Assembly (NCBI GenBank): GCA_022447665.1
Contig: JAKVAQ010000016.1
Location: 62,001-126,000 of the forward strand
Source of the DNA: Crocinitomicaceae bacterium
GTDB taxonomy: Bacteria > Bacteroidota > Bacteroidia > Flavobacteriales_D > Crocinitomicaceae
Length of the DNA: 64,000 nucleotides
Direction: 5' to 3'
The position numbers were made by a program, and so were the translations under genes. Positions 1 to 64,000 of the stretch are shown here, in pieces. The notes below the pieces were generated by a model. That model worked only from the letters and a program-made list of their open reading frames with translations. It had not been told where the DNA came from and did not search any database. Position 1 is the stretch's first letter; every line of letters begins with the position of its first letter.

Positions 1-2
1 CA

Positions 3-668
3 AAGTCAAGAGGAACTAAACTGGATTTATCTAGGAAGAAGCTAGATGAAATTCCTGAATGGATTTTTGAGCAAACACAAGTCAGAGAGTTAAATCTTCA
101 CAGAAACAGGATCAAATCAATCCCTTCGGAAATAGGCAACTTAGTTAATCTTGAAAAGCTCACATTAAGCAGAAACGATATTGATTCTCTTCCTCCCGAG
201 ATAGGAAAATTGAAGAAGCTTCGACGATTATCACTTAAAGCGAATAAGCTTATTTATATACCACCAGAAATTGGAGAATTGGAAAACTTGGAAGAACTCT
301 GGCTTAACTTTAATCAACTTCAGAAATTACCAGATGAGATAACAGAGCTCAAGAAACTGACCCATATTTATTTGGACTACAACAACCTCTTAGAGTTACC
401 AGAAAACATTGGAAACCTAACGGCATTGGTCCATTTAACGCTAAAACAAAACAGACTAAGTTATTTACCACCTAGTTTTTATACGCTAACCCAGCTTAAC
501 TTTCTGAATGTTTCATATGCCGGAGCTTCCTTTACTTTAGATGAGGCTTTCTGTAAAATGAGAAATGTTGAAACTCTATATATTGATCAGGCTACTTTGA
601 GCTTTAGCCCGCGCTGTATTCAAATCAGAGCTAATTCGAATTTTAGATTCACAATTTATGTAGAATAA
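3..668 (+). CDS. Leucine-rich repeat protein, 5' end outside window
   Basis: The frame is open from the window edge, so the N-terminus is missing. At least seven leucine-rich repeats of about 23 residues are visible, for example LEELWLNFNQLQKLPDEI, in the bacterial style with LPxEIG turns. Such repeats form a curved solenoid that usually binds other proteins. The last 45 or so residues leave the repeat pattern and probably cap the solenoid. No catalytic domain is visible in this part, though one could lie upstream. A TTG at 210 lies within the repeats and is not the start, because intact repeats continue before it. A hairpin with a short T-run follows the stop. The binding partner is unknown. 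Confidence 0.85.
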   Translation, partial: KSRGTKLDLSRKKLDEIPEWIFEQTQVRELNLHRNRIKSIPSEIGNLVNLEKLTLSRNDIDSLPPEIGKLKKLRRLSLKANKLIYIPPEIGELENLEELWLNFNQLQKLPDEITELKKLTHIYLDYNNLLELPENIGNLTALVHLTLKQNRLSYLPPSFYTLTQLNFLNVSYAGASFTLDEAFCKMRNVETLYIDQATLSFSPRCIQIRANSNFRFTIYVE

Positions 669-705
669 AAAAAGAGTCCCCACTTTTCGGAAAGAACTCT
701 TTTTA
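667..705. terminator. Probable bidirectional terminator between LRR gene and aroC
   Basis: The arms AAAAGAGT (670-677) and ACTCTTTT (696-703) are perfect inverted repeats around an 18-nt loop that can fold further (CTTT/AAAG). There is an A-run on the left and a T-run on the right, so it could serve both converging genes. The stem is A+T-rich, hence moderate confidence. Confidence 0.55.
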
Positions 706-803
706 CAACCACATAAATAAATGCAAATTTCCAAGAATTTGCTACTCATATAACATATATACAATGAAAAAGTTACGAGGGATGCTTAGAAATTTAAAAA
801 ATT

Positions 804-1883
804 TTAAAGCTGTGTCGTTTTTTGGAGTAAAATATTATCCAGAATAACCATAGCAGCCATTGCTTCCACTATGGGAACAGCCCTTGGCACCACACAAGGA
901 TCATGTCTTCCTTGAACTTGATAATTCTCTTCTTTTAAATCCTTACTTATTGTCTTTTGCTTCTGAAGAATAGTAGCAACAGGTTTAAAAGCTACATTGA
1001 AATTAATACGTTGACCATTACTAATACCACCTTGAATTCCGCCAGAATTATTGGTTTTAGTAGTAATCTCTCCTTCTTCCAACACGAACTCATCATTGTG
1101 CTCACTTCCCTTCATTCTAACAGAATCAAAACCACTTCCTAATTCAAAGCCCTTAACCGCATTAATACAAAACATAGACTTGGCCAATTCCGCATTTAAT
1201 CGATCAAAAACAGGCTCCCCAATACCAACAGGACAACCATCAACAAAACAGGTTACAATTCCACCTAAAGAATCGCCATCTTTTTTCGCTTTCTGAATAC
1301 ACTCAATCATGCGCTCCGCAGTAAGTGCATCAGGACATCTCACAATATTATCATCAATCTTTGAAAGATCTAATTCAGTATTTAGGTCTAATGAAATATC
1401 GTGAACTCCAGACACAAATGCATTCACGTTTACCTTAGAAAACTTTAAAATTTGTTTGGCAATTTCTCCGCCAACCACGCGACAGGCTGTTTCTCTTGCA
1501 CTACTCCTTCCTCCTCCTCTATGCTCACGAATACCATACTTGGCTTGGTAAGTATAGTCCGCGTGTGAAGGTCGGTAGATATTCTCTAAATTACCGTAAT
1601 CCTTACTCTTTTGGTCCTCATTTTCAATAATGAAGCCAATCGGTGTTCCTAGCGTTAAACCAGTCTCTGAAATTCCTGAAAGAAATTTAACCGTATCAGA
1701 CTCTTTTCTTTGTGTCGTTATTTTTGATTGACCGGGTTTTCTGCGATCTAGACCCTTTTGTATCTCTTCTAAATTCAATTGAACATTGCCTGGGCATCCA
1801 TCAATAATTCCTCCAATGGCCTTCCCATGAGACTCTCCAAAAGTTGTGAGCTTAAATATTTTTCCAATTGAATTTCCTGCCAT
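804..1883 (-). CDS. aroC: Chorismate synthase
   Basis: This enzyme converts 5-enolpyruvylshikimate-3-phosphate to chorismate, the last step of the shikimate pathway, using reduced FMN. The 359-residue length is normal for the family. The family signatures are present: [13 protein letters not shown] near the N-terminus, [14 protein letters not shown] in the middle and [13 protein letters not shown] near the C-terminus. It starts 3 bp after the stop of the upstream phosphohexomutase on the same strand, so the two are probably co-transcribed. That pairing has no obvious metabolic logic. Function is assigned with high certainty from the motifs. Confidence 0.97.
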
Positions 1884-1886
1884 ATG

Positions 1887-3302
1887 CTACGCTCCAATTG
1901 TTAGCTTACAAGCATCCAATATCTTACGAACTTCCTCAAGTGTAGGAGCTTCTGCATAAGTTCTTAATACTGGTTCCGTTCCTGAAGGGCGAATCATTAA
2001 CCAACGGTTATCATCAAAGGTGTATTTATAACCATCTAGATTTTCTGTTTTCTGAACATGGTACTTACCAAACATATTAAATTCTCCAGCCTGGCATTGT
2101 TCAATAATTCGCTTTTTCTCTCCCTCAGAAATATGAAGGTCATTTCTTTCAAAAGCAAAAGGTCCAACTATTTCGTAAACTTCATCAATAAGTTCTTCGA
2201 GTGACTTGCCCATTTTCGCCATAAACTCCCAAACCGTCAGTCCCATCCAAATCCCATCTCTTTCAGGGATATGGGTTTTTAATGCAATACCTCCAGATTC
2301 CTCTCCTCCTAACAAGACATCCTCTTTTTCATCTGCCATTATACTGGCGATATATTTAAAACCAATTGGCACCTCTACATGTTTTAGACCGTAATGCTTG
2401 CACATCATTTTAATTCTTGGTGTAGAACTGAAACCAGTCACTACATCTCCTTTTAACCCTTTATATTTCGCGAGGTAATGAATAACCAAAAGCATGATAT
2501 GGTGGGAGTCAACAAAATCTCCTGCTTTATTCAATAATCCAATTCTATCCGCATCTCCATCTGTTGCTAAACCTGAAGAGATATTCCCTTCTTTTTTAAT
2601 GAATTCAGCAAATGGGACTAAGTTTTTTAATATCGGTTCTGGTGCCTGACCATAAAAGGTAGGATTATGCTCGCAGTGGAGAAAATCCATGCCTGGCATT
2701 AACTTCTTAAGTACGTTCTGACCAGCTCCGTACATAGCGTCATATGCCAATCTCAATCCAGAATTTTTGATCAAGTCTAAATCAAACGACTTTTCAACGT
2801 GATTTATGTAAAGTTTTTCTAAATCAACGAATACTAACAAACCTTCGTCAGCAAATTTCTCCAAAGAAATATCATCTAAACTCAAGGTATTCTTCTCTGG
2901 TATAATTTGCTCAATTTCATTTACTTGAAGCGGAGGCAATGGCCCTCCAAACGAACCTTTTAGTTTATAACCGTTGTATGAAGGAGGATTATGACTTGCG
3001 GTAATAACTATACCTAAAGAACACTCCAATTGCAGCGTAGCGAGCGAAATCATAGGTGTAGAAACAAAGCCTTTATTGGTCATTGTTACCTTAATTCCCT
3101 CATTCAAGAAAACCTTTGCCGCAGTTTCAGAAAATAATTCTCCTCCGAATCTACAATCGTACCCAAGCACTATACTTGGTCGCTCTTCTTTTTCTTTCAG
3201 CCATTTAGCAACAGCTATACTAACTCGCGCTACATTGTCTACTGTATATTCTTTTGCTATTATCGCGCGCCAACCGTCAGTTCCAAATTTTATCTTAGTC
3301 AT
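1887..3302 (-). CDS. Phosphoglucomutase/phosphomannomutase family protein
   Basis: This is an alpha-D-phosphohexomutase that moves phosphate between C1 and C6 of a hexose. The four family signatures are visible in order: the phospho-serine loop TASHNPPSYNGYK, the metal-binding loop TDGDADRIG, the sugar-binding loop GGEESGG and the phosphate-binding RPSGTEP near the C-terminus. The 471 residues match the bacterial PGM/PMM group. Sequence alone does not tell glucose from mannose or glucosamine substrates. It precedes aroC by 3 bp on the same strand. The product probably feeds nucleotide-sugar and cell-envelope synthesis. Confidence 0.93.
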   Translation of the reverse strand: MTKIKFGTDGWRAIIAKEYTVDNVARVSIAVAKWLKEKEERPSIVLGYDCRFGGELFSETAAKVFLNEGIKVTMTNKGFVSTPMISLATLQLECSLGIVITASHNPPSYNGYKLKGSFGGPLPPLQVNEIEQIIPEKNTLSLDDISLEKFADEGLLVFVDLEKLYINHVEKSFDLDLIKNSGLRLAYDAMYGAGQNVLKKLMPGMDFLHCEHNPTFYGQAPEPILKNLVPFAEFIKKEGNISSGLATDGDADRIGLLNKAGDFVDSHHIMLLVIHYLAKYKGLKGDVVTGFSSTPRIKMMCKHYGLKHVEVPIGFKYIASIMADEKEDVLLGGEESGGIALKTHIPERDGIWMGLTVWEFMAKMGKSLEELIDEVYEIVGPFAFERNDLHISEGEKKRIIEQCQAGEFNMFGKYHVQKTENLDGYKYTFDDNRWLMIRPSGTEPVLRTYAEAPTLEEVRKILDACKLTIGA

Positions 3303-3357
3303 AGATTTTTTTCTTTCGTTACGAATTTAATTATTATCTAATTCAAATACATTTTAC

Positions 3358-4404
3358 CTAGCTCAAAGTTGCTAGGAATTCCATGGTATCTATACGATCA
3401 GCGAAATCGTCGATTTCAGGAGATTGAGCAGCACCAAATTGAACATGATTTTTTCCAGCTATAACCTGAATCTCATTCTTTAATCCAATCAATTTATTAT
3501 TAAGCTTTTGGTCATCCTCGTAAAATTCATAGAGCACAACACCTAGAGGTGAATAAATCGTTTCATCCTCTTTCAACATGATAAAATTATTATCGAGTAT
3601 TGGAACTTGATTCATTAAATAAACTGCTTTGTTATAGTCGTAATTGTTTGCGTATTTATGATGATGAATAATAGGATTAAAATCAAAGATAGCCTCGAAG
3701 AAATCTTTAAAATCATATCCTTTAGGAACAAAGAGTTTAGACACATTTCTGCATCCCAATCCATAATAATCGAAAATATCATGTCCTAACTGTACTAACT
3801 CATCTCGCGTTTCCTCTCCGGTCAAAATCCCTACTGAAGTTCTATGTTTTCTGATAATATGAGGGTATTTTCCAAAGTAATCTTGAAAATAAGAACTTGA
3901 ATTATCGCTTCCTGTCGCTATCACTGCGTCAAAATTTTCGAGTTTTCCTTGTGCCAGTTGTATTTGATTATCAATATTCTCATCAAACAACCTCCATATA
4001 TTAAGAAGTTGAGGAAGTATTTTGTCGTCGTCAGATGACATTTTTATTAATGCTTTATGACCGGATAAATAAACACACATCAGGTCATGGAATCCGACTA
4101 GAGGAATATTTCCAGCCATTATGATCGCTATAGTCTTCTCCTTTTTAGGCGCACTATAACTCGAAGTAAATGATTCTAAATTACTTTTTGACAACCATTT
4201 AGACAGACCTGTAAATGATTTTAGTATCGAGTCTTCAGTAAACCAACCGTTATAGACGTGAACTGTTTTCGTCAATTCTTGTAATTGCTTATACTCCTCT
4301 TCATTTACTCCAATTTCGTAACCCGGCCAATCGTGTTTTTGACCTACAGATTTCAAAATTTCCCCTAATCGAAACAAAATATCGAACTTTTTCGTTCTAT
4401 CCAT
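3358..4404 (-). CDS. Acyl-CoA reductase, LuxC-like
   Basis: This 348-residue protein resembles the LuxC family of NAD(P)H-dependent acyl-CoA/acyl-protein reductases, which make fatty aldehydes. It has the GNIPLVGFHDLM segment and the Cys-containing YGLGCRNVSKLFVP segment typical of flavobacterial members. The frame stays open to 4482, but that longer form would run into the divergent ferredoxin gene. The ATG at 4402-4404 (MDRTKKFD) fits the family and lies just past a TACTTTTG -7 box. The head-to-head arrangement with a dicluster ferredoxin suggests shared regulation. Physiological substrate is unknown. Confidence 0.8.
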   Translation of the reverse strand: MDRTKKFDILFRLGEILKSVGQKHDWPGYEIGVNEEEYKQLQELTKTVHVYNGWFTEDSILKSFTGLSKWLSKSNLESFTSSYSAPKKEKTIAIIMAGNIPLVGFHDLMCVYLSGHKALIKMSSDDDKILPQLLNIWRLFDENIDNQIQLAQGKLENFDAVIATGSDNSSSYFQDYFGKYPHIIRKHRTSVGILTGEETRDELVQLGHDIFDYYGLGCRNVSKLFVPKGYDFKDFFEAIFDFNPIIHHHKYANNYDYNKAVYLMNQVPILDNNFIMLKEDETIYSPLGVVLYEFYEDDQKLNNKLIGLKNEIQVIAGKNHVQFGAAQSPEIDDFADRIDTMEFLATLS

Positions 4405-4415
4405 AATGGTATTTT

Positions 4416-4431
4416 TAACTTTGCAAAAGTA
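4416..4431. promoter_or_regulatory. Back-to-back divergent -7 boxes
   Basis: On the plus strand TAACTTTG occupies 4416-4423. On the minus strand TACTTTTG occupies 4431-4424. Both match the Bacteroidota -7 consensus TAnnTTTG, and they abut with no gap, forming an imperfect palindrome. The plus box serves the ferredoxin (ATG 4451) and the minus box the acyl-CoA reductase (ATG ending 4404). Two RNA polymerases could not use them at once, so expression is probably mutually exclusive. Confidence 0.6.
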
Positions 4432-4450
4432 ATTAAGAAAACTAGAGAAA

Positions 4451-4798
4451 ATGGCAATTATTATAACTGATGAATGTATCAATTGTGGCGCCTGTGAACC
4501 CGAATGCCCGAATAATGCTATTTATGAAGGAGGAGCCGAATGGAGATATTCAGACGGAACTTCACTTGTTGGCCAACTAAACTTGTTGGATGGCAGTCAG
4601 GCAGAGGCTGATGCTGAGAACGAACCAGTAGACATGGATGTTTACTATATCGTTCCAAATAAATGTACGGAATGCGCTGGGTTTCACGAAGAACCACAAT
4701 GTGCGGCTGTATGTCCAGTAGACTGTTGCGTTCCTGATGAGAACGTAGTTGAAACTGAAGATCAATTATTAGCGAAGAAAGACTTTTTACACTTGTAG
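4451..4798 (+). CDS. 2[4Fe-4S] dicluster ferredoxin
   Basis: A small soluble electron carrier of 115 residues. Cluster-binding motifs are [12 protein letters not shown] near the N-terminus and a second Cys set, [20 protein letters not shown], with the insertion between the first cysteines that is typical of bacterial Fd proteins of this length. It is read divergently from a LuxC-like reductase from abutting promoters. A strong hairpin terminator follows. The redox partner is not evident; electron transfer to low-potential enzymes is the family role. Confidence 0.93.
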
Positions 4799-4820
4799 AA
4801 AAGATTTTAATTCTATTAGG

Positions 4821-4853
4821 ACTCGCACCCTCTTTAGGTGCGAGTTTTTTTTT
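4821..4853 (+). terminator. Rho-independent terminator after ferredoxin
   Basis: The perfect inverted repeat ACTCGCACC / GGTGCGAGT has a short loop (CTCTTTA region) and is followed by a run of nine to ten T. It is a textbook intrinsic terminator. The last T of the run is also the first base of the -7 box of the next gene. Confidence 0.93.
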
Positions 4854-4860
4854 ACTTTCG
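4853..4860 (+). promoter_or_regulatory. -7 box of comB, 4 nt before ATG
   Basis: TACTTTCG differs from TAnnTTTG by one base and lies exactly 4 nt before the ATG at 4865. If used, transcription would begin at or next to the start codon, giving a leaderless mRNA. Confidence 0.4.
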
Positions 4861-4864
4861 CTCC

Positions 4865-5596
4865 ATGGAATCTACCGATAAACGTAAGAAAATTGAGGTT
4901 TGCTTCTCGCCTTACCTCTTCCCATTATTTAAGGATGAGTTTGATATTGTAGTAGTTATAGATGTTTTAAGAGCTACTTCAGCCATATGTGCGGCATTCG
5001 ATAATGGAGTAAAAGAACTTATTCCGGTAACTTCCATAGAAGAAGCTATAGAGTACAAATCGAAAGGTTATTTGGTTGGTGCCGAACGTCAAGGCAAAAT
5101 AGTTGATGGGTTTGATTTTGGAAACTCTCCTTATAGCTATAGAAAACCTGAGCTAAAAGGTGAAACGGTGGTATTAAGTACTACTAACGGCACAAAAACT
5201 ATTAATATTGCTAAGGAGGCTGGACAAGTAGTAATTGGCGCTTTGGTAAATTTAGATGTGCTTTGCGAATGGCTCATTGAGCAAGACAAAAATGTCCTTT
5301 GCCTATGCTCAGGCTGGCAAAATAAATTCAACTTAGAAGATACGATTTGTGCCGGTGGTATCTTGGACCAACTTCTTGCTACTGGTAATTATCGTTCTGA
5401 AGAAGATTCTTCAATAGCAGCGAAATACCTTTTCTTAAGTGCAAAAGACAACATTCTAGGTTATTTAAAAGCTTCGTCTCACAGAAGAAGACTTAAAAAT
5501 CTAAACTTGAACGAAGACATTAAGTACTGCTTAACAGCAAACACATGCCCTGTGATTCCAGTACTTAAAGGGGATAAGATATCGCTTGACGCTTAA
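4865..5596 (+). CDS. comB: 2-phosphosulfolactate phosphatase family protein
   Basis: ComB-family Mg-dependent phosphatase of 243 residues. Archaeal members remove phosphate from 2-phospho-3-sulfolactate in coenzyme M synthesis; in Bacteroidota the true substrate is uncertain, with sulfolactate or sulfonolipid precursors as possibilities. Family motifs VVIDVLRATSAICAAF, VVLSTTNGTKTI and CAGGILDQLL are present. I chose the ATG at 4865 (MESTDKRKK): the earlier GTG at 4838 lies inside the upstream terminator stem. Its stop overlaps the stop of the convergent lipoprotein gene in a shared TTAA. Confidence 0.85.
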   Translation: MESTDKRKKIEVCFSPYLFPLFKDEFDIVVVIDVLRATSAICAAFDNGVKELIPVTSIEEAIEYKSKGYLVGAERQGKIVDGFDFGNSPYSYRKPELKGETVVLSTTNGTKTINIAKEAGQVVIGALVNLDVLCEWLIEQDKNVLCLCSGWQNKFNLEDTICAGGILDQLLATGNYRSEEDSSIAAKYLFLSAKDNILGYLKASSHRRRLKNLNLNEDIKYCLTANTCPVIPVLKGDKISLDA

Positions 5597-5901
5597 AACT
5601 CTCTTTCAGAAACGCACTTTAGCGTTACGATCTCGCCAGTATTACATTTGCTTGCCCCTGAAGATTCTTTGTAAGAAACCCAGATTAAATCACCATCCGA
5701 CCATGAGTTTGGATTATGCTCAGTCCAATTAGTCGGTTCTAACTTGGTCCCATCCTCTAGTTCGATCAGTACGCCGCAAGTATCAGACTCCGAATAATCG
5801 CGGATCCAAGCTTTTTGAGCTCTTGTACAACCATTATATTTTTGACAACCAATAAATACTAGTGAACCTAAAACAAACGTTACAAATACGAACTTTTTCA
5901 T
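5593..5901 (-). CDS. Small hypothetical lipoprotein
   Basis: Not recognised. It is a 102-residue protein with a lipoprotein signal peptide: the basic start MKK, a hydrophobic stretch and the lipobox VFIGC with Cys at residue 19. The mature part has five further Cys and a compact region with LIELEDGTKLEP and DGDLIWVSYKES, suggesting a small beta-rich domain. It probably sits in the outer or inner membrane facing the periplasm. It converges on comB, sharing TTAA at 5593-5596 as overlapping stop codons. Confidence 0.75.
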   Translation of the reverse strand: MKKFVFVTFVLGSLVFIGCQKYNGCTRAQKAWIRDYSESDTCGVLIELEDGTKLEPTNWTEHNPNSWSDGDLIWVSYKESSGASKCNTGEIVTLKCVSEREF

Positions 5902-5946
5902 AGTAGTAATTTCTAAAATTTAATACGTGGCAAAACCTTTTTGGGT

Positions 5947-7164
5947 TTATTCAACGAAGAATTTCTTTTCCAAATTTAAGGCTTTACACGCTACAACATA
6001 CATTCCCGAAGATAATTCTCCAAGTTCAATCACTGCCTTATCATCAATAACTTCAGATGAAGCGATTTCCTTGCCATTTAAATCAAAAACCACAAAAACC
6101 TCATTTTTAGCGATTTGAAACTCACCTGTAAAGCGAATCGACTTTGTGATTGAATCGTAAAACACTTTATCAAAATAAGGATTATCCTCTTCTATTCCTG
6201 CGGCCTGAGTAACCACTTCCAATTCAAGATAAATTGGTAAATGATCACTCATGTAATAGAGTTTACGAATGATATCCCAAGGTTCCGTCACATTGGTTGG
6301 AGCATCTAAAAGAGATTTATTATAATGAAATCCATCCTGTCCAATCGCATTATAAGAATCATCAATGTAAGTCAAGTCATTCGTACCGTTCATTACGTCA
6401 TTTCCCAAGAATATAAAATCAAATCGAGAATCCATACCACCGGTAGCACCGTTATCAGGCAGCGCAGTAGTCCTAGTACTTTGGGTATGAATTGGAGCAT
6501 AACCTGAGTTAGAATTCCAATCACCAGGTGAATTAATTGGATCCTTCAATAGTATACCTTCACCATTTAAAATCTCATTCCAAGCAGGCTCTCCACTACT
6601 ACTGTAAAAATTGAAGTCACCTCCAAGTATGATGTTTTCAGCATTTGTTCTTGTTGCCATATAATCCTTCATGGCTTCAACTTCTTCAAGTCGTTGGGAC
6701 TCCCAACCAGTTCCAGCCTTAAGGTGAGCTACATAAACGTATAGAAACACGGTATCACCAGTCGTGGCTAGATCTGTACTATTATAATAAAGAACATATT
6801 CGCTTATATTCCTTAAAACAGTGGAAATCTCATTCTGCTCGTACAAGGTCAACTTATTCGAATTATAGTAAATTTCATTATCCGTTCCGGGCCCGTTAAT
6901 AAACGTTGCCATTTCATAATGCGTTACCCCGTCCACATTAATAGCGTTATTCAAGATATTTGTGGCTCCACTGCTGTTTTGAAGCTCACATACCATCAAA
7001 ATGTCCGGACCTACGTGCTGGACAATATCCTTTAACGTATCAATTCTCGAAGGAACCTCATTGGGGAAATTTAAAAGATTGTACGCCATTACCTTAAGGG
7101 TGTCAAGCTGAGAAAAAGAACTAAAAGAAAAGAAAAAAACTACTAGGATGAATAATCGACGCAT
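5947..7164 (-). CDS. Secreted endonuclease/exonuclease/phosphatase-family protein with T9SS tail
   Basis: A signal peptide (about residues 1-18, ending SFSQ) is followed by an endonuclease/exonuclease/phosphatase fold. Motifs are YNLLNFPNE, the metal-ligand VCELQ, GGDFNFY and the C-terminal SDHLPIYLEL with its conserved Asp-His. The fold cuts phosphodiesters or phosphates in DNA, lipids or inositol phosphates; the substrate here is unknown. The last 75 residues, ending KKFFVE, look like a type A T9SS sorting domain, so the enzyme is probably exported across the outer membrane and anchored or released. A TATTTTTG box lies 4 nt before the ATG. Confidence 0.88.
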   Translation of the reverse strand: MRRLFILVVFFFSFSSFSQLDTLKVMAYNLLNFPNEVPSRIDTLKDIVQHVGPDILMVCELQNSSGATNILNNAINVDGVTHYEMATFINGPGTDNEIYYNSNKLTLYEQNEISTVLRNISEYVLYYNSTDLATTGDTVFLYVYVAHLKAGTGWESQRLEEVEAMKDYMATRTNAENIILGGDFNFYSSSGEPAWNEILNGEGILLKDPINSPGDWNSNSGYAPIHTQSTRTTALPDNGATGGMDSRFDFIFLGNDVMNGTNDLTYIDDSYNAIGQDGFHYNKSLLDAPTNVTEPWDIIRKLYYMSDHLPIYLELEVVTQAAGIEEDNPYFDKVFYDSITKSIRFTGEFQIAKNEVFVVFDLNGKEIASSEVIDDKAVIELGELSSGMYVVACKALNLEKKFFVE

Positions 7165-7168
7165 ACTT

Positions 7169-7176
7169 CAAAAATA
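7169..7176 (-). promoter_or_regulatory. -7 box TATTTTTG, 4 nt before ATG
   Basis: Read on the minus strand this is TATTTTTG, a perfect TAnnTTTG match, followed by AAGT and then the ATG of the secreted nuclease-fold gene. The spacing predicts a transcript beginning at the start codon. Confidence 0.6.
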
Positions 7177-7258
7177 AGGTATTCTTAAAACAAAACAACA
7201 TTCCTCAACGTTTCGTTTTCATCATACTTTGAACAATTTCGATCGTTGAAATTATGCT

Positions 7259-7266
7259 TAAACTTG
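7259..7266 (+). promoter_or_regulatory. -7 box of Gfo/Idh gene, 4 nt before ATG
   Basis: TAAACTTG has one mismatch to TAnnTTTG. It is followed by TAAT and the ATG at 7271, the same 4-nt spacing seen at other starts in this window. Confidence 0.4.
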
Positions 7267-7270
7267 TAAT

Positions 7271-8269
7271 ATGATAAAAATAGGTTTATTCGGTACTGGC
7301 CATTTAGGCAGAATACACGCAAGATTGATAAAAGAGCTTAATGAAGTCTTCGAATTCGTTGGTTTCTTTGATCCAGACAATGAAAATGCCAAGAAAGCAA
7401 TTGACGAATTTGGAATTCAACGCTTCGACACTGTTGATTCACTGTTAGATAAGGTAGATGCTATAGATATCGTAACACCAACCCTAAACCATTATGAAGT
7501 TGCTGAAAAAGCTATCCTTAAAGGAAAACACGTTTTTATCGAGAAACCTATTACCCAGACAACAGAAGAATCTGAAGCATTAATAAAACTAGCTAGCGAA
7601 TATAAAATCGTTGGACAAGTTGGTCATGTAGAGCGTTTTAACCCTGCCTTTAAATCAGTTTTTGAAACAATCAAAAACCCATTATTTATTGAAGCACATA
7701 GACTCGCTAATTATAATCCTCGTGGAACAGATGTTCCGGTTGTATTGGATTTAATGATTCACGACCTAGATGTAGTTCTAAAAACGGTGAAATCTAGCGT
7801 AAAATCAATTTCAGCTTCTGGTGTTGCCGTTGTTAGTGAAACTCCAGACATAACAAATGCGCGATTGGAATTCGAAAACGGCTGTGTTGCCAACCTTACT
7901 GCGTCGAGAATATCATTGAAGAACATGAGAAAAACACGGTTCTTTCAAAAAGATGCCTATATCTCAGTAGACTTCCTTGAGAAAAAAAGTGAGGTTGTAA
8001 AAATGTCTGAAGTTCAAGGCGAACCAGATCCTTTTGATATTGTATTGGATTTAGGTGAAGGAAAAAAGAAAAAGAAGATTGAAATTCTAACCCCTGAAGC
8101 ACCTGCTACGAATGCCATTAAAGAAGAACTATATACCTTTTCGCAATCTATTGCATTAGGAGCTCCAATAGCGGTGAGTTTCTCTGACGGCCATGAAGCC
8201 CTAAAAACTGCTTTGGCGATAATGGATAAAATAAATCAGAATTTATCAGTAATCTCAGAAAATAATTAG
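7271..8269 (+). CDS. Gfo/Idh/MocA-family NAD(P)-dependent oxidoreductase
   Basis: This 332-residue protein has an N-terminal Rossmann fold (GLFGTGHLGRIHARLI) and the family Lys motif GKHVFIEKPITQT, then a C-terminal substrate-binding half. Members oxidise or reduce sugars and sugar derivatives. The two genes downstream are a lipoprotein and a polyprenyl-phosphate sugar transferase on the same strand, so a role in surface sugar metabolism is a reasonable inference. The exact substrate cannot be read from the sequence. Confidence 0.88.
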   Translation: MIKIGLFGTGHLGRIHARLIKELNEVFEFVGFFDPDNENAKKAIDEFGIQRFDTVDSLLDKVDAIDIVTPTLNHYEVAEKAILKGKHVFIEKPITQTTEESEALIKLASEYKIVGQVGHVERFNPAFKSVFETIKNPLFIEAHRLANYNPRGTDVPVVLDLMIHDLDVVLKTVKSSVKSISASGVAVVSETPDITNARLEFENGCVANLTASRISLKNMRKTRFFQKDAYISVDFLEKKSEVVKMSEVQGEPDPFDIVLDLGEGKKKKKIEILTPEAPATNAIKEELYTFSQSIALGAPIAVSFSDGHEALKTALAIMDKINQNLSVISENN

Positions 8270-8302
8270 TGAAATTTGCCGTTTCGTTTTCACCAAACGT
8301 TT

Positions 8303-9163
8303 ATGCGTAGTCTATATATTTTCATAAGTGCAATAGTGTTGATCGGTTGTCAGCAAGAAGATTTAACACCTTCATTTTTGCGCATAGATAGCATTGAACT
8401 CTCTACTGACGGTACTACAGAAGGAGATGATTCTCATGACATAGTAGACGCATGGATATACTTGGACAATGCACCTCTTGGCGTGCATGAAATGCCATTT
8501 GTAATGCCTGTTCTTGAAGAGGGAGAACATCAATTAACCATATTTCCTGGCATTAAGAAAAATGGAATCTCTGCTAGTCGTATTATCTACCCTTTTTACG
8601 ATAGATGGGAAGCTACAGTGAACTTTGTTAAAGAAGATACTCTCGTTATAACTCCGGTGGTATCGTACAAAAACAATGTAGAAATGGCGTTGCTTGAAGA
8701 TTTTGAGGACGCCGGAATTGATTTTGTAAAATATGGTGAATCTGATACCTCAATTCAATTCGTAGATGATCCAAGTATCGTTAAATATGGATCGAAATGC
8801 GGAGGAATCTCGCTAAATACTGAAGACTCGATTCTCTTGGTAAAAACCATCTCTAATTTAAATCTTGATAGAACCAACGATTGCTTTATTGAATTAGACT
8901 ACATGAACAATAACACCTTCGGGTTTGGACTAATTGCATATGAAGGTCCAGTTCAATTAGACCAGCCAATATTATATATCTGGAATGCCCAAAACAATGC
9001 AGAGATGCAGTGGAAAAAAATCTATATAAACCTTTGGGAAGAAGTAAGCGCACCTCTAAACACAACAAGCGCTTACGGCATATACTTCTTGAGCAGACTT
9101 GACGAAGAGAATTCCTTTGGAAATATCTATGTCGACAATATTAAGATTGTAAAGTATCAATGA
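8303..9163 (+). CDS. Hypothetical lipoprotein upstream of sugar transferase
   Basis: Not recognised by name. The ATG at 8303 gives 286 residues with a clean lipoprotein signal, MRSLYIFISAIVLIGC; an upstream in-frame TTG at 8276 would spoil the signal peptide and was not chosen. The mature part has an N-terminal region with a PEGA-like look (VDAWIYLDNAPLGVHEMP, then EGEHQLTIFPG). A second region, from about residue 130, resembles a jelly-roll binding domain (LLEDFEDAGIDF, ending GNIYVDNIKIVKY). It overlaps the sugar transferase start by 4 bp (ATGA), implying translational coupling and a shared surface-polysaccharide context. Confidence 0.75.
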   Translation: MRSLYIFISAIVLIGCQQEDLTPSFLRIDSIELSTDGTTEGDDSHDIVDAWIYLDNAPLGVHEMPFVMPVLEEGEHQLTIFPGIKKNGISASRIIYPFYDRWEATVNFVKEDTLVITPVVSYKNNVEMALLEDFEDAGIDFVKYGESDTSIQFVDDPSIVKYGSKCGGISLNTEDSILLVKTISNLNLDRTNDCFIELDYMNNNTFGFGLIAYEGPVQLDQPILYIWNAQNNAEMQWKKIYINLWEEVSAPLNTTSAYGIYFLSRLDEENSFGNIYVDNIKIVKYQ

Positions 9164-10554
9164 GTAAACCGAAAATCACAGCTTTATTCGTTGCATTTGA
9201 CTTAGTTTCTGCGATACTATCATGGCTCATTTTTTACCTGTACCGTGTTGTCTACATCGAAGAAACTGGTATAATATTTAAAGGTAGTTTTTTCCAGAAC
9301 ATCGTTCTGGTACCAGCATTTTGGATGTTATTATATACACTTCAAGGTACCTATATTGGTACAGTGAGAATACATCGTTTACGCTCTATCAAAATCACTT
9401 TGTACGCCTCAATCCTCGGAGTGATATTTATTTTCTTCGCTACTCTTTTAAATGATGTGGTAATGAACTATAAACAGTTCTACTCACTCTTTTTAACACT
9501 ATTTGGTCTTCACTTCCTAATCACGGTAATCCCAAGACTAATTATTACAACAGTCCATGTTAAAAGAATCCACAAAGGTGCTTTTGGTTTCAATACATTA
9601 ATTTTAGGAGGAAGTGATAAAGCAGTAAAATTTTTAGAGGACATCAAAAACCTGAAACAAAGTTCAGGGCATATTTTAAAAGGCTTTGTAAACATCAACG
9701 GTAGTGATTTTAAAATCAAAGATGAGCTGGCACTATTAGGTAATCTCGATAAACTTGAGGATTTAGTTGAAGAGTATGAAATTGAAGAAGTAATCATTGC
9801 CCTCGAAACATCTGATCACGAAAAGCTAAAAGACATTATATCACGACTAGCAGTTAGTGAAGTCAGAATCAACTTAATTCCAGATTCTTACGATATTCTC
9901 TCTGGACAGGTTCAAATGAGTAGTATTTTTGGAGCACTATTATTGAAAGTTAATACAGGAGGAATTCCAAACTGGCAAATAGCTTGTAAAAGAGCTCTTG
10001 ATATAGGACTCAGCTTCTTTGCGATTCTAGTCTCTACCCCACTCTACATTATTCTTTCTATCGCCGTACTAACCTCCTCCAAAGGACCAATTTTCTTTCG
10101 ACAAGAACGAATCGGTTTAAGAGGTGAACCTTTCAAAATCTTGAAATTTAGAACAATGGTGGTTGGTGCAGAAAAGTCAGGACCACAACTTTCGAGTTCT
10201 ACAGATAACAGAGTAACAAAGGTGGGACGATTCTTAAGGAAGACTCGTCTCGATGAATTCCCCCAATTCTTTAATGTCTTAAAAGGTGACATGTCTTTAG
10301 TTGGCCCTAGACCTGAAAGGCAATATTATATTGATAAGATTATTGAGAAAGACCCTCAGTATCTTTACTTGCATAAAGTAAGACCAGGTATAACATCATG
10401 GGGGCAAGTGAAATTTGGTTATGCGGAGAGCGTGGAGCAAATGCTAGAACGCATGAAATATGATCTTCTTTATCTAAGAAACATGTCTCTCGCTTTAGAT
10501 TTTAAAATTATGTTTTACACGATCTTAATCGTGTTCAAAGGAACAGGTAAATAA
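9160..10554 (+). CDS. Exopolysaccharide-type polyprenyl glycosylphosphotransferase
   Basis: Initiating sugar transferase that loads a sugar-1-phosphate onto undecaprenyl phosphate at the inner membrane. The 464 residues contain four or five N-terminal membrane segments, a cytoplasmic CoA-binding-like domain (FNTLILGGSDKAVKFLEDI), another membrane segment, and the C-terminal catalytic domain. Its signatures are KRALDIGLSFF, RQERIGLRGEPFKILKFRTM and LDEFPQFFNVLKGDMSLVG followed by PRPER. It is coupled by ATGA overlap to the preceding lipoprotein. No other glycan assembly genes are in the window, so the polymer it starts is unknown. Confidence 0.93.
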   Translation: MSKPKITALFVAFDLVSAILSWLIFYLYRVVYIEETGIIFKGSFFQNIVLVPAFWMLLYTLQGTYIGTVRIHRLRSIKITLYASILGVIFIFFATLLNDVVMNYKQFYSLFLTLFGLHFLITVIPRLIITTVHVKRIHKGAFGFNTLILGGSDKAVKFLEDIKNLKQSSGHILKGFVNINGSDFKIKDELALLGNLDKLEDLVEEYEIEEVIIALETSDHEKLKDIISRLAVSEVRINLIPDSYDILSGQVQMSSIFGALLLKVNTGGIPNWQIACKRALDIGLSFFAILVSTPLYIILSIAVLTSSKGPIFFRQERIGLRGEPFKILKFRTMVVGAEKSGPQLSSSTDNRVTKVGRFLRKTRLDEFPQFFNVLKGDMSLVGPRPERQYYIDKIIEKDPQYLYLHKVRPGITSWGQVKFGYAESVEQMLERMKYDLLYLRNMSLALDFKIMFYTILIVFKGTGK

Positions 10555-10555
10555 A

Positions 10556-10900
10556 CTAGTTTTTAACAACATAGTTCCAGTTACGAATTAGGCGATCACT
10601 TTCATGAATAAACTGTTCTAAGGCATCATGACTCGCCGGATTTGAAGGACCAGAATATTTCAGTTCACTATATAAATTCTGTATTAATTCAATAATGTTA
10701 GAGTTTACCAAAATCTCTGATGCTTCAGGGCTGGCCCTAAATGTGTCGTAAACACTATTAATGCGTTCAATTTTTCTTAAATCCTTTTCTGATAATTCTT
10801 CCTGATTAATTAATGAATAGTATGATGGAAGCAATAATCTGCTCATTCTAACGAACCGTTCTAATATGTGCGTAGCACTAACTCTTTCTCTCAACGTCAT
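10556..10900 (-). CDS. Hypothetical helical protein with a strong Shine-Dalgarno
   Basis: Not recognised. A 114-residue soluble protein, predicted mostly alpha-helical from its heptad-like leucines and charges, with no signal peptide, membrane segment or metal motif. It converges on the sugar transferase with a 1-bp gap. Unlike nearly every other gene here it has a clear AAAGGAG ribosome-binding sequence 6 nt before its ATG, which supports the chosen start. It could be a four-helix regulatory or adaptor protein, but that is a guess. Confidence 0.7.
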   Translation of the reverse strand: MTLRERVSATHILERFVRMSRLLLPSYYSLINQEELSEKDLRKIERINSVYDTFRASPEASEILVNSNIIELIQNLYSELKYSGPSNPASHDALEQFIHESDRLIRNWNYVVKN

Positions 10901-10906
10901 AACTCT

Positions 10907-10913
10907 CTCCTTT
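10907..10913 (-). promoter_or_regulatory. Strong Shine-Dalgarno AAAGGAG
   Basis: On the minus strand AAAGGAG lies 6 nt upstream of the ATG at 10898-10900. Such sequences are rare in Bacteroidota and I found no comparable match before the other starts in the window. Confidence 0.6.
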
Positions 10914-10954
10914 ATATTATAAACGCCGAAAATTTAGTTTTAGTTGGCCAAATC

Positions 10955-11626
10955 TTAGTTTAACTTTTCTATAACACTTTGATAAATCTCTTCTACCCAA
11001 AGCCCATACTGAATTGCACTAGGATGAAGCCCATCTTCGGCTACCAACTCAGGTTGTTCTATACCTAAACGTGATATCTCAGTCACATCAAAATAAGACA
11101 CGCCCTTCTCTTCACAAATACTCTTGCAAGTACTGTTCCAAACGTCAATAGCTATAATTTTTGATCCGCCGCCAAAAGGCGTCATCCCATAATCAGGTAT
11201 ACTTAGCACGAAAACTCCGTCTTTTCCGTTCTTCGCTTTACCAATGGCTATATCCAGTAAGGCTCTAAAACCTTCTTCGTACTCTGAAAGTGGTTTTCCT
11301 TGATAAAAGTTATTGACACCTATCATTAAACTAACTAAATCATATTTTTCTATTGTCAGTTCAGTATTAATAGCGGCTTGTAAATTATCCGTTCTCCAAC
11401 CAGTTTGTGCAATGATTTTTACTGGATTAAAAGAAAAACCATTTTGAATCATTCTACTGCGTAATTGTAAAGGCCAGCGCTCAAATTCTTCCACACTCTC
11501 CCCTACTGTATAAGAATCACCCAAGGCCAAATAAGAATATACCGTAGTATCATTTTCCGGCTCGCTTTCTTTTGCACAACCAAGTGCTGAAATAATTATG
11601 AATAAAAAGAAAACTCTAAAGTTCAT
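10955..11626 (-). CDS. SGNH/GDSL-hydrolase lipoprotein
   Basis: A 223-residue lipoprotein (lipobox SALGC, Cys at about residue 17) with the SGNH esterase blocks. These are the catalytic Ser in YLALGDSYTVGES, the GxN oxyanion block in MIGVNNFYQG, and the Asp-His pair in EDGLHPSAIQYGLW near the C-terminus. The family hydrolyses esters, often acetyl groups on glycans or acyl chains on lipids. The lipid anchor places it in the envelope. Its neighbours are unrelated, so the substrate is open. Confidence 0.9.
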   Translation of the reverse strand: MNFRVFFLFIIISALGCAKESEPENDTTVYSYLALGDSYTVGESVEEFERWPLQLRSRMIQNGFSFNPVKIIAQTGWRTDNLQAAINTELTIEKYDLVSLMIGVNNFYQGKPLSEYEEGFRALLDIAIGKAKNGKDGVFVLSIPDYGMTPFGGGSKIIAIDVWNSTCKSICEEKGVSYFDVTEISRLGIEQPELVAEDGLHPSAIQYGLWVEEIYQSVIEKLN

Positions 11627-11711
11627 ATTTACGTTACTACATTATTAATTAGTCTAACTACTATTAGAAAACTTACAGCCTTAATTAAAGTTCGTAAATG
11701 TAATTTTAGAA

Positions 11712-11891
11712 ATGGAAGATTATTCAAAAAATAGAGTTCTCGATCCGGAAGACTATTACAAAACTCCTGAGGGATACGTAGTCTTTACTGAGAAATATCA
11801 CCTTAAAAGAGGGTACTGTTGTAAAAGTGGTTGTAGACATTGTCCTTATGGTTACGATGCTAAAACGGACTCTTTTAAAAAGAAGGAATAA
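11712..11891 (+). CDS. DUF5522-type Cys-rich small protein (59 aa)
   Basis: A short gene that is easy to miss. The 59-residue product starts MEDYSKNRVLDPEDYY and carries the signature YCCKSGCRHCPYGY, which matches the DUF5522 family common in Bacteroidota. Four closely spaced Cys suggest binding of zinc or a small metal centre, but no function is established to my knowledge. A TAATTTTA box lies 3 nt before the ATG. The next gene, a YrdC-family protein, starts 21 bp after its stop on the same strand, so they may share a transcript. Confidence 0.85.
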   Translation: MEDYSKNRVLDPEDYYKTPEGYVVFTEKYHLKRGYCCKSGCRHCPYGYDAKTDSFKKKE

Positions 11892-11912
11892 ATACCTACT
11901 TTTACTGCAATT

Positions 11913-12527
11913 ATGTTTTTAAGCCTAAACCCTTCTAATCCAGACACACGCGACATTGACAAGGTTGTCAAAACACTTAACAATGGAGGGATAATTATTT
12001 ATCCTACAGACACTGTATATAGTTTAGGTTGTAGCCTTATTAATAAAAAAGGCATTGCTGCACTTGCTAAAATCAAAAACGTGAAACCACGACAAGCAAA
12101 CTTTGCTATAATTTGTTCAAGTCTCAGCAATATTTCTGACTATACAGCCAGTATTGACAGACCTACTTACAAAATACTTAATAGAAATTTACCGGGCGCA
12201 TTCACGTTTATTCTGAATTCAAATCCGAAAGTTTCGAAATATTTTGATTCAAAAAAGAAAACAATTGGTATTCGTATACCCGACAACAATATCATTCAGC
12301 AAATTGTAGAAGCCTTAGGACATCCTTTGGTAACAACATCAATTCACGATGAAGATGAAATTTTAGAGTACTCTACTGATCCTTACCAAATCAATGAAAG
12401 CTGGGGAGACAAGGTAGATATTATTATTGATGGCGGATATGGAAATAATGTTGCTTCTACCGTTGTAGATTTGACGCAGTCAGGTCCTGAAATTATTCGC
12501 CAAGGTATTGGTGAGCTCGATTATTAA
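11913..12527 (+). CDS. Sua5/YciO/YrdC-family protein
   Basis: A 204-residue single-domain YrdC protein. The family binds ATP and threonine and makes L-threonylcarbamoyladenylate for the t6A modification of tRNAs reading ANN codons. Visible motifs are GGIIIYPTDTVYSLGC, the KIKNVKPRQANFAI basic loop, and TSIHDEDEI. It lacks the C-terminal Sua5 domain, so it belongs to the short class, which includes YciO-like proteins of uncertain activity. It directly follows the DUF5522 gene. Confidence 0.85.
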   Translation: MFLSLNPSNPDTRDIDKVVKTLNNGGIIIYPTDTVYSLGCSLINKKGIAALAKIKNVKPRQANFAIICSSLSNISDYTASIDRPTYKILNRNLPGAFTFILNSNPKVSKYFDSKKKTIGIRIPDNNIIQQIVEALGHPLVTTSIHDEDEILEYSTDPYQINESWGDKVDIIIDGGYGNNVASTVVDLTQSGPEIIRQGIGELDY

Positions 12528-12604
12528 CACTGTCCTGAAGTTAACTTCAACATTCTTATTCTATTTCAAAAGGAATTCAACGTAATTTGGACTAAAACTC
12601 CACA

Positions 12605-14212
12605 GTGGTACTGAATTATATATGGATTAGCTTCTTTTTGATTTCGTTTATTGTAGCGATAATCAGAACCTTATTAGGTGAAACAGAAGTGTTTTCTCAA
12701 ATTGTTAACAGTACTTTCTCTACAGCTGAATTAAGCTTTGAACTGGCCATTGGACTCACCGGTATTCTTTGTCTATGGATGGGAATTATGAAAATTGGAG
12801 AAAAAGGTGGCGCCATAAGACATCTTTCTTGGCTTGTAGGCCCTTTTTTTAACCGACTTTTTCCTGAGGTCCCTAAAGATCACCCGGCAAGAGGCTCTAT
12901 GCTCATGAACTTCTCTGCTAATATGTTAGGGCTTGATAATGCCGCAACACCAATGGGCTTAAAGGCCATGGATGAGCTTCAAGAAATTAATGATAAAAAG
13001 GACACAGCCTCGAACGCAATGATTATGTTCTTAGTCCTCAATACCTCTGGACTTACACTGATTCCGGTAGCTGTAATGAATTACAGGGCACAGTTTGATT
13101 CAGAAAATCCTTCGGACATATTTCTTCCAATTCTTATCGCTACCTTTTTTGCAACACTAGTTGGATTAATAGCCGTTTCAGTGAAACAGAAAATCAATCT
13201 ATTTGACAAGGTTATTCTCGCATATATCGGAACTATTTCGGCAGGTATAGGATTATTGATTTGGTATTTTAGTTCGTTGACTCCTGAGGCATTACAAACT
13301 CAATCCTCTATCCTATCAAACGTTATTCTTTATGGTATAATTTGTGTTTTCATATTCTTGGGACTTCGTAAAAAAATTAATGTTTACGACGCATTTATTG
13401 AAGGAGCAAAAGATGGATTTTCGATAGCTATAAAAATTGTACCTTTTCTCGTCGCTATTCTAGTTTCTATCGGTGTTTTTAGGGCTTCTGGAGCAATGGA
13501 TTATCTAATAGATGGATTTCAATGGTTCTTCGCATTATTCTTTGAAAATGTGCAATGGGTAAATGGTCTTCCTACGGCCTTAATGAAAAGTTTAAGCGGA
13601 AGTGGCGCAAGAGGAATGATGCTTGAAAGCTTTCAAAACTTTGGAGTAGATAGTTTTGAAGGTAAACTAAACGCAACGTTACAAGGAGCAACGGATACTA
13701 CTTTCTACATCATAGCAGTATACTTTGGCGCAGTAGGGATTAGAAAAACAAGATATGCCATTCAAGCTGGATTATTGGCTGATCTAGGAGGAATAGTAGC
13801 GGGTATCTTGGTCGCTATTATGTTCTTTGGTGGAGAAACATCTACAAAACCTCTTTCAGCCGAGGAAATCGGAAATCAATTAGTTCTTGGCATCTCAAAT
13901 CAAGACAAGGAACTCATTGAACCATTACTTTATGATGATTGTAAGCTATACGATCAAACGCAGGATGTTAAAGCCTCTAACAAGAAAGAAGTTTCAGGAT
14001 TTTTCACGGATGGAAACGAATGGATAAACCCAAGTTTTAAACTTACAAGTCAAAATCTTGATTCAGAATTACCAATGCAAAGCAAAGAAAGTGGAGATTT
14101 TGATGTGATTTATTTAAAGTATACCAGTACTGAACACGAAGCTAAGTCTAACTTCATACTCTACACTAAAAACTCTAAGATCAAGTACATACAATACCTT
14201 GATAGTTTTTAA
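12605..14212 (+). CDS. SpmA/SpmB-like nucleoside-recognition membrane protein with C-terminal extension
   Basis: A multi-pass inner-membrane protein of 535 residues that fuses two halves known separately in Bacillus as SpmA and SpmB. The first holds NFSANMLGLDNAATPMGLKA and the second holds KSLSGSGARGMMLESF and LQGATDTTFYIIAVYFG. The transported or sensed molecule is not known. After about residue 420 there is an extra soluble domain (SNQDKELIEPLLYDDC to KIKYIQYLDSF) that looks like an NTF2/SnoaL-like fold; I infer this from pattern only. A GTG at 12605 is the start. Its stop TAA is part of the -7 box of the next gene. Confidence 0.83.
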   Translation: MVLNYIWISFFLISFIVAIIRTLLGETEVFSQIVNSTFSTAELSFELAIGLTGILCLWMGIMKIGEKGGAIRHLSWLVGPFFNRLFPEVPKDHPARGSMLMNFSANMLGLDNAATPMGLKAMDELQEINDKKDTASNAMIMFLVLNTSGLTLIPVAVMNYRAQFDSENPSDIFLPILIATFFATLVGLIAVSVKQKINLFDKVILAYIGTISAGIGLLIWYFSSLTPEALQTQSSILSNVILYGIICVFIFLGLRKKINVYDAFIEGAKDGFSIAIKIVPFLVAILVSIGVFRASGAMDYLIDGFQWFFALFFENVQWVNGLPTALMKSLSGSGARGMMLESFQNFGVDSFEGKLNATLQGATDTTFYIIAVYFGAVGIRKTRYAIQAGLLADLGGIVAGILVAIMFFGGETSTKPLSAEEIGNQLVLGISNQDKELIEPLLYDDCKLYDQTQDVKASNKKEVSGFFTDGNEWINPSFKLTSQNLDSELPMQSKESGDFDVIYLKYTSTEHEAKSNFILYTKNSKIKYIQYLDSF

Positions 14213-14217
14213 CTTTG
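14210..14217 (+). promoter_or_regulatory. -7 box TAACTTTG overlapping a stop codon, 4 nt before ATG
   Basis: Its first three bases are the TAA stop of the SpmA/B-like gene. After the box come CTAT and the ATG at 14222. It is a perfect consensus match and predicts a leaderless transcript for the next gene. Confidence 0.6.
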
Positions 14218-14221
14218 CTAT

Positions 14222-14689
14222 ATGTTTAAAAGGAAGAAGAAAAAAGATGGTTTTCAAGGCAAAACAACCCTTAAACCACTAAAATATTCTCCAAAGATTC
14301 TAATCGCTTGGAGTGAAGCTATTGGAGGAAACAAAGACATCCGCGACTGGTTTATGTCAAGCGAAGAATTCAAGGAACTAGGCATTGCTGTACACGCATT
14401 AGAGCTTGATGAGGATTCAAGAGATTGGCTTGTTGAGAATGGGTTTGCTCATTTATTGGCAATGATTAATGGTGTTGAAGGAAATAATGATGCCCTACGT
14501 TGGCTAGAACAGAACAAATTCAACGTTTTACGTCAAGTAGCTCTCTCGGGAGATGGTAATGATGATGCTTATAATTGGTTGGTAGTAAATAATCATCCTG
14601 AATTAGCTTTGATTTCTATGAAAATCAGAACGCTGAAAGATAGCATTGAAGAAGAAAACAATGACGTTCACAAAATTAATAGATCTTAA
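14222..14689 (+). CDS. Hypothetical protein with Trp-rich helical repeats
   Basis: Not recognised. A 155-residue soluble protein with a basic N-terminus (MFKRKKKK). The middle holds about three imperfect repeats of 33-35 residues, each with Asp/Asn, then WL, then a hydrophobic helix: IRDWFMSSEEFKELGIAV, SRDWLVENGFAHLLAMING and ALRWLEQNKFNVLRQVAL, then a partial YNWLVVNNHPELALISM. This suggests a small alpha-helical solenoid that binds another protein. It lies 10 bp after the SpmA/B-like gene but seems to have its own promoter. Its stop overlaps that of the convergent gene in TTAA. Confidence 0.75.
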   Translation: MFKRKKKKDGFQGKTTLKPLKYSPKILIAWSEAIGGNKDIRDWFMSSEEFKELGIAVHALELDEDSRDWLVENGFAHLLAMINGVEGNNDALRWLEQNKFNVLRQVALSGDGNDDAYNWLVVNNHPELALISMKIRTLKDSIEEENNDVHKINRS

Positions 14690-15102
14690 TCTCTTCTTAG
14701 ACGGTAGCTATAAGTATAAGTATCAGTAACCAAGTCCATGTTAAAAACAGAGGCTGTATCTGAAAAAGTATAGCTATATGTGGTATCTAACTCTAGATTT
14801 TTATCAAAGAAAAACTCTCCACTACCCAAGGTTTGGATAAAGGTGATCGTTGTGGCGTCAATATTATAAAAACCTTGTGAATTCTTTGGCACACCAGTAA
14901 TAGTATCTCCTGAGAGAACATATCTTTTTTTCTTATCAAAGATGGCTAAATTACATATCCCCTCATTGAGCGTATCTTTTGAAGGCGTAGCTATGTAATA
15001 GAAGACTCCTCTGTAGATCCCTGCATTCACAACGACAGTATCCTTCTTACAGGCAACTGTTAAAAATAACACAAGTGAAATTAGATAAAAGAAATTCTTC
15101 AT
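14686..15102 (-). CDS. Small hypothetical lipoprotein
   Basis: Not recognised. The 138 residues begin with a lipoprotein signal (MKNFFYLISLVLFLTVAC, Cys at residue 18) followed by KK, then a beta-rich mature domain of about 115 residues with repeated short strands such as RGVFYYIATPSKDT and FYNIDATTITFIQT. Lipocalin-like or small beta-barrel folds look like this, but I cannot assign one. A TAACTTTG box lies 10 nt before its ATG. It converges on the Trp-repeat gene with stop codons sharing TTAA at 14686-14689. Confidence 0.72.
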   Translation of the reverse strand: MKNFFYLISLVLFLTVACKKDTVVVNAGIYRGVFYYIATPSKDTLNEGICNLAIFDKKKRYVLSGDTITGVPKNSQGFYNIDATTITFIQTLGSGEFFFDKNLELDTTYSYTFSDTASVFNMDLVTDTYTYSYRLRRD

Positions 15103-15112
15103 GTTTCATTAA

Positions 15113-15120
15113 CAAAGTTA
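15113..15120 (-). promoter_or_regulatory. -7 box TAACTTTG for the lipoprotein gene
   Basis: Perfect TAnnTTTG match on the minus strand, 10 nt before the ATG at 15100-15102. Confidence 0.5.
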
Positions 15121-15183
15121 GTACAAAGAAGTTGTTACAGATTTTAATTGTTAAATTGTTGGCTAAATAATTAACATATCTAA

Positions 15184-16866
15184 ATGGGAAATATTGTAAA
15201 ATCGGACATTGAAATTGCACAGGCATGTGAAATGCAGCACATTAAGGATATTGCTGAAAAAGTAAGCATTAGCGAAGACGATTTAGAGTTATACGGAAAG
15301 CATAAGGCTAAACTTCCACTTTCCTTGATTGACCAATCAAAAATGAACAAATCTAACCTTGTTCTTGTGACTGCCTTAACTCCAACGCCTGCAGGCGAGG
15401 GTAAAACAACAACTTCAATTGGATTAACCGAAGGACTAAATAAAATTGGTAAAAAAACCGTCGTAGTTCTTAGAGAGCCTTCTTTAGGTCCTGTTTTTGG
15501 AATTAAAGGTGGTGCCGCTGGTGGTGGATATGCCCAAGTTGTTCCCATGGAAGATATTAACCTTCATTTTACTGGAGATTTCTCGGCAGTTGAAAAAGCC
15601 AATAATTTACTTGCCGCACTAATCGACAATAATTTGCAGAGCAAGACAAAAAACTTAAATATTGATCCTAGAACAATTGGCTGGAAAAGAGTCATGGACA
15701 TGAATGATCGTGCCCTACGAGATATTGTTATTGGCTTAGGAGGGACTGCAAATGGAATTCCTCGTGAAGATGGTTTCAACATCACACCTGCAAGTGAGGT
15801 AATGGCTATTCTTTGTATGGCCGAAAATTTTGAAGATTTAAAAAAGCGATTAGGAAATATTTACGTGGGATTGACATTTGACAAAAAACCAATCTATGCG
15901 AAAGATCTTAAGGCTGAGAATGCCATGGCCATTTTACTAAAAGACGCTATTAAACCGAATCTCGTGCAAACAATGGAAGGCAATCCTGCTATTATTCATG
16001 GTGGTCCTTTCGCTAATATCGCACAAGGAACAAATACTGTGATTGCCACTAAAATGGGAATGTCTCTTGGCGATTATGTTGTGACAGAAGCTGGTTTTGG
16101 AGCTGACTTAGGAGCCGAAAAATTCCTGAACATCAAATGTGTTTCTGCTGGGTTAAAACCAAAAGCTACCGTTTTAGTTGCAACAATTAGAGCCCTAAGG
16201 CATCACGGTGGAGCACCTAAAGAAGAATACAATACACCTAGCACAGAAAGAGTGGCTAATGGATTAGCGAACTTAGGAAAGCACATCGAAAACATGCAAA
16301 AATTTGGTTTGAACCCAGTTGTTGCTATTAATGCCTTCCCTACCGACACTGAAGAAGAAATTCAATTAATTAAAGAGAGATGTGCAAGCCGCGGTGTTAA
16401 AGCGGTAGTTGCCAACGGATGGACACAAGGAGGAGAAGGAATGACAAATCTAGCTGAAGCTGTTGTTGAAGAAATTGAAACGGGTAAAAATAACTTCAAA
16501 GCCCTTTATGACTGGAATTCAGATATTAAAACCAAAATTAGCACTATTGCTCGTGAAATCTATGGTGCTGACGAAGTAGAATATTCTAAGCAGGCGCAAT
16601 CAGATTTGGCTAAGATCGAAGATTTAGGTTTGGGAAATTTACCTGTATGCATGGCAAAAACACAAAAGTCGTTTTCAGACAATGACAAATTACTAGGAAG
16701 ACCTACTGGTTTTGCTGTAAATGTCAGAGAATTCGAATTTGCAGCAGGCGCTGGTTTTATTATACCTATTCTAGGAAAAATGATGAGAATGCCAGGGCTT
16801 CCAGCTACTCCAGCCTCTGAAGGGATGACGATTGATAATGATGGTGTAATTTCAGGTCTATCTTAG
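15184..16866 (+). CDS. fhs: Formate--tetrahydrofolate ligase
   Basis: This enzyme uses ATP to join formate to tetrahydrofolate, giving 10-formyl-THF for purine and one-carbon metabolism. It has 560 residues, normal for the family. The P-loop TPTPAGEGKTTTSIGL and the segments EPSLGPVFGIKGGAAGGG and YAQVVPMEDINLHFTGD are present. It is followed after 3 bp by fdhD, and then GAPDH, all on the plus strand. The fhs-fdhD pairing puts two formate-related genes together. Confidence 0.97.
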   Translation: MGNIVKSDIEIAQACEMQHIKDIAEKVSISEDDLELYGKHKAKLPLSLIDQSKMNKSNLVLVTALTPTPAGEGKTTTSIGLTEGLNKIGKKTVVVLREPSLGPVFGIKGGAAGGGYAQVVPMEDINLHFTGDFSAVEKANNLLAALIDNNLQSKTKNLNIDPRTIGWKRVMDMNDRALRDIVIGLGGTANGIPREDGFNITPASEVMAILCMAENFEDLKKRLGNIYVGLTFDKKPIYAKDLKAENAMAILLKDAIKPNLVQTMEGNPAIIHGGPFANIAQGTNTVIATKMGMSLGDYVVTEAGFGADLGAEKFLNIKCVSAGLKPKATVLVATIRALRHHGGAPKEEYNTPSTERVANGLANLGKHIENMQKFGLNPVVAINAFPTDTEEEIQLIKERCASRGVKAVVANGWTQGGEGMTNLAEAVVEEIETGKNNFKALYDWNSDIKTKISTIAREIYGADEVEYSKQAQSDLAKIEDLGLGNLPVCMAKTQKSFSDNDKLLGRPTGFAVNVREFEFAAGAGFIIPILGKMMRMPGLPATPASEGMTIDNDGVISGLS

Positions 16867-16869
16867 TCA

Positions 16870-17649
16870 ATGCTTAACAAACTTGAATATGAGGGCTTAT
16901 TTTTCAAAGAGTCCTCATCTAAGAAGGTCTTCGACAACTTACCCGTTGAAGAACCTTTAGAAATATCCATCAATGGAAAACCTTATACCGTGGTTTTGCA
17001 AACCCCGGGAGATGAATTAGAGCTTGGCTTAGGACTGCTCTATGCAGAGGATGTAATCTCTATAAACACATCCTACGAATTTGATGTAGAGGAACAAAAA
17101 ATAAACTTCATCATAGACAAAAGTGAACTTAGAGAAGGTTATTTGTCGTCCAGAAGTTTGCTTTCAGTATCTTCTTGTGGAATCTGTGGTAAACAATCGT
17201 TAGAGGACATAAATGTAAAAGGAAAAAACATAAGCGATGATCTAATTGTTAAAACAGAAGTGATTCATGCATTATTCAATACGCTAAAAGAGAACCAATA
17301 CCTGTTCAATGAAACTGGGGGAACCCACGGAATTGCAGTTTTTGACGAAAACGCAACCTTACTTTCTATTAAAGAAGATGTTGGTAGACATAACGCATTG
17401 GACAAAAGTGTAGGCGAACTTATTAGAAATAAGAATTTGTCAAAAGCTAAAGTATTATTGTGCAGCGGCAGATTGTCCTATGAAATTATTTCTAAGTCAT
17501 TTAGAGCAAAAATACCCATAGTAGCAGCAGTCTCCTGCCCTACCTCCTTAGCTGTTGATTTTGCGAAAGAATATGGAATAACCTTAATAGGTTTTTCAAG
17601 AGAAAATAAACTTACATGCTATGCTAATCCTTCGAGATTATCGGAGTAG
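16870..17649 (+). CDS. fdhD: Formate dehydrogenase accessory sulfurtransferase FdhD
   Basis: FdhD passes sulfur from IscS to the molybdenum or tungsten bis-MGD cofactor of formate dehydrogenases. The 259 residues include the key Cys pair in SSCGICGKQSLEDI, the glycine-rich ETGGTHGIAVF and the conserved EDVGRHNALDK. Its start is 3 bp after the fhs stop, so the genes are probably one transcript. No formate dehydrogenase is in the window, so its client enzyme must be elsewhere or be a different molybdoenzyme. Its TAG stop is part of the promoter of the next gene. Confidence 0.93.
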   Translation: MLNKLEYEGLFFKESSSKKVFDNLPVEEPLEISINGKPYTVVLQTPGDELELGLGLLYAEDVISINTSYEFDVEEQKINFIIDKSELREGYLSSRSLLSVSSCGICGKQSLEDINVKGKNISDDLIVKTEVIHALFNTLKENQYLFNETGGTHGIAVFDENATLLSIKEDVGRHNALDKSVGELIRNKNLSKAKVLLCSGRLSYEIISKSFRAKIPIVAAVSCPTSLAVDFAKEYGITLIGFSRENKLTCYANPSRLSE

Positions 17650-17654
17650 CTTTG
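17647..17654 (+). promoter_or_regulatory. -7 box TAGCTTTG overlapping the fdhD stop
   Basis: TAG is the fdhD stop codon and also starts this perfect TAnnTTTG match. The GAPDH ATG is 16 nt further on, so this transcript would have a short leader. Confidence 0.55.
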
Positions 17655-17670
17655 CATTAAAATAAATACT

Positions 17671-18663
17671 ATGTCAATACGAGTTGGAGTTAATGGTTTT
17701 GGAAGAATCGGAAGGTACTTTACTAGAATGGCCTTAAACAACCCAGAAATAGAGATTATTGCCATTAACGATTTGACTGATGCAAATACCCTTGCTCATT
17801 TATTTAAGTTCGACTCTGTTCACGGAAGACTGAACAAAGAAGTCACATCAACGACGAATGAATTAATTGTTGACGGAAGATCAATTCGCTTAACACAAGA
17901 AAAAGACCCTTCAAATCTACCATGGGGTGAAATGAATATTGATATAGTCATAGAAAGCACCGGAATTTTCAGAACACGAGAAAAAGCTGAGCTACATTTA
18001 AAAGCAGGCGCTAAAAAGGTGATATTATCGGCACCTCCCCAGTCGCCAGATATAAAATTGGTGGTTATCGGAGTCAACGAAGAAATTCTTGACGGCACAG
18101 AAAAAATCATTTCGAACGCATCTTGTACTACTAATTCGGCAGCACCTCTTGTGAGCGTTATGAAGACTTTAGGCAGTATTAAAAGCTGTTATATTACAAC
18201 AATACACTCTTATACATCTGATCAGAGTCTTCACGATAGCCCACACAAAGACCTAAGAAGAGCTAGAGCTGCAGCAGAATCTATTGTTCCAACAACCACT
18301 GGTGCGGCTAAAGCGATTACAAAAATATTTCCTGAATTAAAGGATCATATGGGCGGGTGCGGAGTGCGCGTTCCGGTTCCAAATGGTTCAATGACAGACA
18401 TGACCTTCATTATGAATGAGAGTCTTACCGTTGATGAAATTAATAGAGCTTTCGAAGAGTCCTGTCAGAACAACTTCAAAGGAATTATGAATTACTGCCA
18501 AGATCCTATAGTATCGAGAGATATTATTGGAGATCAGTATTCTGCAACCTTCGACTCGCTTCTGACTAGCGTTATTGGTAAGATGGTTAAAGTTGTGAGT
18601 TGGTACGATAACGAGGCCGGATATAGCAATAGACTTGTAGATCTAGTTGTAAAAGTTGCCTAA
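17671..18663 (+). CDS. gap: Type I glyceraldehyde-3-phosphate dehydrogenase
   Basis: Glycolytic/gluconeogenic enzyme that turns glyceraldehyde-3-phosphate, NAD and phosphate into 1,3-bisphosphoglycerate. The Rossmann start VGVNGFGRIGRYFTR is followed by Asp in AINDLTDAN, which favours NAD. The catalytic Cys is in SNASCTTNSAAPLV and the phosphate-binding loop in AAAESIVPTTTGAAKA. The 330 residues are the usual length. Many flavobacteria carry more than one copy, and this one may not be the main glycolytic form. Its promoter overlaps the fdhD stop. Confidence 0.94.
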   Translation: MSIRVGVNGFGRIGRYFTRMALNNPEIEIIAINDLTDANTLAHLFKFDSVHGRLNKEVTSTTNELIVDGRSIRLTQEKDPSNLPWGEMNIDIVIESTGIFRTREKAELHLKAGAKKVILSAPPQSPDIKLVVIGVNEEILDGTEKIISNASCTTNSAAPLVSVMKTLGSIKSCYITTIHSYTSDQSLHDSPHKDLRRARAAAESIVPTTTGAAKAITKIFPELKDHMGGCGVRVPVPNGSMTDMTFIMNESLTVDEINRAFEESCQNNFKGIMNYCQDPIVSRDIIGDQYSATFDSLLTSVIGKMVKVVSWYDNEAGYSNRLVDLVVKVA

Positions 18664-18706
18664 TTCATCAAACCAAAATCAAATATCTACCGTTACTTTA
18701 GCTAGA

Positions 18707-21343
18707 ATGTCTAATCTGATTAAATATCTCCTGTTTTGCCTATTCCTCATAGGGAGTAGCAATGAATCTGTTTGTGCACAAAACGCGTTACCTGGAGAGC
18801 TATTAATTCAATTCTCTGGGCAATACAACCCTCAAGAATTAGCACGATATTACACTGAAGAACAAAACATTAAACTAGACTACTTCAACTGTATATCCAA
18901 GTCTTTAAATGTTTATCACGTTATTTATTCAGATAAAAGTGTTTACCTAGACAAAGAAATTGAAAACTGGTATTATCAAAAAGGAGTAATAACAGTACAA
19001 AAGAATCACTCGATTCAAATTAGGGAGACTATTCCGTCTGACACGCTATTCGAAGATCAATGGCATTTAAAAAACGACGGCTCAGGCGGAGGAACGGCTG
19101 ATGCAGATATTGACGCTACAGATGCATGGGACATCACTACTGGTGGACTAACTACGCACAATGATTCAATTGTAGTTTGCATAATTGAAAGTAGCGGAGC
19201 TGATATGACACATCCAGATCTTGCCGGTAATCATTGGAAAAACCTTGGAGAGATTCCTGATGACGGGATTGATAATGACGGAAATGGCTATGTAGATGAT
19301 TATTTAGGTTGGAATGTTGCAAATGATAATGACAACATAGGAACAGGCTCACATGGTACGCGTGTAACAGGAATGGTAGGCGCTAAAGGAGATAATATTA
19401 CTGGGGTTTCTGGAGTGAACTGGGATGTTAAACTAATGATTATCAGGGGTCAAAACGCTTCGAATGAGGCTAGTATAATTGAAGCTTATTCATATCCGTT
19501 AACGATGAGAAAGCTCTATAATGAGTCAAATGGGGCTGAAGGTGCATTTGTTGTTGTAACCAATGCTTCTTGGGGAATTGACGGTGGTGATCCTGCAGAC
19601 TCTCCTTTATGGTGCGCAATGTATGATTCTCTTGGTGCACAAGGCATTCTGAATATTGCAGCAACAACAAATAACAATGACAATGTTGATATTGAAGGAG
19701 ACCTACCTACAACATGTACGAGTGAATACTTAATTGGTGTAACAATGTCAAACAGAGTTGACGAGCGTGCTGGATCTGGATATGGCACCACCCATGTTGA
19801 CCTTGCAGCACCCGGCGCTGATGTTAGACTAACTACCACCGGTGGATTCTATACTTTTACAACAGGAACATCATTTGCCTCTCCTTGTGTTGCTGGTGCT
19901 GTAGCCTTAGTTTACAGTGCCCCATGTGCGGACTTTATTAATTTGGTAAAATACGATCCAGCATCAGCAGCGCTTGACATGCGTCATTACATATTGAGTT
20001 CGGTTGAAACATCGACAAGTTTAATGAGTGAAGTTGCTTCTGGTGGGCGACTCAATGTTAAATACGCCATTGATAGTCTATTGAACGCTTGCGACCCAAA
20101 TACTTGTATTCCTGCTTATAATATTGGCTATACCAATTTAACAGATAGCTTAATTGAACTTACTTGGGAAGGCTTTGACGATGACTATATAGTTTACCTA
20201 CAAGAAGGAACAAGTACCCCAATTGCATTACCTATGGTTACTGGCTTTGCCTTAGATATTGACACACTAAAACCATGTACGCAATATACAATTACAATAG
20301 TCACTGATTGTGGGAGCGGTAGTACTAGCAATGAGTCATATCCTTTTAGTTTTAAAACAGACGGCTGTTGCGACACACCGCCAATGTGGGTTGAAAGCAC
20401 AACAGAAACGACCATTACTTTAGACTGGGATGATGTTCTGTATGCAACTGGATATGAATTCCGTTATCGTGAAGAAGGCACAATTGATTGGACGACCTTA
20501 ACCGATGTAACAGGACCTCTTGATATTACAGACCTCACTCTCTGCACTAACTACGAGATGCAAGTAAAAACGATTTGCGCAGATTCCACACAAGGATTTG
20601 GACCTACGAATACCTTTAGAACTAAGGGTTGTGGAATATGTGTAGAAGGAGAGTATTGTCCTGTAGAGGGTGCCGTTTATTCATTGGAATGGATTGAATC
20701 CGTTACCATTAATGACTACGCTTATACTTCAGGTGCTAACAATGGCTGGTATATTGCTCCTGGAATCGCCACAGCTTTGGAACCAGGCGGCACCTACCCT
20801 CTTACACTTACTCCAGGATATTCAGGCACCGCCTTCACTGAAAGGTTTACGATTTGGATTGATTTTAACCAAAATGGAGTGTTCGAAGATACCGAGCGTG
20901 TTATTACGAATGAAACCACAACTAGCAGTCTATCTACAAGCATGAGTATACCGAGTACTGCAGAAATAGGTGTAACTAAAATGAGAATTGGAATGGCCGC
21001 AATTAGCCCACCTGTTCCTTGTCCTACGGCGGATTTTTACGGAGAATTTGAAGATTATTGTGTTTACATAGGTGGTTATAATGCTATCGATGAGATCGAA
21101 GGTTCTTCGGAAGACATATCTGTATATCCAAACCCTTTTCAAAATACGTTTGCAGTTCAATTTTCAAGTCAAAAAGAACGCTTAATAGAAGTAAGAGACA
21201 TTTCAGGGAAAGTAGTCTGGCTTGAAAACAGCGGCGCTAACAATATTATCATTGATCTCTCTTCTGTTGAAAATGGAATTTACCTTATTACAAGTACAGA
21301 TGAAGAAGGAAATCGAATTACGGAAAGAATCGTTAAGCAGTAA
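18707..21343 (+). CDS. Large secreted S8 (subtilisin-like) protease with T9SS tail and Glu in place of catalytic Asp
   Basis: An 878-residue exported protein. The order is signal peptide (ending VCAQ), S8 domain (about residues 140-440), two fibronectin type III-like domains (about 460-640), a GEVED-type domain (WIDFNQNGVFEDTER, then GEFEDYCVYI) and a T9SS type A sorting tail. The S8 His (SHGTRVTG, residue 216) and Ser (GTSFASPCVAG, residue 389) are in place. The first catalytic position reads CIIESSGADMTHPDL, that is Glu161 where Asp is expected. The ATG at 18707 was chosen because an upstream TTG at 18656 overlaps GAPDH and disrupts the signal peptide. Substrates are unknown; outer-surface protein degradation is likely if active. 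Confidence 0.9.
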   Translation: MSNLIKYLLFCLFLIGSSNESVCAQNALPGELLIQFSGQYNPQELARYYTEEQNIKLDYFNCISKSLNVYHVIYSDKSVYLDKEIENWYYQKGVITVQKNHSIQIRETIPSDTLFEDQWHLKNDGSGGGTADADIDATDAWDITTGGLTTHNDSIVVCIIESSGADMTHPDLAGNHWKNLGEIPDDGIDNDGNGYVDDYLGWNVANDNDNIGTGSHGTRVTGMVGAKGDNITGVSGVNWDVKLMIIRGQNASNEASIIEAYSYPLTMRKLYNESNGAEGAFVVVTNASWGIDGGDPADSPLWCAMYDSLGAQGILNIAATTNNNDNVDIEGDLPTTCTSEYLIGVTMSNRVDERAGSGYGTTHVDLAAPGADVRLTTTGGFYTFTTGTSFASPCVAGAVALVYSAPCADFINLVKYDPASAALDMRHYILSSVETSTSLMSEVASGGRLNVKYAIDSLLNACDPNTCIPAYNIGYTNLTDSLIELTWEGFDDDYIVYLQEGTSTPIALPMVTGFALDIDTLKPCTQYTITIVTDCGSGSTSNESYPFSFKTDGCCDTPPMWVESTTETTITLDWDDVLYATGYEFRYREEGTIDWTTLTDVTGPLDITDLTLCTNYEMQVKTICADSTQGFGPTNTFRTKGCGICVEGEYCPVEGAVYSLEWIESVTINDYAYTSGANNGWYIAPGIATALEPGGTYPLTLTPGYSGTAFTERFTIWIDFNQNGVFEDTERVITNETTTSSLSTSMSIPSTAEIGVTKMRIGMAAISPPVPCPTADFYGEFEDYCVYIGGYNAIDEIEGSSEDISVYPNPFQNTFAVQFSSQKERLIEVRDISGKVVWLENSGANNIIIDLSSVENGIYLITSTDEEGNRITERIVKQ

Positions 21344-21704
21344 TTACTGGCTTCCGTTCTTCCTTTCTCCAAAGTATATAACTCAAAGCTCCTAAAAGGT
21401 AAGCCGCTAGGTCTAATGGGTCGCTAATCATGTAATGGAATATTTGGGGAAAAACAAACTCTAAAAGTACTCCCATATATACCACTACAGAGAAAACTTG
21501 AAGACTGGTTAATTCAAAACACTCATTTCTTCGCAATTTTCTTAAACAGAAAAGAATGAGGACTAATATGACCGGCATAGCACATAAATCAGCCAAATAC
21601 GATGTAACCAACTCTGGCATGGAAACTTCCAAGTAACGCATTAACCTGAAGATAAGGTACACACCTAAATGAAGAATAAAATATTTCGATATCAATAATC
21701 TCAT
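21333..21704 (-). CDS. Small four-helix membrane protein
   Basis: A 123-residue inner-membrane protein with about four hydrophobic helices. The spacing of YLADLCAMPVILVLILFCLR and the later VFPQIFHYM-type helix recall a flavobacterial family that databases label magnesium citrate secondary transporter, and more distantly VanZ. I regard the transporter label as unproven. The ATG at 21702-21704 overlaps the stop of the upstream zinc-ribbon gene as TAATG, implying translational coupling. It overlaps the convergent S8 protease end by 11 bp. Confidence 0.7.
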   Translation of the reverse strand: MRLLISKYFILHLGVYLIFRLMRYLEVSMPELVTSYLADLCAMPVILVLILFCLRKLRRNECFELTSLQVFSVVVYMGVLLEFVFPQIFHYMISDPLDLAAYLLGALSYILWRKEERKPVITA

Positions 21705-22003
21705 TACGATGCAGCCCAAGCTACAAGCCAGGCAAAAAAGCCTCCCAAAGCCACTAATACCATAGATACAGAATACATCACCCGATACCCTGCTCTTACC
21801 ACCCAGTACTTTGACGATTTGGCCTTCTCAAGCAAACGATCAAGCTTATCCTTTCCGGCCTCCTCTAATTCTCTCTCTTCTTTTTCGCGCTGTTTAAAAT
21901 CTGCCGCTTGTACTTCCTCAGGATGCAGCGGAGCCCCACAATTCTTGCAAAAGCGCTCATCATTGTTCCAGGTCCCGCAAGACAAACATTTTCTTTCAAC
22001 CAT
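21704..22003 (-). CDS. Zinc-ribbon protein with one C-terminal membrane segment
   Basis: A 99-residue protein with an N-terminal zinc ribbon (CLSCGTWNNDERFCKNCGAP, two CxxC knuckles), a charged coiled-coil-like stretch rich in Glu, Arg and Lys (about residues 33-65) and one C-terminal hydrophobic helix. It is probably a tail-anchored cytoplasmic adaptor. It is coupled by TAATG to the following small membrane protein, so the two probably act together. Function is not known. Confidence 0.78.
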   Translation of the reverse strand: MVERKCLSCGTWNNDERFCKNCGAPLHPEEVQAADFKQREKEERELEEAGKDKLDRLLEKAKSSKYWVVRAGYRVMYSVSMVLVALGGFFAWLVAWAAS

Positions 22004-22013
22004 ACTACTAGAT

Positions 22014-22050
22014 TAATAAAAAAAAGCCCGATAGAAAACTACCGAGCTTT
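22014..22050 (-). terminator. Rho-independent terminator after cold-shock gene
   Basis: On the minus strand a 12-bp stem (AAAGCTCGGTAG pairing with CTATCGGGCTTT, two G-U pairs) with a TTTT loop is followed by eight or more T. It ends the lpdA/cold-shock transcript. Confidence 0.9.
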
Positions 22051-22074
22051 ATTTTCAATTAAATAATCAAATAC

Positions 22075-22266
22075 TTAAATCAATCTTACCTTAACCGCCA
22101 TCAAACCGCGTTTGCCTTTTTCTAACTCGAAAGAGACACGCTCGTTTGATTTGACAGCATCAATTAACCCTGAGATATGAACAAAGTGCTCTTTTTTCGT
22201 ATCATCATCAATAACAAATCCGAAACCTTTGCTCTCTCTAAAGAATTTAATTTTTCCTTCTCTCAT
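22075..22266 (-). CDS. Cold-shock-domain protein
   Basis: A 63-residue single-stranded nucleic-acid-binding protein of the CspA family. RNP1 is seen as KGFGFVIDDD and RNP2 as EHFVHIS, followed by VSFELEKGKRG. Such proteins melt RNA secondary structure, and some act as RNA chaperones at all temperatures. It begins only 7 bp after the lpdA stop, with no room for the long 5' leader that controls cold-induced csp genes, so it is probably expressed with lpdA or from a promoter inside lpdA. A strong terminator follows. Confidence 0.9.
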   Translation of the reverse strand: MREGKIKFFRESKGFGFVIDDDTKKEHFVHISGLIDAVKSNERVSFELEKGKRGLMAVKVRLI

Positions 22267-22273
22267 AATTAAA

Positions 22274-23665
22274 TTATAAGTGGATCACTTCATCGTATGC
22301 CGCTGCTGCAGCTTCCATTACAGCTTCACTCAAAGTTGGATGAGGGTGTACTGTTTTTATCAACTCATGTCCTGTAGTTTCTAACTTTCTAACAGCTACT
22401 ATCTCAGCAATCATCTCCGTAACGTTACCACCAATCATATGTCCACCAAGCAATTCACCATACTTCGCATCGAAAATTAACTTAACAAATCCATCATTAT
22501 TACCGGCAGCACTTGCCTTACCAGAAGCCGAGAATGGAAATTTACCAACCTTAATGTCAATACCCTTTTCCTTAGCTGCTTTTTCAGTCATACCTACTGA
22601 GGCAACCTCAGGTGAACAATAAGTACATCCAGGGATATTTCCATAATCTAAAGGCTCAACGTGCATTCCTGCAATTTTCTCAACACAAATAATTCCTTCC
22701 GCGGAAGCAACGTGCGCTAAAGCAGGACCAGGTGTGATATCACCTATTGCGTAAAAACCTGGCATATTTGTCTGGTAGAAATCGTTTACTATGATTTTTC
22801 CTTTATCTGTTACAATTCCAACATCTTCTAAGCCAATACCTTCGATATTTGTTTGAATCCCAACAGCTGAAAGAACGATTTCACAATCAATAACCTCTTC
22901 GCCTTTTTTCGTCTTCACTGTTACTTTACAACCCTTTCCTCCTGTATCTACTTTCTCTACAGAAGAGTTAGTCATAATCTTGATTCCTTGCTTCTTAAAT
23001 GAACGCTCTAATTGCTTCGATACCTCTTCATCCTCAACAGGAACAATATTTGGCATATACTCAACAATCGTTACATCACAACCCATAGCGTTGTAGAAGT
23101 AAGCAAATTCAACTCCGATAGCACCTGAACCTACAACTACCATTTTCTTTGGCATTTTAGGTAAAACCATGGCTGCTCTATAGTCAATGATTTTCTTTCC
23201 GTCTTGCTTAAGATTAGGAAGTTCTCTTGAGCGTGCTCCTGTTGCAATAATTACGCCCTTAGAAGCAGTATATTCAGTTTCCTTACCCTTATCATCAGTA
23301 ACAACTACCTTTTTACCAGCCTTAACTTTACCAAAACCGTTAATTACATCGATTTTGTTTTTCTTCATTAAGAACTGAACTCCGCCAGACATCTTTTCTG
23401 CCACACCCCTACTTCTTTTAACAACGGCGCTAAAATCAGCAGATGCATCTTTAACTTTAATTCCGTAATCTTCTGAATGAGATATATATTCAAATACGTT
23501 TGCACTTTTCAATAAGGCTTTCGTAGGGATACATCCCCAGTTCAAGCAAACTCCTCCGAGTTCAGCTTTTTCAACAACAGCTGTTTTAAGTCCTAATTGT
23601 GAAGCTCTAATTGCAGCTACATATCCTCCAGGACCACTTCCAAGTACAATAATATCGTATGCCAT
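22274..23665 (-). CDS. lpdA: Dihydrolipoyl dehydrogenase
   Basis: This is the E3 subunit of 2-oxoacid dehydrogenase complexes and the glycine cleavage system. It reoxidises dihydrolipoamide using FAD and NAD. The 463 residues contain the FAD-binding LGSGPGGYVAAIRA, the redox disulfide in GGVCLNWGCIPTKALL, the NAD-binding VVVGSGAIGVEFAYF and the catalytic His-Glu in HPHPTLSEAVMEA. A cold-shock gene follows 7 bp downstream. A TAAAATTG box lies 5 nt before its ATG. Confidence 0.97.
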   Translation of the reverse strand: MAYDIIVLGSGPGGYVAAIRASQLGLKTAVVEKAELGGVCLNWGCIPTKALLKSANVFEYISHSEDYGIKVKDASADFSAVVKRSRGVAEKMSGGVQFLMKKNKIDVINGFGKVKAGKKVVVTDDKGKETEYTASKGVIIATGARSRELPNLKQDGKKIIDYRAAMVLPKMPKKMVVVGSGAIGVEFAYFYNAMGCDVTIVEYMPNIVPVEDEEVSKQLERSFKKQGIKIMTNSSVEKVDTGGKGCKVTVKTKKGEEVIDCEIVLSAVGIQTNIEGIGLEDVGIVTDKGKIIVNDFYQTNMPGFYAIGDITPGPALAHVASAEGIICVEKIAGMHVEPLDYGNIPGCTYCSPEVASVGMTEKAAKEKGIDIKVGKFPFSASGKASAAGNNDGFVKLIFDAKYGELLGGHMIGGNVTEMIAEIVAVRKLETTGHELIKTVHPHPTLSEAVMEAAAAAYDEVIHL

Positions 23666-23670
23666 AATTT

Positions 23671-23678
23671 CAATTTTA
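23671..23678 (-). promoter_or_regulatory. -7-like box TAAAATTG for lpdA
   Basis: One mismatch to TAnnTTTG on the minus strand, 5 nt before the ATG at 23663-23665. It would give a leaderless or near-leaderless mRNA. Confidence 0.35.
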
Positions 23679-23706
23679 ATGCAGTGGCGAATTTAACTAT
23701 AATCAA

Positions 23707-23714
23707 TAACTTTG
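23707..23714 (+). promoter_or_regulatory. -7 box TAACTTTG for glycine-rich lipoprotein operon
   Basis: Perfect TAnnTTTG match 25 nt before the ATG at 23740. It is the only good promoter box before the run of plus-strand genes to 28017. Confidence 0.5.
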
Positions 23715-23739
23715 AGCACCTTATAATTCCAAATTCTTA

Positions 23740-24759
23740 ATGCCTAGAAAAAAGTTTCTTTCTATTACCATTTTACTAAGTGCTATCACTCTGAGCGCTT
23801 GCGGCTTATTTAAACCAAAGGTGGTAGAATCTTTTGAAATAAGAATTGATGAGGGCCAAAATATCATGTATGGAGAAGATGTAGAAATCGATCTTGTAAT
23901 CACATACACAAATGGCAAAACAAAAAATGTGACCAACTGGGATGAAGTCATTGTCAATGCAAGAGGTGGCAGCTATGATAATGGTAAAGTTTCTTTACCG
24001 AGTAATCCTAGCCAGTTCATTGATGATGAATTTACAATTGAAGCCTCCTACACAGACGAAGAAATTAGTTTGAAGGCTAAAAAAACAGTTTCTTACAACT
24101 ATAGAGATTACCTAAGAATAGAATTCAATGGACATCAAGGCCCTGATGGATTAGACGGTTCAAACGGAGGAACTGCACTACTCTTTCGTGACGGCAAAGC
24201 AGGCGATACTGGAGGCCAAGGTGGTATGGGGTTGCCAGGAGATGACCTTTCGATTTTTATTTGGAAAGATCAAAACTTAGGTAAATTAAAGATCAAAGTT
24301 GAAAACTTGAGTCAAGGCACTACAAGCTATTTCACTTATATCATAAACGACAAAGGATTAAACATCAACGTAAATGGCGGTCGCGGAGGAAATGGTGGCG
24401 ATGGAGGCAATGGTGGCGAAGGCAAAGATGGTAGAACCAAGAACGACAAGAAAAAAGAACCTGGTGATGGAGGCAATGGTGGTGATGGTGGTATAGGTGG
24501 AACCGGTGGTACTGGAGGAGTAATCACTATATTCCTACATGAAAACGCCAAAGCATTTAGACCTTATATTTTTATTAATAATCTAGGAGGCCAAGGAGGC
24601 GAAGGGGGCCAAGGTGGAATTGGCGGAAAAGGTGGCTTACCTCTGACCGGACAAGAACCTGGGACAGATGGATTAGCTGGGAACCCTGGAAGCAACGGAT
24701 TGAATGGTTCTCCCGGACCAGAACCTACTATATTGATACAAGAATTTGATACAGAATAA
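23740..24759 (+). CDS. Glycine-rich, collagen-like lipoprotein
   Basis: A 339-residue lipoprotein (lipobox TLSAC, Cys at about residue 21). Residues 30-125 look like a beta-sandwich domain. From about residue 130 glycine-rich blocks alternate with beta-strand segments. The blocks include GPDGLDGSNGG, GGRGGNGGDGGNGGEG, GDGGNGGDGGIGGTGG and GGQGGEGGQGGIGGKGG; strand segments include LKIKVENLSQG and VITIFLHENAK. The pattern is partly Gly-X-Y (collagen-like) and partly Gly-Gly-X, which can form bundled polyglycine II helices. It probably projects from the cell surface. Codons for the Gly blocks raise local G+C. The next gene starts 1 bp after its stop. Confidence 0.82.
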   Translation: MPRKKFLSITILLSAITLSACGLFKPKVVESFEIRIDEGQNIMYGEDVEIDLVITYTNGKTKNVTNWDEVIVNARGGSYDNGKVSLPSNPSQFIDDEFTIEASYTDEEISLKAKKTVSYNYRDYLRIEFNGHQGPDGLDGSNGGTALLFRDGKAGDTGGQGGMGLPGDDLSIFIWKDQNLGKLKIKVENLSQGTTSYFTYIINDKGLNINVNGGRGGNGGDGGNGGEGKDGRTKNDKKKEPGDGGNGGDGGIGGTGGTGGVITIFLHENAKAFRPYIFINNLGGQGGEGGQGGIGGKGGLPLTGQEPGTDGLAGNPGSNGLNGSPGPEPTILIQEFDTE

Positions 24760-24760
24760 G

Positions 24761-26491
24761 ATGCATTACAAGATATATTTCAGAACGCCTGCGACGCAAT
24801 ACATTCACATTGAAGCAAGAATACCGAGCCCTGAAAACACTATAACGTTACAATTCCCGATGTGGCGACCAGGAAGGTATGAATTGGGTAATTTCTCCAA
24901 GAATATTCACTCATTTGAAGTTTTAAATGAAAGCGGCAAGAAAATAGCCTTTGAAAAAAGAACCAAATCTACTTGGGAAGCAGACTCTTCACAAACATCT
25001 GAAGTTATAGTTCGATACCGTTATTTTGCCAATGAATTAAACGCAGGCTCTTCTTTCTTGGACGATCTACAACTCTATGTAAACCCCGTAAATCTTCTCA
25101 TCTACTCGAAAGAATCGATAAACAACCCTTGTACACTCACTTTAGACATTCCTGAAAACTTTAAGCTAGCTTGCGGCGCAAACCACAAGAATAAGGTTAT
25201 TCAGTGTAAAGATTATCACGAATTGGTAGACACTCCTTTCATTGCATCCCCTACGCTTAAGAAACATACCTATGTCGTTAAGGGTATAAATTTCAATCTA
25301 TGGTTTCAAGGAGATTACGATTTTGACGAAGAAAAAGTACTGAACGATTTTCGAAAGTTTACCTCATATCAACTGAACGTATTCGAATATTTCGAGCCAA
25401 AGGAATATCATTTCCTGTTTCAAATCCTTCCTATAAAAGCGTACCATGGTGTTGAACACACAACCTCCACAGTTATTGCCTTGGGCCCTGGTAACGAATT
25501 AATGAATAAACTTTATGATGATTTCTTAGGTGTAAGTTCGCATGAACTATATCATGTTTGGAATGTCAAAGCCATACGTCCTCTAGAAATGCAGCCATAT
25601 AATTACGCTGAAGAAAATTACACACATTTAGGCTATGTAGCAGAAGGAGTCACAACATATATGGGAGATCTAATATTGAGCGCTTCTGGTGTTAAGGATT
25701 TTGCATGGTACAAACTTGAGCTTGAAAAACTTCTTCAACGTCATTTTGACAATTTTGGAAGATTTAATTACTCCGTGGCAGAATCTAGCTTGGATACTTG
25801 GTTAGATGGCTACGTTCAAGGAGTACCACATAGAAAAGTATCCATTTATAATGAGGGTGCTTTATTAGCGTTATCAATGGATGCATTAATCCGCGAAGGC
25901 TCTGGAAATAAAGCTTCGCTGCATGATGTTATGAACGCAATGAACGAAAAGTTTGGAAGAACTGACTTAGGCTATACAGCCAATGATTTCTTTGCTTTAA
26001 TTGGTGAGATCGGAAACTTCGACACTACTGAGTTCAGAGAAAAATACTATTACGGCACCAACTCCTTTGAACCATTACTGGTAAGAGCTTTCAAGATTTT
26101 AGGACTTGATATCAAAATGGAAAAAAATTCATCCGCCCAACAAGATCAACTAGGTGTAAAATGTCTACCAAAAGATCAGCACTATCAAATCATGAGTATC
26201 GCACCAGGGAGTGGAGCTGAATTAGCAGGATTAATGGTTAATGATGTGATTATTAAAATTAACCACGACAAAGTTGATAAAAACTTAGATGAATTATTAA
26301 AACCACTTTTTGAATCTGAAATTCATGTTACAGTTCAACGAATGGGTAGAGAATTAACTCTGTTTGTTCCTCACACAAACAAAAGCTATTACCCGAAATA
26401 CAGTGTTATAAAGGATCCCAACCCTTCTAATCTATCCAAAAGAATTTTCAAAGCTTGGTGCGGTTATAAATATGACGAAGTAGCGATTTAA
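24761..26491 (+). CDS. M61-family (glycyl aminopeptidase-like) metallopeptidase with PDZ domain
   Basis: A 576-residue peptidase. The N-terminal beta domain is followed by a thermolysin-like catalytic domain with the zinc motif SSHELYHVWNVKAIRP (HExxH) and the downstream Glu in YVAEGVTTYMGDLIL. A PDZ domain lies near the C-terminus (SGAELAGLMVNDVIIKINHD). The classic activity of the family is release of N-terminal Gly or Ala. I see no signal peptide, so it seems cytoplasmic. The start ATG (MHYKIYF) is 1 bp after the stop of the glycine-rich lipoprotein. Confidence 0.9.
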   Translation: MHYKIYFRTPATQYIHIEARIPSPENTITLQFPMWRPGRYELGNFSKNIHSFEVLNESGKKIAFEKRTKSTWEADSSQTSEVIVRYRYFANELNAGSSFLDDLQLYVNPVNLLIYSKESINNPCTLTLDIPENFKLACGANHKNKVIQCKDYHELVDTPFIASPTLKKHTYVVKGINFNLWFQGDYDFDEEKVLNDFRKFTSYQLNVFEYFEPKEYHFLFQILPIKAYHGVEHTTSTVIALGPGNELMNKLYDDFLGVSSHELYHVWNVKAIRPLEMQPYNYAEENYTHLGYVAEGVTTYMGDLILSASGVKDFAWYKLELEKLLQRHFDNFGRFNYSVAESSLDTWLDGYVQGVPHRKVSIYNEGALLALSMDALIREGSGNKASLHDVMNAMNEKFGRTDLGYTANDFFALIGEIGNFDTTEFREKYYYGTNSFEPLLVRAFKILGLDIKMEKNSSAQQDQLGVKCLPKDQHYQIMSIAPGSGAELAGLMVNDVIIKINHDKVDKNLDELLKPLFESEIHVTVQRMGRELTLFVPHTNKSYYPKYSVIKDPNPSNLSKRIFKAWCGYKYDEVAI

Positions 26492-27097
26492 TTGAGTTCA
26501 GAAATTTACAATACCGTTGATTCACAAGGAGAGTCTCTTTACAAGGAGAAAGGCTCTAAATTCCTAGGATTAGTTCAGTCGTGCCATAACGAGAACGAAG
26601 CAAAAAAGATTATTCAGGCTTTAAGAGAAGAACACCCTAATGCGGTACACGTGTGTTTCGCCTGGCGATTTGGTATAGAAAACTATAGTGATAGGTATTC
26701 TGATGATGGTGAACCGAACAACTCCGCAGGAAAGCCAATTTTTGGACAGATTATTAACGCTGAGATAACGAATGTTCTAATTACAGTTGTCCGGTATTAT
26801 GGTGGAACAAAACTAGGCGTTGGAGGCTTAATTTCAGCCTATAAGACTACCGCTGCAGAAGCAATTGAGAATACAATTATTGTTCAAAAGGAACTTACCT
26901 ACGAGTGTATTATTCGGTATGATTATTCAGAAACAGGGAAAGCTAATATTATACTTTCAAAAAACAATGTAGATATCATAGAAAATGGGTTCGATTCTCT
27001 GGGTCCATTCATTAAATTTGCAGCGAATAAAATCGCAATATCTAAAGTAAAGATCGCATTAGGAGAAACCAAATCAATCAAATTAGAAGAAGAATGA
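26492..27097 (+). CDS. IMPACT/YigZ-family protein with TTG start
   Basis: A 201-residue homologue of E. coli YigZ and eukaryotic IMPACT. Signatures are LYKEKGSKFLGL, the conserved SDDGEPNNSAGKPI and TVVRYYGGTKLGVGGLISAY. The family fold resembles EF-G domain IV, and a ribosome- or tRNA-linked role is suspected. The start must be the TTG directly after the M61 stop: the family N-terminus lies there and no ATG or GTG is available before the conserved region. Its end overlaps the next gene by 4 bp (ATGA). Confidence 0.88.
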   Translation: MSSEIYNTVDSQGESLYKEKGSKFLGLVQSCHNENEAKKIIQALREEHPNAVHVCFAWRFGIENYSDRYSDDGEPNNSAGKPIFGQIINAEITNVLITVVRYYGGTKLGVGGLISAYKTTAAEAIENTIIVQKELTYECIIRYDYSETGKANIILSKNNVDIIENGFDSLGPFIKFAANKIAISKVKIALGETKSIKLEEE

Positions 27098-28017
27098 AGT
27101 TATTAGAAGAATTAATTGCTGTACAAGGAACTAGCGGAGATGAGGCGAAAATTCGTGACTTTATTATTGATTACGTGAATAAAGATTCAGCAAATTGGAA
27201 AGTAAAACCAGAGCTCCATTTCGGAGATGAATTTCAAGATGCTTTGATTCTTACTTTTGGGAACCCGAGAACTGCAATATTTGCACATACCGACACCATT
27301 GGATTCACTGTAGGATACAATAACAACCTAATAAAGGTAGGTGGCCCAAGAATTATAGACGGAACTCAACTGGTGGGTCACGATAAACACGGTGATATTG
27401 AAACTGAATTAATGGTGGTTGATCACGAGGATGATTCTAGAGAAGTAAAATGTGTTTCAGAAAGAGTTTTTGAACGAGGAACACCACTCAGCTTTAAACC
27501 TAATTACAGAGAGACGGAAGAGTATGTTCAAAGCCCTTACCTTGATAATAGATTAGGTGTTTGGGTGGCATTAGAAGTTGCTAAAACACTAGAAAATGGT
27601 GCAATAGTTTTCTCTACTTATGAAGAACATGGCGGAAATTCTGTAGGCTTTCTAGGCCGATATTTACAAGAAAAATATGGTATTCGTCAAGCCTTAATCT
27701 CTGATATTACCTGGGTTACTGACGGAGTAAAACATGGACAAGGTGTTGCCATTTCGTTAAGAGACAAAGGAATTCCTAGAAGAAGTTACATTAATAGAAT
27801 ATTGAAAATTGCTTCAGCATCAAATATAAAATACCAGCTTGAAGTTGAAAGCTCAGGAGGTAGTGATGGTACAATGCTTCAAAGTTCTGATCTTTCTTTT
27901 GACTGGTGCTTTATAGGCGCTGCTGAGGACAATGTCCACACTCCGGACGAAAAGGTACATAAAGAAGACATCCAAAGTATGATTGACTTATATGTTGCAT
28001 TGATGCAAAGGCTATAA
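27094..28017 (+). CDS. M42-like zinc aminopeptidase
   Basis: A 307-residue cytoplasmic metallopeptidase of clan MH. Expected metal ligands and catalytic acids are visible: His and Asp in AHTDTIGF, the bridging Asp in SPYLDNRLGVW, Glu-Glu in STYEEHGGNSVG, Asp in ISDITWVTDG and the last His in NVHTPDEKVH. The family removes N-terminal residues from peptides; some relatives are deblocking aminopeptidases or cellulases. The start overlaps the preceding IMPACT gene (ATGA). Together with the M61 peptidase it gives this operon two peptide-trimming enzymes. Confidence 0.87.
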   Translation: MKLLEELIAVQGTSGDEAKIRDFIIDYVNKDSANWKVKPELHFGDEFQDALILTFGNPRTAIFAHTDTIGFTVGYNNNLIKVGGPRIIDGTQLVGHDKHGDIETELMVVDHEDDSREVKCVSERVFERGTPLSFKPNYRETEEYVQSPYLDNRLGVWVALEVAKTLENGAIVFSTYEEHGGNSVGFLGRYLQEKYGIRQALISDITWVTDGVKHGQGVAISLRDKGIPRRSYINRILKIASASNIKYQLEVESSGGSDGTMLQSSDLSFDWCFIGAAEDNVHTPDEKVHKEDIQSMIDLYVALMQRL

Positions 28018-28078
28018 TTTTAAACATTTCAAGTTCATATCTTTCTTGCTAGTAAAGGAGTCAGTCAAGCCTTATTCT

Positions 28079-28086
28079 TAATTTTG
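28079..28086 (+). promoter_or_regulatory. -7 box TAATTTTG, 4 nt before GTG start
   Basis: Perfect TAnnTTTG match followed by TGCT and the GTG at 28091. The spacing equals that of the other leaderless candidates, here with a GTG start codon. Confidence 0.6.
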
Positions 28087-28090
28087 TGCT

Positions 28091-28903
28091 GTGAGCAAGT
28101 TCGTCGATATTGAAAAACTAATCGAGGAGAAAAATCCGAAGCTAGCCAAATGGCTGCCAGGTTTTGTTGTCCGTTATCTTAAGCGTACCATACATGAGGA
28201 TGAGACAAATGCGTTTATGGAAAAAACGCAAGACTATGACACCTACGAATTTGTTGCTGAAATCATTGATTATTTAAACATTAAGGTAAATATTCAAGGC
28301 CTCGAAAATATACCAGAAAAAGACGGAGCAATACTTGTGGCTAACCACCCATTAGGAGGAATGGATGCTATTTCTATTCTTCATGAAATAAAGCACATTA
28401 GAACAGATGTGAAATTTATTGTGAATGATCTATTACTCCATTTAAGAAACCTTAAAAGTATTTTTGTAGGTGTAAATAAGCACGGCACTAACTCGAAAGA
28501 CTCTTTGCGCGCCGTTGACGAATTGTTTGCTACTAATAATTTAGTTTTCCTATTCCCTGCAGGCCTTGTTTCGCGCAGAAACAAAGGAGAAATCAAAGAT
28601 TTAGAATGGAAAAAAACTTTTGTTTCTAGAGCAAAAAAGTATGAGAAAAATGTAATCCCTGTTTATATTGAAGGATCTTTAGGAAACTTTTTCTACAGAC
28701 TTTCAAACTTTAGAAGTCGAGTTGGAATAAAGGCGAATATAGAAATGCTTTATCTTGTTGATGAGCTTTATAAACAGCGAAACAAGACAATAGATATTAT
28801 CATAGGGGAACCCATACCAGCTTCGACCTATGACAAAACAAAACGCGACATCGAGTGGGCAGCTTGGACCAAGGAAAAAGTTTACGCCCTGAAAAACAAA
28901 TAA
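28091..28903 (+). CDS. glsA: PlsC-like acyltransferase, likely glycine-lipid O-acyltransferase
   Basis: A 270-residue lysophospholipid-acyltransferase-type protein. The catalytic HxxxxD motif is NHPLGGMDAIS and a glycine-containing LFPAGLVSRRNKGEI segment marks acceptor phosphate binding. It is followed 6 bp later by a GNAT/hemolysin-type N-acyltransferase. This pair matches the GlsA (O-acyl) and GlsB (N-acyl) enzymes that make glycine and serine lipids in Bacteroides, so I assign it by context and family. If so, it adds the second fatty acid to an N-acyl-3-hydroxy-acyl glycine at the membrane. It starts with GTG. Confidence 0.8.
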   Translation: MSKFVDIEKLIEEKNPKLAKWLPGFVVRYLKRTIHEDETNAFMEKTQDYDTYEFVAEIIDYLNIKVNIQGLENIPEKDGAILVANHPLGGMDAISILHEIKHIRTDVKFIVNDLLLHLRNLKSIFVGVNKHGTNSKDSLRAVDELFATNNLVFLFPAGLVSRRNKGEIKDLEWKKTFVSRAKKYEKNVIPVYIEGSLGNFFYRLSNFRSRVGIKANIEMLYLVDELYKQRNKTIDIIIGEPIPASTYDKTKRDIEWAAWTKEKVYALKNK

Positions 28904-28909
28904 CTAAAA

Positions 28910-29848
28910 ATGAGTAAGATTGATTTATCATACATTATCGACCCTATTGATAGGGAGGTCTTGCTAAAAGAATTGCATGATGGACGATTCGTGCGAAAAA
29001 CAAATAAAGGCGGTAATGAAGTTTACATCTTGAACCATCACAATTCACCCAACGTGATGAAAGAAATAGGACGCTTAAGAGAGGTAACTTTTGCAAGCGC
29101 TGGTGGAGGAACTGGTCAACCGATTGACATAGATGATCACGACACAAACGTAAACTGTTACGATCAACTTATAGTGTACTCACCGGAAGACCAAGAAATT
29201 ACCGGTGGATATCGTTTTAAGTACTGCAAAAAAGTTGACTCAGAAAATACTGAAAATGAATTATCTACAGCTAATTACTTCGATTTTTCATCTAAGTTTT
29301 TAATCGAATATTTACCGTACTCAATTGAACTAGGTAGATCATGGGTAAATCCTGAATTCCAACCTTCCAAAAACCCAAGAAAAGGTTTATTTGCACTAGA
29401 TAATTTATGGGATGGTTTGGGCGCTATTGTGCACTTATATCCTGAAATGAAATACTTTTTTGGGAAAGTAACGATGTATAGTAGTTTTAATGAAGAAGCA
29501 AAAAGAGCTGTACTTGGCTTCATGAATTACTATTTTGGAGACAAAGAAAACCTTGTCACACCGAAAAATCCAATGTATACAACCGTTGGCAAACACGAAA
29601 TTAACCAGTTGTTAGGCGGTTTAGAATTTAAAGAAGGACTTAAGTTGCTTCAGAAGTATTGTAGAGAAAGGGACGAAAATGTACCACCTTTGATTTCAAA
29701 CTACATGCAACTCTCCCCTACTATGAAAGCTTTTGGTACTGCCCAAAACATGGACTTTGGAGGTGTAGAAGAAACAGGTATACTAGTAACGCTTGATGAT
29801 ATTTATGAAGCGAAAAAAGAGCGACACTTGGCCCAAGCTGATGATTAA
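28910..29848 (+). CDS. glsB: GNAT/OlsB-type N-acyltransferase, likely glycine-lipid GlsB
   Basis: A 312-residue acyltransferase related to ornithine-lipid OlsB and the so-called hemolysin family. Typical segments are REVTFASAGGGTGQPIDID and ELGRSWVNPEFQPSKNP. In Bacteroides the homologue GlsB joins a 3-hydroxy fatty acid to glycine, the first step to glycine lipids. It sits directly after the PlsC-like GlsA candidate, the usual pairing. Nitrogen-containing, phosphate-free lipids would suit a phosphate-poor marine life. The amino-acid head group is inferred, not read from residues. Confidence 0.82.
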   Translation: MSKIDLSYIIDPIDREVLLKELHDGRFVRKTNKGGNEVYILNHHNSPNVMKEIGRLREVTFASAGGGTGQPIDIDDHDTNVNCYDQLIVYSPEDQEITGGYRFKYCKKVDSENTENELSTANYFDFSSKFLIEYLPYSIELGRSWVNPEFQPSKNPRKGLFALDNLWDGLGAIVHLYPEMKYFFGKVTMYSSFNEEAKRAVLGFMNYYFGDKENLVTPKNPMYTTVGKHEINQLLGGLEFKEGLKLLQKYCRERDENVPPLISNYMQLSPTMKAFGTAQNMDFGGVEETGILVTLDDIYEAKKERHLAQADD

Positions 29849-29905
29849 TGATAGATTGGCCTAAGCCATTGATTCTGCGGTTATAGAATTTCGTATATTC
29901 TTCAG

Positions 29906-29913
29906 TATAATTG
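29906..29913 (+). promoter_or_regulatory. -7-like box TATAATTG, 4 nt before ATG
   Basis: One mismatch to TAnnTTTG. It is followed by ACTT and the ATG at 29918, matching the 4-nt spacing of its paralogue's promoter at 31068. Confidence 0.4.
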
Positions 29914-29917
29914 ACTT

Positions 29918-30988
29918 ATGAAAAGAATAAACACCCGATTTAGTCTTTTATTTCTATTCATTACACTAACATTCTGGAATTGTGAAACGGATTTTAGCCT
30001 AAACGGAGAATATACTGTTACACCAGTAGTTTTTGGACTGCTTGATCAGCGTGACACCACTCATATAATTAAAATCACAAAGGCCTTTCTTGGAGATGGA
30101 GACAATCTTGTGTATGCACAAAACCCCGACTCGAATTACTTTAAACAGTTAGATGCTCAAGTAATTGAACATATCAATGGCTCTCCTACAGGAAGAACTT
30201 GGCAACTCAAAGACAGCATAATTCCCAACAAAGATACTGATGGCATTTTCTACGCTCCCGAACAAAAAGTATATGTGTTTTACGAATCAGATTTAGATGA
30301 AAATGCTGAATATGAACTTATTATTGACATTAATGAAGGACAACATCAAGCAAAGGGCATCACAAGTTTAATTTGGGGAGTTGATATTCCAAATTCAATT
30401 AAATTAAGTGGCTACACGGTCTTCTTCAACAAACCAAACCCACTTTCAAACGAAGACTATCTCCGCTGGAACTTTGATGTATTTGAGGGCTATGGTGTAG
30501 GAAAATATGAACATGGTCTCGAAATCGAGTGGATTGAGTATTATACAGATGGAACAAATCAAACGTATAGCCACCGAGGAAATTTCAGTTCAGAGGAGCA
30601 GGCAGATCCTTCAAAACCAAGTACACATAGAGCCGTATTTGATGGGATTGGATTTTTTCAATGGGTGAATAGCGTTGTTCCCGAAGATGATCAAGTTGAA
30701 AGAAGAGTAATGACCAACTTAACTCTCAGAATCAGCGCTGCCCATGTAGATTTTAATACTTATTTACAAGTATCTAAACCAGTTACTAATATTGGTCAGG
30801 TAAAACCAACCTTCTCAAATATCGAAGGGGGAATCGGACTCTTCTCTTCAAGACACATTTATACCACTTCAAACTTGCAATTATCCAAAGCTTCCAGAAG
30901 AGAGCTGTGCCAAGGGCAATATACTATTTCAAAGAAATTTTGCTCCAACTATTCTACTGATTTCAGGGAGCCATGGTATTGTCCGTAA
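29918..30988 (+). CDS. Lipoprotein, first copy of a tandem paralogous pair
   Basis: Not recognised. A 356-residue lipoprotein (hydrophobic signal then FWNC, with C-ETDFSLNG beginning the mature part). The first 130 residues after the Cys are about three-quarters identical by eye to the next gene, including THIIKITKAFLGDGDNLVYA and ENAEYELIIDINEG. The later part is more divergent but both end with a Cys-containing motif (RELCQGQY, then KKFCSNY and a final Cys-Pro). The mature fold looks all-beta, perhaps DUF4249-like, but I cannot confirm that. It is probably periplasmic or outer-membrane-attached. Confidence 0.75.
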   Translation: MKRINTRFSLLFLFITLTFWNCETDFSLNGEYTVTPVVFGLLDQRDTTHIIKITKAFLGDGDNLVYAQNPDSNYFKQLDAQVIEHINGSPTGRTWQLKDSIIPNKDTDGIFYAPEQKVYVFYESDLDENAEYELIIDINEGQHQAKGITSLIWGVDIPNSIKLSGYTVFFNKPNPLSNEDYLRWNFDVFEGYGVGKYEHGLEIEWIEYYTDGTNQTYSHRGNFSSEEQADPSKPSTHRAVFDGIGFFQWVNSVVPEDDQVERRVMTNLTLRISAAHVDFNTYLQVSKPVTNIGQVKPTFSNIEGGIGLFSSRHIYTTSNLQLSKASRRELCQGQYTISKKFCSNYSTDFREPWYCP

Positions 30989-31067
30989 ACAATATCATCG
31001 TGATAAATATTACGTGAACGCTCGATTCTATTGATTCAACGGTAAAGAAATCATGGAAATATTTGAC

Positions 31068-31075
31068 TAAATTTG
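31068..31075 (+). promoter_or_regulatory. -7 box TAAATTTG, 4 nt before ATG
   Basis: Perfect TAnnTTTG match followed by CATC and the ATG at 31080. It is the clearest example of the 4-nt arrangement in the window. Confidence 0.6.
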
Positions 31076-31079
31076 CATC

Positions 31080-32147
31080 ATGAGAAGAATCATCTTTGGT
31101 ATTTGCGCCATTGTAGGCTTAGCGGCTATTACACCAAGCTGTGAAACAGATTTCAGCTTAAACGGAGACTATACTATAACTCCAGTTGTATTTGGTTTGT
31201 TAGATCAAAACCAATCAACGCACATGATTAAAATTACCAAAGCCTATTTAGGTGATGGAGATAACTTGGTATATGCACAAAATCCAGATTCTAACTATTT
31301 CCAGCAAGTAGATGCTCGCGTGATAGAATATGTAGACAGTGAACCTTCAGGAAGAGAATGGAGTTTGTATGATTCAATCATCACGAATAAAGACACCAGC
31401 GGTCTTTTTTACGGACCAGAGCAAAAAGTATATGTATTTCGTGAACCTGCATTAGACGAGAACGCGGAGTACGAGTTAATAATCGATATTAACGAAGGAC
31501 AGCATGAAGTAAAAGGTAGAACTACTCTTCTTTCAGGTTTCGATGTTTCGGGGCAATTATCTTTACCAACATATAAAGTGACCTTTAATAACGCCAATCC
31601 AACTTCCTCTACAGATTACAAAGCCTGGATTTTCACGGTGACAGAAGCCTTAAACGCTGCAGACTATAATTACAAGTATACTTTCAATTTCACAGAATTT
31701 TATATGGATGGCTCTTCACAATCATTCAGTTTAGAACGTAATGAAGGGAATCAACCACAAGAAAAGCCTTCAAATCCTCAGGTGCAAACAGCAAGTTTTG
31801 GCGGTCTATCTTTCTTCGAATGGTTAGACACGCAAATTCCTGACGATGATAACGTTGATTATAGAATTATGACCGGACTTGATCTACAAATTGCAGTAGC
31901 TCATGAAGATTTAGCGCAGTATATTGATGTAGCCCAACCGGTAACAAGTATTTCACAAGTTGAACCAGTTTACACAAACTTAGAAAACTCTTTAGGCCTT
32001 TTCTCTAGTCGTTTTATTTACGAGCAATATAACTTTAGACTAGTTAAGAACTCGATGCGTGAATTATGCATAGGACAGTTCACCGGAACGAAGAAATTCT
32101 GTTCTCAATATGTTGAAGACAATACTGAATCTTGGGCTTGTCCGTAA
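31080..32147 (+). CDS. Lipoprotein, second copy of a tandem paralogous pair
   Basis: Not recognised. It has 355 residues with signal MRRIIFGICAIVGL and lipobox ITPSC. The mature start CETDFSLNGDYTITPVVFG is nearly the same as in the upstream paralogue and the overall length differs by one residue, so the two arose by tandem duplication. Conserved Cys residues near the end (RELCIGQF, KKFCSQY, and Cys before the final Pro) may form disulfides. Its 3' end overlaps the start of the next gene by 38 bp. Confidence 0.75.
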   Translation: MRRIIFGICAIVGLAAITPSCETDFSLNGDYTITPVVFGLLDQNQSTHMIKITKAYLGDGDNLVYAQNPDSNYFQQVDARVIEYVDSEPSGREWSLYDSIITNKDTSGLFYGPEQKVYVFREPALDENAEYELIIDINEGQHEVKGRTTLLSGFDVSGQLSLPTYKVTFNNANPTSSTDYKAWIFTVTEALNAADYNYKYTFNFTEFYMDGSSQSFSLERNEGNQPQEKPSNPQVQTASFGGLSFFEWLDTQIPDDDNVDYRIMTGLDLQIAVAHEDLAQYIDVAQPVTSISQVEPVYTNLENSLGLFSSRFIYEQYNFRLVKNSMRELCIGQFTGTKKFCSQYVEDNTESWACP

Positions 32148-32988
32148 ACATCATTTAACAAGCCTTTTCATACCAATATTTTTAATTGCCCTTACCTCTT
32201 GCAGGAAGGACAAGCCAAATGCTGAAGATATAACCCATTCATATCTTCACCTTTCTCATACAAGATTGGCCGACAATTCTGGTATGTACGCCCCTGTTTA
32301 TGACATTGATTACTCTCAATATGAACTTTTGTTGCTAGGCGGAGATTTAGCTAATCTCACAAGTTTGGATGACGATATTTTAACTCATGTTGACGCCGTA
32401 TTCGATTTAGGGGCCCCCACTACTCTATTAGCTTTGGGGAATCACGATTACACGGACACCGAGAAACTTAGCAATTATACAAACCGCCCGAATTATTTTG
32501 CTTATTATCAAAACTATGCAACATTCATTGTTTTAGATACACAGGATTCGCTGAGTAACATTGTTGGCGACCAACAATCTTTTCTAAACGAAGTTTTGGA
32601 CACTATTCAGGTATCTAGACAGGTTTTTATTTTGACTCATAAACTCATTTGGATGGATGGTAATTCTGAACTTGAACCACAAATTGATTTCATTTCAAAC
32701 GGTATTGCAGGAGATTGTTTCCATTGCGTAAACCCTAATAATTTTTATACCGCAGTGTATCCCAAGTTAATTTCATTGGAAAACTCTGGAATAAACGTTA
32801 CCTGCTTAGCAGGAGATTTGGGTTTTAAAGTAAGTAGCTTCCAATACAGCAGTCCAGAAGGGATCGACTTTTATGCGTCAGGCGTTGATTATGACCAACC
32901 TGAAACGTGGAATCAAGTTTTGATTATAGATCATAATATAACGCAACATAAAGTTGATTGTAGATTTGTAAGCATTAGTGAATTATAA
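32110..32988 (+). CDS. Metallophosphoesterase-like lipoprotein
   Basis: A 292-residue protein with calcineurin-like phosphoesterase features: LLLLGGDLANL, LALGNHDYTD, FILTHKLIW and CLAGDLGFKV, giving Asp, Asn-His and His metal ligands. The canonical first DxH motif is replaced by a SYLHLSHTRLAD region. A lipobox LTSC near residue 31 makes it a lipoprotein. The only usable start is ATG 32110, inside the previous gene, which puts a 14-residue charged stretch before the hydrophobic signal. The substrate is unknown. It shares a transcript with the paralogous lipoprotein upstream. Confidence 0.75.
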   Translation: MLKTILNLGLVRKHHLTSLFIPIFLIALTSCRKDKPNAEDITHSYLHLSHTRLADNSGMYAPVYDIDYSQYELLLLGGDLANLTSLDDDILTHVDAVFDLGAPTTLLALGNHDYTDTEKLSNYTNRPNYFAYYQNYATFIVLDTQDSLSNIVGDQQSFLNEVLDTIQVSRQVFILTHKLIWMDGNSELEPQIDFISNGIAGDCFHCVNPNNFYTAVYPKLISLENSGINVTCLAGDLGFKVSSFQYSSPEGIDFYASGVDYDQPETWNQVLIIDHNITQHKVDCRFVSISEL

Positions 32989-32996
32989 CCCAAATA

Positions 32997-34028
32997 ATGA
33001 AACCAATTCTCTTATCTGCATTCATTTTATCAACTAGCGCGTTCGCTCAAAATGATTTTGAACTTCATTCAGCCAAAATTGATAGTGTTGTTTCAGGATT
33101 TACCGAAAATGCTCAACTCTCCTACTCTTTTGTCACTCCTGAAGAAACACTCTTTTATGGAGTCTTGAACCATAGCAGCGGTTTAATGCAAATTGAAAAT
33201 CAAGATTCGAGTTTCGAGATTGCATCTATTACTAAAGTGTTTACTTCTCTAGTTCTCTCCAATTATATACAGCAAGAAAAGTTGGACCCCAATGATAAAA
33301 TCAACGCTTATATTCCGTTTAAAATCAAAAAGAAGATCACATTCAAACAGTTAGCCAACCACACGTCAGGCTTACCTCGCTTACCGGAAACTTTTTTTGA
33401 GGAGGTCAAAGATCTTGAGGATCCTTATGCTTTCTTTTCTACCGAGGCACTAGAACAATATTTATCGGAGGGGATGAATCTAATTTCGAAGCCGGGAAAG
33501 CAATATGCATATTCAAATCTGGGCGCTGGAATTCTTGGATACACTCTTTCAAAGATTGAAGGAATTAGCTACAAAAATCTTGTAAAATCATTGATCCTAG
33601 AAAAATACGAAATGAGTAATTCAGGATTCGATCCAGAAAATTTTAAGAACACATTAACAGTTCCATATACAGCAAAAGGAAAAAAATGTAAAAACTGGAA
33701 TTGGGACCCAAGCTTAATTGCAGCGGGCGGATTAATCTCTACCTCCAGAGACATGTCAAAATTCATCCGTGCTCACTTCGATAAGGAGAACAAAGAACTA
33801 TTTATTGTTACGATCCCGACATTACAAATATCAGAGAATATGAGCATGGGCCTAGGATGGCATATAGTTAATACTGGAGGAAGTAATATATTATGGCATA
33901 ATGGAAGGTCTGGCGGCTACACATCTTCAATGATAATCGACCTTGAAAACAAAAAAGGACTTGTTCTTCTTTCAAACCAAACCAAAGGCAATCTTGATGA
34001 TCTAGCTTTTGAGCTAATTAATTTATAA
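32997..34028 (+). CDS. Beta-lactamase-fold serine hydrolase, exported
   Basis: A 343-residue class C beta-lactamase/D-Ala-D-Ala-peptidase-like protein. It has a signal peptide (ending SAFAQ), the active-site SxxK in IASITKVFTSLVL, the YxN motif in YAYSNLGAGILG and the HxG motif near the C-terminus (WHNGRSGGYTSS). Such proteins may be esterases, D-amino-acid peptidases or peptidoglycan enzymes rather than resistance genes. It starts 8 bp after the phosphoesterase stop, so it is probably in the same operon. It abuts the convergent hydratase gene with no gap. Confidence 0.88.
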   Translation: MKPILLSAFILSTSAFAQNDFELHSAKIDSVVSGFTENAQLSYSFVTPEETLFYGVLNHSSGLMQIENQDSSFEIASITKVFTSLVLSNYIQQEKLDPNDKINAYIPFKIKKKITFKQLANHTSGLPRLPETFFEEVKDLEDPYAFFSTEALEQYLSEGMNLISKPGKQYAYSNLGAGILGYTLSKIEGISYKNLVKSLILEKYEMSNSGFDPENFKNTLTVPYTAKGKKCKNWNWDPSLIAAGGLISTSRDMSKFIRAHFDKENKELFIVTIPTLQISENMSMGLGWHIVNTGGSNILWHNGRSGGYTSSMIIDLENKKGLVLLSNQTKGNLDDLAFELINL

Positions 34029-34805
34029 TTACTCTCCTTTAAACACGGGCTTGCGCTTCTCTAAAAACGCTGCTACACCTTCATTATAATCATAGGTAGA
34101 TCCTGCTTCAGTTTGAAGATCTTCTTCAGTTTTCAACTGAGCAGTTAAATCAGCAGACATAGAAAGATTCAATGCTCTCTTTGTAAGCCCCAATCCTTTC
34201 GTAGGCATTTTGGCCAGTTTAGAAGCAATTTTGAAACTTCCCTCCGAAAATTCTTCGTCGGCAAAAACCTTGTATATCATCCCCATTCGCTCTGCTTCTT
34301 CTGCCCCAATCTTATCACCGAGCATCATTAATGCAGAAGCTTTTTGAAACCCAATTAAGCGTGGAAGAAAGAAAGTCCCCCCTGAATCTGGAATTAAACC
34401 AATTTTACTGAAAGCTTGAATAAAGCTTGAAGATGCAGTGGCAACACAAATATCACAAGCCAAAGCAATGTTTGCCCCAGCGCCAGCTGCCACACCATTT
34501 ACCGCTCCGATAATGGGCTTTTCAATTTTACGAATGCGTTCAATTATTGGATTGTAATGATCTCTAACAATTGATGTGAGTTCAGGACCATTTGGATCAG
34601 TTACCTCCTGAAGGTCCTGTCCAGCGCAGAAAGCTTTGCCCTCACCGATAATGTATATTGCTCTTACATTAGGATCTGTTTCAAATTCATCTAATTTGGC
34701 TTGTAAAGATTTAGCCATTTCCTTATTAAAGGAATTGAATACTTCAGGACGATTTAAACGAATAATCGCAACATTTTCTTTGATCTCGAATAGAATTGAA
34801 CTCAT
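34029..34805 (-). CDS. Enoyl-CoA hydratase/isomerase family, PaaG-like
   Basis: A 258-residue crotonase-fold enzyme. It has the oxyanion-hole segments EGKAFCAGQDLQEV and AVNGVAAGAGANIALACD, and SFIQAFSKIGLIPDSGGTFF, which is most like PaaG, the ring 1,2-epoxyphenylacetyl-CoA isomerase. The acyl-CoA substrate cannot be fixed from sequence, and other phenylacetate genes are absent here, so fatty-acid or amino-acid breakdown is equally possible. It converges on the beta-lactamase-fold gene with adjoining stop codons. Confidence 0.85.
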   Translation of the reverse strand: MSSILFEIKENVAIIRLNRPEVFNSFNKEMAKSLQAKLDEFETDPNVRAIYIIGEGKAFCAGQDLQEVTDPNGPELTSIVRDHYNPIIERIRKIEKPIIGAVNGVAAGAGANIALACDICVATASSSFIQAFSKIGLIPDSGGTFFLPRLIGFQKASALMMLGDKIGAEEAERMGMIYKVFADEEFSEGSFKIASKLAKMPTKGLGLTKRALNLSMSADLTAQLKTEEDLQTEAGSTYDYNEGVAAFLEKRKPVFKGE

Positions 34806-34872
34806 GATTTAATTTTGCTCTAAATTAATCATCTTTTCTTAGATTTATGGCAACCAGAAAGGAAAGAAGAAA

Positions 34873-35628
34873 ATGTCTAGAACAGTATTAGTAACCGGAG
34901 CAACCGCTGGATTTGGGGAAGCTATAGCCTATAAATTTGCGAAAGATCAAAATAAAATAATAATAACGGGCAGACGCCAGGATAGATTAAATAAAGTCGA
35001 GGAAGAAATCAAAAATTTAGGAGGGGAAGCGCTTTCACTTTGCTTTGATGTAAGGAAACAGAACGAAGTGATTGGGGCGGTTAAATCAATACCAGAAGAG
35101 TTTAAGTCTATTGATATCCTTGTGAATAATGCCGGACTAGCAAGTGGTTTAGATCCGATTCAGGATGGTAGTACCGAAGATTGGGATAGAATGATTGACA
35201 CGAACGTTAAAGGTCTTTTATATGTCTCTAATGAGGTCATTCCGCTTTTAGAAGATGGAACTGGTCATATTATTAATATTGGATCTACAGCTGGAAAAGA
35301 GGTTTATCCAAAAGGTAATGTATACTGCGCATCGAAACATGCGGTTGATGCCATTTCCAAAGGGATGCGGCTAGATTTATTACCTCGTAGGATAAAAGTA
35401 ACTCAGATTTCTCCTGGCGCAGCCAATACAGAGTTCTCTACCGTAAGATTTCATGGCGATAGAGAAAAGGCCGATAGTTTATATACAGACTATGAACCTC
35501 TTTTAGCGGAAGACATCGCTGAGTTAACCTATTATGCTGCAAATTTACCCGTTCATGTATGCATTAACGATCTCGTTGTTACAAGTTTAGCACAAGGAAA
35601 TAGTTATGTATTCAATAAGAAAAAGTGA
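34873..35628 (+). CDS. Short-chain dehydrogenase/reductase, YdfG-like
   Basis: A 251-residue NAD(P)-dependent SDR. It has the cofactor loop VTGATAGFGEAIAYKF followed by TGRRQDRL, whose Arg residues favour NADPH. The structural motif is NNAGLA, and the catalytic Ser and YxxxK lie in NIGSTAGKEVYPKGNVYCAS, then KHAVDA. It is closest to the YdfG type, which oxidises L-allo-threonine and 3-hydroxy acids. The gene stands alone, 67 bp from the divergent hydratase start. Confidence 0.87.
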   Translation: MSRTVLVTGATAGFGEAIAYKFAKDQNKIIITGRRQDRLNKVEEEIKNLGGEALSLCFDVRKQNEVIGAVKSIPEEFKSIDILVNNAGLASGLDPIQDGSTEDWDRMIDTNVKGLLYVSNEVIPLLEDGTGHIINIGSTAGKEVYPKGNVYCASKHAVDAISKGMRLDLLPRRIKVTQISPGAANTEFSTVRFHGDREKADSLYTDYEPLLAEDIAELTYYAANLPVHVCINDLVVTSLAQGNSYVFNKKK

Positions 35629-35739
35629 TCAATTCTTAATATTCTGCGTTAGCCAAGTGTAAATTTTCACATTCGTATTCATTATATGTACATTGGTCGA
35701 ATATGTTGGCATATATTAGATTTCAGTGCCCCCTTCGCC

Positions 35740-35747
35740 TATCTTTG
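35740..35747 (+). promoter_or_regulatory. -7 box TATCTTTG, 5 nt before ATG
   Basis: Perfect TAnnTTTG match, then TTCTG and ATG at 35753. It supports 35753, and not the upstream GTG at 35726, as the start of the HutD-like gene. Confidence 0.5.
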
Positions 35748-35752
35748 TTCTG

Positions 35753-36337
35753 ATGGACTTGCAAATTATTAGGAAGACAGAGATGAAAAAAACCACTTGG
35801 TCAGGTGGTGACTCTGAGCAGATCTATATTTTTCCAGAAAACAGTGATTTTGAAGCTGGTAATTTCGCTTACCGCTTTAGTTTAGCATCTATTAATGGTG
35901 AAAAAACAGAGTTCACTTTCATGGAAGATATTGCGCGTATTTTCATGGCAATTGATCCATTTAGACTTGAAATAGATGGACATGGGTATAAGATGACACC
36001 TAGAGAAACCATCAATTTCAAGAGTAATCAAAAGGTTATCTGCGAAGGAAAAGGAAAGGCGTTTAACGTTATGATTGGAGACCCTTCATACAGAGTATCG
36101 GTTCAATTTCTCGAACTACAGCCTGGCGAATTCATCACAGAGAAAATCCAAAACCACCACTACTACTACCTTTACAAAGGAGATTGCATTGTTAAAGAAT
36201 TTTCATTTAGAGAGGTAATGCATGAAGGAGATTTACTTACTGTAGACTCCAGTGTAAATCAAGCTAGACTAAAAATGATGTCAGAGAAAGTGATTCAATT
36301 GGTTCGCGTTGACCTTTTGAGAGCTCAAGCTGTTTAA
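35753..36337 (+). CDS. HutD/Ves-family cupin-like protein
   Basis: A 194-residue protein whose N-terminal half matches the HutD/Ves pattern: TTWSGGDSEQIYIFPEN, then FAYRFSLASING and FTFMEDIARIFMAI. HutD is thought to be a regulator or metabolite sensor of histidine use, and Ves is cold-linked in E. coli. A second cupin-like part follows (VQFLELQPGEFITEK, YLYKGDCIVKEF), which looks like a double-cupin arrangement. No hut genes are nearby. Its stop overlaps that of the convergent lipoprotein gene in TTAA. Confidence 0.75.
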   Translation: MDLQIIRKTEMKKTTWSGGDSEQIYIFPENSDFEAGNFAYRFSLASINGEKTEFTFMEDIARIFMAIDPFRLEIDGHGYKMTPRETINFKSNQKVICEGKGKAFNVMIGDPSYRVSVQFLELQPGEFITEKIQNHHYYYLYKGDCIVKEFSFREVMHEGDLLTVDSSVNQARLKMMSEKVIQLVRVDLLRAQAV

Positions 36338-37419
36338 TTCCCTGTGTTAGGATTACTATTAGTGTCCTCTATTTGCTCACCATTATTGTCTTGCTCTTCG
36401 AACATTTTATTTCTTGCAATTCGTTGTAGCCTCTGATTTAGAATAGCCGCATAATTTCTGGCGTAAGTAATACCAAATTCCGTAAAGGCTTTATTTGCTA
36501 GCTCATAGGCATTTTCTACGTCACCGTTGATTTCAGCATAAACAGCCATATTATATGTAGCACGTCCTGCCACTTTGCGTTTTCTGTGGGTTAAATCTTT
36601 TTCCCAATACTCAGCTGCACCATCCCAATCACCAATCAAGGCTTTTCTTCTACCTGTTTTAAGGTTTCTACTTCCCTTGTTATAAAAATCTCTGCGCACT
36701 CGAAGTAAAACGTACTCTACTCTATTGGCATACATTCTACCTACGCTCTTACTCACCTGTTTAACAGCCTCTTTTCTATTCATTAAAACAGCTGCAGCTT
36801 TTGCAGGGTTAATACCCGTTCCTGTACTAGTAATCCAATCAGAAATATAAAATTGATCTAATACAGTTTTTGTTGCTGGATCATAAATTCTCCATCCGGT
36901 TTTTAAATTTGTTCTTGAAGTCGCAGTATGCTCTAACACAGGAATAGTTCCTCCTAAAGGGTTGTTCACTTGTCTTGTTTGTTGAGAATAAGTAACTTTT
37001 GTATCTGTATCAAACATTTCCAAAACAAATAAAACTTGAACATCATTTTCAATACAAATTCGTTCTACTTCCGACCAATCTAATTGGGCAGGAAAAACAC
37101 CCAGACCTGGAGTTTGAAGTTGCATCTCATCAAGTAATAAAACCTTTTGGAAACGAGGATTTCGTGTTAGTTCATCGTAACATGATTCAACAGCATCAGT
37201 AGAGCCCACATAATCAAGCTCTGGCCCTTCTAATGATAAACCAGCCTCTATTTTATCTAATATACCTTGTGTGCCAGATGTCAATGTACGATTCACAACC
37301 CCTGCAGACACATAATCTTTAGGCAAGAATACAGCTGGTGGCTCTTGAACATTAAGAAACAAATCAGTTTTGCATCCTAAAATGAAGAAGGATATTAGAA
37401 TTAGCGCTAGATACTGCAT
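36334..37419 (-). CDS. DUF6340-like lipoprotein
   Basis: A 361-residue lipoprotein (lipobox FILGC, Cys at residue 16) that resembles the DUF6340 family of Bacteroidota, from its PAVFLPKDYVSAGVVNRT opening and ENDVQVLFVLEMFDTDTKV core. The C-terminal third looks like two TPR helices (GDWDGAAEYWEKDL, then AVYAEINGDVENAYELANKA). No enzymatic motif is seen. It is read away from the long spacer that precedes proteorhodopsin. Function is unknown; a structural or assembly role in the envelope is a guess. Confidence 0.75.
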   Translation of the reverse strand: MQYLALILISFFILGCKTDLFLNVQEPPAVFLPKDYVSAGVVNRTLTSGTQGILDKIEAGLSLEGPELDYVGSTDAVESCYDELTRNPRFQKVLLLDEMQLQTPGLGVFPAQLDWSEVERICIENDVQVLFVLEMFDTDTKVTYSQQTRQVNNPLGGTIPVLEHTATSRTNLKTGWRIYDPATKTVLDQFYISDWITSTGTGINPAKAAAVLMNRKEAVKQVSKSVGRMYANRVEYVLLRVRRDFYNKGSRNLKTGRRKALIGDWDGAAEYWEKDLTHRKRKVAGRATYNMAVYAEINGDVENAYELANKAFTEFGITYARNYAAILNQRLQRIARNKMFEEQDNNGEQIEDTNSNPNTGN

Positions 37420-37807
37420 ATGCTTCGGTTTAATCGGTTAATTGCAAAGCTTATGCCAAAAAATTAACAGATTGTTAACGGTTGAAGTAAAGGTAAAAAA
37501 AGGTGTCAGTTCAACCTGATCTAGACCAAGAATTCTCTAAAAAGTGATGTTTAGTTTTATCAAAAACATTAAACATTTCTGAAATTTCAAAAAAAATGAA
37601 ATTATTTTTTAGAAGCGGAACACTAATAACAATTACTCATTATAGATATTATATATAAACATATGTTTTTGAACGCTATACAAAACTTATATATACTTTT
37701 ACTTTAATACTATTCTCATCGTAAAAAAGAGTAGTTTCGTTTAATCATGTACGCATTTCGTTAAACAATATAAATTTCCACGTGTTATAATAAAAAAACA
37801 CACTATT
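37420..37807. other. 388-bp A+T-rich spacer upstream of proteorhodopsin
   Basis: No gene is supported here. The stretch between the divergent lipoprotein and proteorhodopsin genes is very A+T-rich. One possible promoter for the plus strand is TTTTTG (37666-37671), 20 nt, then TATACTTT (37692-37699), a weak match to the -33/-7 consensus. It would give a leader of about 100 nt. I see no clear operator palindrome or riboswitch. Confidence 0.5.
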
Positions 37808-38533
37808 ATGAAAACAATTATATTGGCGGCAACGCTTCAACCAGGAGATTACGTCGGATTCACCTTCTTTATCGGCAGCATGGCCATGATGGCAGCCACA
37901 GTATTCTTCTTTTTAGAAATGAGAAATGTAGATGGTAAATGGAAGACATCACTACTCGTTTCCGGACTTATTACATTTATTGCAGCAGTGCACTATTACT
38001 ACATGAGAGATTTCTGGGTAGAAAATGGCACATCTCCAACCGAATTCAGATATATTGACTGGATACTAACAGTACCGTTAATGTGTGTGGAATTCTATCT
38101 TATCCTAAAAGCATTTGGTGCAAAAATGGGATTACTATGGAAAATGATTTTCTATTCTGTATTTATGCTAGTTACAGGATATCTGGGAGAAACAGTATTT
38201 AGAGATCAAAATGCATTGTGGGGTGCTATTTCAACATTAGGATACGCAGGTATTTTCTATGAGGTATGGTTCGGTTCAGCTAAACAATTATCGAAAAACT
38301 CGAACAACCCTACTCTACAGAAAGCATTTAACACACTTGCATGGTTCATTTTTGTAGGATGGGCAATTTATCCGATTGGTTACATGGCCATTCCAGGAGG
38401 ATTACTTAGTGGAATTCTACCACTAGAATCAATGGATATTATCTACAATATTGGCGATGCTATTAACAAAATTGGATTTGGACTTGTAATTTATAGTCTT
38501 GCCGTAAGTAGCAAGAACCAGGAAGCAGCGTAA
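37808..38533 (+). CDS. Green-tuned proteorhodopsin proton pump
   Basis: A seven-helix, retinal-binding light-driven proton pump of 241 residues. In helix C (RYIDWILTVPLMCVEFYLIL) the acceptor Asp84, Thr88 and donor Glu95 match Asp97/Thr101/Glu108 of proteorhodopsin, so it belongs to the DTE proton-pump class. Met92 at the tuning position (105) predicts green absorption. His62 matches His75, the Asp97 partner. The retinal Schiff-base Lys is Lys221 in IGDAINKIGFG. The gene for the retinal-forming Blh oxygenase follows on the same strand after a 71-bp spacer containing a stable hairpin. The protein sits in the inner membrane and would energise it in light. Confidence 0.98.
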   Translation: MKTIILAATLQPGDYVGFTFFIGSMAMMAATVFFFLEMRNVDGKWKTSLLVSGLITFIAAVHYYYMRDFWVENGTSPTEFRYIDWILTVPLMCVEFYLILKAFGAKMGLLWKMIFYSVFMLVTGYLGETVFRDQNALWGAISTLGYAGIFYEVWFGSAKQLSKNSNNPTLQKAFNTLAWFIFVGWAIYPIGYMAIPGGLLSGILPLESMDIIYNIGDAINKIGFGLVIYSLAVSSKNQEAA

Positions 38534-38556
38534 AAAAATTAAAATAGCTCATAAAT

Positions 38557-38598
38557 CGGTAGGGGTTCTTTAACTATTAAGGTTGGGAACCCCTATCG
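38557..38598 (+). other. Intercistronic hairpin between proteorhodopsin and blh
   Basis: A 12-bp stem, CGGTAGGGGTTC pairing with GAACCCCTATCG (one G-U), encloses an 18-nt loop. There is no T-run after it, so it is not a normal terminator. It ends 6 nt before the blh ATG. The G-U pair is stable only in plus-strand RNA. It could protect the proteorhodopsin mRNA 3' end from exonucleases or limit blh translation. Confidence 0.75.
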
Positions 38599-38604
38599 TA
38601 CCTT

Positions 38605-39537
38605 ATGAAAGTTTCTATAAAATACCTTATAATAGGATTAATAGTGTTCCTATTTTACAGCACTGAGTTTTCAGCGGTGTCATATAATTTTGTTTGTTTT
38701 GGATTAATCCTTTTGGTTGGCATCCCGCATGGAGCGGCAGACCATAGAATTAGCTCAACCATCTACAATCAAAAAAACACTGTCCGATTTATAATTAAAT
38801 ATATACTAATAGCAAGTGGTTACGCGGTGTGGTGGATATTCATGCCTGGCAAAGCGTTAGCATTTTTCATTCTGTTAAGCACATATCATTTTGGTCAGGA
38901 ATTTTTAGAAGATATGGGATTAAAAAAAATTAGACCATGGGCCATTATACTTTGGGGCTCAACACTACTTATTGCTCCTGTTTTTATTGCTTACCCTGAG
39001 ATTAAGAGCAATTTGGAAATGATAACCAATTCCGATCTACCAGAGATAAATAAAGTTATTCTCATCTCTTTTGTAAGCTTTATATTTATTTGTGCATTCT
39101 TTCATTTAATTCATCTTTCAAAAAACGGTGAAATCAAAAGAAAACGGGTAATAGAGCAAACATTTAAAGTTTTAATTTTCTTTATTAGTTTCTCTGTATT
39201 ACCATTTATCATTGCCTTCACCCTTTACTTTATTCTCTTTCATGCCCTGAACGCCTTTAGACATCAATTTAATTGGTTGAAAGGAAACATTCATGGATAT
39301 ACGATTAAACGCTTCTTGAAAGATTTGTTATTATTTAGTTCTTTATCAATTTTTGGAATTTTAACCTTGATATATTTTATTCAGCCAGAAAGCAGTTCAG
39401 AAATGTTGAGTTATTTCTTTGTAATAATTTCAATCATCACATTGCCTCACTCTATTCTGTTTGACCAGTTCTATAAAAATAGAAACGCACAATTGCAAAA
39501 ACAGAATGAATCAGAGAGCAATTATGAAACTGAATAA
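38605..39537 (+). CDS. blh: Brp/Blh-family beta-carotene 15,15'-dioxygenase
   Basis: This membrane enzyme cleaves beta-carotene into two retinal molecules, the chromophore of the upstream rhodopsin. It has 310 residues and about eight hydrophobic helices. The conserved His-containing motifs, thought to bind iron, are IPHGAADHRI, STYHFGQEFLED, HALNAFRHQFNWL and TLPHSILFDQFY. The 71-bp gap and shared strand make a proteorhodopsin-blh unit. The carotenoid pathway itself is not in this window. Confidence 0.96.
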   Translation: MKVSIKYLIIGLIVFLFYSTEFSAVSYNFVCFGLILLVGIPHGAADHRISSTIYNQKNTVRFIIKYILIASGYAVWWIFMPGKALAFFILLSTYHFGQEFLEDMGLKKIRPWAIILWGSTLLIAPVFIAYPEIKSNLEMITNSDLPEINKVILISFVSFIFICAFFHLIHLSKNGEIKRKRVIEQTFKVLIFFISFSVLPFIIAFTLYFILFHALNAFRHQFNWLKGNIHGYTIKRFLKDLLLFSSLSIFGILTLIYFIQPESSSEMLSYFFVIISIITLPHSILFDQFYKNRNAQLQKQNESESNYETE

Positions 39538-39614
39538 TATTTCAATATATCAATATCAGAAGAACTTGGAGGATGGTTGAACAACTCCATCAGTTCACCT
39601 TAGGTAACATGTCT

Positions 39615-39639
39615 AGATTCTTGAGATTTTAAAGAATCT
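39615..39639. repeat. Inverted repeat downstream of blh, possible terminator
   Basis: AGATTCTT (39615-39622) and AAGAATCT (39632-39639) are perfect inverted repeats around a 9-nt loop. The T-run after it is poor (CTTTATAG). It lies about 80 bp past the blh stop and may end that transcript. Confidence 0.35.
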
Positions 39640-39686
39640 CCTTTATAGTATAAGAATAATAACCCTTTTCTGCATTAAAGGTATTA

Positions 39687-40187
39687 TCAAACACGGATCG
39701 TATTTTCAAATCCTTCATAAGATATACTTTTAACCACAAGAAAGTTATTATTGAACATTTCAAAGTACACTTCTTCTCCATAAGAATTGTATCCGTAATT
39801 GATAAAATTCAATAATCCCTCATCGAAATCCCAGGTCACGAAATAGCTTTTTTCAATATCAGTGCCCGTTGAAAAACCTGTAAGAAAGAAATCCTCGGTA
39901 AAGCCATATATACCATTAAAAACTGGACCAGGATCTAACCCCTCATATAAGGAGGATAAATCTAAAGAATCTGGGAAAACAACATCATTTTCAAACGCTG
40001 CTTCTTCTATTGCATCTAGATAGCTGGAGTGATTATAATCTTCCATTTCAATTTCAGCTTCTGCTTCTTCCGCGAATTCTATTTCCTCTGTGGCTTCATC
40101 TGATTGCCCCTTATTGCCTTCATCGGAACTACACGAAGTCATGCTCAGTATAACCAATAACGGAATGAATAAAATATTGATCTTCAT
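39687..40187 (-). CDS. Hypothetical acidic lipoprotein
   Basis: Not recognised. The ATG at 40185-40187 gives 166 residues with signal MKINILFIPLLVILSMTSC (lipobox MTSC). A strongly acidic linker follows, rich in Glu and Ala (EEIEFAEEAEAEIEMED), then a beta-rich globular part (FNGIYGFTEDFFLTGFSTG). A TTG six codons earlier is possible but less likely. A TAATTTTG box 15 nt upstream overlaps the stop of the preceding gene. It probably sits in the envelope; no function is evident. Confidence 0.7.
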   Translation of the reverse strand: MKINILFIPLLVILSMTSCSSDEGNKGQSDEATEEIEFAEEAEAEIEMEDYNHSSYLDAIEEAAFENDVVFPDSLDLSSLYEGLDPGPVFNGIYGFTEDFFLTGFSTGTDIEKSYFVTWDFDEGLLNFINYGYNSYGEEVYFEMFNNNFLVVKSISYEGFENTIRV

Positions 40188-40202
40188 GTTATATATGTTT
40201 CT

Positions 40203-40210
40203 CAAAATTA
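40203..40210 (-). promoter_or_regulatory. -7 box TAATTTTG overlapping a stop codon
   Basis: On the minus strand the TAA stop of the upstream gene (40208-40210) is also the first three bases of this perfect TAnnTTTG box, which precedes the acidic lipoprotein gene by 15 nt. Confidence 0.5.
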
Positions 40211-40615
40211 AACTTCAACATCCACCAAGAACTCTTCAAGATATTTAAGGTCATTTTCATCGGCATTATGCATCTTTAAAAAATCAATGAGCTCAGAATT
40301 CTTATTTACCACTTTCAGCGGCCACTTTGGTTTAAAAATCATGAAATAACCTTTAGTCACAAGCCTCATTGCCAAGCTATTGACAAGTACTACCTCACAA
40401 ATTCTAAGATCATTGAGTAGCTTTTGATTGGCCAAATATTTCTTGGCGTCCGAATCCATTGAAGCAAAATTATCTCGAAGATCGATAATTGAATAGAAAG
40501 GTTTCTCACCATGAAGCTCAAATCCATTATTAACAACTTCTTTTAGCTTATCTAAATTTACTTCAGCACCATCTAAATATGTAAGGTAGAAGATATTCTT
40601 ACCAAACATTTTCAT
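40208..40615 (-). CDS. DUF7793/STAS-like cytoplasmic protein
   Basis: From the ATG at 40613-40615 (MKMFGKNIFYLTYLDG) the product is 135 residues. The frame is open for another 97 codons upstream, but that part overlaps the divergent lipoprotein gene at 40746 and has no family look, so I reject it. The core (PFYSIIDLRDNFASMDSDAKKY, then EVVLVNSLAMRLVTKGYFM) resembles small alpha/beta proteins of the DUF7793 kind, with a SpoIIAA-like fold, known in flavobacteria but without assigned function. No membrane segment or signal is present. Confidence 0.65.
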   Translation of the reverse strand: MKMFGKNIFYLTYLDGAEVNLDKLKEVVNNGFELHGEKPFYSIIDLRDNFASMDSDAKKYLANQKLLNDLRICEVVLVNSLAMRLVTKGYFMIFKPKWPLKVVNKNSELIDFLKMHNADENDLKYLEEFLVDVEV

Positions 40616-40745
40616 AAAGTAATTCTTATGGTCTGTTCTGTCGTTTTCCACGGATACGAGCAATGAATATATTGAATTAATCTCAGAGTAGATGAAATGA
40701 ATGGTACCTATACACAAAAATTGTATTTTAGTATAAAATCGAATA

Positions 40746-41060
40746 ATGAGAACAATTTCTAAACTTCTCCTTTTAAGCATATTAGCTTCCATAACATCTT
40801 GCACAATTTCGGAGTCAGATGCAAAAGTGTTCCTTCGAGCCGAAGCAGAGGCACAAATCCCAAAAACTTGCGATTGTCTTGCTAAACTTGAGGCCACTGG
40901 AGACAAGGCTATTGAGAAGGAAGCAGAATGTAAGAGTGACGGACAATGGGCAATTCTTGAAGCATCACAATCAGAAAGAATTGGTGATACCTACCCTGAT
41001 ATTGAAGAAGAAATTATCGATTTCTATAATAGCGAAGTTGAGAAATGCAATGAAGAATAA
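40746..41060 (+). CDS. Small hypothetical lipoprotein
   Basis: Not recognised. A 104-residue lipoprotein with signal MRTISKLLLLSILASITSC (lipobox ITSC). The mature part is helical and acidic, with a CDC pair in PKTCDCLAKLEATG and further Cys in AECKSDG and near the end (VEKCNEE), which could form disulfides. It is divergent from the DUF7793-like gene. No homology to a named family is apparent to me. Confidence 0.68.
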   Translation: MRTISKLLLLSILASITSCTISESDAKVFLRAEAEAQIPKTCDCLAKLEATGDKAIEKEAECKSDGQWAILEASQSERIGDTYPDIEEEIIDFYNSEVEKCNEE

Positions 41061-41085
41061 TCGCTAATAGTTTCATTGAAATCGA

Positions 41086-41850
41086 TTAGATAAAGAAAAA
41101 GAAAGAAGATAAAACCGCTGAAATAAAGAGAGTTGTTAATTTAACATACTTACTAATCTTATATTCAGATAGAAATTCGTTACCGCATAAAACCCATATT
41201 GTTATGCCATAACTTAAAGATGTTATAAAATATACCAAAGGTGTTGTTCTAGGCATTAAATCATCAATTGCTGCAATTCCAGTCGGTTCAATCCCCCAGG
41301 TTAAAAGTATTAAACTAAAGCTCCCTATAACTGAGTAAACAAAATAAGCGACCATTAGTATCCATCCGATTTTCCTCCTAAGCCAAAATGTCACGAGCGC
41401 CAATGTTAATGAGATTATTGGAATCAGACTGATAAAATAAAACATGTCGAACCCAATAGAAGGATTAGAAAAACGCAATCGTATCATATCGATTTCATTA
41501 TACCATCCAACTATTGCGATCAGACCGAAAATTATCGTAATTAGCCTAATTATTCGTTCTTTTCTATCCAACGATTTAAGAAGAGGGTTAAAAGCATCAA
41601 TAGTTTTGTATACAAGGTTTAAAGCCTCTTCTTGTTTTTCGGATTTCCTTTCTTTTATTTGTCTTAGTTGATTACGCGCTTCCAGCAACTCTTGACTAGC
41701 CTCGGTTATTTCTTGCTCGGTAAGATTTCGACGTTGAACCTCCAATTCAGCAGCAGACAATGCTTCCTCTTGATAATCTCCTTTGTTCTGAATAATTCTG
41801 AATAAATCAACGTTTGAGAAAGTTTTATATCGTTCAGAGAATTGGTTCAT
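41086..41850 (-). CDS. Hypothetical four-TM membrane protein
   Basis: Not recognised. The 254 residues start with a soluble helical region (about 1-90) that carries a short motif common in Bacteroidota membrane proteins (YKTFSNVDLFRIIQNKGDYQ, then EEALSAAELEVQRR). Four or five hydrophobic helices follow (for example LITIIFGLIAIVGW, ISLIPIISLTLALVTFWL). It is probably an inner-membrane protein. The next minus-strand gene downstream is over 400 bp away, so it may be monocistronic. Confidence 0.65.
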   Translation of the reverse strand: MNQFSERYKTFSNVDLFRIIQNKGDYQEEALSAAELEVQRRNLTEQEITEASQELLEARNQLRQIKERKSEKQEEALNLVYKTIDAFNPLLKSLDRKERIIRLITIIFGLIAIVGWYNEIDMIRLRFSNPSIGFDMFYFISLIPIISLTLALVTFWLRRKIGWILMVAYFVYSVIGSFSLILLTWGIEPTGIAAIDDLMPRTTPLVYFITSLSYGITIWVLCGNEFLSEYKISKYVKLTTLFISAVLSSFFFFI

Positions 41851-41899
41851 TAGATTATGGGATATTTATAATAAATCTAATCAATTTTTAAATTAACAG

Positions 41900-42286
41900 T
41901 TATAAATTCAGATTCCTGTGTAAATCTTGAAATCGCTTCACATGATTTTCAATTTCTTCCTTTGTTTTCAAAAACTTATCTACATTAATTTCAATAATAT
42001 CTCGTTTCGTATAGATTTTTAATAAATGATAACCAGGGCCATTATGCCCTATTACAAAAACTTGCTGCATTTGAACAATGTCTTTCCATTGTACAAAAAC
42101 ATTTTTATGACGAATTCCTTTTAGGTCGATTAGAAGGTTAACACTCTTTTTTCTCCAAAAAGTTAGCCCGATTAATGCGAAGGGAAACAAAGAGGCAAGT
42201 ACTTTTCCGAGCTGAAAATGATCAAACACAAAGAGCATTGACAATCCAACAATTGTTATAATTGCCACCACAAGCAAAAACAGCAT
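41900..42286 (-). CDS. Hypothetical PH-like membrane protein, possibly N-terminally truncated
   Basis: From the ATG at 42284-42286 it has 128 residues: two hydrophobic helices (LLVVAIITIVGLSMLFVF and a second at about 28-45), then a soluble part (RHKNVFVQWKDIVQMQQV, then LLKIYTKRDIIEINVDKFL) that looks like a bacterial PH-like domain. The frame remains open for more than 30 codons upstream and reads like protein (HYYHCEWKPFFKTKEIGRNH) but contains no ATG, GTG or TTG. The true start may have been lost, or the gene uses the internal ATG. Function is unknown. Confidence 0.55.
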   Translation of the reverse strand: MLFLLVVAIITIVGLSMLFVFDHFQLGKVLASLFPFALIGLTFWRKKSVNLLIDLKGIRHKNVFVQWKDIVQMQQVFVIGHNGPGYHLLKIYTKRDIIEINVDKFLKTKEEIENHVKRFQDLHRNLNL

Positions 42287-42394
42287 GTGGTTTCTACCTA
42301 TTTCTTTTGTCTTGAAAAATGGTTTCCACTCGCAGTGATAATAATGAACTACATTATACTCTTTCGCGTATTTGATAATCTGAGAAATTAATCT

Positions 42395-43066
42395 CTAGAA
42401 CGTAGGTCGTAGTAAGTGATCTTGGTAGAAATCATTAATATGCTTGACTGCCTCTGCAGGATCATCTGTGATTAAGAACATGTCTAAATCTTCTGGCGAA
42501 ATATTCCCTTCAGAGTCACACATCTGAGCCTTTAACCAATCAACTAATCCTTCCCAATAACTTCTTCCAAATAAAACAACAGGACGTGTTTCAATCTTTT
42601 TTGTTTGCATTAAAGTCAGTGCTTCGAATAGCTCATCCATTGTTCCATAACCACCAGGGAAAGTGATAAATCCTTGACTATACTTAACAAACATTACTTT
42701 TCTAACGAAGAAGTAATCAAAATCTACTGGGTGATTTACCCACCGGTTGTTATTTTGCTCAAATGGAAGCACAATATTCAATCCTACCGATTTTCCATCA
42801 GCCTCATCCGCACCTTTATTTCCAGCTTCCATAATACCAGGACCACCTCCCGTGATAACACCGTATCCTGATTCGACTAGTAATCTTGAAACTTCAACCG
42901 CTTGCTGATAATAAGGGTTTTCCGGTTTTGTTCTTGCAGATCCGAAAACCGAAATACAAGGTCCTATCTTCGACATTTTCTCATACCCTTCTACGAATTC
43001 AGACATAATCTTGAATATCGCCCAACTATCATTTGTTTTTATCTCGTTCCAATCTTTATTTGTCAT
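42395..43066 (-). CDS. LOG-family (TIGR00730) protein
   Basis: A 223-residue Rossmann-fold protein of the LOG family, whose plant members release active cytokinins from their nucleotides and whose bacterial members hydrolyse AMP or related nucleotides. Motifs are SVFGSARTKPENPYY, the GGGPGIMEAGNKGA loop and the catalytic FITFPGGYGTMDELFEAL. Bacterial roles range from nucleotide salvage to lysine-decarboxylase-like misannotations. It has no obvious operon partner. Confidence 0.9.
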   Translation of the reverse strand: MTNKDWNEIKTNDSWAIFKIMSEFVEGYEKMSKIGPCISVFGSARTKPENPYYQQAVEVSRLLVESGYGVITGGGPGIMEAGNKGADEADGKSVGLNIVLPFEQNNNRWVNHPVDFDYFFVRKVMFVKYSQGFITFPGGYGTMDELFEALTLMQTKKIETRPVVLFGRSYWEGLVDWLKAQMCDSEGNISPEDLDMFLITDDPAEAVKHINDFYQDHLLRPTF

Positions 43067-43130
43067 TTTCTAATTTTTTGCAACCAACAATATAACGAAT
43101 AAACAATACAAAGAATTGTTTTGTTGTGAA

Positions 43131-43165
43131 TTAAAAAAGCCGACCCTGATTCCTCAAGATCGGCT
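43131..43165 (-). terminator. Rho-independent terminator of alpha-2-macroglobulin gene
   Basis: On the minus strand a 12-bp stem (AGCCGATCTTGA with TCAGGGTCGGCT, G-U pairs included) is closed by a GGAA tetraloop and followed by a T-run. It lies 24 bp past the stop of the large gene. Confidence 0.9.
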
Positions 43166-43188
43166 CCCAACATTAAGATGAAGAAACG

Positions 43189-46100
43189 CTAATTAATACT
43201 TCTTTCTTTCTTAACATCGACCCAGCCTCCTCTAACTCTTGCATAAATAGAGTTATCGTACATTGCTTCAACCGAAATACCTGGCATATAAAACTTACCT
43301 AAATAACTCGAATTGAGCTGAACACGGAATGTTTTGGTTTTACCTTTTCCTAAATCGAAATAGGTGTAAATTCTATCATCTCTAATGTCCTGGTAGGTAA
43401 AATAAGATGATTTATTTGAATTATACATATCCATTCTAGAATTATGAATCTCCCATCCCGAAGGAACGATATGCACAAGAGCAAGCTCTCTTAAATACCC
43501 TCGAGTGCCTGGATTTGTCACTTTTATCTCAGCTACAAAATCGGTTCCTTGTGACATCTCCGTAATCGCAATTGGACGATCATCCATATCGAAATAGTTC
43601 ACGGTGAGTGAGATATTCTTGGCTTGCTCAATCTCATTCCCTGCTAATGGCACACCTCGCGTAATTACACGAACATAGAGAATTCCTTTACCTGTGTTTT
43701 TGATGTTGACCTTCTTTGTCTTTTCTCCGAGATCAAAATTCACCATCGTCATTTCAGAGTCTCTTGAACCAGTTTGCCCATCAATGGTATAGGAGAACTT
43801 CATATTTTCCTCTGCCTTATTACTTCCAACGAACTTCGAAACCGCTAATAATGCGTAAGCTGTAGTCTGTGTGCTGTACCATGATTGTTGATTTAATCTA
43901 TTGGCAAGAGCTCGTGCTAATTCGGCACCTTCTAATCGTTTATTCATTAGCACCAATGTTTCTAGAATCATAGCCTCATCTCGAACATTAGAGCCAAAAT
44001 TGTATGACAGTTCTACATATTCTGGAACGGAGGTCACCTGGTTTTTAATCAACTTGTCCGCCACTTCTTTTTGGCCGGCAATTTTATAAGCTGCAGCTAG
44101 TCTCCACCTTGCTGGAAGAGATAAGTCAGCTCTCTCGCGCAGTCTATTCATCAAGCCTAACTCGGCCTTCCCAGCCAATGCTAAGGTAAATAGTCGATAC
44201 GCTTGTGTTAAATCATCGTAACGTGGACCATCGGTTGTAGCATTCGCCTTGCTCCAGTTCTTTGCGTGTTTTTTCTGGAATTTTAACCAGTTTTTCTTTA
44301 AACTCTGAGGAACTACAAAACCTTTGTTTTCGGCCTCAATCATAAAGTGACCAGCATAATTTGTTCCCCATTCATTATCATAAGATCCACCTGGCCAGTA
44401 GGCAAAACCTCCAGAAGAAGTTTGGAATAGTTTTAATCGGTTAATTCCATTCATTACATTTTGCTGAATAACTAATTTTCTACTTTCTTCTAAATCCATC
44501 AAATCTGAAAGATAAAGCTGCGGAAACACGGAAGATGTAGTTTGCTCAATACAACCATGCGGATATCGAATCAAATAGTCTAATCTTCGTCCAAGATCAA
44601 GAGGAGGGAAATTAGAAACCTCAAGGTAGGCTTGATTGGTTCCTTTTATTCCGAAATACTCCATATCATAGCTGAACGACTCACCTCCATCAAGAACTTT
44701 TTCTTCGGTAATCACTTGTTCAGAATTCGGAGTTCTAACATCAATTTCAAAATCGTACTTAGCCTTTTCACTACCTGAAGTTGCAACAATTGAAACTTTA
44801 CCGATTCCAGTTTCTTCAGCAACTTTTAGTTTAAAGTTCACTAGCTTATCCCCTATTTCAGAGAATGTTAGCGATTTCTTTGAGCCACCCTGGATATCGA
44901 ACATGTTATTTGTAGTAATTGAAATTGACACATTTTTCACATGTTTCTCCATAGCGAATACGTCAACAGGTAGCGTTACCTCCTCACCTGGACCCACTAC
45001 CCTTGGCAATGTTCCAAGAACCATTAGAGGATTTCTTACTGCAACAGTTTTCTCAGCATTTCCATAAGCACCATTTTCACCCGTCACAACCATTACACGC
45101 ACCGAACCAACATAATTCGGAATGTCAATCTTGTGAGAGTTAGTAGAACCATCATATTCGAATGGCCCTAAGAATCTAACCATAGGCTCGAAACGATTTG
45201 CTTTTGCCGCTTTTTTGCCAGAACCGTCACCGTCACCACCAATCGCCAATAATTTATCAAGCTCATCTCCATAAGCGCCGAGAACGTAATCGTACATATC
45301 CCAAGTCTTAACTCCAAGCGCCTCCTTAGCATTAAAATGATTCCAAGGATCAGGAGTTTTGAAATTGGTGAGATCCAATAATCCTTCATCAACAATAGCA
45401 ATAGTATACGTCATAGGTTGTTTGTTCTTCTCACTGATCTTAATTGTCGTAGAAGTTTCTGGGCGTAGCACGTCTTTCATTGAAATCACAGGATATAAGT
45501 GAGATTTAGGATCCTCAACATATATTGGAACCACCCCATACATCCTTATAGGCATATCATTAGTCGTATTTTGATAGGGCTGAATTAGAGAAACATGCAC
45601 AAAGACGTTCGGATCCATTTCATCTGTAGTAACAAACTCACAAGTAGTTTCACCTTTCGTTGTCTCTACCCAGAATTTATCAATGATTTTAGTTCCACTT
45701 TCTAAACTTATGAGGGCCTTTCCGTTTGAAGGGGTTGGAATCGTAAGTTTAACCGTTTCTCCCGTTGTATACTTCTCTTTATCGGTAGAGAAGGTTAACA
45801 TAGTCGAGTTTTCTGAATTCTGTCGATTAGATCGAGCGTAATAAGGCCAATCGACGTAAACGGTTTTACCTGTTACATGACCTGATTCTTTATTCTCGAT
45901 AAGAATTAAATATCTCCCCCACTCTGGTTGGTCAATTCTAAAATTATATGATGCTCTACCCTTTACTGTAGTTAGATTTTTAGAATCTATTGGCATTGTA
46001 CTTGAACGTGAAATGTAGCTTGCCAAATCATTATCATAGCTATCCCACCACCATCTCCATTCTAATTTATAAACCTTGACATTGATGTCTGAATTCACCA

Positions 46101-48735
46101 ATTTTCCTTTTTCATTTACAGTTACAATGTCAATCTTATGATCTTTGTCCGTCACTAAGCTTCCTCCATATAGCTCTCCTTCTGGAACCGCCATACCTAC
46201 GTACTCTGAATAAGGTGAATAAAGTGATGACGTTCTATTCATACTAAAGTCTCCCCCATTTTCGAAAACTTTCGTGGTGAAATATGCTTTTAACATGCCC
46301 GGAGCAGCATCTGTTAGAACAATTCCATGATCGAATGAAACATCTCCATTATTATCAAGGTTACCTTCAAATATTGTTTTGTCCTCAGATGTGAAATCTT
46401 TTAAAGGATCATCAAAATTGTAGCGACTAAACTTATCAAACGAAGTCCTGGTACTCATCAAATGAACGTCTACCTTTGTTTTTAAACCAGATGCCGTGGC
46501 TCCATGTAGCCATTTAACATTTAAATTCACTTCTCTATCAGACGCCTGACCTAGCATTTCGCTATCAAAATCTAAATTGATTTTAAGTCGATTTGGCTTT
46601 ACCGATTCTACCTTAAGCGTTTTGTAGAAATTTCTATTACCAACAGTTACACGCGCTCCATAATTCCCTGTAATGTCATCTTGAAGAGTTGCAGTTCTAA
46701 AATCATAAAGATCATTCACAGAGCTTGTTCTTATTTGCTCATCTACTACAACACCTTTTGGGTTGATTAATTCAAATTTCACAGGGTGAGCTGAAGGAAG
46801 AATGTCCTCCTTATCTTCTAGCATAAAGCTTACATAAATACTATCACCAGGCCTCCATACGCCTCTATCACCATAGATAAAGCCTTTAACTCCGTGCTGA
46901 ACATATTCTCCAGAAACTTCGAATTTGGATAGCGAAAGGCTTTCTCCATCCCTTAATTTTAAATAACCTTTTTGTCCATTGTACTCCGCAACAACAACGA
47001 ATGGTTTTCTATCAAGATGAGTAACTGACATCCCTTCACCGTCTGAAATGGCTTCACCCAGCAACTGTTGTTGAAAATCATAGAATTTAAGCTTTGCTCC
47101 TGAAATTGGACTAGCATCATTTAAATCAGAAACAATTACATGTAGCTTCTTATCGGCACCGGCTTTGGCCATAATGGCAATATCTGAAACCAATACATTT
47201 CGTGAAATCTTCTTACTTCTATAGAAATAGTCCTTACAAGGATCATTTCTTGAAGAATAATCATAATCGTAATAATCATAATCGTAGTAATAGTCGTCAT
47301 AATAATAGTATCCACCATCCCAGTCACGTTCATTCCATTCTTCATCGGCTCCGGTGAACGCAAATGTTATTAACTGCTGTTCGGCAACAGTTCCTGCACC
47401 ACAATCATATAAAGAGTATTCTTTTTGTGCCGAAAGCTCTACTCTGTAAATGGCACCAGGATCCATCTCAATATATTTGTTCAAGTCTATTGAGAATTTA
47501 TTCCATTGATGTAGATCCATTTCTCCTTCTGGATCCAGCTCTACTCTTTCCTCGTAAACTTCTCTGGAAACTCTTCTTAATTGGTAAGTACCATCGTAGT
47601 CGTTCACCTGTAAGAATTGAATAATATTGTCTTCAAAGATTTTAGTAACCGTAACATTCACTGCTGTTAGGTTGATTGCTTGAAATGGAAAGTGCGCATT
47701 CCCTGCCTTAGGAACAATATTACCTTCTCCCAACAATTCAAAATCAGGTGCTATATCTTCAAAAGTTAGTGTGTGCGATCCTGGAGAACTTAATTTTTTA
47801 CCATTAACATTTTCAATTCCAGCGGCAATTTTGAGTTGATCAGAACCAACAATACGCTCTTCAGGATAAAGTATGATGTATTGATTTTTAGCAACTATGG
47901 ATACGTCATGATTTTTCAAATAAACGAGTCCTTCAATAAATTGATTGGTATTTAGCGGGTCAGAGAAATGAACTTTTACAAACTGCTGTGGAGCATGGTT
48001 TACTTCAACATCTAAAACTACGAACTCATCTTTAGCAGGAATCTTTATATGCTTCTTCCCCGTTTTATTAACGCCTATTACATAACCGTCCCATGAAATA
48101 TTGAGGTCAGACCTTTGATCTCCTCGCATAATATTATCTACACTGAAAGCATAGATTAACTTCGTCTCTTCTTCAATACTAACAGGTAATGCAACACCAT
48201 TTTGCGTCGCTTTTAATAAATCCTTAATAGCGATTGAATCTACCGGGTTTGTTAAAATGATCTTTCCAAGAAGTTGTTGTTTTGAAAAATCCGTTTGTGA
48301 ATAAGATTGAAATTCATCGATCTGAAATTTAAAACTTAAACGCTGTACTCTAAAGTTAAACTCAAAGTTTTCAAGACCTTCTTTTACATCTACAAATTCA
48401 TCCAAGCTTAATTGTCCTTTATAGAGAACACCAGGTTTTAACGTTTCCGTTGGTATAAACTCAATCGTTCTTTCATCTACCCAAACGGCCTCACCTTCTA
48501 CTTCCGGGTAAATACTGAATAAATCATTCAGCTCCTCTTCATCTATATCACGATTAGGTGTATTGGCCAATTGAACTTTCACCGTACCATCAGAAGGAAT
48601 GACACCGCCAGTGAAGGCTGCGACATACTCAGAAAACTCGGGATTGACTAAAATTTTTTCGGCATTTACATTGTCTAGAGTAGAGCTGCATGCAAATAAG
48701 AAAAATGGGGTTAGGTAAAGAAATAGTTTTTTCAT
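43189..48735 (-). CDS. Alpha-2-macroglobulin-family lipoprotein with thioester motif
   Basis: A very large (1848-residue) envelope lipoprotein (lipobox FFLFAC, Cys 16) with MG-type domains. The bacterial family traps attacking proteases, which cut a bait region and trigger covalent attachment through a Cys-Gln thioester. The thioester site CIEQ is intact in YPHGCIEQTTSSVFPQL, inside the helical domain. Near residues 472-490 lies a Tyr/Asp-rich low-complexity tract coded by TAT/GAT-like triplets. Many bacterial homologues lie beside the peptidoglycan synthase pbpC; none is seen here. A strong terminator follows. Confidence 0.93.
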   Translation of the reverse strand: MKKLFLYLTPFFLFACSSTLDNVNAEKILVNPEFSEYVAAFTGGVIPSDGTVKVQLANTPNRDIDEEELNDLFSIYPEVEGEAVWVDERTIEFIPTETLKPGVLYKGQLSLDEFVDVKEGLENFEFNFRVQRLSFKFQIDEFQSYSQTDFSKQQLLGKIILTNPVDSIAIKDLLKATQNGVALPVSIEEETKLIYAFSVDNIMRGDQRSDLNISWDGYVIGVNKTGKKHIKIPAKDEFVVLDVEVNHAPQQFVKVHFSDPLNTNQFIEGLVYLKNHDVSIVAKNQYIILYPEERIVGSDQLKIAAGIENVNGKKLSSPGSHTLTFEDIAPDFELLGEGNIVPKAGNAHFPFQAINLTAVNVTVTKIFEDNIIQFLQVNDYDGTYQLRRVSREVYEERVELDPEGEMDLHQWNKFSIDLNKYIEMDPGAIYRVELSAQKEYSLYDCGAGTVAEQQLITFAFTGADEEWNERDWDGGYYYYDDYYYDYDYYDYDYSSRNDPCKDYFYRSKKISRNVLVSDIAIMAKAGADKKLHVIVSDLNDASPISGAKLKFYDFQQQLLGEAISDGEGMSVTHLDRKPFVVVAEYNGQKGYLKLRDGESLSLSKFEVSGEYVQHGVKGFIYGDRGVWRPGDSIYVSFMLEDKEDILPSAHPVKFELINPKGVVVDEQIRTSSVNDLYDFRTATLQDDITGNYGARVTVGNRNFYKTLKVESVKPNRLKINLDFDSEMLGQASDREVNLNVKWLHGATASGLKTKVDVHLMSTRTSFDKFSRYNFDDPLKDFTSEDKTIFEGNLDNNGDVSFDHGIVLTDAAPGMLKAYFTTKVFENGGDFSMNRTSSLYSPYSEYVGMAVPEGELYGGSLVTDKDHKIDIVTVNEKGKLVNSDINVKVYKLEWRWWWDSYDNDLASYISRSSTMPIDSKNLTTVKGRASYNFRIDQPEWGRYLILIENKESGHVTGKTVYVDWPYYARSNRQNSENSTMLTFSTDKEKYTTGETVKLTIPTPSNGKALISLESGTKIIDKFWVETTKGETTCEFVTTDEMDPNVFVHVSLIQPYQNTTNDMPIRMYGVVPIYVEDPKSHLYPVISMKDVLRPETSTTIKISEKNKQPMTYTIAIVDEGLLDLTNFKTPDPWNHFNAKEALGVKTWDMYDYVLGAYGDELDKLLAIGGDGDGSGKKAAKANRFEPMVRFLGPFEYDGSTNSHKIDIPNYVGSVRVMVVTGENGAYGNAEKTVAVRNPLMVLGTLPRVVGPGEEVTLPVDVFAMEKHVKNVSISITTNNMFDIQGGSKKSLTFSEIGDKLVNFKLKVAEETGIGKVSIVATSGSEKAKYDFEIDVRTPNSEQVITEEKVLDGGESFSYDMEYFGIKGTNQAYLEVSNFPPLDLGRRLDYLIRYPHGCIEQTTSSVFPQLYLSDLMDLEESRKLVIQQNVMNGINRLKLFQTSSGGFAYWPGGSYDNEWGTNYAGHFMIEAENKGFVVPQSLKKNWLKFQKKHAKNWSKANATTDGPRYDDLTQAYRLFTLALAGKAELGLMNRLRERADLSLPARWRLAAAYKIAGQKEVADKLIKNQVTSVPEYVELSYNFGSNVRDEAMILETLVLMNKRLEGAELARALANRLNQQSWYSTQTTAYALLAVSKFVGSNKAEENMKFSYTIDGQTGSRDSEMTMVNFDLGEKTKKVNIKNTGKGILYVRVITRGVPLAGNEIEQAKNISLTVNYFDMDDRPIAITEMSQGTDFVAEIKVTNPGTRGYLRELALVHIVPSGWEIHNSRMDMYNSNKSSYFTYQDIRDDRIYTYFDLGKGKTKTFRVQLNSSYLGKFYMPGISVEAMYDNSIYARVRGGWVDVKKERSIN

Positions 48736-48849
48736 TAGGATCGATTTTTAACAATCCTAAAGTACATTTTAAATTGACCTACCCTGAAAAAAAGTAGATG
48801 ATATAAATCACTCACTTATTATTTGCAGTGAAAAAGAAATTATTTGATT

Positions 48850-49215
48850 TTACCGTTCTTGAAAAGTTGTTAACCCCTTATCAGAGAGCACGTAAAGCTT
48901 TCGCTTTCCAGCTTCATTTGAAATGTAAACCTCTTGTTTTTCTCCTGATTCCATTACTCGAATCACCTTCGAAAAACCCTCAAATCTTTCTGAACTAAGA
49001 TTTGCCCCACAACCTGGACAATTCAACTCAACTACTTCCCCTTTTTCAAAGAAAACAGCAGGTTCATGGTCGTACGTAAATACTCCAAGATCCACGGATA
49101 AATATAAGTTCCCAACATCACCATTTACGCGACGAGTAGCAAGATTAATTCGTCTATCCGCACACATTTGATGATTGCATTTAGGGCAATGATATGATTT
49201 ACAAGGGTCGTCCAC
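48850..49215 (-). CDS. Hypothetical protein with two zinc knuckles
   Basis: Not recognised by family. A 121-residue soluble protein with two Cys pairs, CPKCNHQMCAD near the N-terminus and CPGCGAN in the middle, which probably bind one zinc. Between them lies a beta-rich stretch, and the C-terminal part (VIRVMESGEKQEVYISNEAG) is also beta-rich. It could be a zinc-ribbon nucleic-acid or protein-binding adaptor. It stands alone between the alpha-2-macroglobulin gene and the transglutaminase-like gene. Confidence 0.65.
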   Translation of the reverse strand: MDDPCKSYHCPKCNHQMCADRRINLATRRVNGDVGNLYLSVDLGVFTYDHEPAVFFEKGEVVELNCPGCGANLSSERFEGFSKVIRVMESGEKQEVYISNEAGKRKLYVLSDKGLTTFQER

Positions 49216-49321
49216 TTATATTAAATATCGGAGAAAAAAAAACTGAAAAGAAATTTTTTAGACCAACTAAAGAAAATAGGAGATTAATCCTAGTTTTTTA
49301 TCCCTAAATCGTTTTAGATAG

Positions 49322-50278
49322 CTAAACAACTACAGAACTAACGCGAACATCACTTTGATACCTTCCACCAGGATAGGGGTCATTATAGTCAAAGTTTAAC
49401 CAAATGTATCCTTTTGAATCCTGATAGTAATAGATAGATTTCCCTTCGGATTCTTCTGGGAAGTAGACAGACTTAATTAAGTATACAACTGTTTCTAAAT
49501 CTTTTGAATCCCCGAATTTAACTTCTGGATACATATGACCTATGGTCTTACCATCACGCTCAATTTCAGTCCTAACAAGCTTCACTTCTCCCCCAATACT
49601 CTTTATGCAAGATGCCATCATTATTGAATAATCATCACAATCCCCTTTAAAAAACTCATCATATTGGAGTTGTTTCAGCGTTTGACTGGATTTTGAATAA
49701 TAATCCTCGCTTATTGGGTCGTAAACATATTTCCATCTTCCATACACTTCTTTGAAAACTGAAAAGAATTGTACCCACTTTAGATTTTGCGAGAGGTGTT
49801 TTTCATCGTCAAAATATTTAACTGCGGCGCTCGAAGCAAAATTTCTCAAATCGGGATCTGTATAATCAATCGCTTCTCTCAACTCTTTCTCTTTTCTAAA
49901 CTTTGAATTTTCAAATAGGAACTTCTGCTCCAATGAATTTTCTGATAGGTCATAAAGGAATTGAGCGTAGTCATGATAAAGATTTTCTAAGGTATAGAAG
50001 CCAGCAAAATTGGTAATTGTTAAAACAACAAGGCCTAAGATCATTATCCCTATCATTAAGACCCGAATTTTTTTAACGATGTAATAGACAGCAAAGAACA
50101 GGGCCAGAAACAAAAGGATATGATCTAATCGAAAACCTTTCTCTCCAATAGGAAGTTTAAGTTCAGGGATGTATTTGTACAGAATCATGAAGAGTGGCAT
50201 AACAAGAATACTCGTTACAATACCCAAAAGAAGAACCGACTGCAGTCCTATTCCTTTTTTATCTTCACTATCACTCAT
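49322..50278 (-). CDS. Membrane-bound transglutaminase-like protein
   Basis: A 318-residue protein with three N-terminal hydrophobic helices (about residues 13-33, 49-66 and 72-91), then a soluble domain with the transglutaminase-like triad: Cys in FKGDCDDYSIMMASC, His in GHMYPEVKF and Asp in WLNFDYNDPYPGG. The family includes peptidases and amidases acting on peptide or isopeptide bonds. The catalytic part probably faces the periplasm. A perfect TAGATTTG box lies 4 nt before its ATG. Confidence 0.82.
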   Translation of the reverse strand: MSDSEDKKGIGLQSVLLLGIVTSILVMPLFMILYKYIPELKLPIGEKGFRLDHILLFLALFFAVYYIVKKIRVLMIGIMILGLVVLTITNFAGFYTLENLYHDYAQFLYDLSENSLEQKFLFENSKFRKEKELREAIDYTDPDLRNFASSAAVKYFDDEKHLSQNLKWVQFFSVFKEVYGRWKYVYDPISEDYYSKSSQTLKQLQYDEFFKGDCDDYSIMMASCIKSIGGEVKLVRTEIERDGKTIGHMYPEVKFGDSKDLETVVYLIKSVYFPEESEGKSIYYYQDSKGYIWLNFDYNDPYPGGRYQSDVRVSSVVV

Positions 50279-50282
50279 ACTG

Positions 50283-50290
50283 CAAATCTA
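50283..50290 (-). promoter_or_regulatory. -7 box TAGATTTG, 4 nt before ATG
   Basis: Perfect TAnnTTTG match on the minus strand, then CAGT and ATG of the transglutaminase-like gene. It belongs to the 4-nt group of leaderless candidates. Confidence 0.6.
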
Positions 50291-50307
50291 ATCCTAAGTC
50301 TTTAAAT

Positions 50308-50336
50308 AAAAAAAAGAAGCCCCGAGAGACTTCTTT
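50308..50336 (-). terminator. Minus-strand terminator inside a divergent intergenic region
   Basis: In minus-strand RNA the arms AAAGAAGTC and GGCTTCTTT pair fully (one G-U) around TCTCGG and are followed by eight T. In plus-strand RNA the same stem has a C-A mismatch. The terminator therefore acts on leftward transcripts, although no gene is annotated to its right on that strand. Confidence 0.6.
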
Positions 50337-50464
50337 CTTTTTGTCATTTCAAAAGTTGACAAGTTTACACCATTAACCCACTGCTTAGTATGACGGAATG
50401 AACTTTAAAAAGGTTGGGGCGTTATGTAAATTCTTATATTTAACTCCTAAAAATTACACAAATA

Positions 50465-51355
50465 ATGAAGAATATAGCAGTAATTGGTGCAGGTACAATG
50501 GGTAATGGGATTGCCCATACTTTTGCACAATTCGGTTACACCGTTAACCTTATCGATATTTCACAAGACGCTCTAGATAGAGCAGTTGCAACAATCACTA
50601 AAAACTTAGACAGAATGGTTGCAAAAGAGAAAATTTCGGAAGAAGACAAAACAAATACATTAAATAACATAACAACAGTTACAGATTTAAAAACTGGTGT
50701 TGCTAATTCTGATTTGGTTGTAGAAGCGGCTACTGAAAATGTTGACTTGAAGCTTAAAATCTTCAAAGACATGGATACATTTTGTAAAGAAGATTGTATT
50801 CTAGCCACGAATACCTCGTCTATTTCAATCACTAAAATTGCAGCAGTAACCAATAGACCTGACAAAGTGATTGGGATGCACTTTATGAATCCGGTACCGG
50901 TTATGAAACTTGTGGAAATTATTCGCGGCTATTCTACTTCCGATGAAGTTACAGACACGATTATGGAAGCTTCAAAATCACTAAAGAAGGTACCTGTTGA
51001 AGTAAACGACTATCCAGGGTTTGTTGCGAATAGAATTTTGATGCCAATGATTAACGAAGCAATTATCACCTTAAATGAAGGGGTTGCTGGAGTTGAAGAA
51101 ATTGATACCGTAATGAAATTAGGAATGGCTCATCCAATGGGTCCTCTTCAGTTAGCAGACTTCATTGGTCTTGATGTTTGTCTTGCCATTATGCGCGTAC
51201 TACACGAAGGATTAGGAAATGATAAATACGCTCCTTGTCCTTTATTAGTTAATATGGTAACTGCTGGAAAGATGGGTATTAAGTCAGGAGAAGGATTCTA
51301 TTCTTGGGGTCACGGAACAAAAGATTTAATTGTTGCCGATAACTTTAAAAAATAA
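50465..51355 (+). CDS. hbd: 3-hydroxybutyryl-CoA dehydrogenase
   Basis: A 296-residue NAD(P)-dependent enzyme that interconverts acetoacetyl-CoA and 3-hydroxybutyryl-CoA, or longer 3-hydroxyacyl-CoAs. It has the Rossmann loop IGAGTMGNGIAHTFAQFGY, the catalytic His in IGMHFMNPVPVMKLVEI, and the C-terminal dimer region VNRI-like (GFVANRILMPMINEA). It works in fatty-acid or amino-acid breakdown, or in butyrate-type metabolism. A strong terminator follows directly and it seems monocistronic. Confidence 0.95.
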   Translation: MKNIAVIGAGTMGNGIAHTFAQFGYTVNLIDISQDALDRAVATITKNLDRMVAKEKISEEDKTNTLNNITTVTDLKTGVANSDLVVEAATENVDLKLKIFKDMDTFCKEDCILATNTSSISITKIAAVTNRPDKVIGMHFMNPVPVMKLVEIIRGYSTSDEVTDTIMEASKSLKKVPVEVNDYPGFVANRILMPMINEAIITLNEGVAGVEEIDTVMKLGMAHPMGPLQLADFIGLDVCLAIMRVLHEGLGNDKYAPCPLLVNMVTAGKMGIKSGEGFYSWGHGTKDLIVADNFKK

Positions 51356-51377
51356 GGATTAAAGGAAGTAATTTAAG

Positions 51378-51406
51378 AAGCGTCACGGAAGTGGCGCTTT
51401 TTTTTT
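51378..51406 (+). terminator. Rho-independent terminator after hbd
   Basis: A 9-bp stem (AAGCGTCAC with GTGGCGCTT, one G-U) is closed by a GGAA tetraloop and followed by nine T. The stop of the convergent sensor gene lies in its T-run. Confidence 0.93.
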
Positions 51407-54400
51407 ATATCCGTGCAGCTACTATACAAACATCATCTGTTTGCTGCGTCTCGCCTTTCCAATTATCAAAAGTTTTTGCAATAACTTCAAATTGCTCTTT
51501 CATTGGCTTAGATGAATTTTCTACAAACATCTCCGCCATTCTTCTGTAGGTAAACTTCTTATTACGCTCACCTCCAAATTGATCTGGATAACCATCAGAG
51601 AATAAAAATATAAGATCATTCTTTTCTAATTCCATTACGTGGTTTGTGAAGTATCCATCATTTTTCTGAGCACTCACACCCATTTTATCTCCCTTTTCTA
51701 TGATTAATTCTCCATCTCTAATAAGATATAGTGGATTATTGGCTCCAGCGTACTCAAGTACCATAAGATCCATATCAATAGTAACCAGTGCTATATCCAT
51801 TCCGTCATAAACACCAACATTTTCACTATCCATTTGTCCAAATGTTACCATCATCCCTATTTGCAGGAAGTTTAAGATTTGAGCAGGCTCTGTAAAACCT
51901 TTTTCGTTTACTGCTTGATCAAGTAAATTTCTACCTATAATACTGATTAAGGCTCCTGGAACTCCATGGCCAGTGCAGTCCACCGCGGCCATCATAATCT
52001 TTCCTTCTTTTCTTTCCATCCAATAGAAATCACCACTTACAATATCTCTTGGACGATAAAAAACCTCACTTTCAGGCAGGAGTTGCTTCATAAAACTCTC
52101 AGAAGGTAAAATTCCTCGCTGAATTCTTTTGGCGTAATTAATACTTGAAGTAATGTCTTTATTAATCTGATTTAATTCTTCGGTTCTCTCAGCTACCTTT
52201 AGCTCAAGTGTCTCATACAGTTCTGCATTGTCGAGGGCTGTACCAATATAAGATGATAACGATTTTAAAAGATCTAAATGATAAGGCTTATAAGCATTTT
52301 CCTTCCAGCTTTGGACGGTAATTACCCCAGTAAGTTTATCATCAACAACCATAGGATAATAAAGCATAGACATTGGACCGCTATGGTCTGTAATCTCTTT
52401 GTCCGAATACTTTTTATATTCGGTGAGTCGATTATTAATGAATATTCCTTTACGGTTCAATAAACTCCAGGTGGTGAAATTTTCAATCCCTTTTACTTTA
52501 CTGCACTTCTCTCCTATTATTTCACCATTTCGAATTTCATAACGATTGGTAATTACTCCAGATTCGGCATTATACATGCGTACACCAAAGACATCTGCAT
52601 CCAACATTTTGGAAACCTTACTGTGAACGCTTTCAAAAATCTCACCGAAATCGAATGTTGATGACACTTCCAAACCAATTTCAGACAGGATTTTGGTATT
52701 GGTAAGGTTCATTTGGATTGTCTCTTTTTGCGCATGAACTTCCTTAGTGCGCTCTAAGACCTTCTCTTCCATGTTATGATAAAGTCCGGCATTTTCTAAA
52801 GCAATCCCAACATATACTGCAATATTTCGAGCAACATTCAAGTGATAATCAGAATAAGCATTTTCAGCAAAACTTTGCACGGTTAAAACTCCGAGTTTAT
52901 GATCCTTATGCACTAATGGAAGGTATATTAGTGAGGTTGTCATATCACCTTCCTTCGGTTTTGCAACCTCAGAAGAATCGGTATATTCTTGAATTTCTTG
53001 ATGAATGTTTCCTATAAAAACTTCACGTTGATCCAAGAAACAGACAACACCAACCCTCGTTCTATCTTCAAGATCAAAGGCGAAGTCATTAAATTTCTGA
53101 CCGTTTTCAATAATGGCAGGAAACTCAAGTATATTTTTCTCAGGATTATGAACACCAATACCAAAAATATTCGCGTCCATAAGCTGGTTAATATTATCGT
53201 ATACCTTATCTATAATCTCATCGATTGATAGTGTTGCCGTAATTTGCTTGCCTATCTCACTAAGTAATTGGGTATTTTTAAATGTTCTTTCAAGTGCCTG
53301 TTCTGCTGCTTTTTTCTCAGTAATATCTCTAGCTACATTGTGAAAACCAACAACTTTTTTAGTTTCAGGATCAAGTCTTAATTTTGTGTTTTGACCTACC
53401 CAAAACTCTTTACCACCCTTATTCAACCAAGGAAATTCCAAATAGGCTATTCTCTGGTTGTTTTTAATCTGCTCCCTGTAAAAGTTTGTTGATGTCTCTA
53501 CAAAGTCTTCTCGTACCACTTTTGAAAAGTGCATACCAATTAATTCTTCCTTACTATAACCAGTTAACTTAGCTGTTTGCGTATTTACGAAAGTAAAATA
53601 ACCATCAAAATTTGTCTCAGTAATATTATCCGTGGAATCTTCGACTATAGTTTCATACTTCTCTTCTAGTAGTTTTAACTCAGTAATATCAGCGCCCACC
53701 GATATAAACTTTTCAACCTCTCCTGTTACTGAGAATATTGGTGTAATTTGCATAGACAAACAGTACTTGCGCCCATTCAATGATTCACCCCAGCTTTCTC
53801 TTGAAAAAGGTTTGTTGGTTCTGAATTGTCTTTCAAGCTCAGCGATAAAGGACTGTTCTAAATCTTCCCTCTTATTAAACTCGTAAGCCTTTTTTCCTAC
53901 TACATCCTCGAGCTTGAGTCCAGTTAACTCTGTAAATCCGTCATTAACCCATGTGGCCTTAATATTTTTATCAAAAATGATTATCGAATTATCCGTATTG
54001 GAAGCAACGAGAGATAATTCCTTGATTTCTTCTTCTTGTTTCTTTAACTCCGATACGTCCGAACCAACCACGATATATTTTTCCAGCTCTCCATTACTGT
54101 TTTCAATTGGCGAAATATGATAACGTGCCCAGAAGGTATCATCATTCTTTTTATACTGCAATAAATCTACCCTAATTGGTTCTCCGAGCTCAAAAATGGA
54201 ATGGTCAATATCATTCATGGTTTTTGTTGACGTTAGAGGACCTCCATTAAGAACGCTAATTCTACTTCCTACGGCCTCTTCTATTGAATAACCAGTGTAC
54301 TTAGAGTATTCTTCGTTTACATATTCAATGGTGTCATTTTTACCCACAATAATCACCATTTGCTGAATTCTAGAAGCAACAATGGATAATTTTGCAAGTT

Positions 54401-55631
54401 CCTCTTGTTGAGCATTTAATTTCTTAGAAATACGACTTTTATAGCGCATTCTAAGAATTAGCAATGAAATAAGCACAACAAGAATAACAACGGCACCTAT
54501 CGCAATATCTCTTAGGAGTTCATGATTAAGGGCTCTCAGTTCATTATTCTCCGTTTCGCGCTCTAATCGCTCAATCTCACGCTCATTAATTACTTTATCA
54601 AAACTAGATTCGAATTCACGATTCTGTGATATAATACGCTCAATTTGAAGGGAGTCATTAATGGTTGTCCACCTTTTTAAGTATCTATTTGCTTCAACTA
54701 GATCACCTTGCTCTTCGTAAATAATTGAGAGCTGCTTGTAATTGTCAAGCATTTCTTTGATTAAACCATACTTTTCTGCAATTTCAATTCCTTTATTACA
54801 ACCCTCTACTGCTTTTTCACTTTCCCCACGCTTCAAATAAAGTATAGCAAGTCGCGAATAAATATAAGATTCCCACCTGTGTCCATCAACTTCGTTGTAG
54901 GCATTCAATGCTATATTGTAATATTGATCTGCTTTATCATAGTTTCTTGATAAGCTGAAATATTCGCCTATCATATAGAATCCAAATGGGCTCGTTAGCT
55001 CAAAATCACGATTTTGCTCAAATAGATACGCCTTCTCTAAAAACTTAATCGCTTTACTTTTGTCACCACTTTCAGCATATACAGATCCAATTAGGTTATG
55101 AATCAGATTTACCTCCTCTTGATCGTTTAGTTCTTCCGCTATATCTAGAGCCTTATTATAATTTTCGATAGATTCTTCGAATAACCTATTGCTAGCGTTG
55201 ACAAAGGCAAAATGCTTTAATGCTTTAATTTCGCTATGCTTATCCCCGATGTCATGGGATTTCTCAAGCGCAGATGTTAAATAAGGTAAACCTTCGTAAT
55301 AATTCGTTGTAAAATTGATGTAAATATTACTGATCAATAAATTTGATCTAATAATACCTTCATTATAGTTAATCTTGTTCGATAGATCGTTGGCAATAAC
55401 ACCATATTCTTTCGCGGTTTTATAGTCGTATTCGAGATACTCTTCCCCAAGTTCATTTAATAAATCAACCTTTTCAGGAGATTCTTCCAAATAAGTAAGC
55501 TCAAAAATCAGTGAATCAATTTTTGGAGGAAGTTCTTCCTGAGCAAAACCAACTATGGAAAGCGTTGGTAGGATAATTCCTGTAACTAAACGTTTAAATA
55601 GAGGGATTATGTAAGGGTTATTTTTTATCAC
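51405..55631 (-). CDS. TPR-PAS-GAF-SpoIIE sensor phosphatase
   Basis: A 1408-residue multidomain sensor starting with GTG. Order: signal or membrane anchor (1-30), about seven TPR repeats (35-320), a coiled coil, one membrane helix (about 373-393), three PAS domains (about 415-530, 540-650 and 660-780), two GAF domains (about 800-945 and 985-1130) and a C-terminal PP2C/SpoIIE phosphatase. The phosphatase carries DFYWMERKEG, AAVDCTGHGVPGALISII, FLFSDGYPDQFGG and QTDDVCIVAARI, with the expected metal Asp residues. There is no kinase domain, so output is probably dephosphorylation of an anti-sigma antagonist. No such partner is in the window. Confidence 0.92.
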   Translation of the reverse strand: MIKNNPYIIPLFKRLVTGIILPTLSIVGFAQEELPPKIDSLIFELTYLEESPEKVDLLNELGEEYLEYDYKTAKEYGVIANDLSNKINYNEGIIRSNLLISNIYINFTTNYYEGLPYLTSALEKSHDIGDKHSEIKALKHFAFVNASNRLFEESIENYNKALDIAEELNDQEEVNLIHNLIGSVYAESGDKSKAIKFLEKAYLFEQNRDFELTSPFGFYMIGEYFSLSRNYDKADQYYNIALNAYNEVDGHRWESYIYSRLAILYLKRGESEKAVEGCNKGIEIAEKYGLIKEMLDNYKQLSIIYEEQGDLVEANRYLKRWTTINDSLQIERIISQNREFESSFDKVINEREIERLERETENNELRALNHELLRDIAIGAVVILVVLISLLILRMRYKSRISKKLNAQQEELAKLSIVASRIQQMVIIVGKNDTIEYVNEEYSKYTGYSIEEAVGSRISVLNGGPLTSTKTMNDIDHSIFELGEPIRVDLLQYKKNDDTFWARYHISPIENSNGELEKYIVVGSDVSELKKQEEEIKELSLVASNTDNSIIIFDKNIKATWVNDGFTELTGLKLEDVVGKKAYEFNKREDLEQSFIAELERQFRTNKPFSRESWGESLNGRKYCLSMQITPIFSVTGEVEKFISVGADITELKLLEEKYETIVEDSTDNITETNFDGYFTFVNTQTAKLTGYSKEELIGMHFSKVVREDFVETSTNFYREQIKNNQRIAYLEFPWLNKGGKEFWVGQNTKLRLDPETKKVVGFHNVARDITEKKAAEQALERTFKNTQLLSEIGKQITATLSIDEIIDKVYDNINQLMDANIFGIGVHNPEKNILEFPAIIENGQKFNDFAFDLEDRTRVGVVCFLDQREVFIGNIHQEIQEYTDSSEVAKPKEGDMTTSLIYLPLVHKDHKLGVLTVQSFAENAYSDYHLNVARNIAVYVGIALENAGLYHNMEEKVLERTKEVHAQKETIQMNLTNTKILSEIGLEVSSTFDFGEIFESVHSKVSKMLDADVFGVRMYNAESGVITNRYEIRNGEIIGEKCSKVKGIENFTTWSLLNRKGIFINNRLTEYKKYSDKEITDHSGPMSMLYYPMVVDDKLTGVITVQSWKENAYKPYHLDLLKSLSSYIGTALDNAELYETLELKVAERTEELNQINKDITSSINYAKRIQRGILPSESFMKQLLPESEVFYRPRDIVSGDFYWMERKEGKIMMAAVDCTGHGVPGALISIIGRNLLDQAVNEKGFTEPAQILNFLQIGMMVTFGQMDSENVGVYDGMDIALVTIDMDLMVLEYAGANNPLYLIRDGELIIEKGDKMGVSAQKNDGYFTNHVMELEKNDLIFLFSDGYPDQFGGERNKKFTYRRMAEMFVENSSKPMKEQFEVIAKTFDNWKGETQQTDDVCIVAARI

Positions 55632-55716
55632 GCTATCATTAAATTTAATGAAATAACCGGAAGATTTAATTTAATTCGATTTTTTTCGTCAAATGCGAAT
55701 ATTTATCAGACGAAAC

Positions 55717-55752
55717 AAAAAAAAAAGGCCTGTCCGAAAAGAACAGGCCTTC
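55717..55752 (-). terminator. Rho-independent terminator of rpsF-rpsR-rplI operon
   Basis: On the minus strand an 11-bp stem (AAGGCCTGTTC with GGACAGGCCTT, one G-U) and a short T-rich loop are followed by ten T. It lies just past the rplI stop. Confidence 0.95.
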
Positions 55753-55769
55753 AATTTCAAACAGGTCGA

Positions 55770-56216
55770 TTACTCTGCAACAACTTCAAATTCAAAGTCT
55801 TGACTTACCTCTTTGTGTAAAATTGCAGTAGCCTTGTAAGAACCTAGTTCTTTAACAGGCTCATTCTCAATTTTAATTGATTTTCTATCCACTTGAATTC
55901 CTTCAGCTTGTAAAGCTTCTGAAACAGCAATAGTAGTAACCGAACCAAATATTTTTCCAGATTCACCTGCTTTAGTAGTTACTTTAAGTGTTAATCCTTC
56001 TAGTTTACTAGCGATAGACGCAGCTTCCTCTTTTACTTTATTTTCCTTGTGTGAACGTTGTCTTAAAACTTCTTCATGTGCTTTTTTAGCTGAAGATGTA
56101 GCAACGATAGCGTAACCTTGTGGGATTAGAAAGTTTCTTCCATATCCGTCTTTTACAGTTACAACATCATCCTTAAAACCTAAGTTATCAACGTTTTTCT
56201 TTAATATTACTTCCAT
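55770..56216 (-). CDS. rplI: Ribosomal protein bL9
   Basis: Large-subunit protein of 148 residues that binds 23S rRNA and bridges neighbouring ribosomes. The N-terminal signature is VILKKNVDNLGFKDDVVTVKDGYGRNFLIPQG-like (start MEVILKKNVDNLGFKDD, then GYGRNFLIPQGYA), followed by the long connecting helix and a C-terminal domain (AGESGKIFGSVTT). It is last in the rpsF-rpsR-rplI operon and ends at a strong terminator. Confidence 0.98.
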   Translation of the reverse strand: MEVILKKNVDNLGFKDDVVTVKDGYGRNFLIPQGYAIVATSSAKKAHEEVLRQRSHKENKVKEEAASIASKLEGLTLKVTTKAGESGKIFGSVTTIAVSEALQAEGIQVDRKSIKIENEPVKELGSYKATAILHKEVSQDFEFEVVAE

Positions 56217-56237
56217 GATTATTAAGCTATAAGGTTA

Positions 56238-56501
56238 TTATCTCAACATGTCACCTACGTAAGGCAAGATAGCCAAGTGACGTGCTCTTTTAACTGCTTT
56301 GTTAACTCTCTTTTGGTACTTCTGAGAAGTTCCTGTTACTCTTCTTGGTAATAATTTACCTTGCTCGTTAACAAATTTGATTAAGAAATCTGGATTTTTG
56401 TAATCCACATATTTAATTCCGCTCTTTAAAAAACGGCAATACTTATCCTTTTTAATTTCAATACTAATAGGAGTAAGATATCTGATATCTGATTGTGCCA
56501 T
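56238..56501 (-). CDS. rpsR: Ribosomal protein bS18
   Basis: Small-subunit protein of 87 residues, partner of bS6 on the platform of the 30S subunit. Recognisable segments are CRFLKSGIKYVDYKNPDFL and RRVTGTSQKYQKRVNKAVKR, and AILPYVGD near the end. The gene sits 25 bp after rpsF and 21 bp before rplI, the standard order. Confidence 0.97.
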   Translation of the reverse strand: MAQSDIRYLTPISIEIKKDKYCRFLKSGIKYVDYKNPDFLIKFVNEQGKLLPRRVTGTSQKYQKRVNKAVKRARHLAILPYVGDMLR

Positions 56502-56526
56502 ACCTAAATTCTTTTAATGTTTCTAC

Positions 56527-56859
56527 TTATGCCTTAGCGGCTGCTCTAGTTTTTTCTGCGAACGCAATATGATGTTTCTCCATCTTTACAGTAAGAAAAC
56601 GCATAATACGCTCATCACGCTTAAATTCAACTTCTAGCTTCTGGATTAAATCACCAGGTGCTTCATACTCCATTAAGCTGTAAAAACCTGTAGATTTCTT
56701 TTGAATTTGGTAAGCAAGTTTCTTAAGACCCCAAAATTCATTGTGCTTAAGTTTCCCTCCATTTTTCTTTACGAAATCTTCATAGACTTTTACTGCTTCC
56801 TTTGCCTGTTCCTCAGACAAAACGGGAGTTAAAATGAAAACAGTTTCGTATCTATTCAT
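56527..56859 (-). CDS. rpsF: Ribosomal protein bS6
   Basis: Small-subunit protein of 110 residues that binds bS18 and 16S rRNA. The start MNRYETVFILTPVLSEEQ and the segment EFWGLKKLAYQIQKKSTGFY match the family. It leads the rpsF-rpsR-rplI operon. No obvious bS6:bS18 operator hairpin is visible in the 175 bp before it, though the sequence there is A+T-rich. Confidence 0.97.
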   Translation of the reverse strand: MNRYETVFILTPVLSEEQAKEAVKVYEDFVKKNGGKLKHNEFWGLKKLAYQIQKKSTGFYSLMEYEAPGDLIQKLEVEFKRDERIMRFLTVKMEKHHIAFAEKTRAAAKA

Positions 56860-57009
56860 AACTCTAAATTTTAATTAGGGCGCAAAGATAAGTATTTAAT
56901 CCGGAAAATTGCCCTAAATAATTAAAACACGCAAATTTAAGCTTAATTGCAATTCAAACCCTGTGGATAAAAAGAATATATTCCCGCTAAATTAAAGCGC
57001 TAGGGTACC

Positions 57010-57017
57010 TATATTTG
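57010..57017 (+). promoter_or_regulatory. -7 box TATATTTG for dnaX
   Basis: Perfect TAnnTTTG match 17 nt before the dnaX ATG at 57035, which would give a short leader. Confidence 0.55.
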
Positions 57018-57034
57018 CTTAGAATTTTAAGTTA

Positions 57035-58102
57035 ATGGATACATTCGTTGTTTCGGCGAGAAAATATCGCCCACAAACCTTTAATACTGTTGTAGGACAA
57101 GAGTCCATTACAACAACTTTGCAGAACGCAATTCAGAACAATCATTTAGCACAAGCGTTTTTGTTCTGTGGTTCACGAGGAGTGGGTAAAACAACTACTG
57201 CAAGAATCTTAGCAAAAACCATTAACCAAGATGGGAACGAAAACCCTGAAGAGGATTTTGCTTTCAATATTTTTGAACTTGATGCCGCTTCGAATAACTC
57301 GGTGGATGATATACGAAATCTTATTGATCAAGTTCGAATACCGCCACAAGTTGGAAAATACAAAGTCTACATAATAGACGAGGTACACATGTTATCTCAA
57401 GCAGCGTTTAACGCGTTTTTAAAAACATTAGAAGAGCCCCCGAAACACGCCATATTTATTTTGGCAACAACGGAGAAACATAAGATTCTTCCGACTATTC
57501 TTTCACGCTGTCAAATTTTTGATTTTCATAGAATCAAAATCCATGATATTGTAAACCACCTAAAATCAATTGCAGAGAAAGAAAGCATAAAGTATGAAGA
57601 AAAAGCACTTCACATAATTGCTCAAAAAGCAGATGGCGGACTGCGGGATGCACTCTCAATTTTTGACCAAATCGTCTCTTTTACTAATAATAACATTACA
57701 TATGATGCGGTTCTCGAGAACCTTAATGTCTTAGATTATGATTATTATTTCAAAATTGTGGACAATGCACTGAACAATGAGATCCATGAGACTTTGGGAC
57801 TTTATAATGACGTATTAAGTAAAGGATTTGAAGGAGCACAATTTATGGTTGGCTTGGCAGAACATCTGCGAAACCTCTTAATATGCTTAAGTCCAAAGAC
57901 TTCTGCGCTATTGGAAGTACCGAGTGAAATTGAGGCAAGATTTGGTGAACAAGCAGCAAGAACGAATACACAATTTCTACTTTTAGGTTTAGACCTATGG
58001 CGTGATACCGAAATGCAATATAAAGGAAGTATTCACAAGAGACTCACGGTCGAAATCGCCTTAATGAAATTATGTTCGATTAATAAGGCCCAAGAAAGCT
58101 AA
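57035..58102 (+). CDS. dnaX: DNA polymerase III gamma/tau subunit, N-terminal (gamma-like) part
   Basis: The AAA+ clamp-loader motor of 355 residues. Walker A is CGSRGVGKTTTARILAK, the Walker B/sensor region is VYIIDEVHMLSQAAFN, then TLEEPPKHAIFILATTE, and the SRC motif is LSRCQIF. The usual zinc-binding Cys cluster is absent, as in flavobacterial relatives. The frame stops at 58100-58102, after domain III, and the tau-type tail continues as a separate frame that begins at TAATG. The result is a gamma-like protein. It is either a real gene split or a frameshift; see the next entry. Confidence 0.9.
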   Translation: MDTFVVSARKYRPQTFNTVVGQESITTTLQNAIQNNHLAQAFLFCGSRGVGKTTTARILAKTINQDGNENPEEDFAFNIFELDAASNNSVDDIRNLIDQVRIPPQVGKYKVYIIDEVHMLSQAAFNAFLKTLEEPPKHAIFILATTEKHKILPTILSRCQIFDFHRIKIHDIVNHLKSIAEKESIKYEEKALHIIAQKADGGLRDALSIFDQIVSFTNNNITYDAVLENLNVLDYDYYFKIVDNALNNEIHETLGLYNDVLSKGFEGAQFMVGLAEHLRNLLICLSPKTSALLEVPSEIEARFGEQAARTNTQFLLLGLDLWRDTEMQYKGSIHKRLTVEIALMKLCSINKAQES

Positions 58103-58740
58103 TGTTCTCGCATTATTCCATAACAATTTTACCGTTTGACGGGCAAGGTGAGTCTTCTGCTCCAGCAAAAAAAGTGGAGAAAAAGGCGGTAGCTGCTCCT
58201 AGATCCTCCAACCCTGTTAAAGTCTCATCAACAAATAAAACAGTTACGCAAGTTACGGCTAGTTCAGGGCAATTTAGATCTGGAAACATTGGAATACTTG
58301 ACTCTTTATCGCCTAAATCGAAAAAGAAAGCTGGAACTGAAGATTTAATTATCGAAGCGCGTGATTCTTTTACTGAGGATGAATTACTGCGTCAAGTGAA
58401 GTTATTTGCGCACAAAAAGAAAAAAGAAGAAGGTGCAAACAACCTATTTTCTACACTAACAGCAAGTAAAATAACCATTCACGATCAGTTTAGCGTGAGA
58501 CTTCACGTTCTTAACTCTACCCAAGGCAAACAACTAGATGCCATTAAAATGGATCTACTAAATCACTTGCGTTCTTCTTTGAACAATGGTGGAATAACCT
58601 TTGAGCATGTGATGGCCGAAAAGAAAGTTGAGCAAACTGCTAGCTTTACTGACAAGAAATCTCAGTTCGACGAGCTAGCCTCCTCTAACCCTTCCCTCGA
58701 AAAATTCCGAAAATTATTTAATCTGGATATTGAGTATTAG
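58102..58740 (+). CDS. dnaX: DnaX C-terminal (tau-specific) part in a separate frame
   Basis: A 212-residue product whose start ATG overlaps the stop of the upstream gene as TAATG. It begins with a Lys/Ala/Pro/Ser-rich linker (APAKKVEKKAVAAPRSS) and ends with the tau C-terminal domain (SFTEDELLRQVKLFAHKK, then SLEKFRKLFNLDIEY), which binds the polymerase alpha subunit in related bacteria. It has no ATPase. It lies in the -1 frame relative to the gamma-like part. I see no slippery heptamer near the junction, so reinitiation at TAATG is more likely than programmed frameshifting, unless there is a sequence error. Confidence 0.82.
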   Translation: MFSHYSITILPFDGQGESSAPAKKVEKKAVAAPRSSNPVKVSSTNKTVTQVTASSGQFRSGNIGILDSLSPKSKKKAGTEDLIIEARDSFTEDELLRQVKLFAHKKKKEEGANNLFSTLTASKITIHDQFSVRLHVLNSTQGKQLDAIKMDLLNHLRSSLNNGGITFEHVMAEKKVEQTASFTDKKSQFDELASSNPSLEKFRKLFNLDIEY

Positions 58741-58741
58741 C

Positions 58742-59062
58742 CTATCGTCGACCACCAGCCTGGAGATCATCTACACTAGCAAATACGTTAGACTTTTCAA
58801 TTCTGAATTTTGTACTTCCTTCTGAGCCAATTAAAACTGTTGTATCAGAAACTTCAAGTACTTTACCGTGTATGCCTCCAGAAGTTACTACCTTGTCTCC
58901 AGCACTAAGTCCCTCTCTGAATTTTCGAGCTTCTTTTGTTCGTTTCATTTGAGGACGGATCATAAAAAAATAGAACACAAGCGCAATTAACCCAAACATG
59001 ATTAATTGACTATTGAATCCTCCTGGCGCTCCGCCTTCTTGTAATAATATTAAATTTCTCAT
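58742..59062 (-). CDS. yajC: Preprotein translocase subunit YajC
   Basis: A 106-residue inner-membrane protein associated with SecDF. It has one hydrophobic helix (LIMFGLIALVFYFFMIRPQ) followed by the conserved MIRPQMKRTKEARKFREGL and GDKVVTSGGIHGKVLEV. It directly follows the DUF1573 gene without a gap and belongs to the leucine dehydrogenase-nusB-DUF1573-yajC cluster. It converges on dnaX. Confidence 0.97.
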   Translation of the reverse strand: MRNLILLQEGGAPGGFNSQLIMFGLIALVFYFFMIRPQMKRTKEARKFREGLSAGDKVVTSGGIHGKVLEVSDTTVLIGSEGSTKFRIEKSNVFASVDDLQAGGRR

Positions 59063-59494
59063 TTATTTTTCTTTTACCACACCACTAATTGTAAGTGTAG
59101 TGATTGATGGTTTGGTATTTGCTTCGATCTTTACATTTTTCAAAGCATTCCCTACCCTATTTTTTGAATTAAAAACAACTTTGATTTCTCCCGTTTCTCC
59201 TGGAGCTAATGGATGTTTTGGCCATTCTTCCGGAACTGTACAACCACAAGAACCTTTTACATCAATAAGCACAAGGTTTTGATCTCCCGTATTCTCAAAG
59301 GTAAAAGTATGATTCACCATTTCTCCTTCAACAACTTCCCCAAAATCGAAAGCATATTCCTCAAATTCCATGGTTGTAGGGTTGTCAATATAGTCAGCGT
59401 ATTCGATCTTTTGATCTTCCGATAGATTACTTTCATTTGACGTACAACTAGCTACTAAAGAGGTTAATAAAACCAATAGAAACATATTTTTCAT
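59063..59494 (-). CDS. DUF1573 lipoprotein
   Basis: A 143-residue lipoprotein (lipobox SLVASC) with one DUF1573 Ig-like domain: YAFDFGEVVEGEMVNHTF, then GDQNLVLIDVKGSCGCTV and EWPKHPLAPGETGEIKVVF. The domain is typical of envelope proteins in Bacteroidota. Its conserved position before yajC suggests some link to secretion or the envelope, but its molecular role is not known. Confidence 0.93.
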   Translation of the reverse strand: MKNMFLLVLLTSLVASCTSNESNLSEDQKIEYADYIDNPTTMEFEEYAFDFGEVVEGEMVNHTFTFENTGDQNLVLIDVKGSCGCTVPEEWPKHPLAPGETGEIKVVFNSKNRVGNALKNVKIEANTKPSITTLTISGVVKEK

Positions 59495-59496
59495 AA

Positions 59497-60444
59497 TTAT
59501 TGCATTAATCCTTTCCCAACTTTGTTAATTCTCCCCTGTTCTTGGAGCAAAATTACCGCTTTATCTAAAATACCATTGATAAATTGCTGACTTTTCGGAG
59601 TGCTATAGAATTTAGCGATTTCAATGTACTCGTTTAAAGTAACCTTAACAGGAATTGATTTGTTCTCAACAAGCTCAGTAATTGCCAGCTTTAAAAGAAT
59701 AAAGTCCATTTTTGCGATCCTGTCCAATTCCCAATTCTGGGTTAGCTCATCTATAAGTTTGGTATTCTCCTCATCATTACCAATCGTCTTGTATACCAAC
59801 TGATGGATGAAATTCTTTTCCTCTTCCTCATCCCTAAAAAGACGCATCAACTGAAAATCTTTTTCTTTCTTTACTTGCTTTATGTTCTTTATGATCATCG
59901 AACAAATAAGGTCAATATCATCCAACCAGTAAATGCTTTCGTTCTCGAAAAAATCATGAAGCAAACCAAATTGAGCAATATGCTCTTTTAATAAAGCCAC
60001 TGCAAACTGCTGATCTTCATCAAAATTAGTTTCACGGGTTGACATGTATTCTTGATATACTACCCCGTCCTTTATCTCTAAGAACATTTTACGAATCAAA
60101 TCCTGCTTAACTGCACCCAGCCAATTCACTTTTTTCTCTTCTGAAACTTTCGTAAGAGACGAATTTCCTTTTAAAGCTTGAATAATAGCATTATCAACAA
60201 ACTTCAAGTTGGGATTCAAATCTTCTTCGGTTGGTCTTAATTTTTCCTTCTTCTCAGCTAACTTACTAGCTGCATGATCTGATAACTCCGGATATAGTAA
60301 TAAGAAGTAGATGTAGAGTTCATACATCTTATCGATCGATCTCCACAGTTCTTTTTCAACCTGTCGTGCATCCTTATCCTCCGTCTGAAAATAAGCGTAT
60401 AACACTTGTAAAACCTTAATTCTAAGGTGTCGTCTATTTAGCAT
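59497..60444 (-). CDS. nusB: Transcription antitermination factor NusB
   Basis: RNA-binding factor for processive rRNA transcription. The ATG at 60442-60444 (MLNRRHLRIKVLQVLYAYF) is preferred to the TTG one codon earlier. At 315 residues it is about twice the E. coli length, with a middle insertion that is normal for Bacteroidota. The C-terminal half contains DRIAKMDFILLKLAITEL and FINGILDKAV, the family hallmarks. It is in the cluster with leucine dehydrogenase, DUF1573 and yajC. Confidence 0.96.
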   Translation of the reverse strand: MLNRRHLRIKVLQVLYAYFQTEDKDARQVEKELWRSIDKMYELYIYFLLLYPELSDHAASKLAEKKEKLRPTEEDLNPNLKFVDNAIIQALKGNSSLTKVSEEKKVNWLGAVKQDLIRKMFLEIKDGVVYQEYMSTRETNFDEDQQFAVALLKEHIAQFGLLHDFFENESIYWLDDIDLICSMIIKNIKQVKKEKDFQLMRLFRDEEEEKNFIHQLVYKTIGNDEENTKLIDELTQNWELDRIAKMDFILLKLAITELVENKSIPVKVTLNEYIEIAKFYSTPKSQQFINGILDKAVILLQEQGRINKVGKGLMQ

Positions 60445-60453
60445 CAACTATTC

Positions 60454-61551
60454 TTAAAAAGGAAGTTTAACCTTACCTATTGCCTCAATGCGTTCTTCGG
60501 CCATTTGATTAGCAATTTGATAAGTAGGAATATTATTCTCTCTTGATCTATTCAAGATGTTCAACGTTGTATTGTAAATTTCTGAAGCTTTATCGTGAGC
60601 CCATTCCGAAGAAAGCCCTTTTACTTCAGCATAACAGTTAATTACACCACCAGCATTGATCATAAAATCAGGAACATAAATCATTCCTCTTTCAAGAACG
60701 GCAACGCCATGAATATCTTCGTTCGCTAATTGGTTATTCGCCGCACCGGCAATAATTGAACACTTTAACTTATTTAGCGTGTCGTCATTCACCGTTGCAC
60801 CTAAAGCACACGGAGCGTATATATCCATGTCGATATCGTAAATATCATCTAAACCAACTACTGTAGCGCCATAGGTTTCAGCAACATGCTTTAATGTTTG
60901 TTCATGTATGTCAGAAATGTAAATTTCAGCTCCTTCATCTTTCAAGTGAGATACTAGATATTCGCCCACGTGTCCAACGCCTTGTACCGCCACTTTTTTT
61001 CCAGATAGAGAATCTGATCCAAACTGAATTTTAGCAGCCGCTTTCATCCCTTGATAAACACCGTATGCCGTCACAGGAGAAGGGTCGCCACTTTTACCAG
61101 GCAAACCAACAACGTGGTTCGTTTCCATATTAACATAGGTCATATCCTTTGGATTAATCCCTACATCCTCAGCAGTAATGTACTTGCCGCCAAGACTATC
61201 TACAAATTTTCCAAATCTTCTAAAAAGTGCCTCACTCTTTTGGGAACGCGCATCTCCAATGATAACTGCTTTCCCCCCTCCGAGGTTTAATCCCGAAATA
61301 GCATTCTTATATGTCATTCCTCGAGACAATCTTAACACATCCTGTAAAGCCTCGTTCTGGTTGTTGTAATTCCACATTCTGGTTCCTCCTAATGCAGGAC
61401 CACAAGTGGTATTATGAACAGCGATTATGGCTTTTAATCCAGTATCATTATCATTACAAAACAAAAGTTGTTCGTGATTATACTTTGACATGCGCTCAAT
61501 AACAGGATTTTGAGCTAAAATTGATTCATCGATTTCTTTGACTTCAAACAT
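60454..61551 (-). CDS. Leucine/phenylalanine/valine dehydrogenase family
   Basis: A 365-residue NAD-dependent amino-acid dehydrogenase that deaminates branched-chain or aromatic amino acids reversibly. It has GPALGGTRMWNY, the catalytic Lys region SGLNLGGGKAVIIGD, and the NAD-binding VAVQGVGHVGEYLV. The ATG at 61549-61551 (MFEVKEIDES) is preferred to the TTG at 61560. It leads the minus-strand operon with nusB and faces the ABC exporter gene. Leucine is the most likely substrate by resemblance. Confidence 0.93.
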   Translation of the reverse strand: MFEVKEIDESILAQNPVIERMSKYNHEQLLFCNDNDTGLKAIIAVHNTTCGPALGGTRMWNYNNQNEALQDVLRLSRGMTYKNAISGLNLGGGKAVIIGDARSQKSEALFRRFGKFVDSLGGKYITAEDVGINPKDMTYVNMETNHVVGLPGKSGDPSPVTAYGVYQGMKAAAKIQFGSDSLSGKKVAVQGVGHVGEYLVSHLKDEGAEIYISDIHEQTLKHVAETYGATVVGLDDIYDIDMDIYAPCALGATVNDDTLNKLKCSIIAGAANNQLANEDIHGVAVLERGMIYVPDFMINAGGVINCYAEVKGLSSEWAHDKASEIYNTTLNILNRSRENNIPTYQIANQMAEERIEAIGKVKLPF

Positions 61552-61592
61552 ATTTTTCAATTAACTAAGGAACGTTAATACAGAACTTAATC

Positions 61593-61600
61593 TAACTTTG
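61593..61600 (+). promoter_or_regulatory. -7 box TAACTTTG for ABC exporter
   Basis: Perfect TAnnTTTG match 34 nt before the ATG at 61635, in the divergent spacer. Confidence 0.5.
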
Positions 61601-61634
61601 TACTCACAAAGCCCGACAAAAATACGATTTTTTA

Positions 61635-63401
61635 ATGTCTCCATTATTTTACCTCAATAAATATTTAAAAAGATATAAGTGGAGACTTATTCTTGGCGCT
61701 CTTTTCATTCTTATTTCGAATCACTTCAAGCTTAAAATGCCAGTTGTTTTAAGGGATACAGTGAACGATATATTTGAGTACTCTAACTCTGGTATAGCCG
61801 TTGAATACGAAGTGATTTTAAAACTTGGGTTGATTGCCGCAGGAATGTTTATGCTATTTTCCTTTTTACAAGGATTTTTCTTGTTCTTAACGCGCCAAAC
61901 AATCATTGTAATGTCACGTTTCATTGAGTTTGACCTTAAAAATGAAATTTACAAGCATTACCAAAAATTACCTTTCAATTTTTACAAAAAGAACTCCACA
62001 GGTGATTTAATGAATCGTGTGAGTGAAGACGTGACTAAAGTCCGCATGTATTTGGGCCCTGGCATTATGTACACTGTTAACTTACTTTGTCTATTTGTGC
62101 TTGGAATCATTCAAATGTTCTCTGTAAATCCTGAACTTACTTTATATGCCCTAGCCCCATTACCCGTTATGTCTGTGTTGATTTACTTTGTAAGCTCCAC
62201 GATCAATAGAAAGAGTGAACAAGTTCAACGTCAGCAATCGAAGCTAAGTACCATTGTTCAAGAATCCTTCGCAGGAATTCGAGTTCTTAAATCTCACATA
62301 CGAGAAAAATTTTCATTAAAATCATTTGAAGTTGAGTCTGAAGCATATAAAGATAAATCAGTAAGTCTAGAAAAGACTAACGCTTTCTTTATGCCTACAA
62401 TTATGGTTCTGATTGGAATGAGTAATATTCTTACGGTCTACATAGGCGGTAAACAAGTTCAAGCGGAAACAATTCCTCCGGGTCAAATAGCTGAGTTTAT
62501 TTACTATGTGAACCTTTTGACATGGCCATTTGCTTCAGTAGGATGGGTTACAAGTGTTATACAAAGAGCGGCGGCTTCTCAGCAGAGAATCAATGAATTC
62601 TTAGCCGCTGAACCTGAAAGAGATGACCGTTATGGTCTTGAGCATGAATTTGAAGATTCGATTGTATTTAAAGATGTATCGTTAAAATATGAGAATTCGG
62701 GAATAGAAGCTGTTAAAAATCTCAACCTTTCGATCAAAAAAGGAGATACTTTAGGCATAATAGGTAAAACCGGCAGTGGAAAGTCGAGTATTGCTTATTT
62801 ACTTACACAGTTTGTACAACCTACCATGGGTAGAATCCTTATGGATGGCGTGCCGATTAAAGACATTCAACTTAGAAGCTGGCGAAAGAACACGAGCTAT
62901 GTTCCTCAAGACCATTTCTTGTTTTCAGACAGTATTAAGAATAACATATTATTCGGGATTCAGAGCGGTGAAGTGGATGAAGCAAAACTTATTGAAGCTG
63001 CTAAACAAGCTGATATTCATGAGAACATAATGAACTTTCCTGATCAATACGAAATACTGCTTGGCGAGCGCGGTATAAATTTATCTGGTGGGCAGAAACA
63101 GCGTGTATCTATAGCACGTGCTTTTATAAAGAATTCTGATTTACTTATTCTGGACGATGCCCTTTCTGCCGTAGATACTGAAACTGAAGAAAGAATTTTG
63201 AACACATTAAAATCCAAAAACGCTTCTCAAACCAAAGTAATTATAACGCATAGAATCTCATCCATTAAATACGCAGATAAAATTATCGTACTGGATGAAG
63301 GAAAACTAATTGAGGAAGGAACTCACTCAGAATTACTGGCTTTAGAGGGCGCCTATTTTAAAATTCACAAGAAGCAAGAACTTCAGAAAAACGAAAATTG
63401 A
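61635..63401 (+). CDS. ABC exporter, fused permease and ATPase (MsbA-like)
   Basis: A 588-residue half-transporter that works as a homodimer. It has an N-terminal six-helix domain (about 15-310) and a C-terminal ATPase with Walker A (GIIGKTGSGKSSIAYLL), Q-loop YVPQDHFLFSDSI, signature NLSGGQKQRVSIARAF, Walker B (LLILDDALSAVDTETEE) and the His switch (IITHRISS). The family exports lipids, lipid A or drugs. It is divergent from the leucine dehydrogenase operon, a conserved flavobacterial arrangement. Substrate unknown. Confidence 0.95.
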   Translation: MSPLFYLNKYLKRYKWRLILGALFILISNHFKLKMPVVLRDTVNDIFEYSNSGIAVEYEVILKLGLIAAGMFMLFSFLQGFFLFLTRQTIIVMSRFIEFDLKNEIYKHYQKLPFNFYKKNSTGDLMNRVSEDVTKVRMYLGPGIMYTVNLLCLFVLGIIQMFSVNPELTLYALAPLPVMSVLIYFVSSTINRKSEQVQRQQSKLSTIVQESFAGIRVLKSHIREKFSLKSFEVESEAYKDKSVSLEKTNAFFMPTIMVLIGMSNILTVYIGGKQVQAETIPPGQIAEFIYYVNLLTWPFASVGWVTSVIQRAAASQQRINEFLAAEPERDDRYGLEHEFEDSIVFKDVSLKYENSGIEAVKNLNLSIKKGDTLGIIGKTGSGKSSIAYLLTQFVQPTMGRILMDGVPIKDIQLRSWRKNTSYVPQDHFLFSDSIKNNILFGIQSGEVDEAKLIEAAKQADIHENIMNFPDQYEILLGERGINLSGGQKQRVSIARAFIKNSDLLILDDALSAVDTETEERILNTLKSKNASQTKVIITHRISSIKYADKIIVLDEGKLIEEGTHSELLALEGAYFKIHKKQELQKNEN

Positions 63402-63420
63402 TTATTCGGTTATCTATCCT

Positions 63421-63428
63421 TATCTTTG
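63421..63428 (+). promoter_or_regulatory. -7 box TATCTTTG for ttcA
   Basis: Perfect TAnnTTTG match 12 nt before the ATG at 63441. Confidence 0.5.
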
Positions 63429-63440
63429 CGCCTCAATAGA

Positions 63441-64000
63441 ATGTCAGAGACGAAAGAAAATATAGTTGATTTTGAAAAACTAAACCGCAAGATTAAAAAG
63501 ACGGTTTGGAATGCCATTAATGATTTCGGAATGATTGAAGATGGCGACAAGATAATGGTTTGTTTATCGGGAGGAAAGGATAGCTACACTATGTTGGATA
63601 TCCTATGCCAGATTCAGAAATCATCTGTATTCAACTTTGATCTAATAGCAGTCAATCTTGATCAAAAACAACCGGGATTTCCTGAAGAGGTTTTACCCAA
63701 TTACCTTACCGATTTAGGCGTTAACTTCGAAATTGTAGAAAAAGACACCTACTCTATCGTTAAAGAGAAGACTCCTGAAGGAAAAACTACTTGTTCTCTA
63801 TGTTCTCGATTAAGAAGAGGTACGCTATACGAAGCTGCAGAGCGCCTTGGCTGTAATAAAATCTGTCTAGGTCATCATAGAGACGACATTCTTGAAACTT
63901 TTTTCTTGAATCTATTTTTCGCCGGGAAAATTGAGACCATGCCGGCCAAATACAGAACGAATGACGATCGTTTTGTTGTTTTAAGACCACTTGCTTTGGT
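63441..64000 (+). CDS. ttcA: tRNA 2-thiocytidine(32) synthetase TtcA, 3' end outside window
   Basis: The first 186 or so residues of TtcA, which thiolates C32 in the anticodon loop of certain tRNAs with an iron-sulfur cluster and ATP. It has the PP-loop [16 protein letters not shown], the cluster-binding CxxC in [16 protein letters not shown] and the downstream [17 protein letters not shown]. The window ends within the coding region, so the C-terminus and its third Cys-containing motif are not seen. It starts 39 bp after the ABC exporter. Confidence 0.93.

Follow-up and report, generated by a model that had tools for sequence, protein, structure and literature searches.

Within the window, as we call the whole 64,000-nt stretch of DNA analysed here, dnaX lies on the + strand in two open reading frames (ORFs): a gamma-like ORF of 355 aa (57035–58102) and, in the -1 frame relative to it, a tau-tail ORF of 212 aa (58102–58740). 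The first ORF comprises the AAA+ clamp-loader core, the lid and domain III. It matches TIGR02397 over model positions 3–355 of 355 (399 bits against a cut-off of 250, E 2e-119) and also exceeds the cut-offs of PF13177, PF22608 and PF12169 (domain III), so the AAA+ clamp-loader N-terminal part of DnaX is present by family-model cut-offs. Against the DnaX gamma/tau model NF011531, the gamma ORF aligns to positions 1–366 of 614 (613.7 bits, E 4.6e-184) and the tail ORF to positions 429–613 of 614 (62.2 bits, E 4.2e-17). Jointly the two ORFs cover 1–366 and 429–613 of this model, each alone scoring below its cut-off of 685 bits, and a full-length tau in one open frame was not found at the locus. 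These matches bear out the sequence-only reading of this DNA, which had proposed a 355-residue gamma-like ORF ending after the clamp-loader part and a tau tail running in the -1 frame from an ATG within TAATG.

A search of the remaining genome (4.06 Mb, 84 contigs, 99.98% complete) did not, at the depth used, reveal a second dnaX or a full tau; it returned two weak gamma matches at 30% identity and one weak tail match (E 8.9e-4) containing a stop. The gamma part has a peculiarity of its own. The DnaX zinc module (C-x7-11-C-x2-C-x2-C after the P-loop) is found in 102 of 103 family loci and is missing in the window only, where NQDGNENPEEDFAFNIFEL (57205–57290) stands in place of the four-cysteine module.

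The two frames meet at TAATG (58100–58104), where the gamma stop TAA (58100–58102) and the tail ATG (58102–58104) overlap by 1 nt; the geometry of termination-reinitiation, a second start overlapping the first stop, is thus present. Because the tail frame is closed upstream by a TAA at 58084–58086, which bounds any possible entry into it, the stretch open in both frames amounts to only 13 nt 5′ of the gamma stop (58087–58099). As had been noticed earlier, this overlap contains neither a slippery heptamer nor a homopolymer: its longest A run is 3, so that the poly-A stretch of described two-ORF dnaX genes (at least 7 in PMC3711429) is absent from the frame transition, and A_AAA_AAG, other X_XXZ_ZZN heptamers and even Z_ZZN tetramers are all lacking. 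No stimulatory downstream stem-loop was predicted at the window junction (z +1.10, with 178 of 200 shuffled sequences folding at least as well, by single-strand prediction), and the folding of eight junctions, seven from the clade described below including the window and one from an A-run relative, was unremarkable throughout (z -1.21 to +1.13). With no motif and no RNA structure, poly-A slippage and classical -1 frameshifting were rejected for the window.

To place the junction in its family we examined 240 same-family genomes, with no other member of the window's own genus listed among them; 222 gave a match at E ≤ 1e-100, and inspected the junction in 103 of the matched loci, largely the better-scoring ones. 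In 102 of these 103 loci, isolates included, a stop closes the gamma frame directly after domain III and the tail goes on in the -1 frame. Of these 102 split loci, 86 carry a run of 9–12 A's where both frames are open (A9 in 14, A10 in 62, A11 in nine and A12 in one). The remaining inspected locus, L167 (G110:C58), has dnaX as one uninterrupted frame of 575 codons, with EKKKWLTDPVDIIPFPSQ at the usual break, and is perhaps a reversal of the two-ORF form.

Sixteen genomes, including that of the window, have A runs of at most 7 in the overlap. We built a midpoint-rooted tree of 24 rows, comprising these 16, seven of the 86 A-run genomes and L120, a genome that keeps an A10 run and whose gamma is 72% identical to that of the window. 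A single branch, with all 16 short-run genomes to one side of it, has support of 93/85, which is below the tool's starred level, and recurs in 90% of 200 bootstrap trees; the longest branch (1.15) is that of the window. Within the group, the A_AAA_AAG heptamer is retained in three genomes (L004, L007 and L117), Z_ZZN tetramers alone occur in seven further genomes, and no Z_ZZN is found in the window, L005, L113, L114, L115 and L122, among which L113 and L114 are near copies.

The tail is clearly recognisable in spite of the break. A profile built from the tails of 23 other genomes, the window excluded, matches the window tail at E 3.5e-50. Immediately 3′ of the junction lies the segment ITILPFDGQ (58120–58146), which reads I.I[LI]P[FY].GQ in relatives. 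Its substitutions are mainly synonymous, both between the window and 16 relatives (pS 0.60, pN 0.17) and among 13 relatives of the ATC type introduced below (pS 0.75, pN 0.13), which shows that the segment is under protein-level constraint; the tail frame must therefore be entered before it. The C-terminus (58654–58737, ending FRKLFNLDIEY) is likewise conserved in the comparison of tails. The two close pairs usable for dN/dS of the tail gave 0.034 (L113/L114) and 0.094 (L115/L116), synonymous sites being saturated or nearly so for the window.

An AlphaFold2 model of the tail based on 21 tails (mean pLDDT 70.0, pTM 0.44) has a disordered linker, a folded part at residues ~90–172 (58369–58617), where pLDDT is mostly close to 90 (residues 90–170), and a helical C-terminus. 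Foldseek returned no match to this model at E 0.001 or better, 5fku_E (the E. coli Pol III complex with tau) ranking 17th at E 0.46, and a PDB sequence search with the tail profile gave no match at E 10 or better. With VIA-align 2, DciA (8a3v_C, Z 7.8) came near the top, as did the DnaA N-terminal domain (2e0g, Z 7.5); both scores are below the caution line of 8. Since DciA, DnaA domain I and DnaX domain V have the KH fold in common (PMC9912922), this likeness is compatible with tau domain V without proving it, and the folded part is probably the KH-like, polymerase-binding domain V.

How the tail frame is reached can be narrowed down by its start codons. In the window, only one canonical start, the ATG at 58102, lies 5′ of the conserved segment; the next tail-frame start comes 24 codons further on. 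Two other short-run genomes also have a start at the junction, as ATGA in L119 (same sequence as L040) and as GTGA in L123 (same sequence as L041), and these two and the window occupy separate branches of the tree. A canonical start at an offset of -1 or +2 relative to the gamma stop is thus found in 3 of 16 short-run genomes versus 0 of 86 long-run genomes, a comparison weakened by the constrained codons that A-run genomes have near the stop, and chance alone may well place a start codon at one of a handful of positions. Over the wider range of offsets from -7 to +5, the 86 A-run loci again contain no canonical start (one has a TTG at +8). Close spacing of genes is common around the locus: in 15 of 39 same-strand neighbouring ORF pairs in the window, the dnaX pair among them, the second start lies no more than 10 nt from the preceding stop, as counted on mechanical ORFs rather than curated genes. 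The lack of a Shine-Dalgarno motif means little here, because Bacteroidetes use one in <10% of overlapping pairs (PMC6728339).

No canonical start occurs at the junction in the other 13 short-run genomes, and the clade must therefore have another route into the tail, possibly one that the window has in common with it. For five of them (L005, L113, L114, L115 and L122), entry into the tail frame takes place within 10 nt, and the overlap holds neither a Z_ZZN nor a canonical start. In L005, which has the same sequence as L038, a Crocinitomix algicola isolate, the overlap is 10 nt (junction at 2604–2616, turned so that gamma is on +) and the first tail-frame ATG, GTG or TTG comes 81 codons downstream. 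In L113–L115 a GTG or TTG occurs 7–9 codons in, within the conserved segment, and in L122 there is an ATG at 16. The post-junction segment of these five genomes, two of which are near copies, is nonetheless constrained as protein (pS 0.73, pN 0.06). Judged by codons and motifs, their entry route must be something other than a canonical start or a Z_ZZN. The ATC-type relatives are so called after a conserved ATC codon that precedes the gamma stop by 4 nt. This codon is a possible but weak candidate for a non-AUG start; it is weak because this place reads ATA (Ile) in L120, a genome that keeps the A10 run, making Ile probably the ancestral coding residue, and because the gamma frame constrains the same bases.

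The split as such is of a known kind, because two-ORF dnaX genes with poly-A have already been described: Antonov et al. 2013 list -1 breaks in 17 dnaX fs-genes from 12 genera, 12 of them with poly-A stretches, and slippage is proposed there as the route to tau (PMC3711429). A reversed gamma/tau arrangement is also noted in a review (PMC5009743). The window agrees with the two-ORF poly-A genes of PMC3711429 in having a gamma ORF followed, directly after domain III, by a tau-tail ORF in the -1 frame, but differs from them in that its longest overlap A run is 3 and the start overlaps the stop. As in E. coli, one locus provides both the short gamma and the parts of a long tau; however, E. coli tau is the unshifted product and A_AAA_AAG shifts ribosomes to gamma, whereas the window has no heptamer and its gamma ends in the zero frame (PMC5009743). 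Thermus thermophilus, where dnaX undergoes transcriptional slippage, resembles the window's A-run relatives in having an A run after the clamp-loader part, and differs from the window in that Thermus tau is one ORF and the window has no A run (PMC3711429, PMC5009743). The 1-nt overlap of start and stop is shared with described termination-reinitiation pairs (PMC6728339, PMC10666635). Those pairs are ordinary neighbouring genes, whereas the window pair corresponds to one protein that relatives appear to fuse by slippage. Coupled genes most often overlap by 4 or 1 nt, and such overlaps are enriched among subunits of heteromeric complexes (PMC10666635). In the open-licence literature, which leaves subscription journals mostly outside, we found no paper on a dnaX split by reinitiation, nor one linking Crocinitomix and dnaX.

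Taken together, these observations suggest the following course of events. The ancestor would have had a two-ORF dnaX with the gamma stop just after an A9–A12 run, on which slippage would have produced fused tau, as the sequence pattern and the proposal in PMC3711429 suggest. The A run would then have decayed in the window's clade and, in the lineage of the window, the gamma stop and an ATG would have come to overlap as TAATG. Ribosomes finishing gamma could restart at this ATG and make the tau tail, that is the linker and the polymerase-binding domain V, as a second protein, and the gamma and tail proteins would presumably meet in the replisome. We consider it reasonably probable that the window makes gamma and the tau tail in this way, as two proteins by termination-reinitiation and with no fusion. 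Reinitiation is favoured because the -1 relation is conserved, no slippage signal is left, and the ATG is the sole canonical start that keeps the conserved segment. Judged by its distribution among relatives, the -1 break itself is ancestral and already described, and the derived features of the window are confined to the missing A run and the overlap of start and stop. The earlier proposal that reinitiation yields two proteins thus stands as the best-supported explanation for the window, with the separate products still an inference, while the -1 break that it took as its starting point belongs to an ancestral two-ORF design.

The strongest alternative is that an unrecognised -1 ribosomal shift within the 13-nt overlap still gives fused tau, the ATG being incidental. 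The five genomes with neither start nor Z_ZZN imply that some unrecognised route operates within the clade, the -1 frame is kept in 102 of 103 loci, and a covalent tau would be expected to be useful. We nevertheless regard such a shift as unlikely in the window, where the overlap has no tetramer, heptamer or A run, where RNA structure is lacking as it is in the other folded junctions, and where the gamma stop, relative to the conserved tail codons, is placed differently from that of the ATC-type relatives. Less probable still is that the tail is expressed independently, from its own promoter or by internal entry, or that it is decaying. The window tail is only 29–38% identical to the tails of 16 clade members, and a nearly invariant Trp is Val in the window. 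This divergence is, however, no greater than that of others: at similar gamma identity, tails are 33.8% identical over 16 pairs with the window and 32.2% over 89 pairs without it, by which faster decay of the window tail was rejected, and the frame is open, the C-terminus conserved and the profile match strong. Finally, the tail frame opens no more than 13 nt ahead of the stop, and one missing base could mimic a split in one genome. That an indel of sequencing or assembly has broken a single dnaX frame is nevertheless very improbable and nearly refuted, since an error in one genome cannot account for 102 of 103 family loci, isolates among them, sharing the -1 break at an identical position, with a single frame in L167 only; the sequence-only reading had noted that the lack of a homopolymer weakens the commonest explanation by sequencing error.

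Tau is regarded as a covalent bridge between the clamp loader, the polymerase and the helicase. If termination-reinitiation operates as proposed, a tau split into two proteins would show that this bridge need not be covalent. An unlinked tail is at the same time a functional puzzle, because in E. coli the polymerase and the helicase are coupled by covalent tau (PMC11470591). One way of holding a separate tail, docking of the post-junction segment on domain III, is unsupported: the linker is disordered in the AlphaFold2 prediction for L102, an unbroken relative (25-row alignment, mean pLDDT 73.2, pTM 0.47), with residues 361–442 below pLDDT 50.

What is new, as far as the aligned loci can tell, is that the slippage run is gone from a two-ORF dnaX and a start-stop overlap stands in its place. 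If this history is correct, it would trace a path by which programmed slippage decays, from an A10 run through A_AAA_AAG (three genomes) to no recognised signal, and start-stop overlaps appear in three lineages along it. The most surprising aspect is the unexplained entry route of the relatives into the tail frame, and the five relatives without a recognised entry make an unrecognised kind of recoding, or non-AUG reinitiation, directly testable. More tentatively, the clade as a whole may have dismantled tau-fusing slippage and make the clamp loader and the polymerase-binding tail as two coupled proteins. Most members would then enter the tail without a canonical start, either reinitiating on the conserved AUC that precedes the gamma stop by 4 nt or shifting to the -1 frame without a slippery sequence, the AUC having become AUG in the window. 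We regard this extension to the clade as possible but doubtful.

Two further observations were made in the survey. In L025 (G003) and L053, possibly one organism, an in-frame TAA after ~260 codons interrupts the gamma part, which could reflect a pseudogene, an error or something else. In more distant loci (L076, L079, L095, L098, L104 and L111, mostly Bacteroidales) the gamma end also lies near an A run, and the linker is longer or different.
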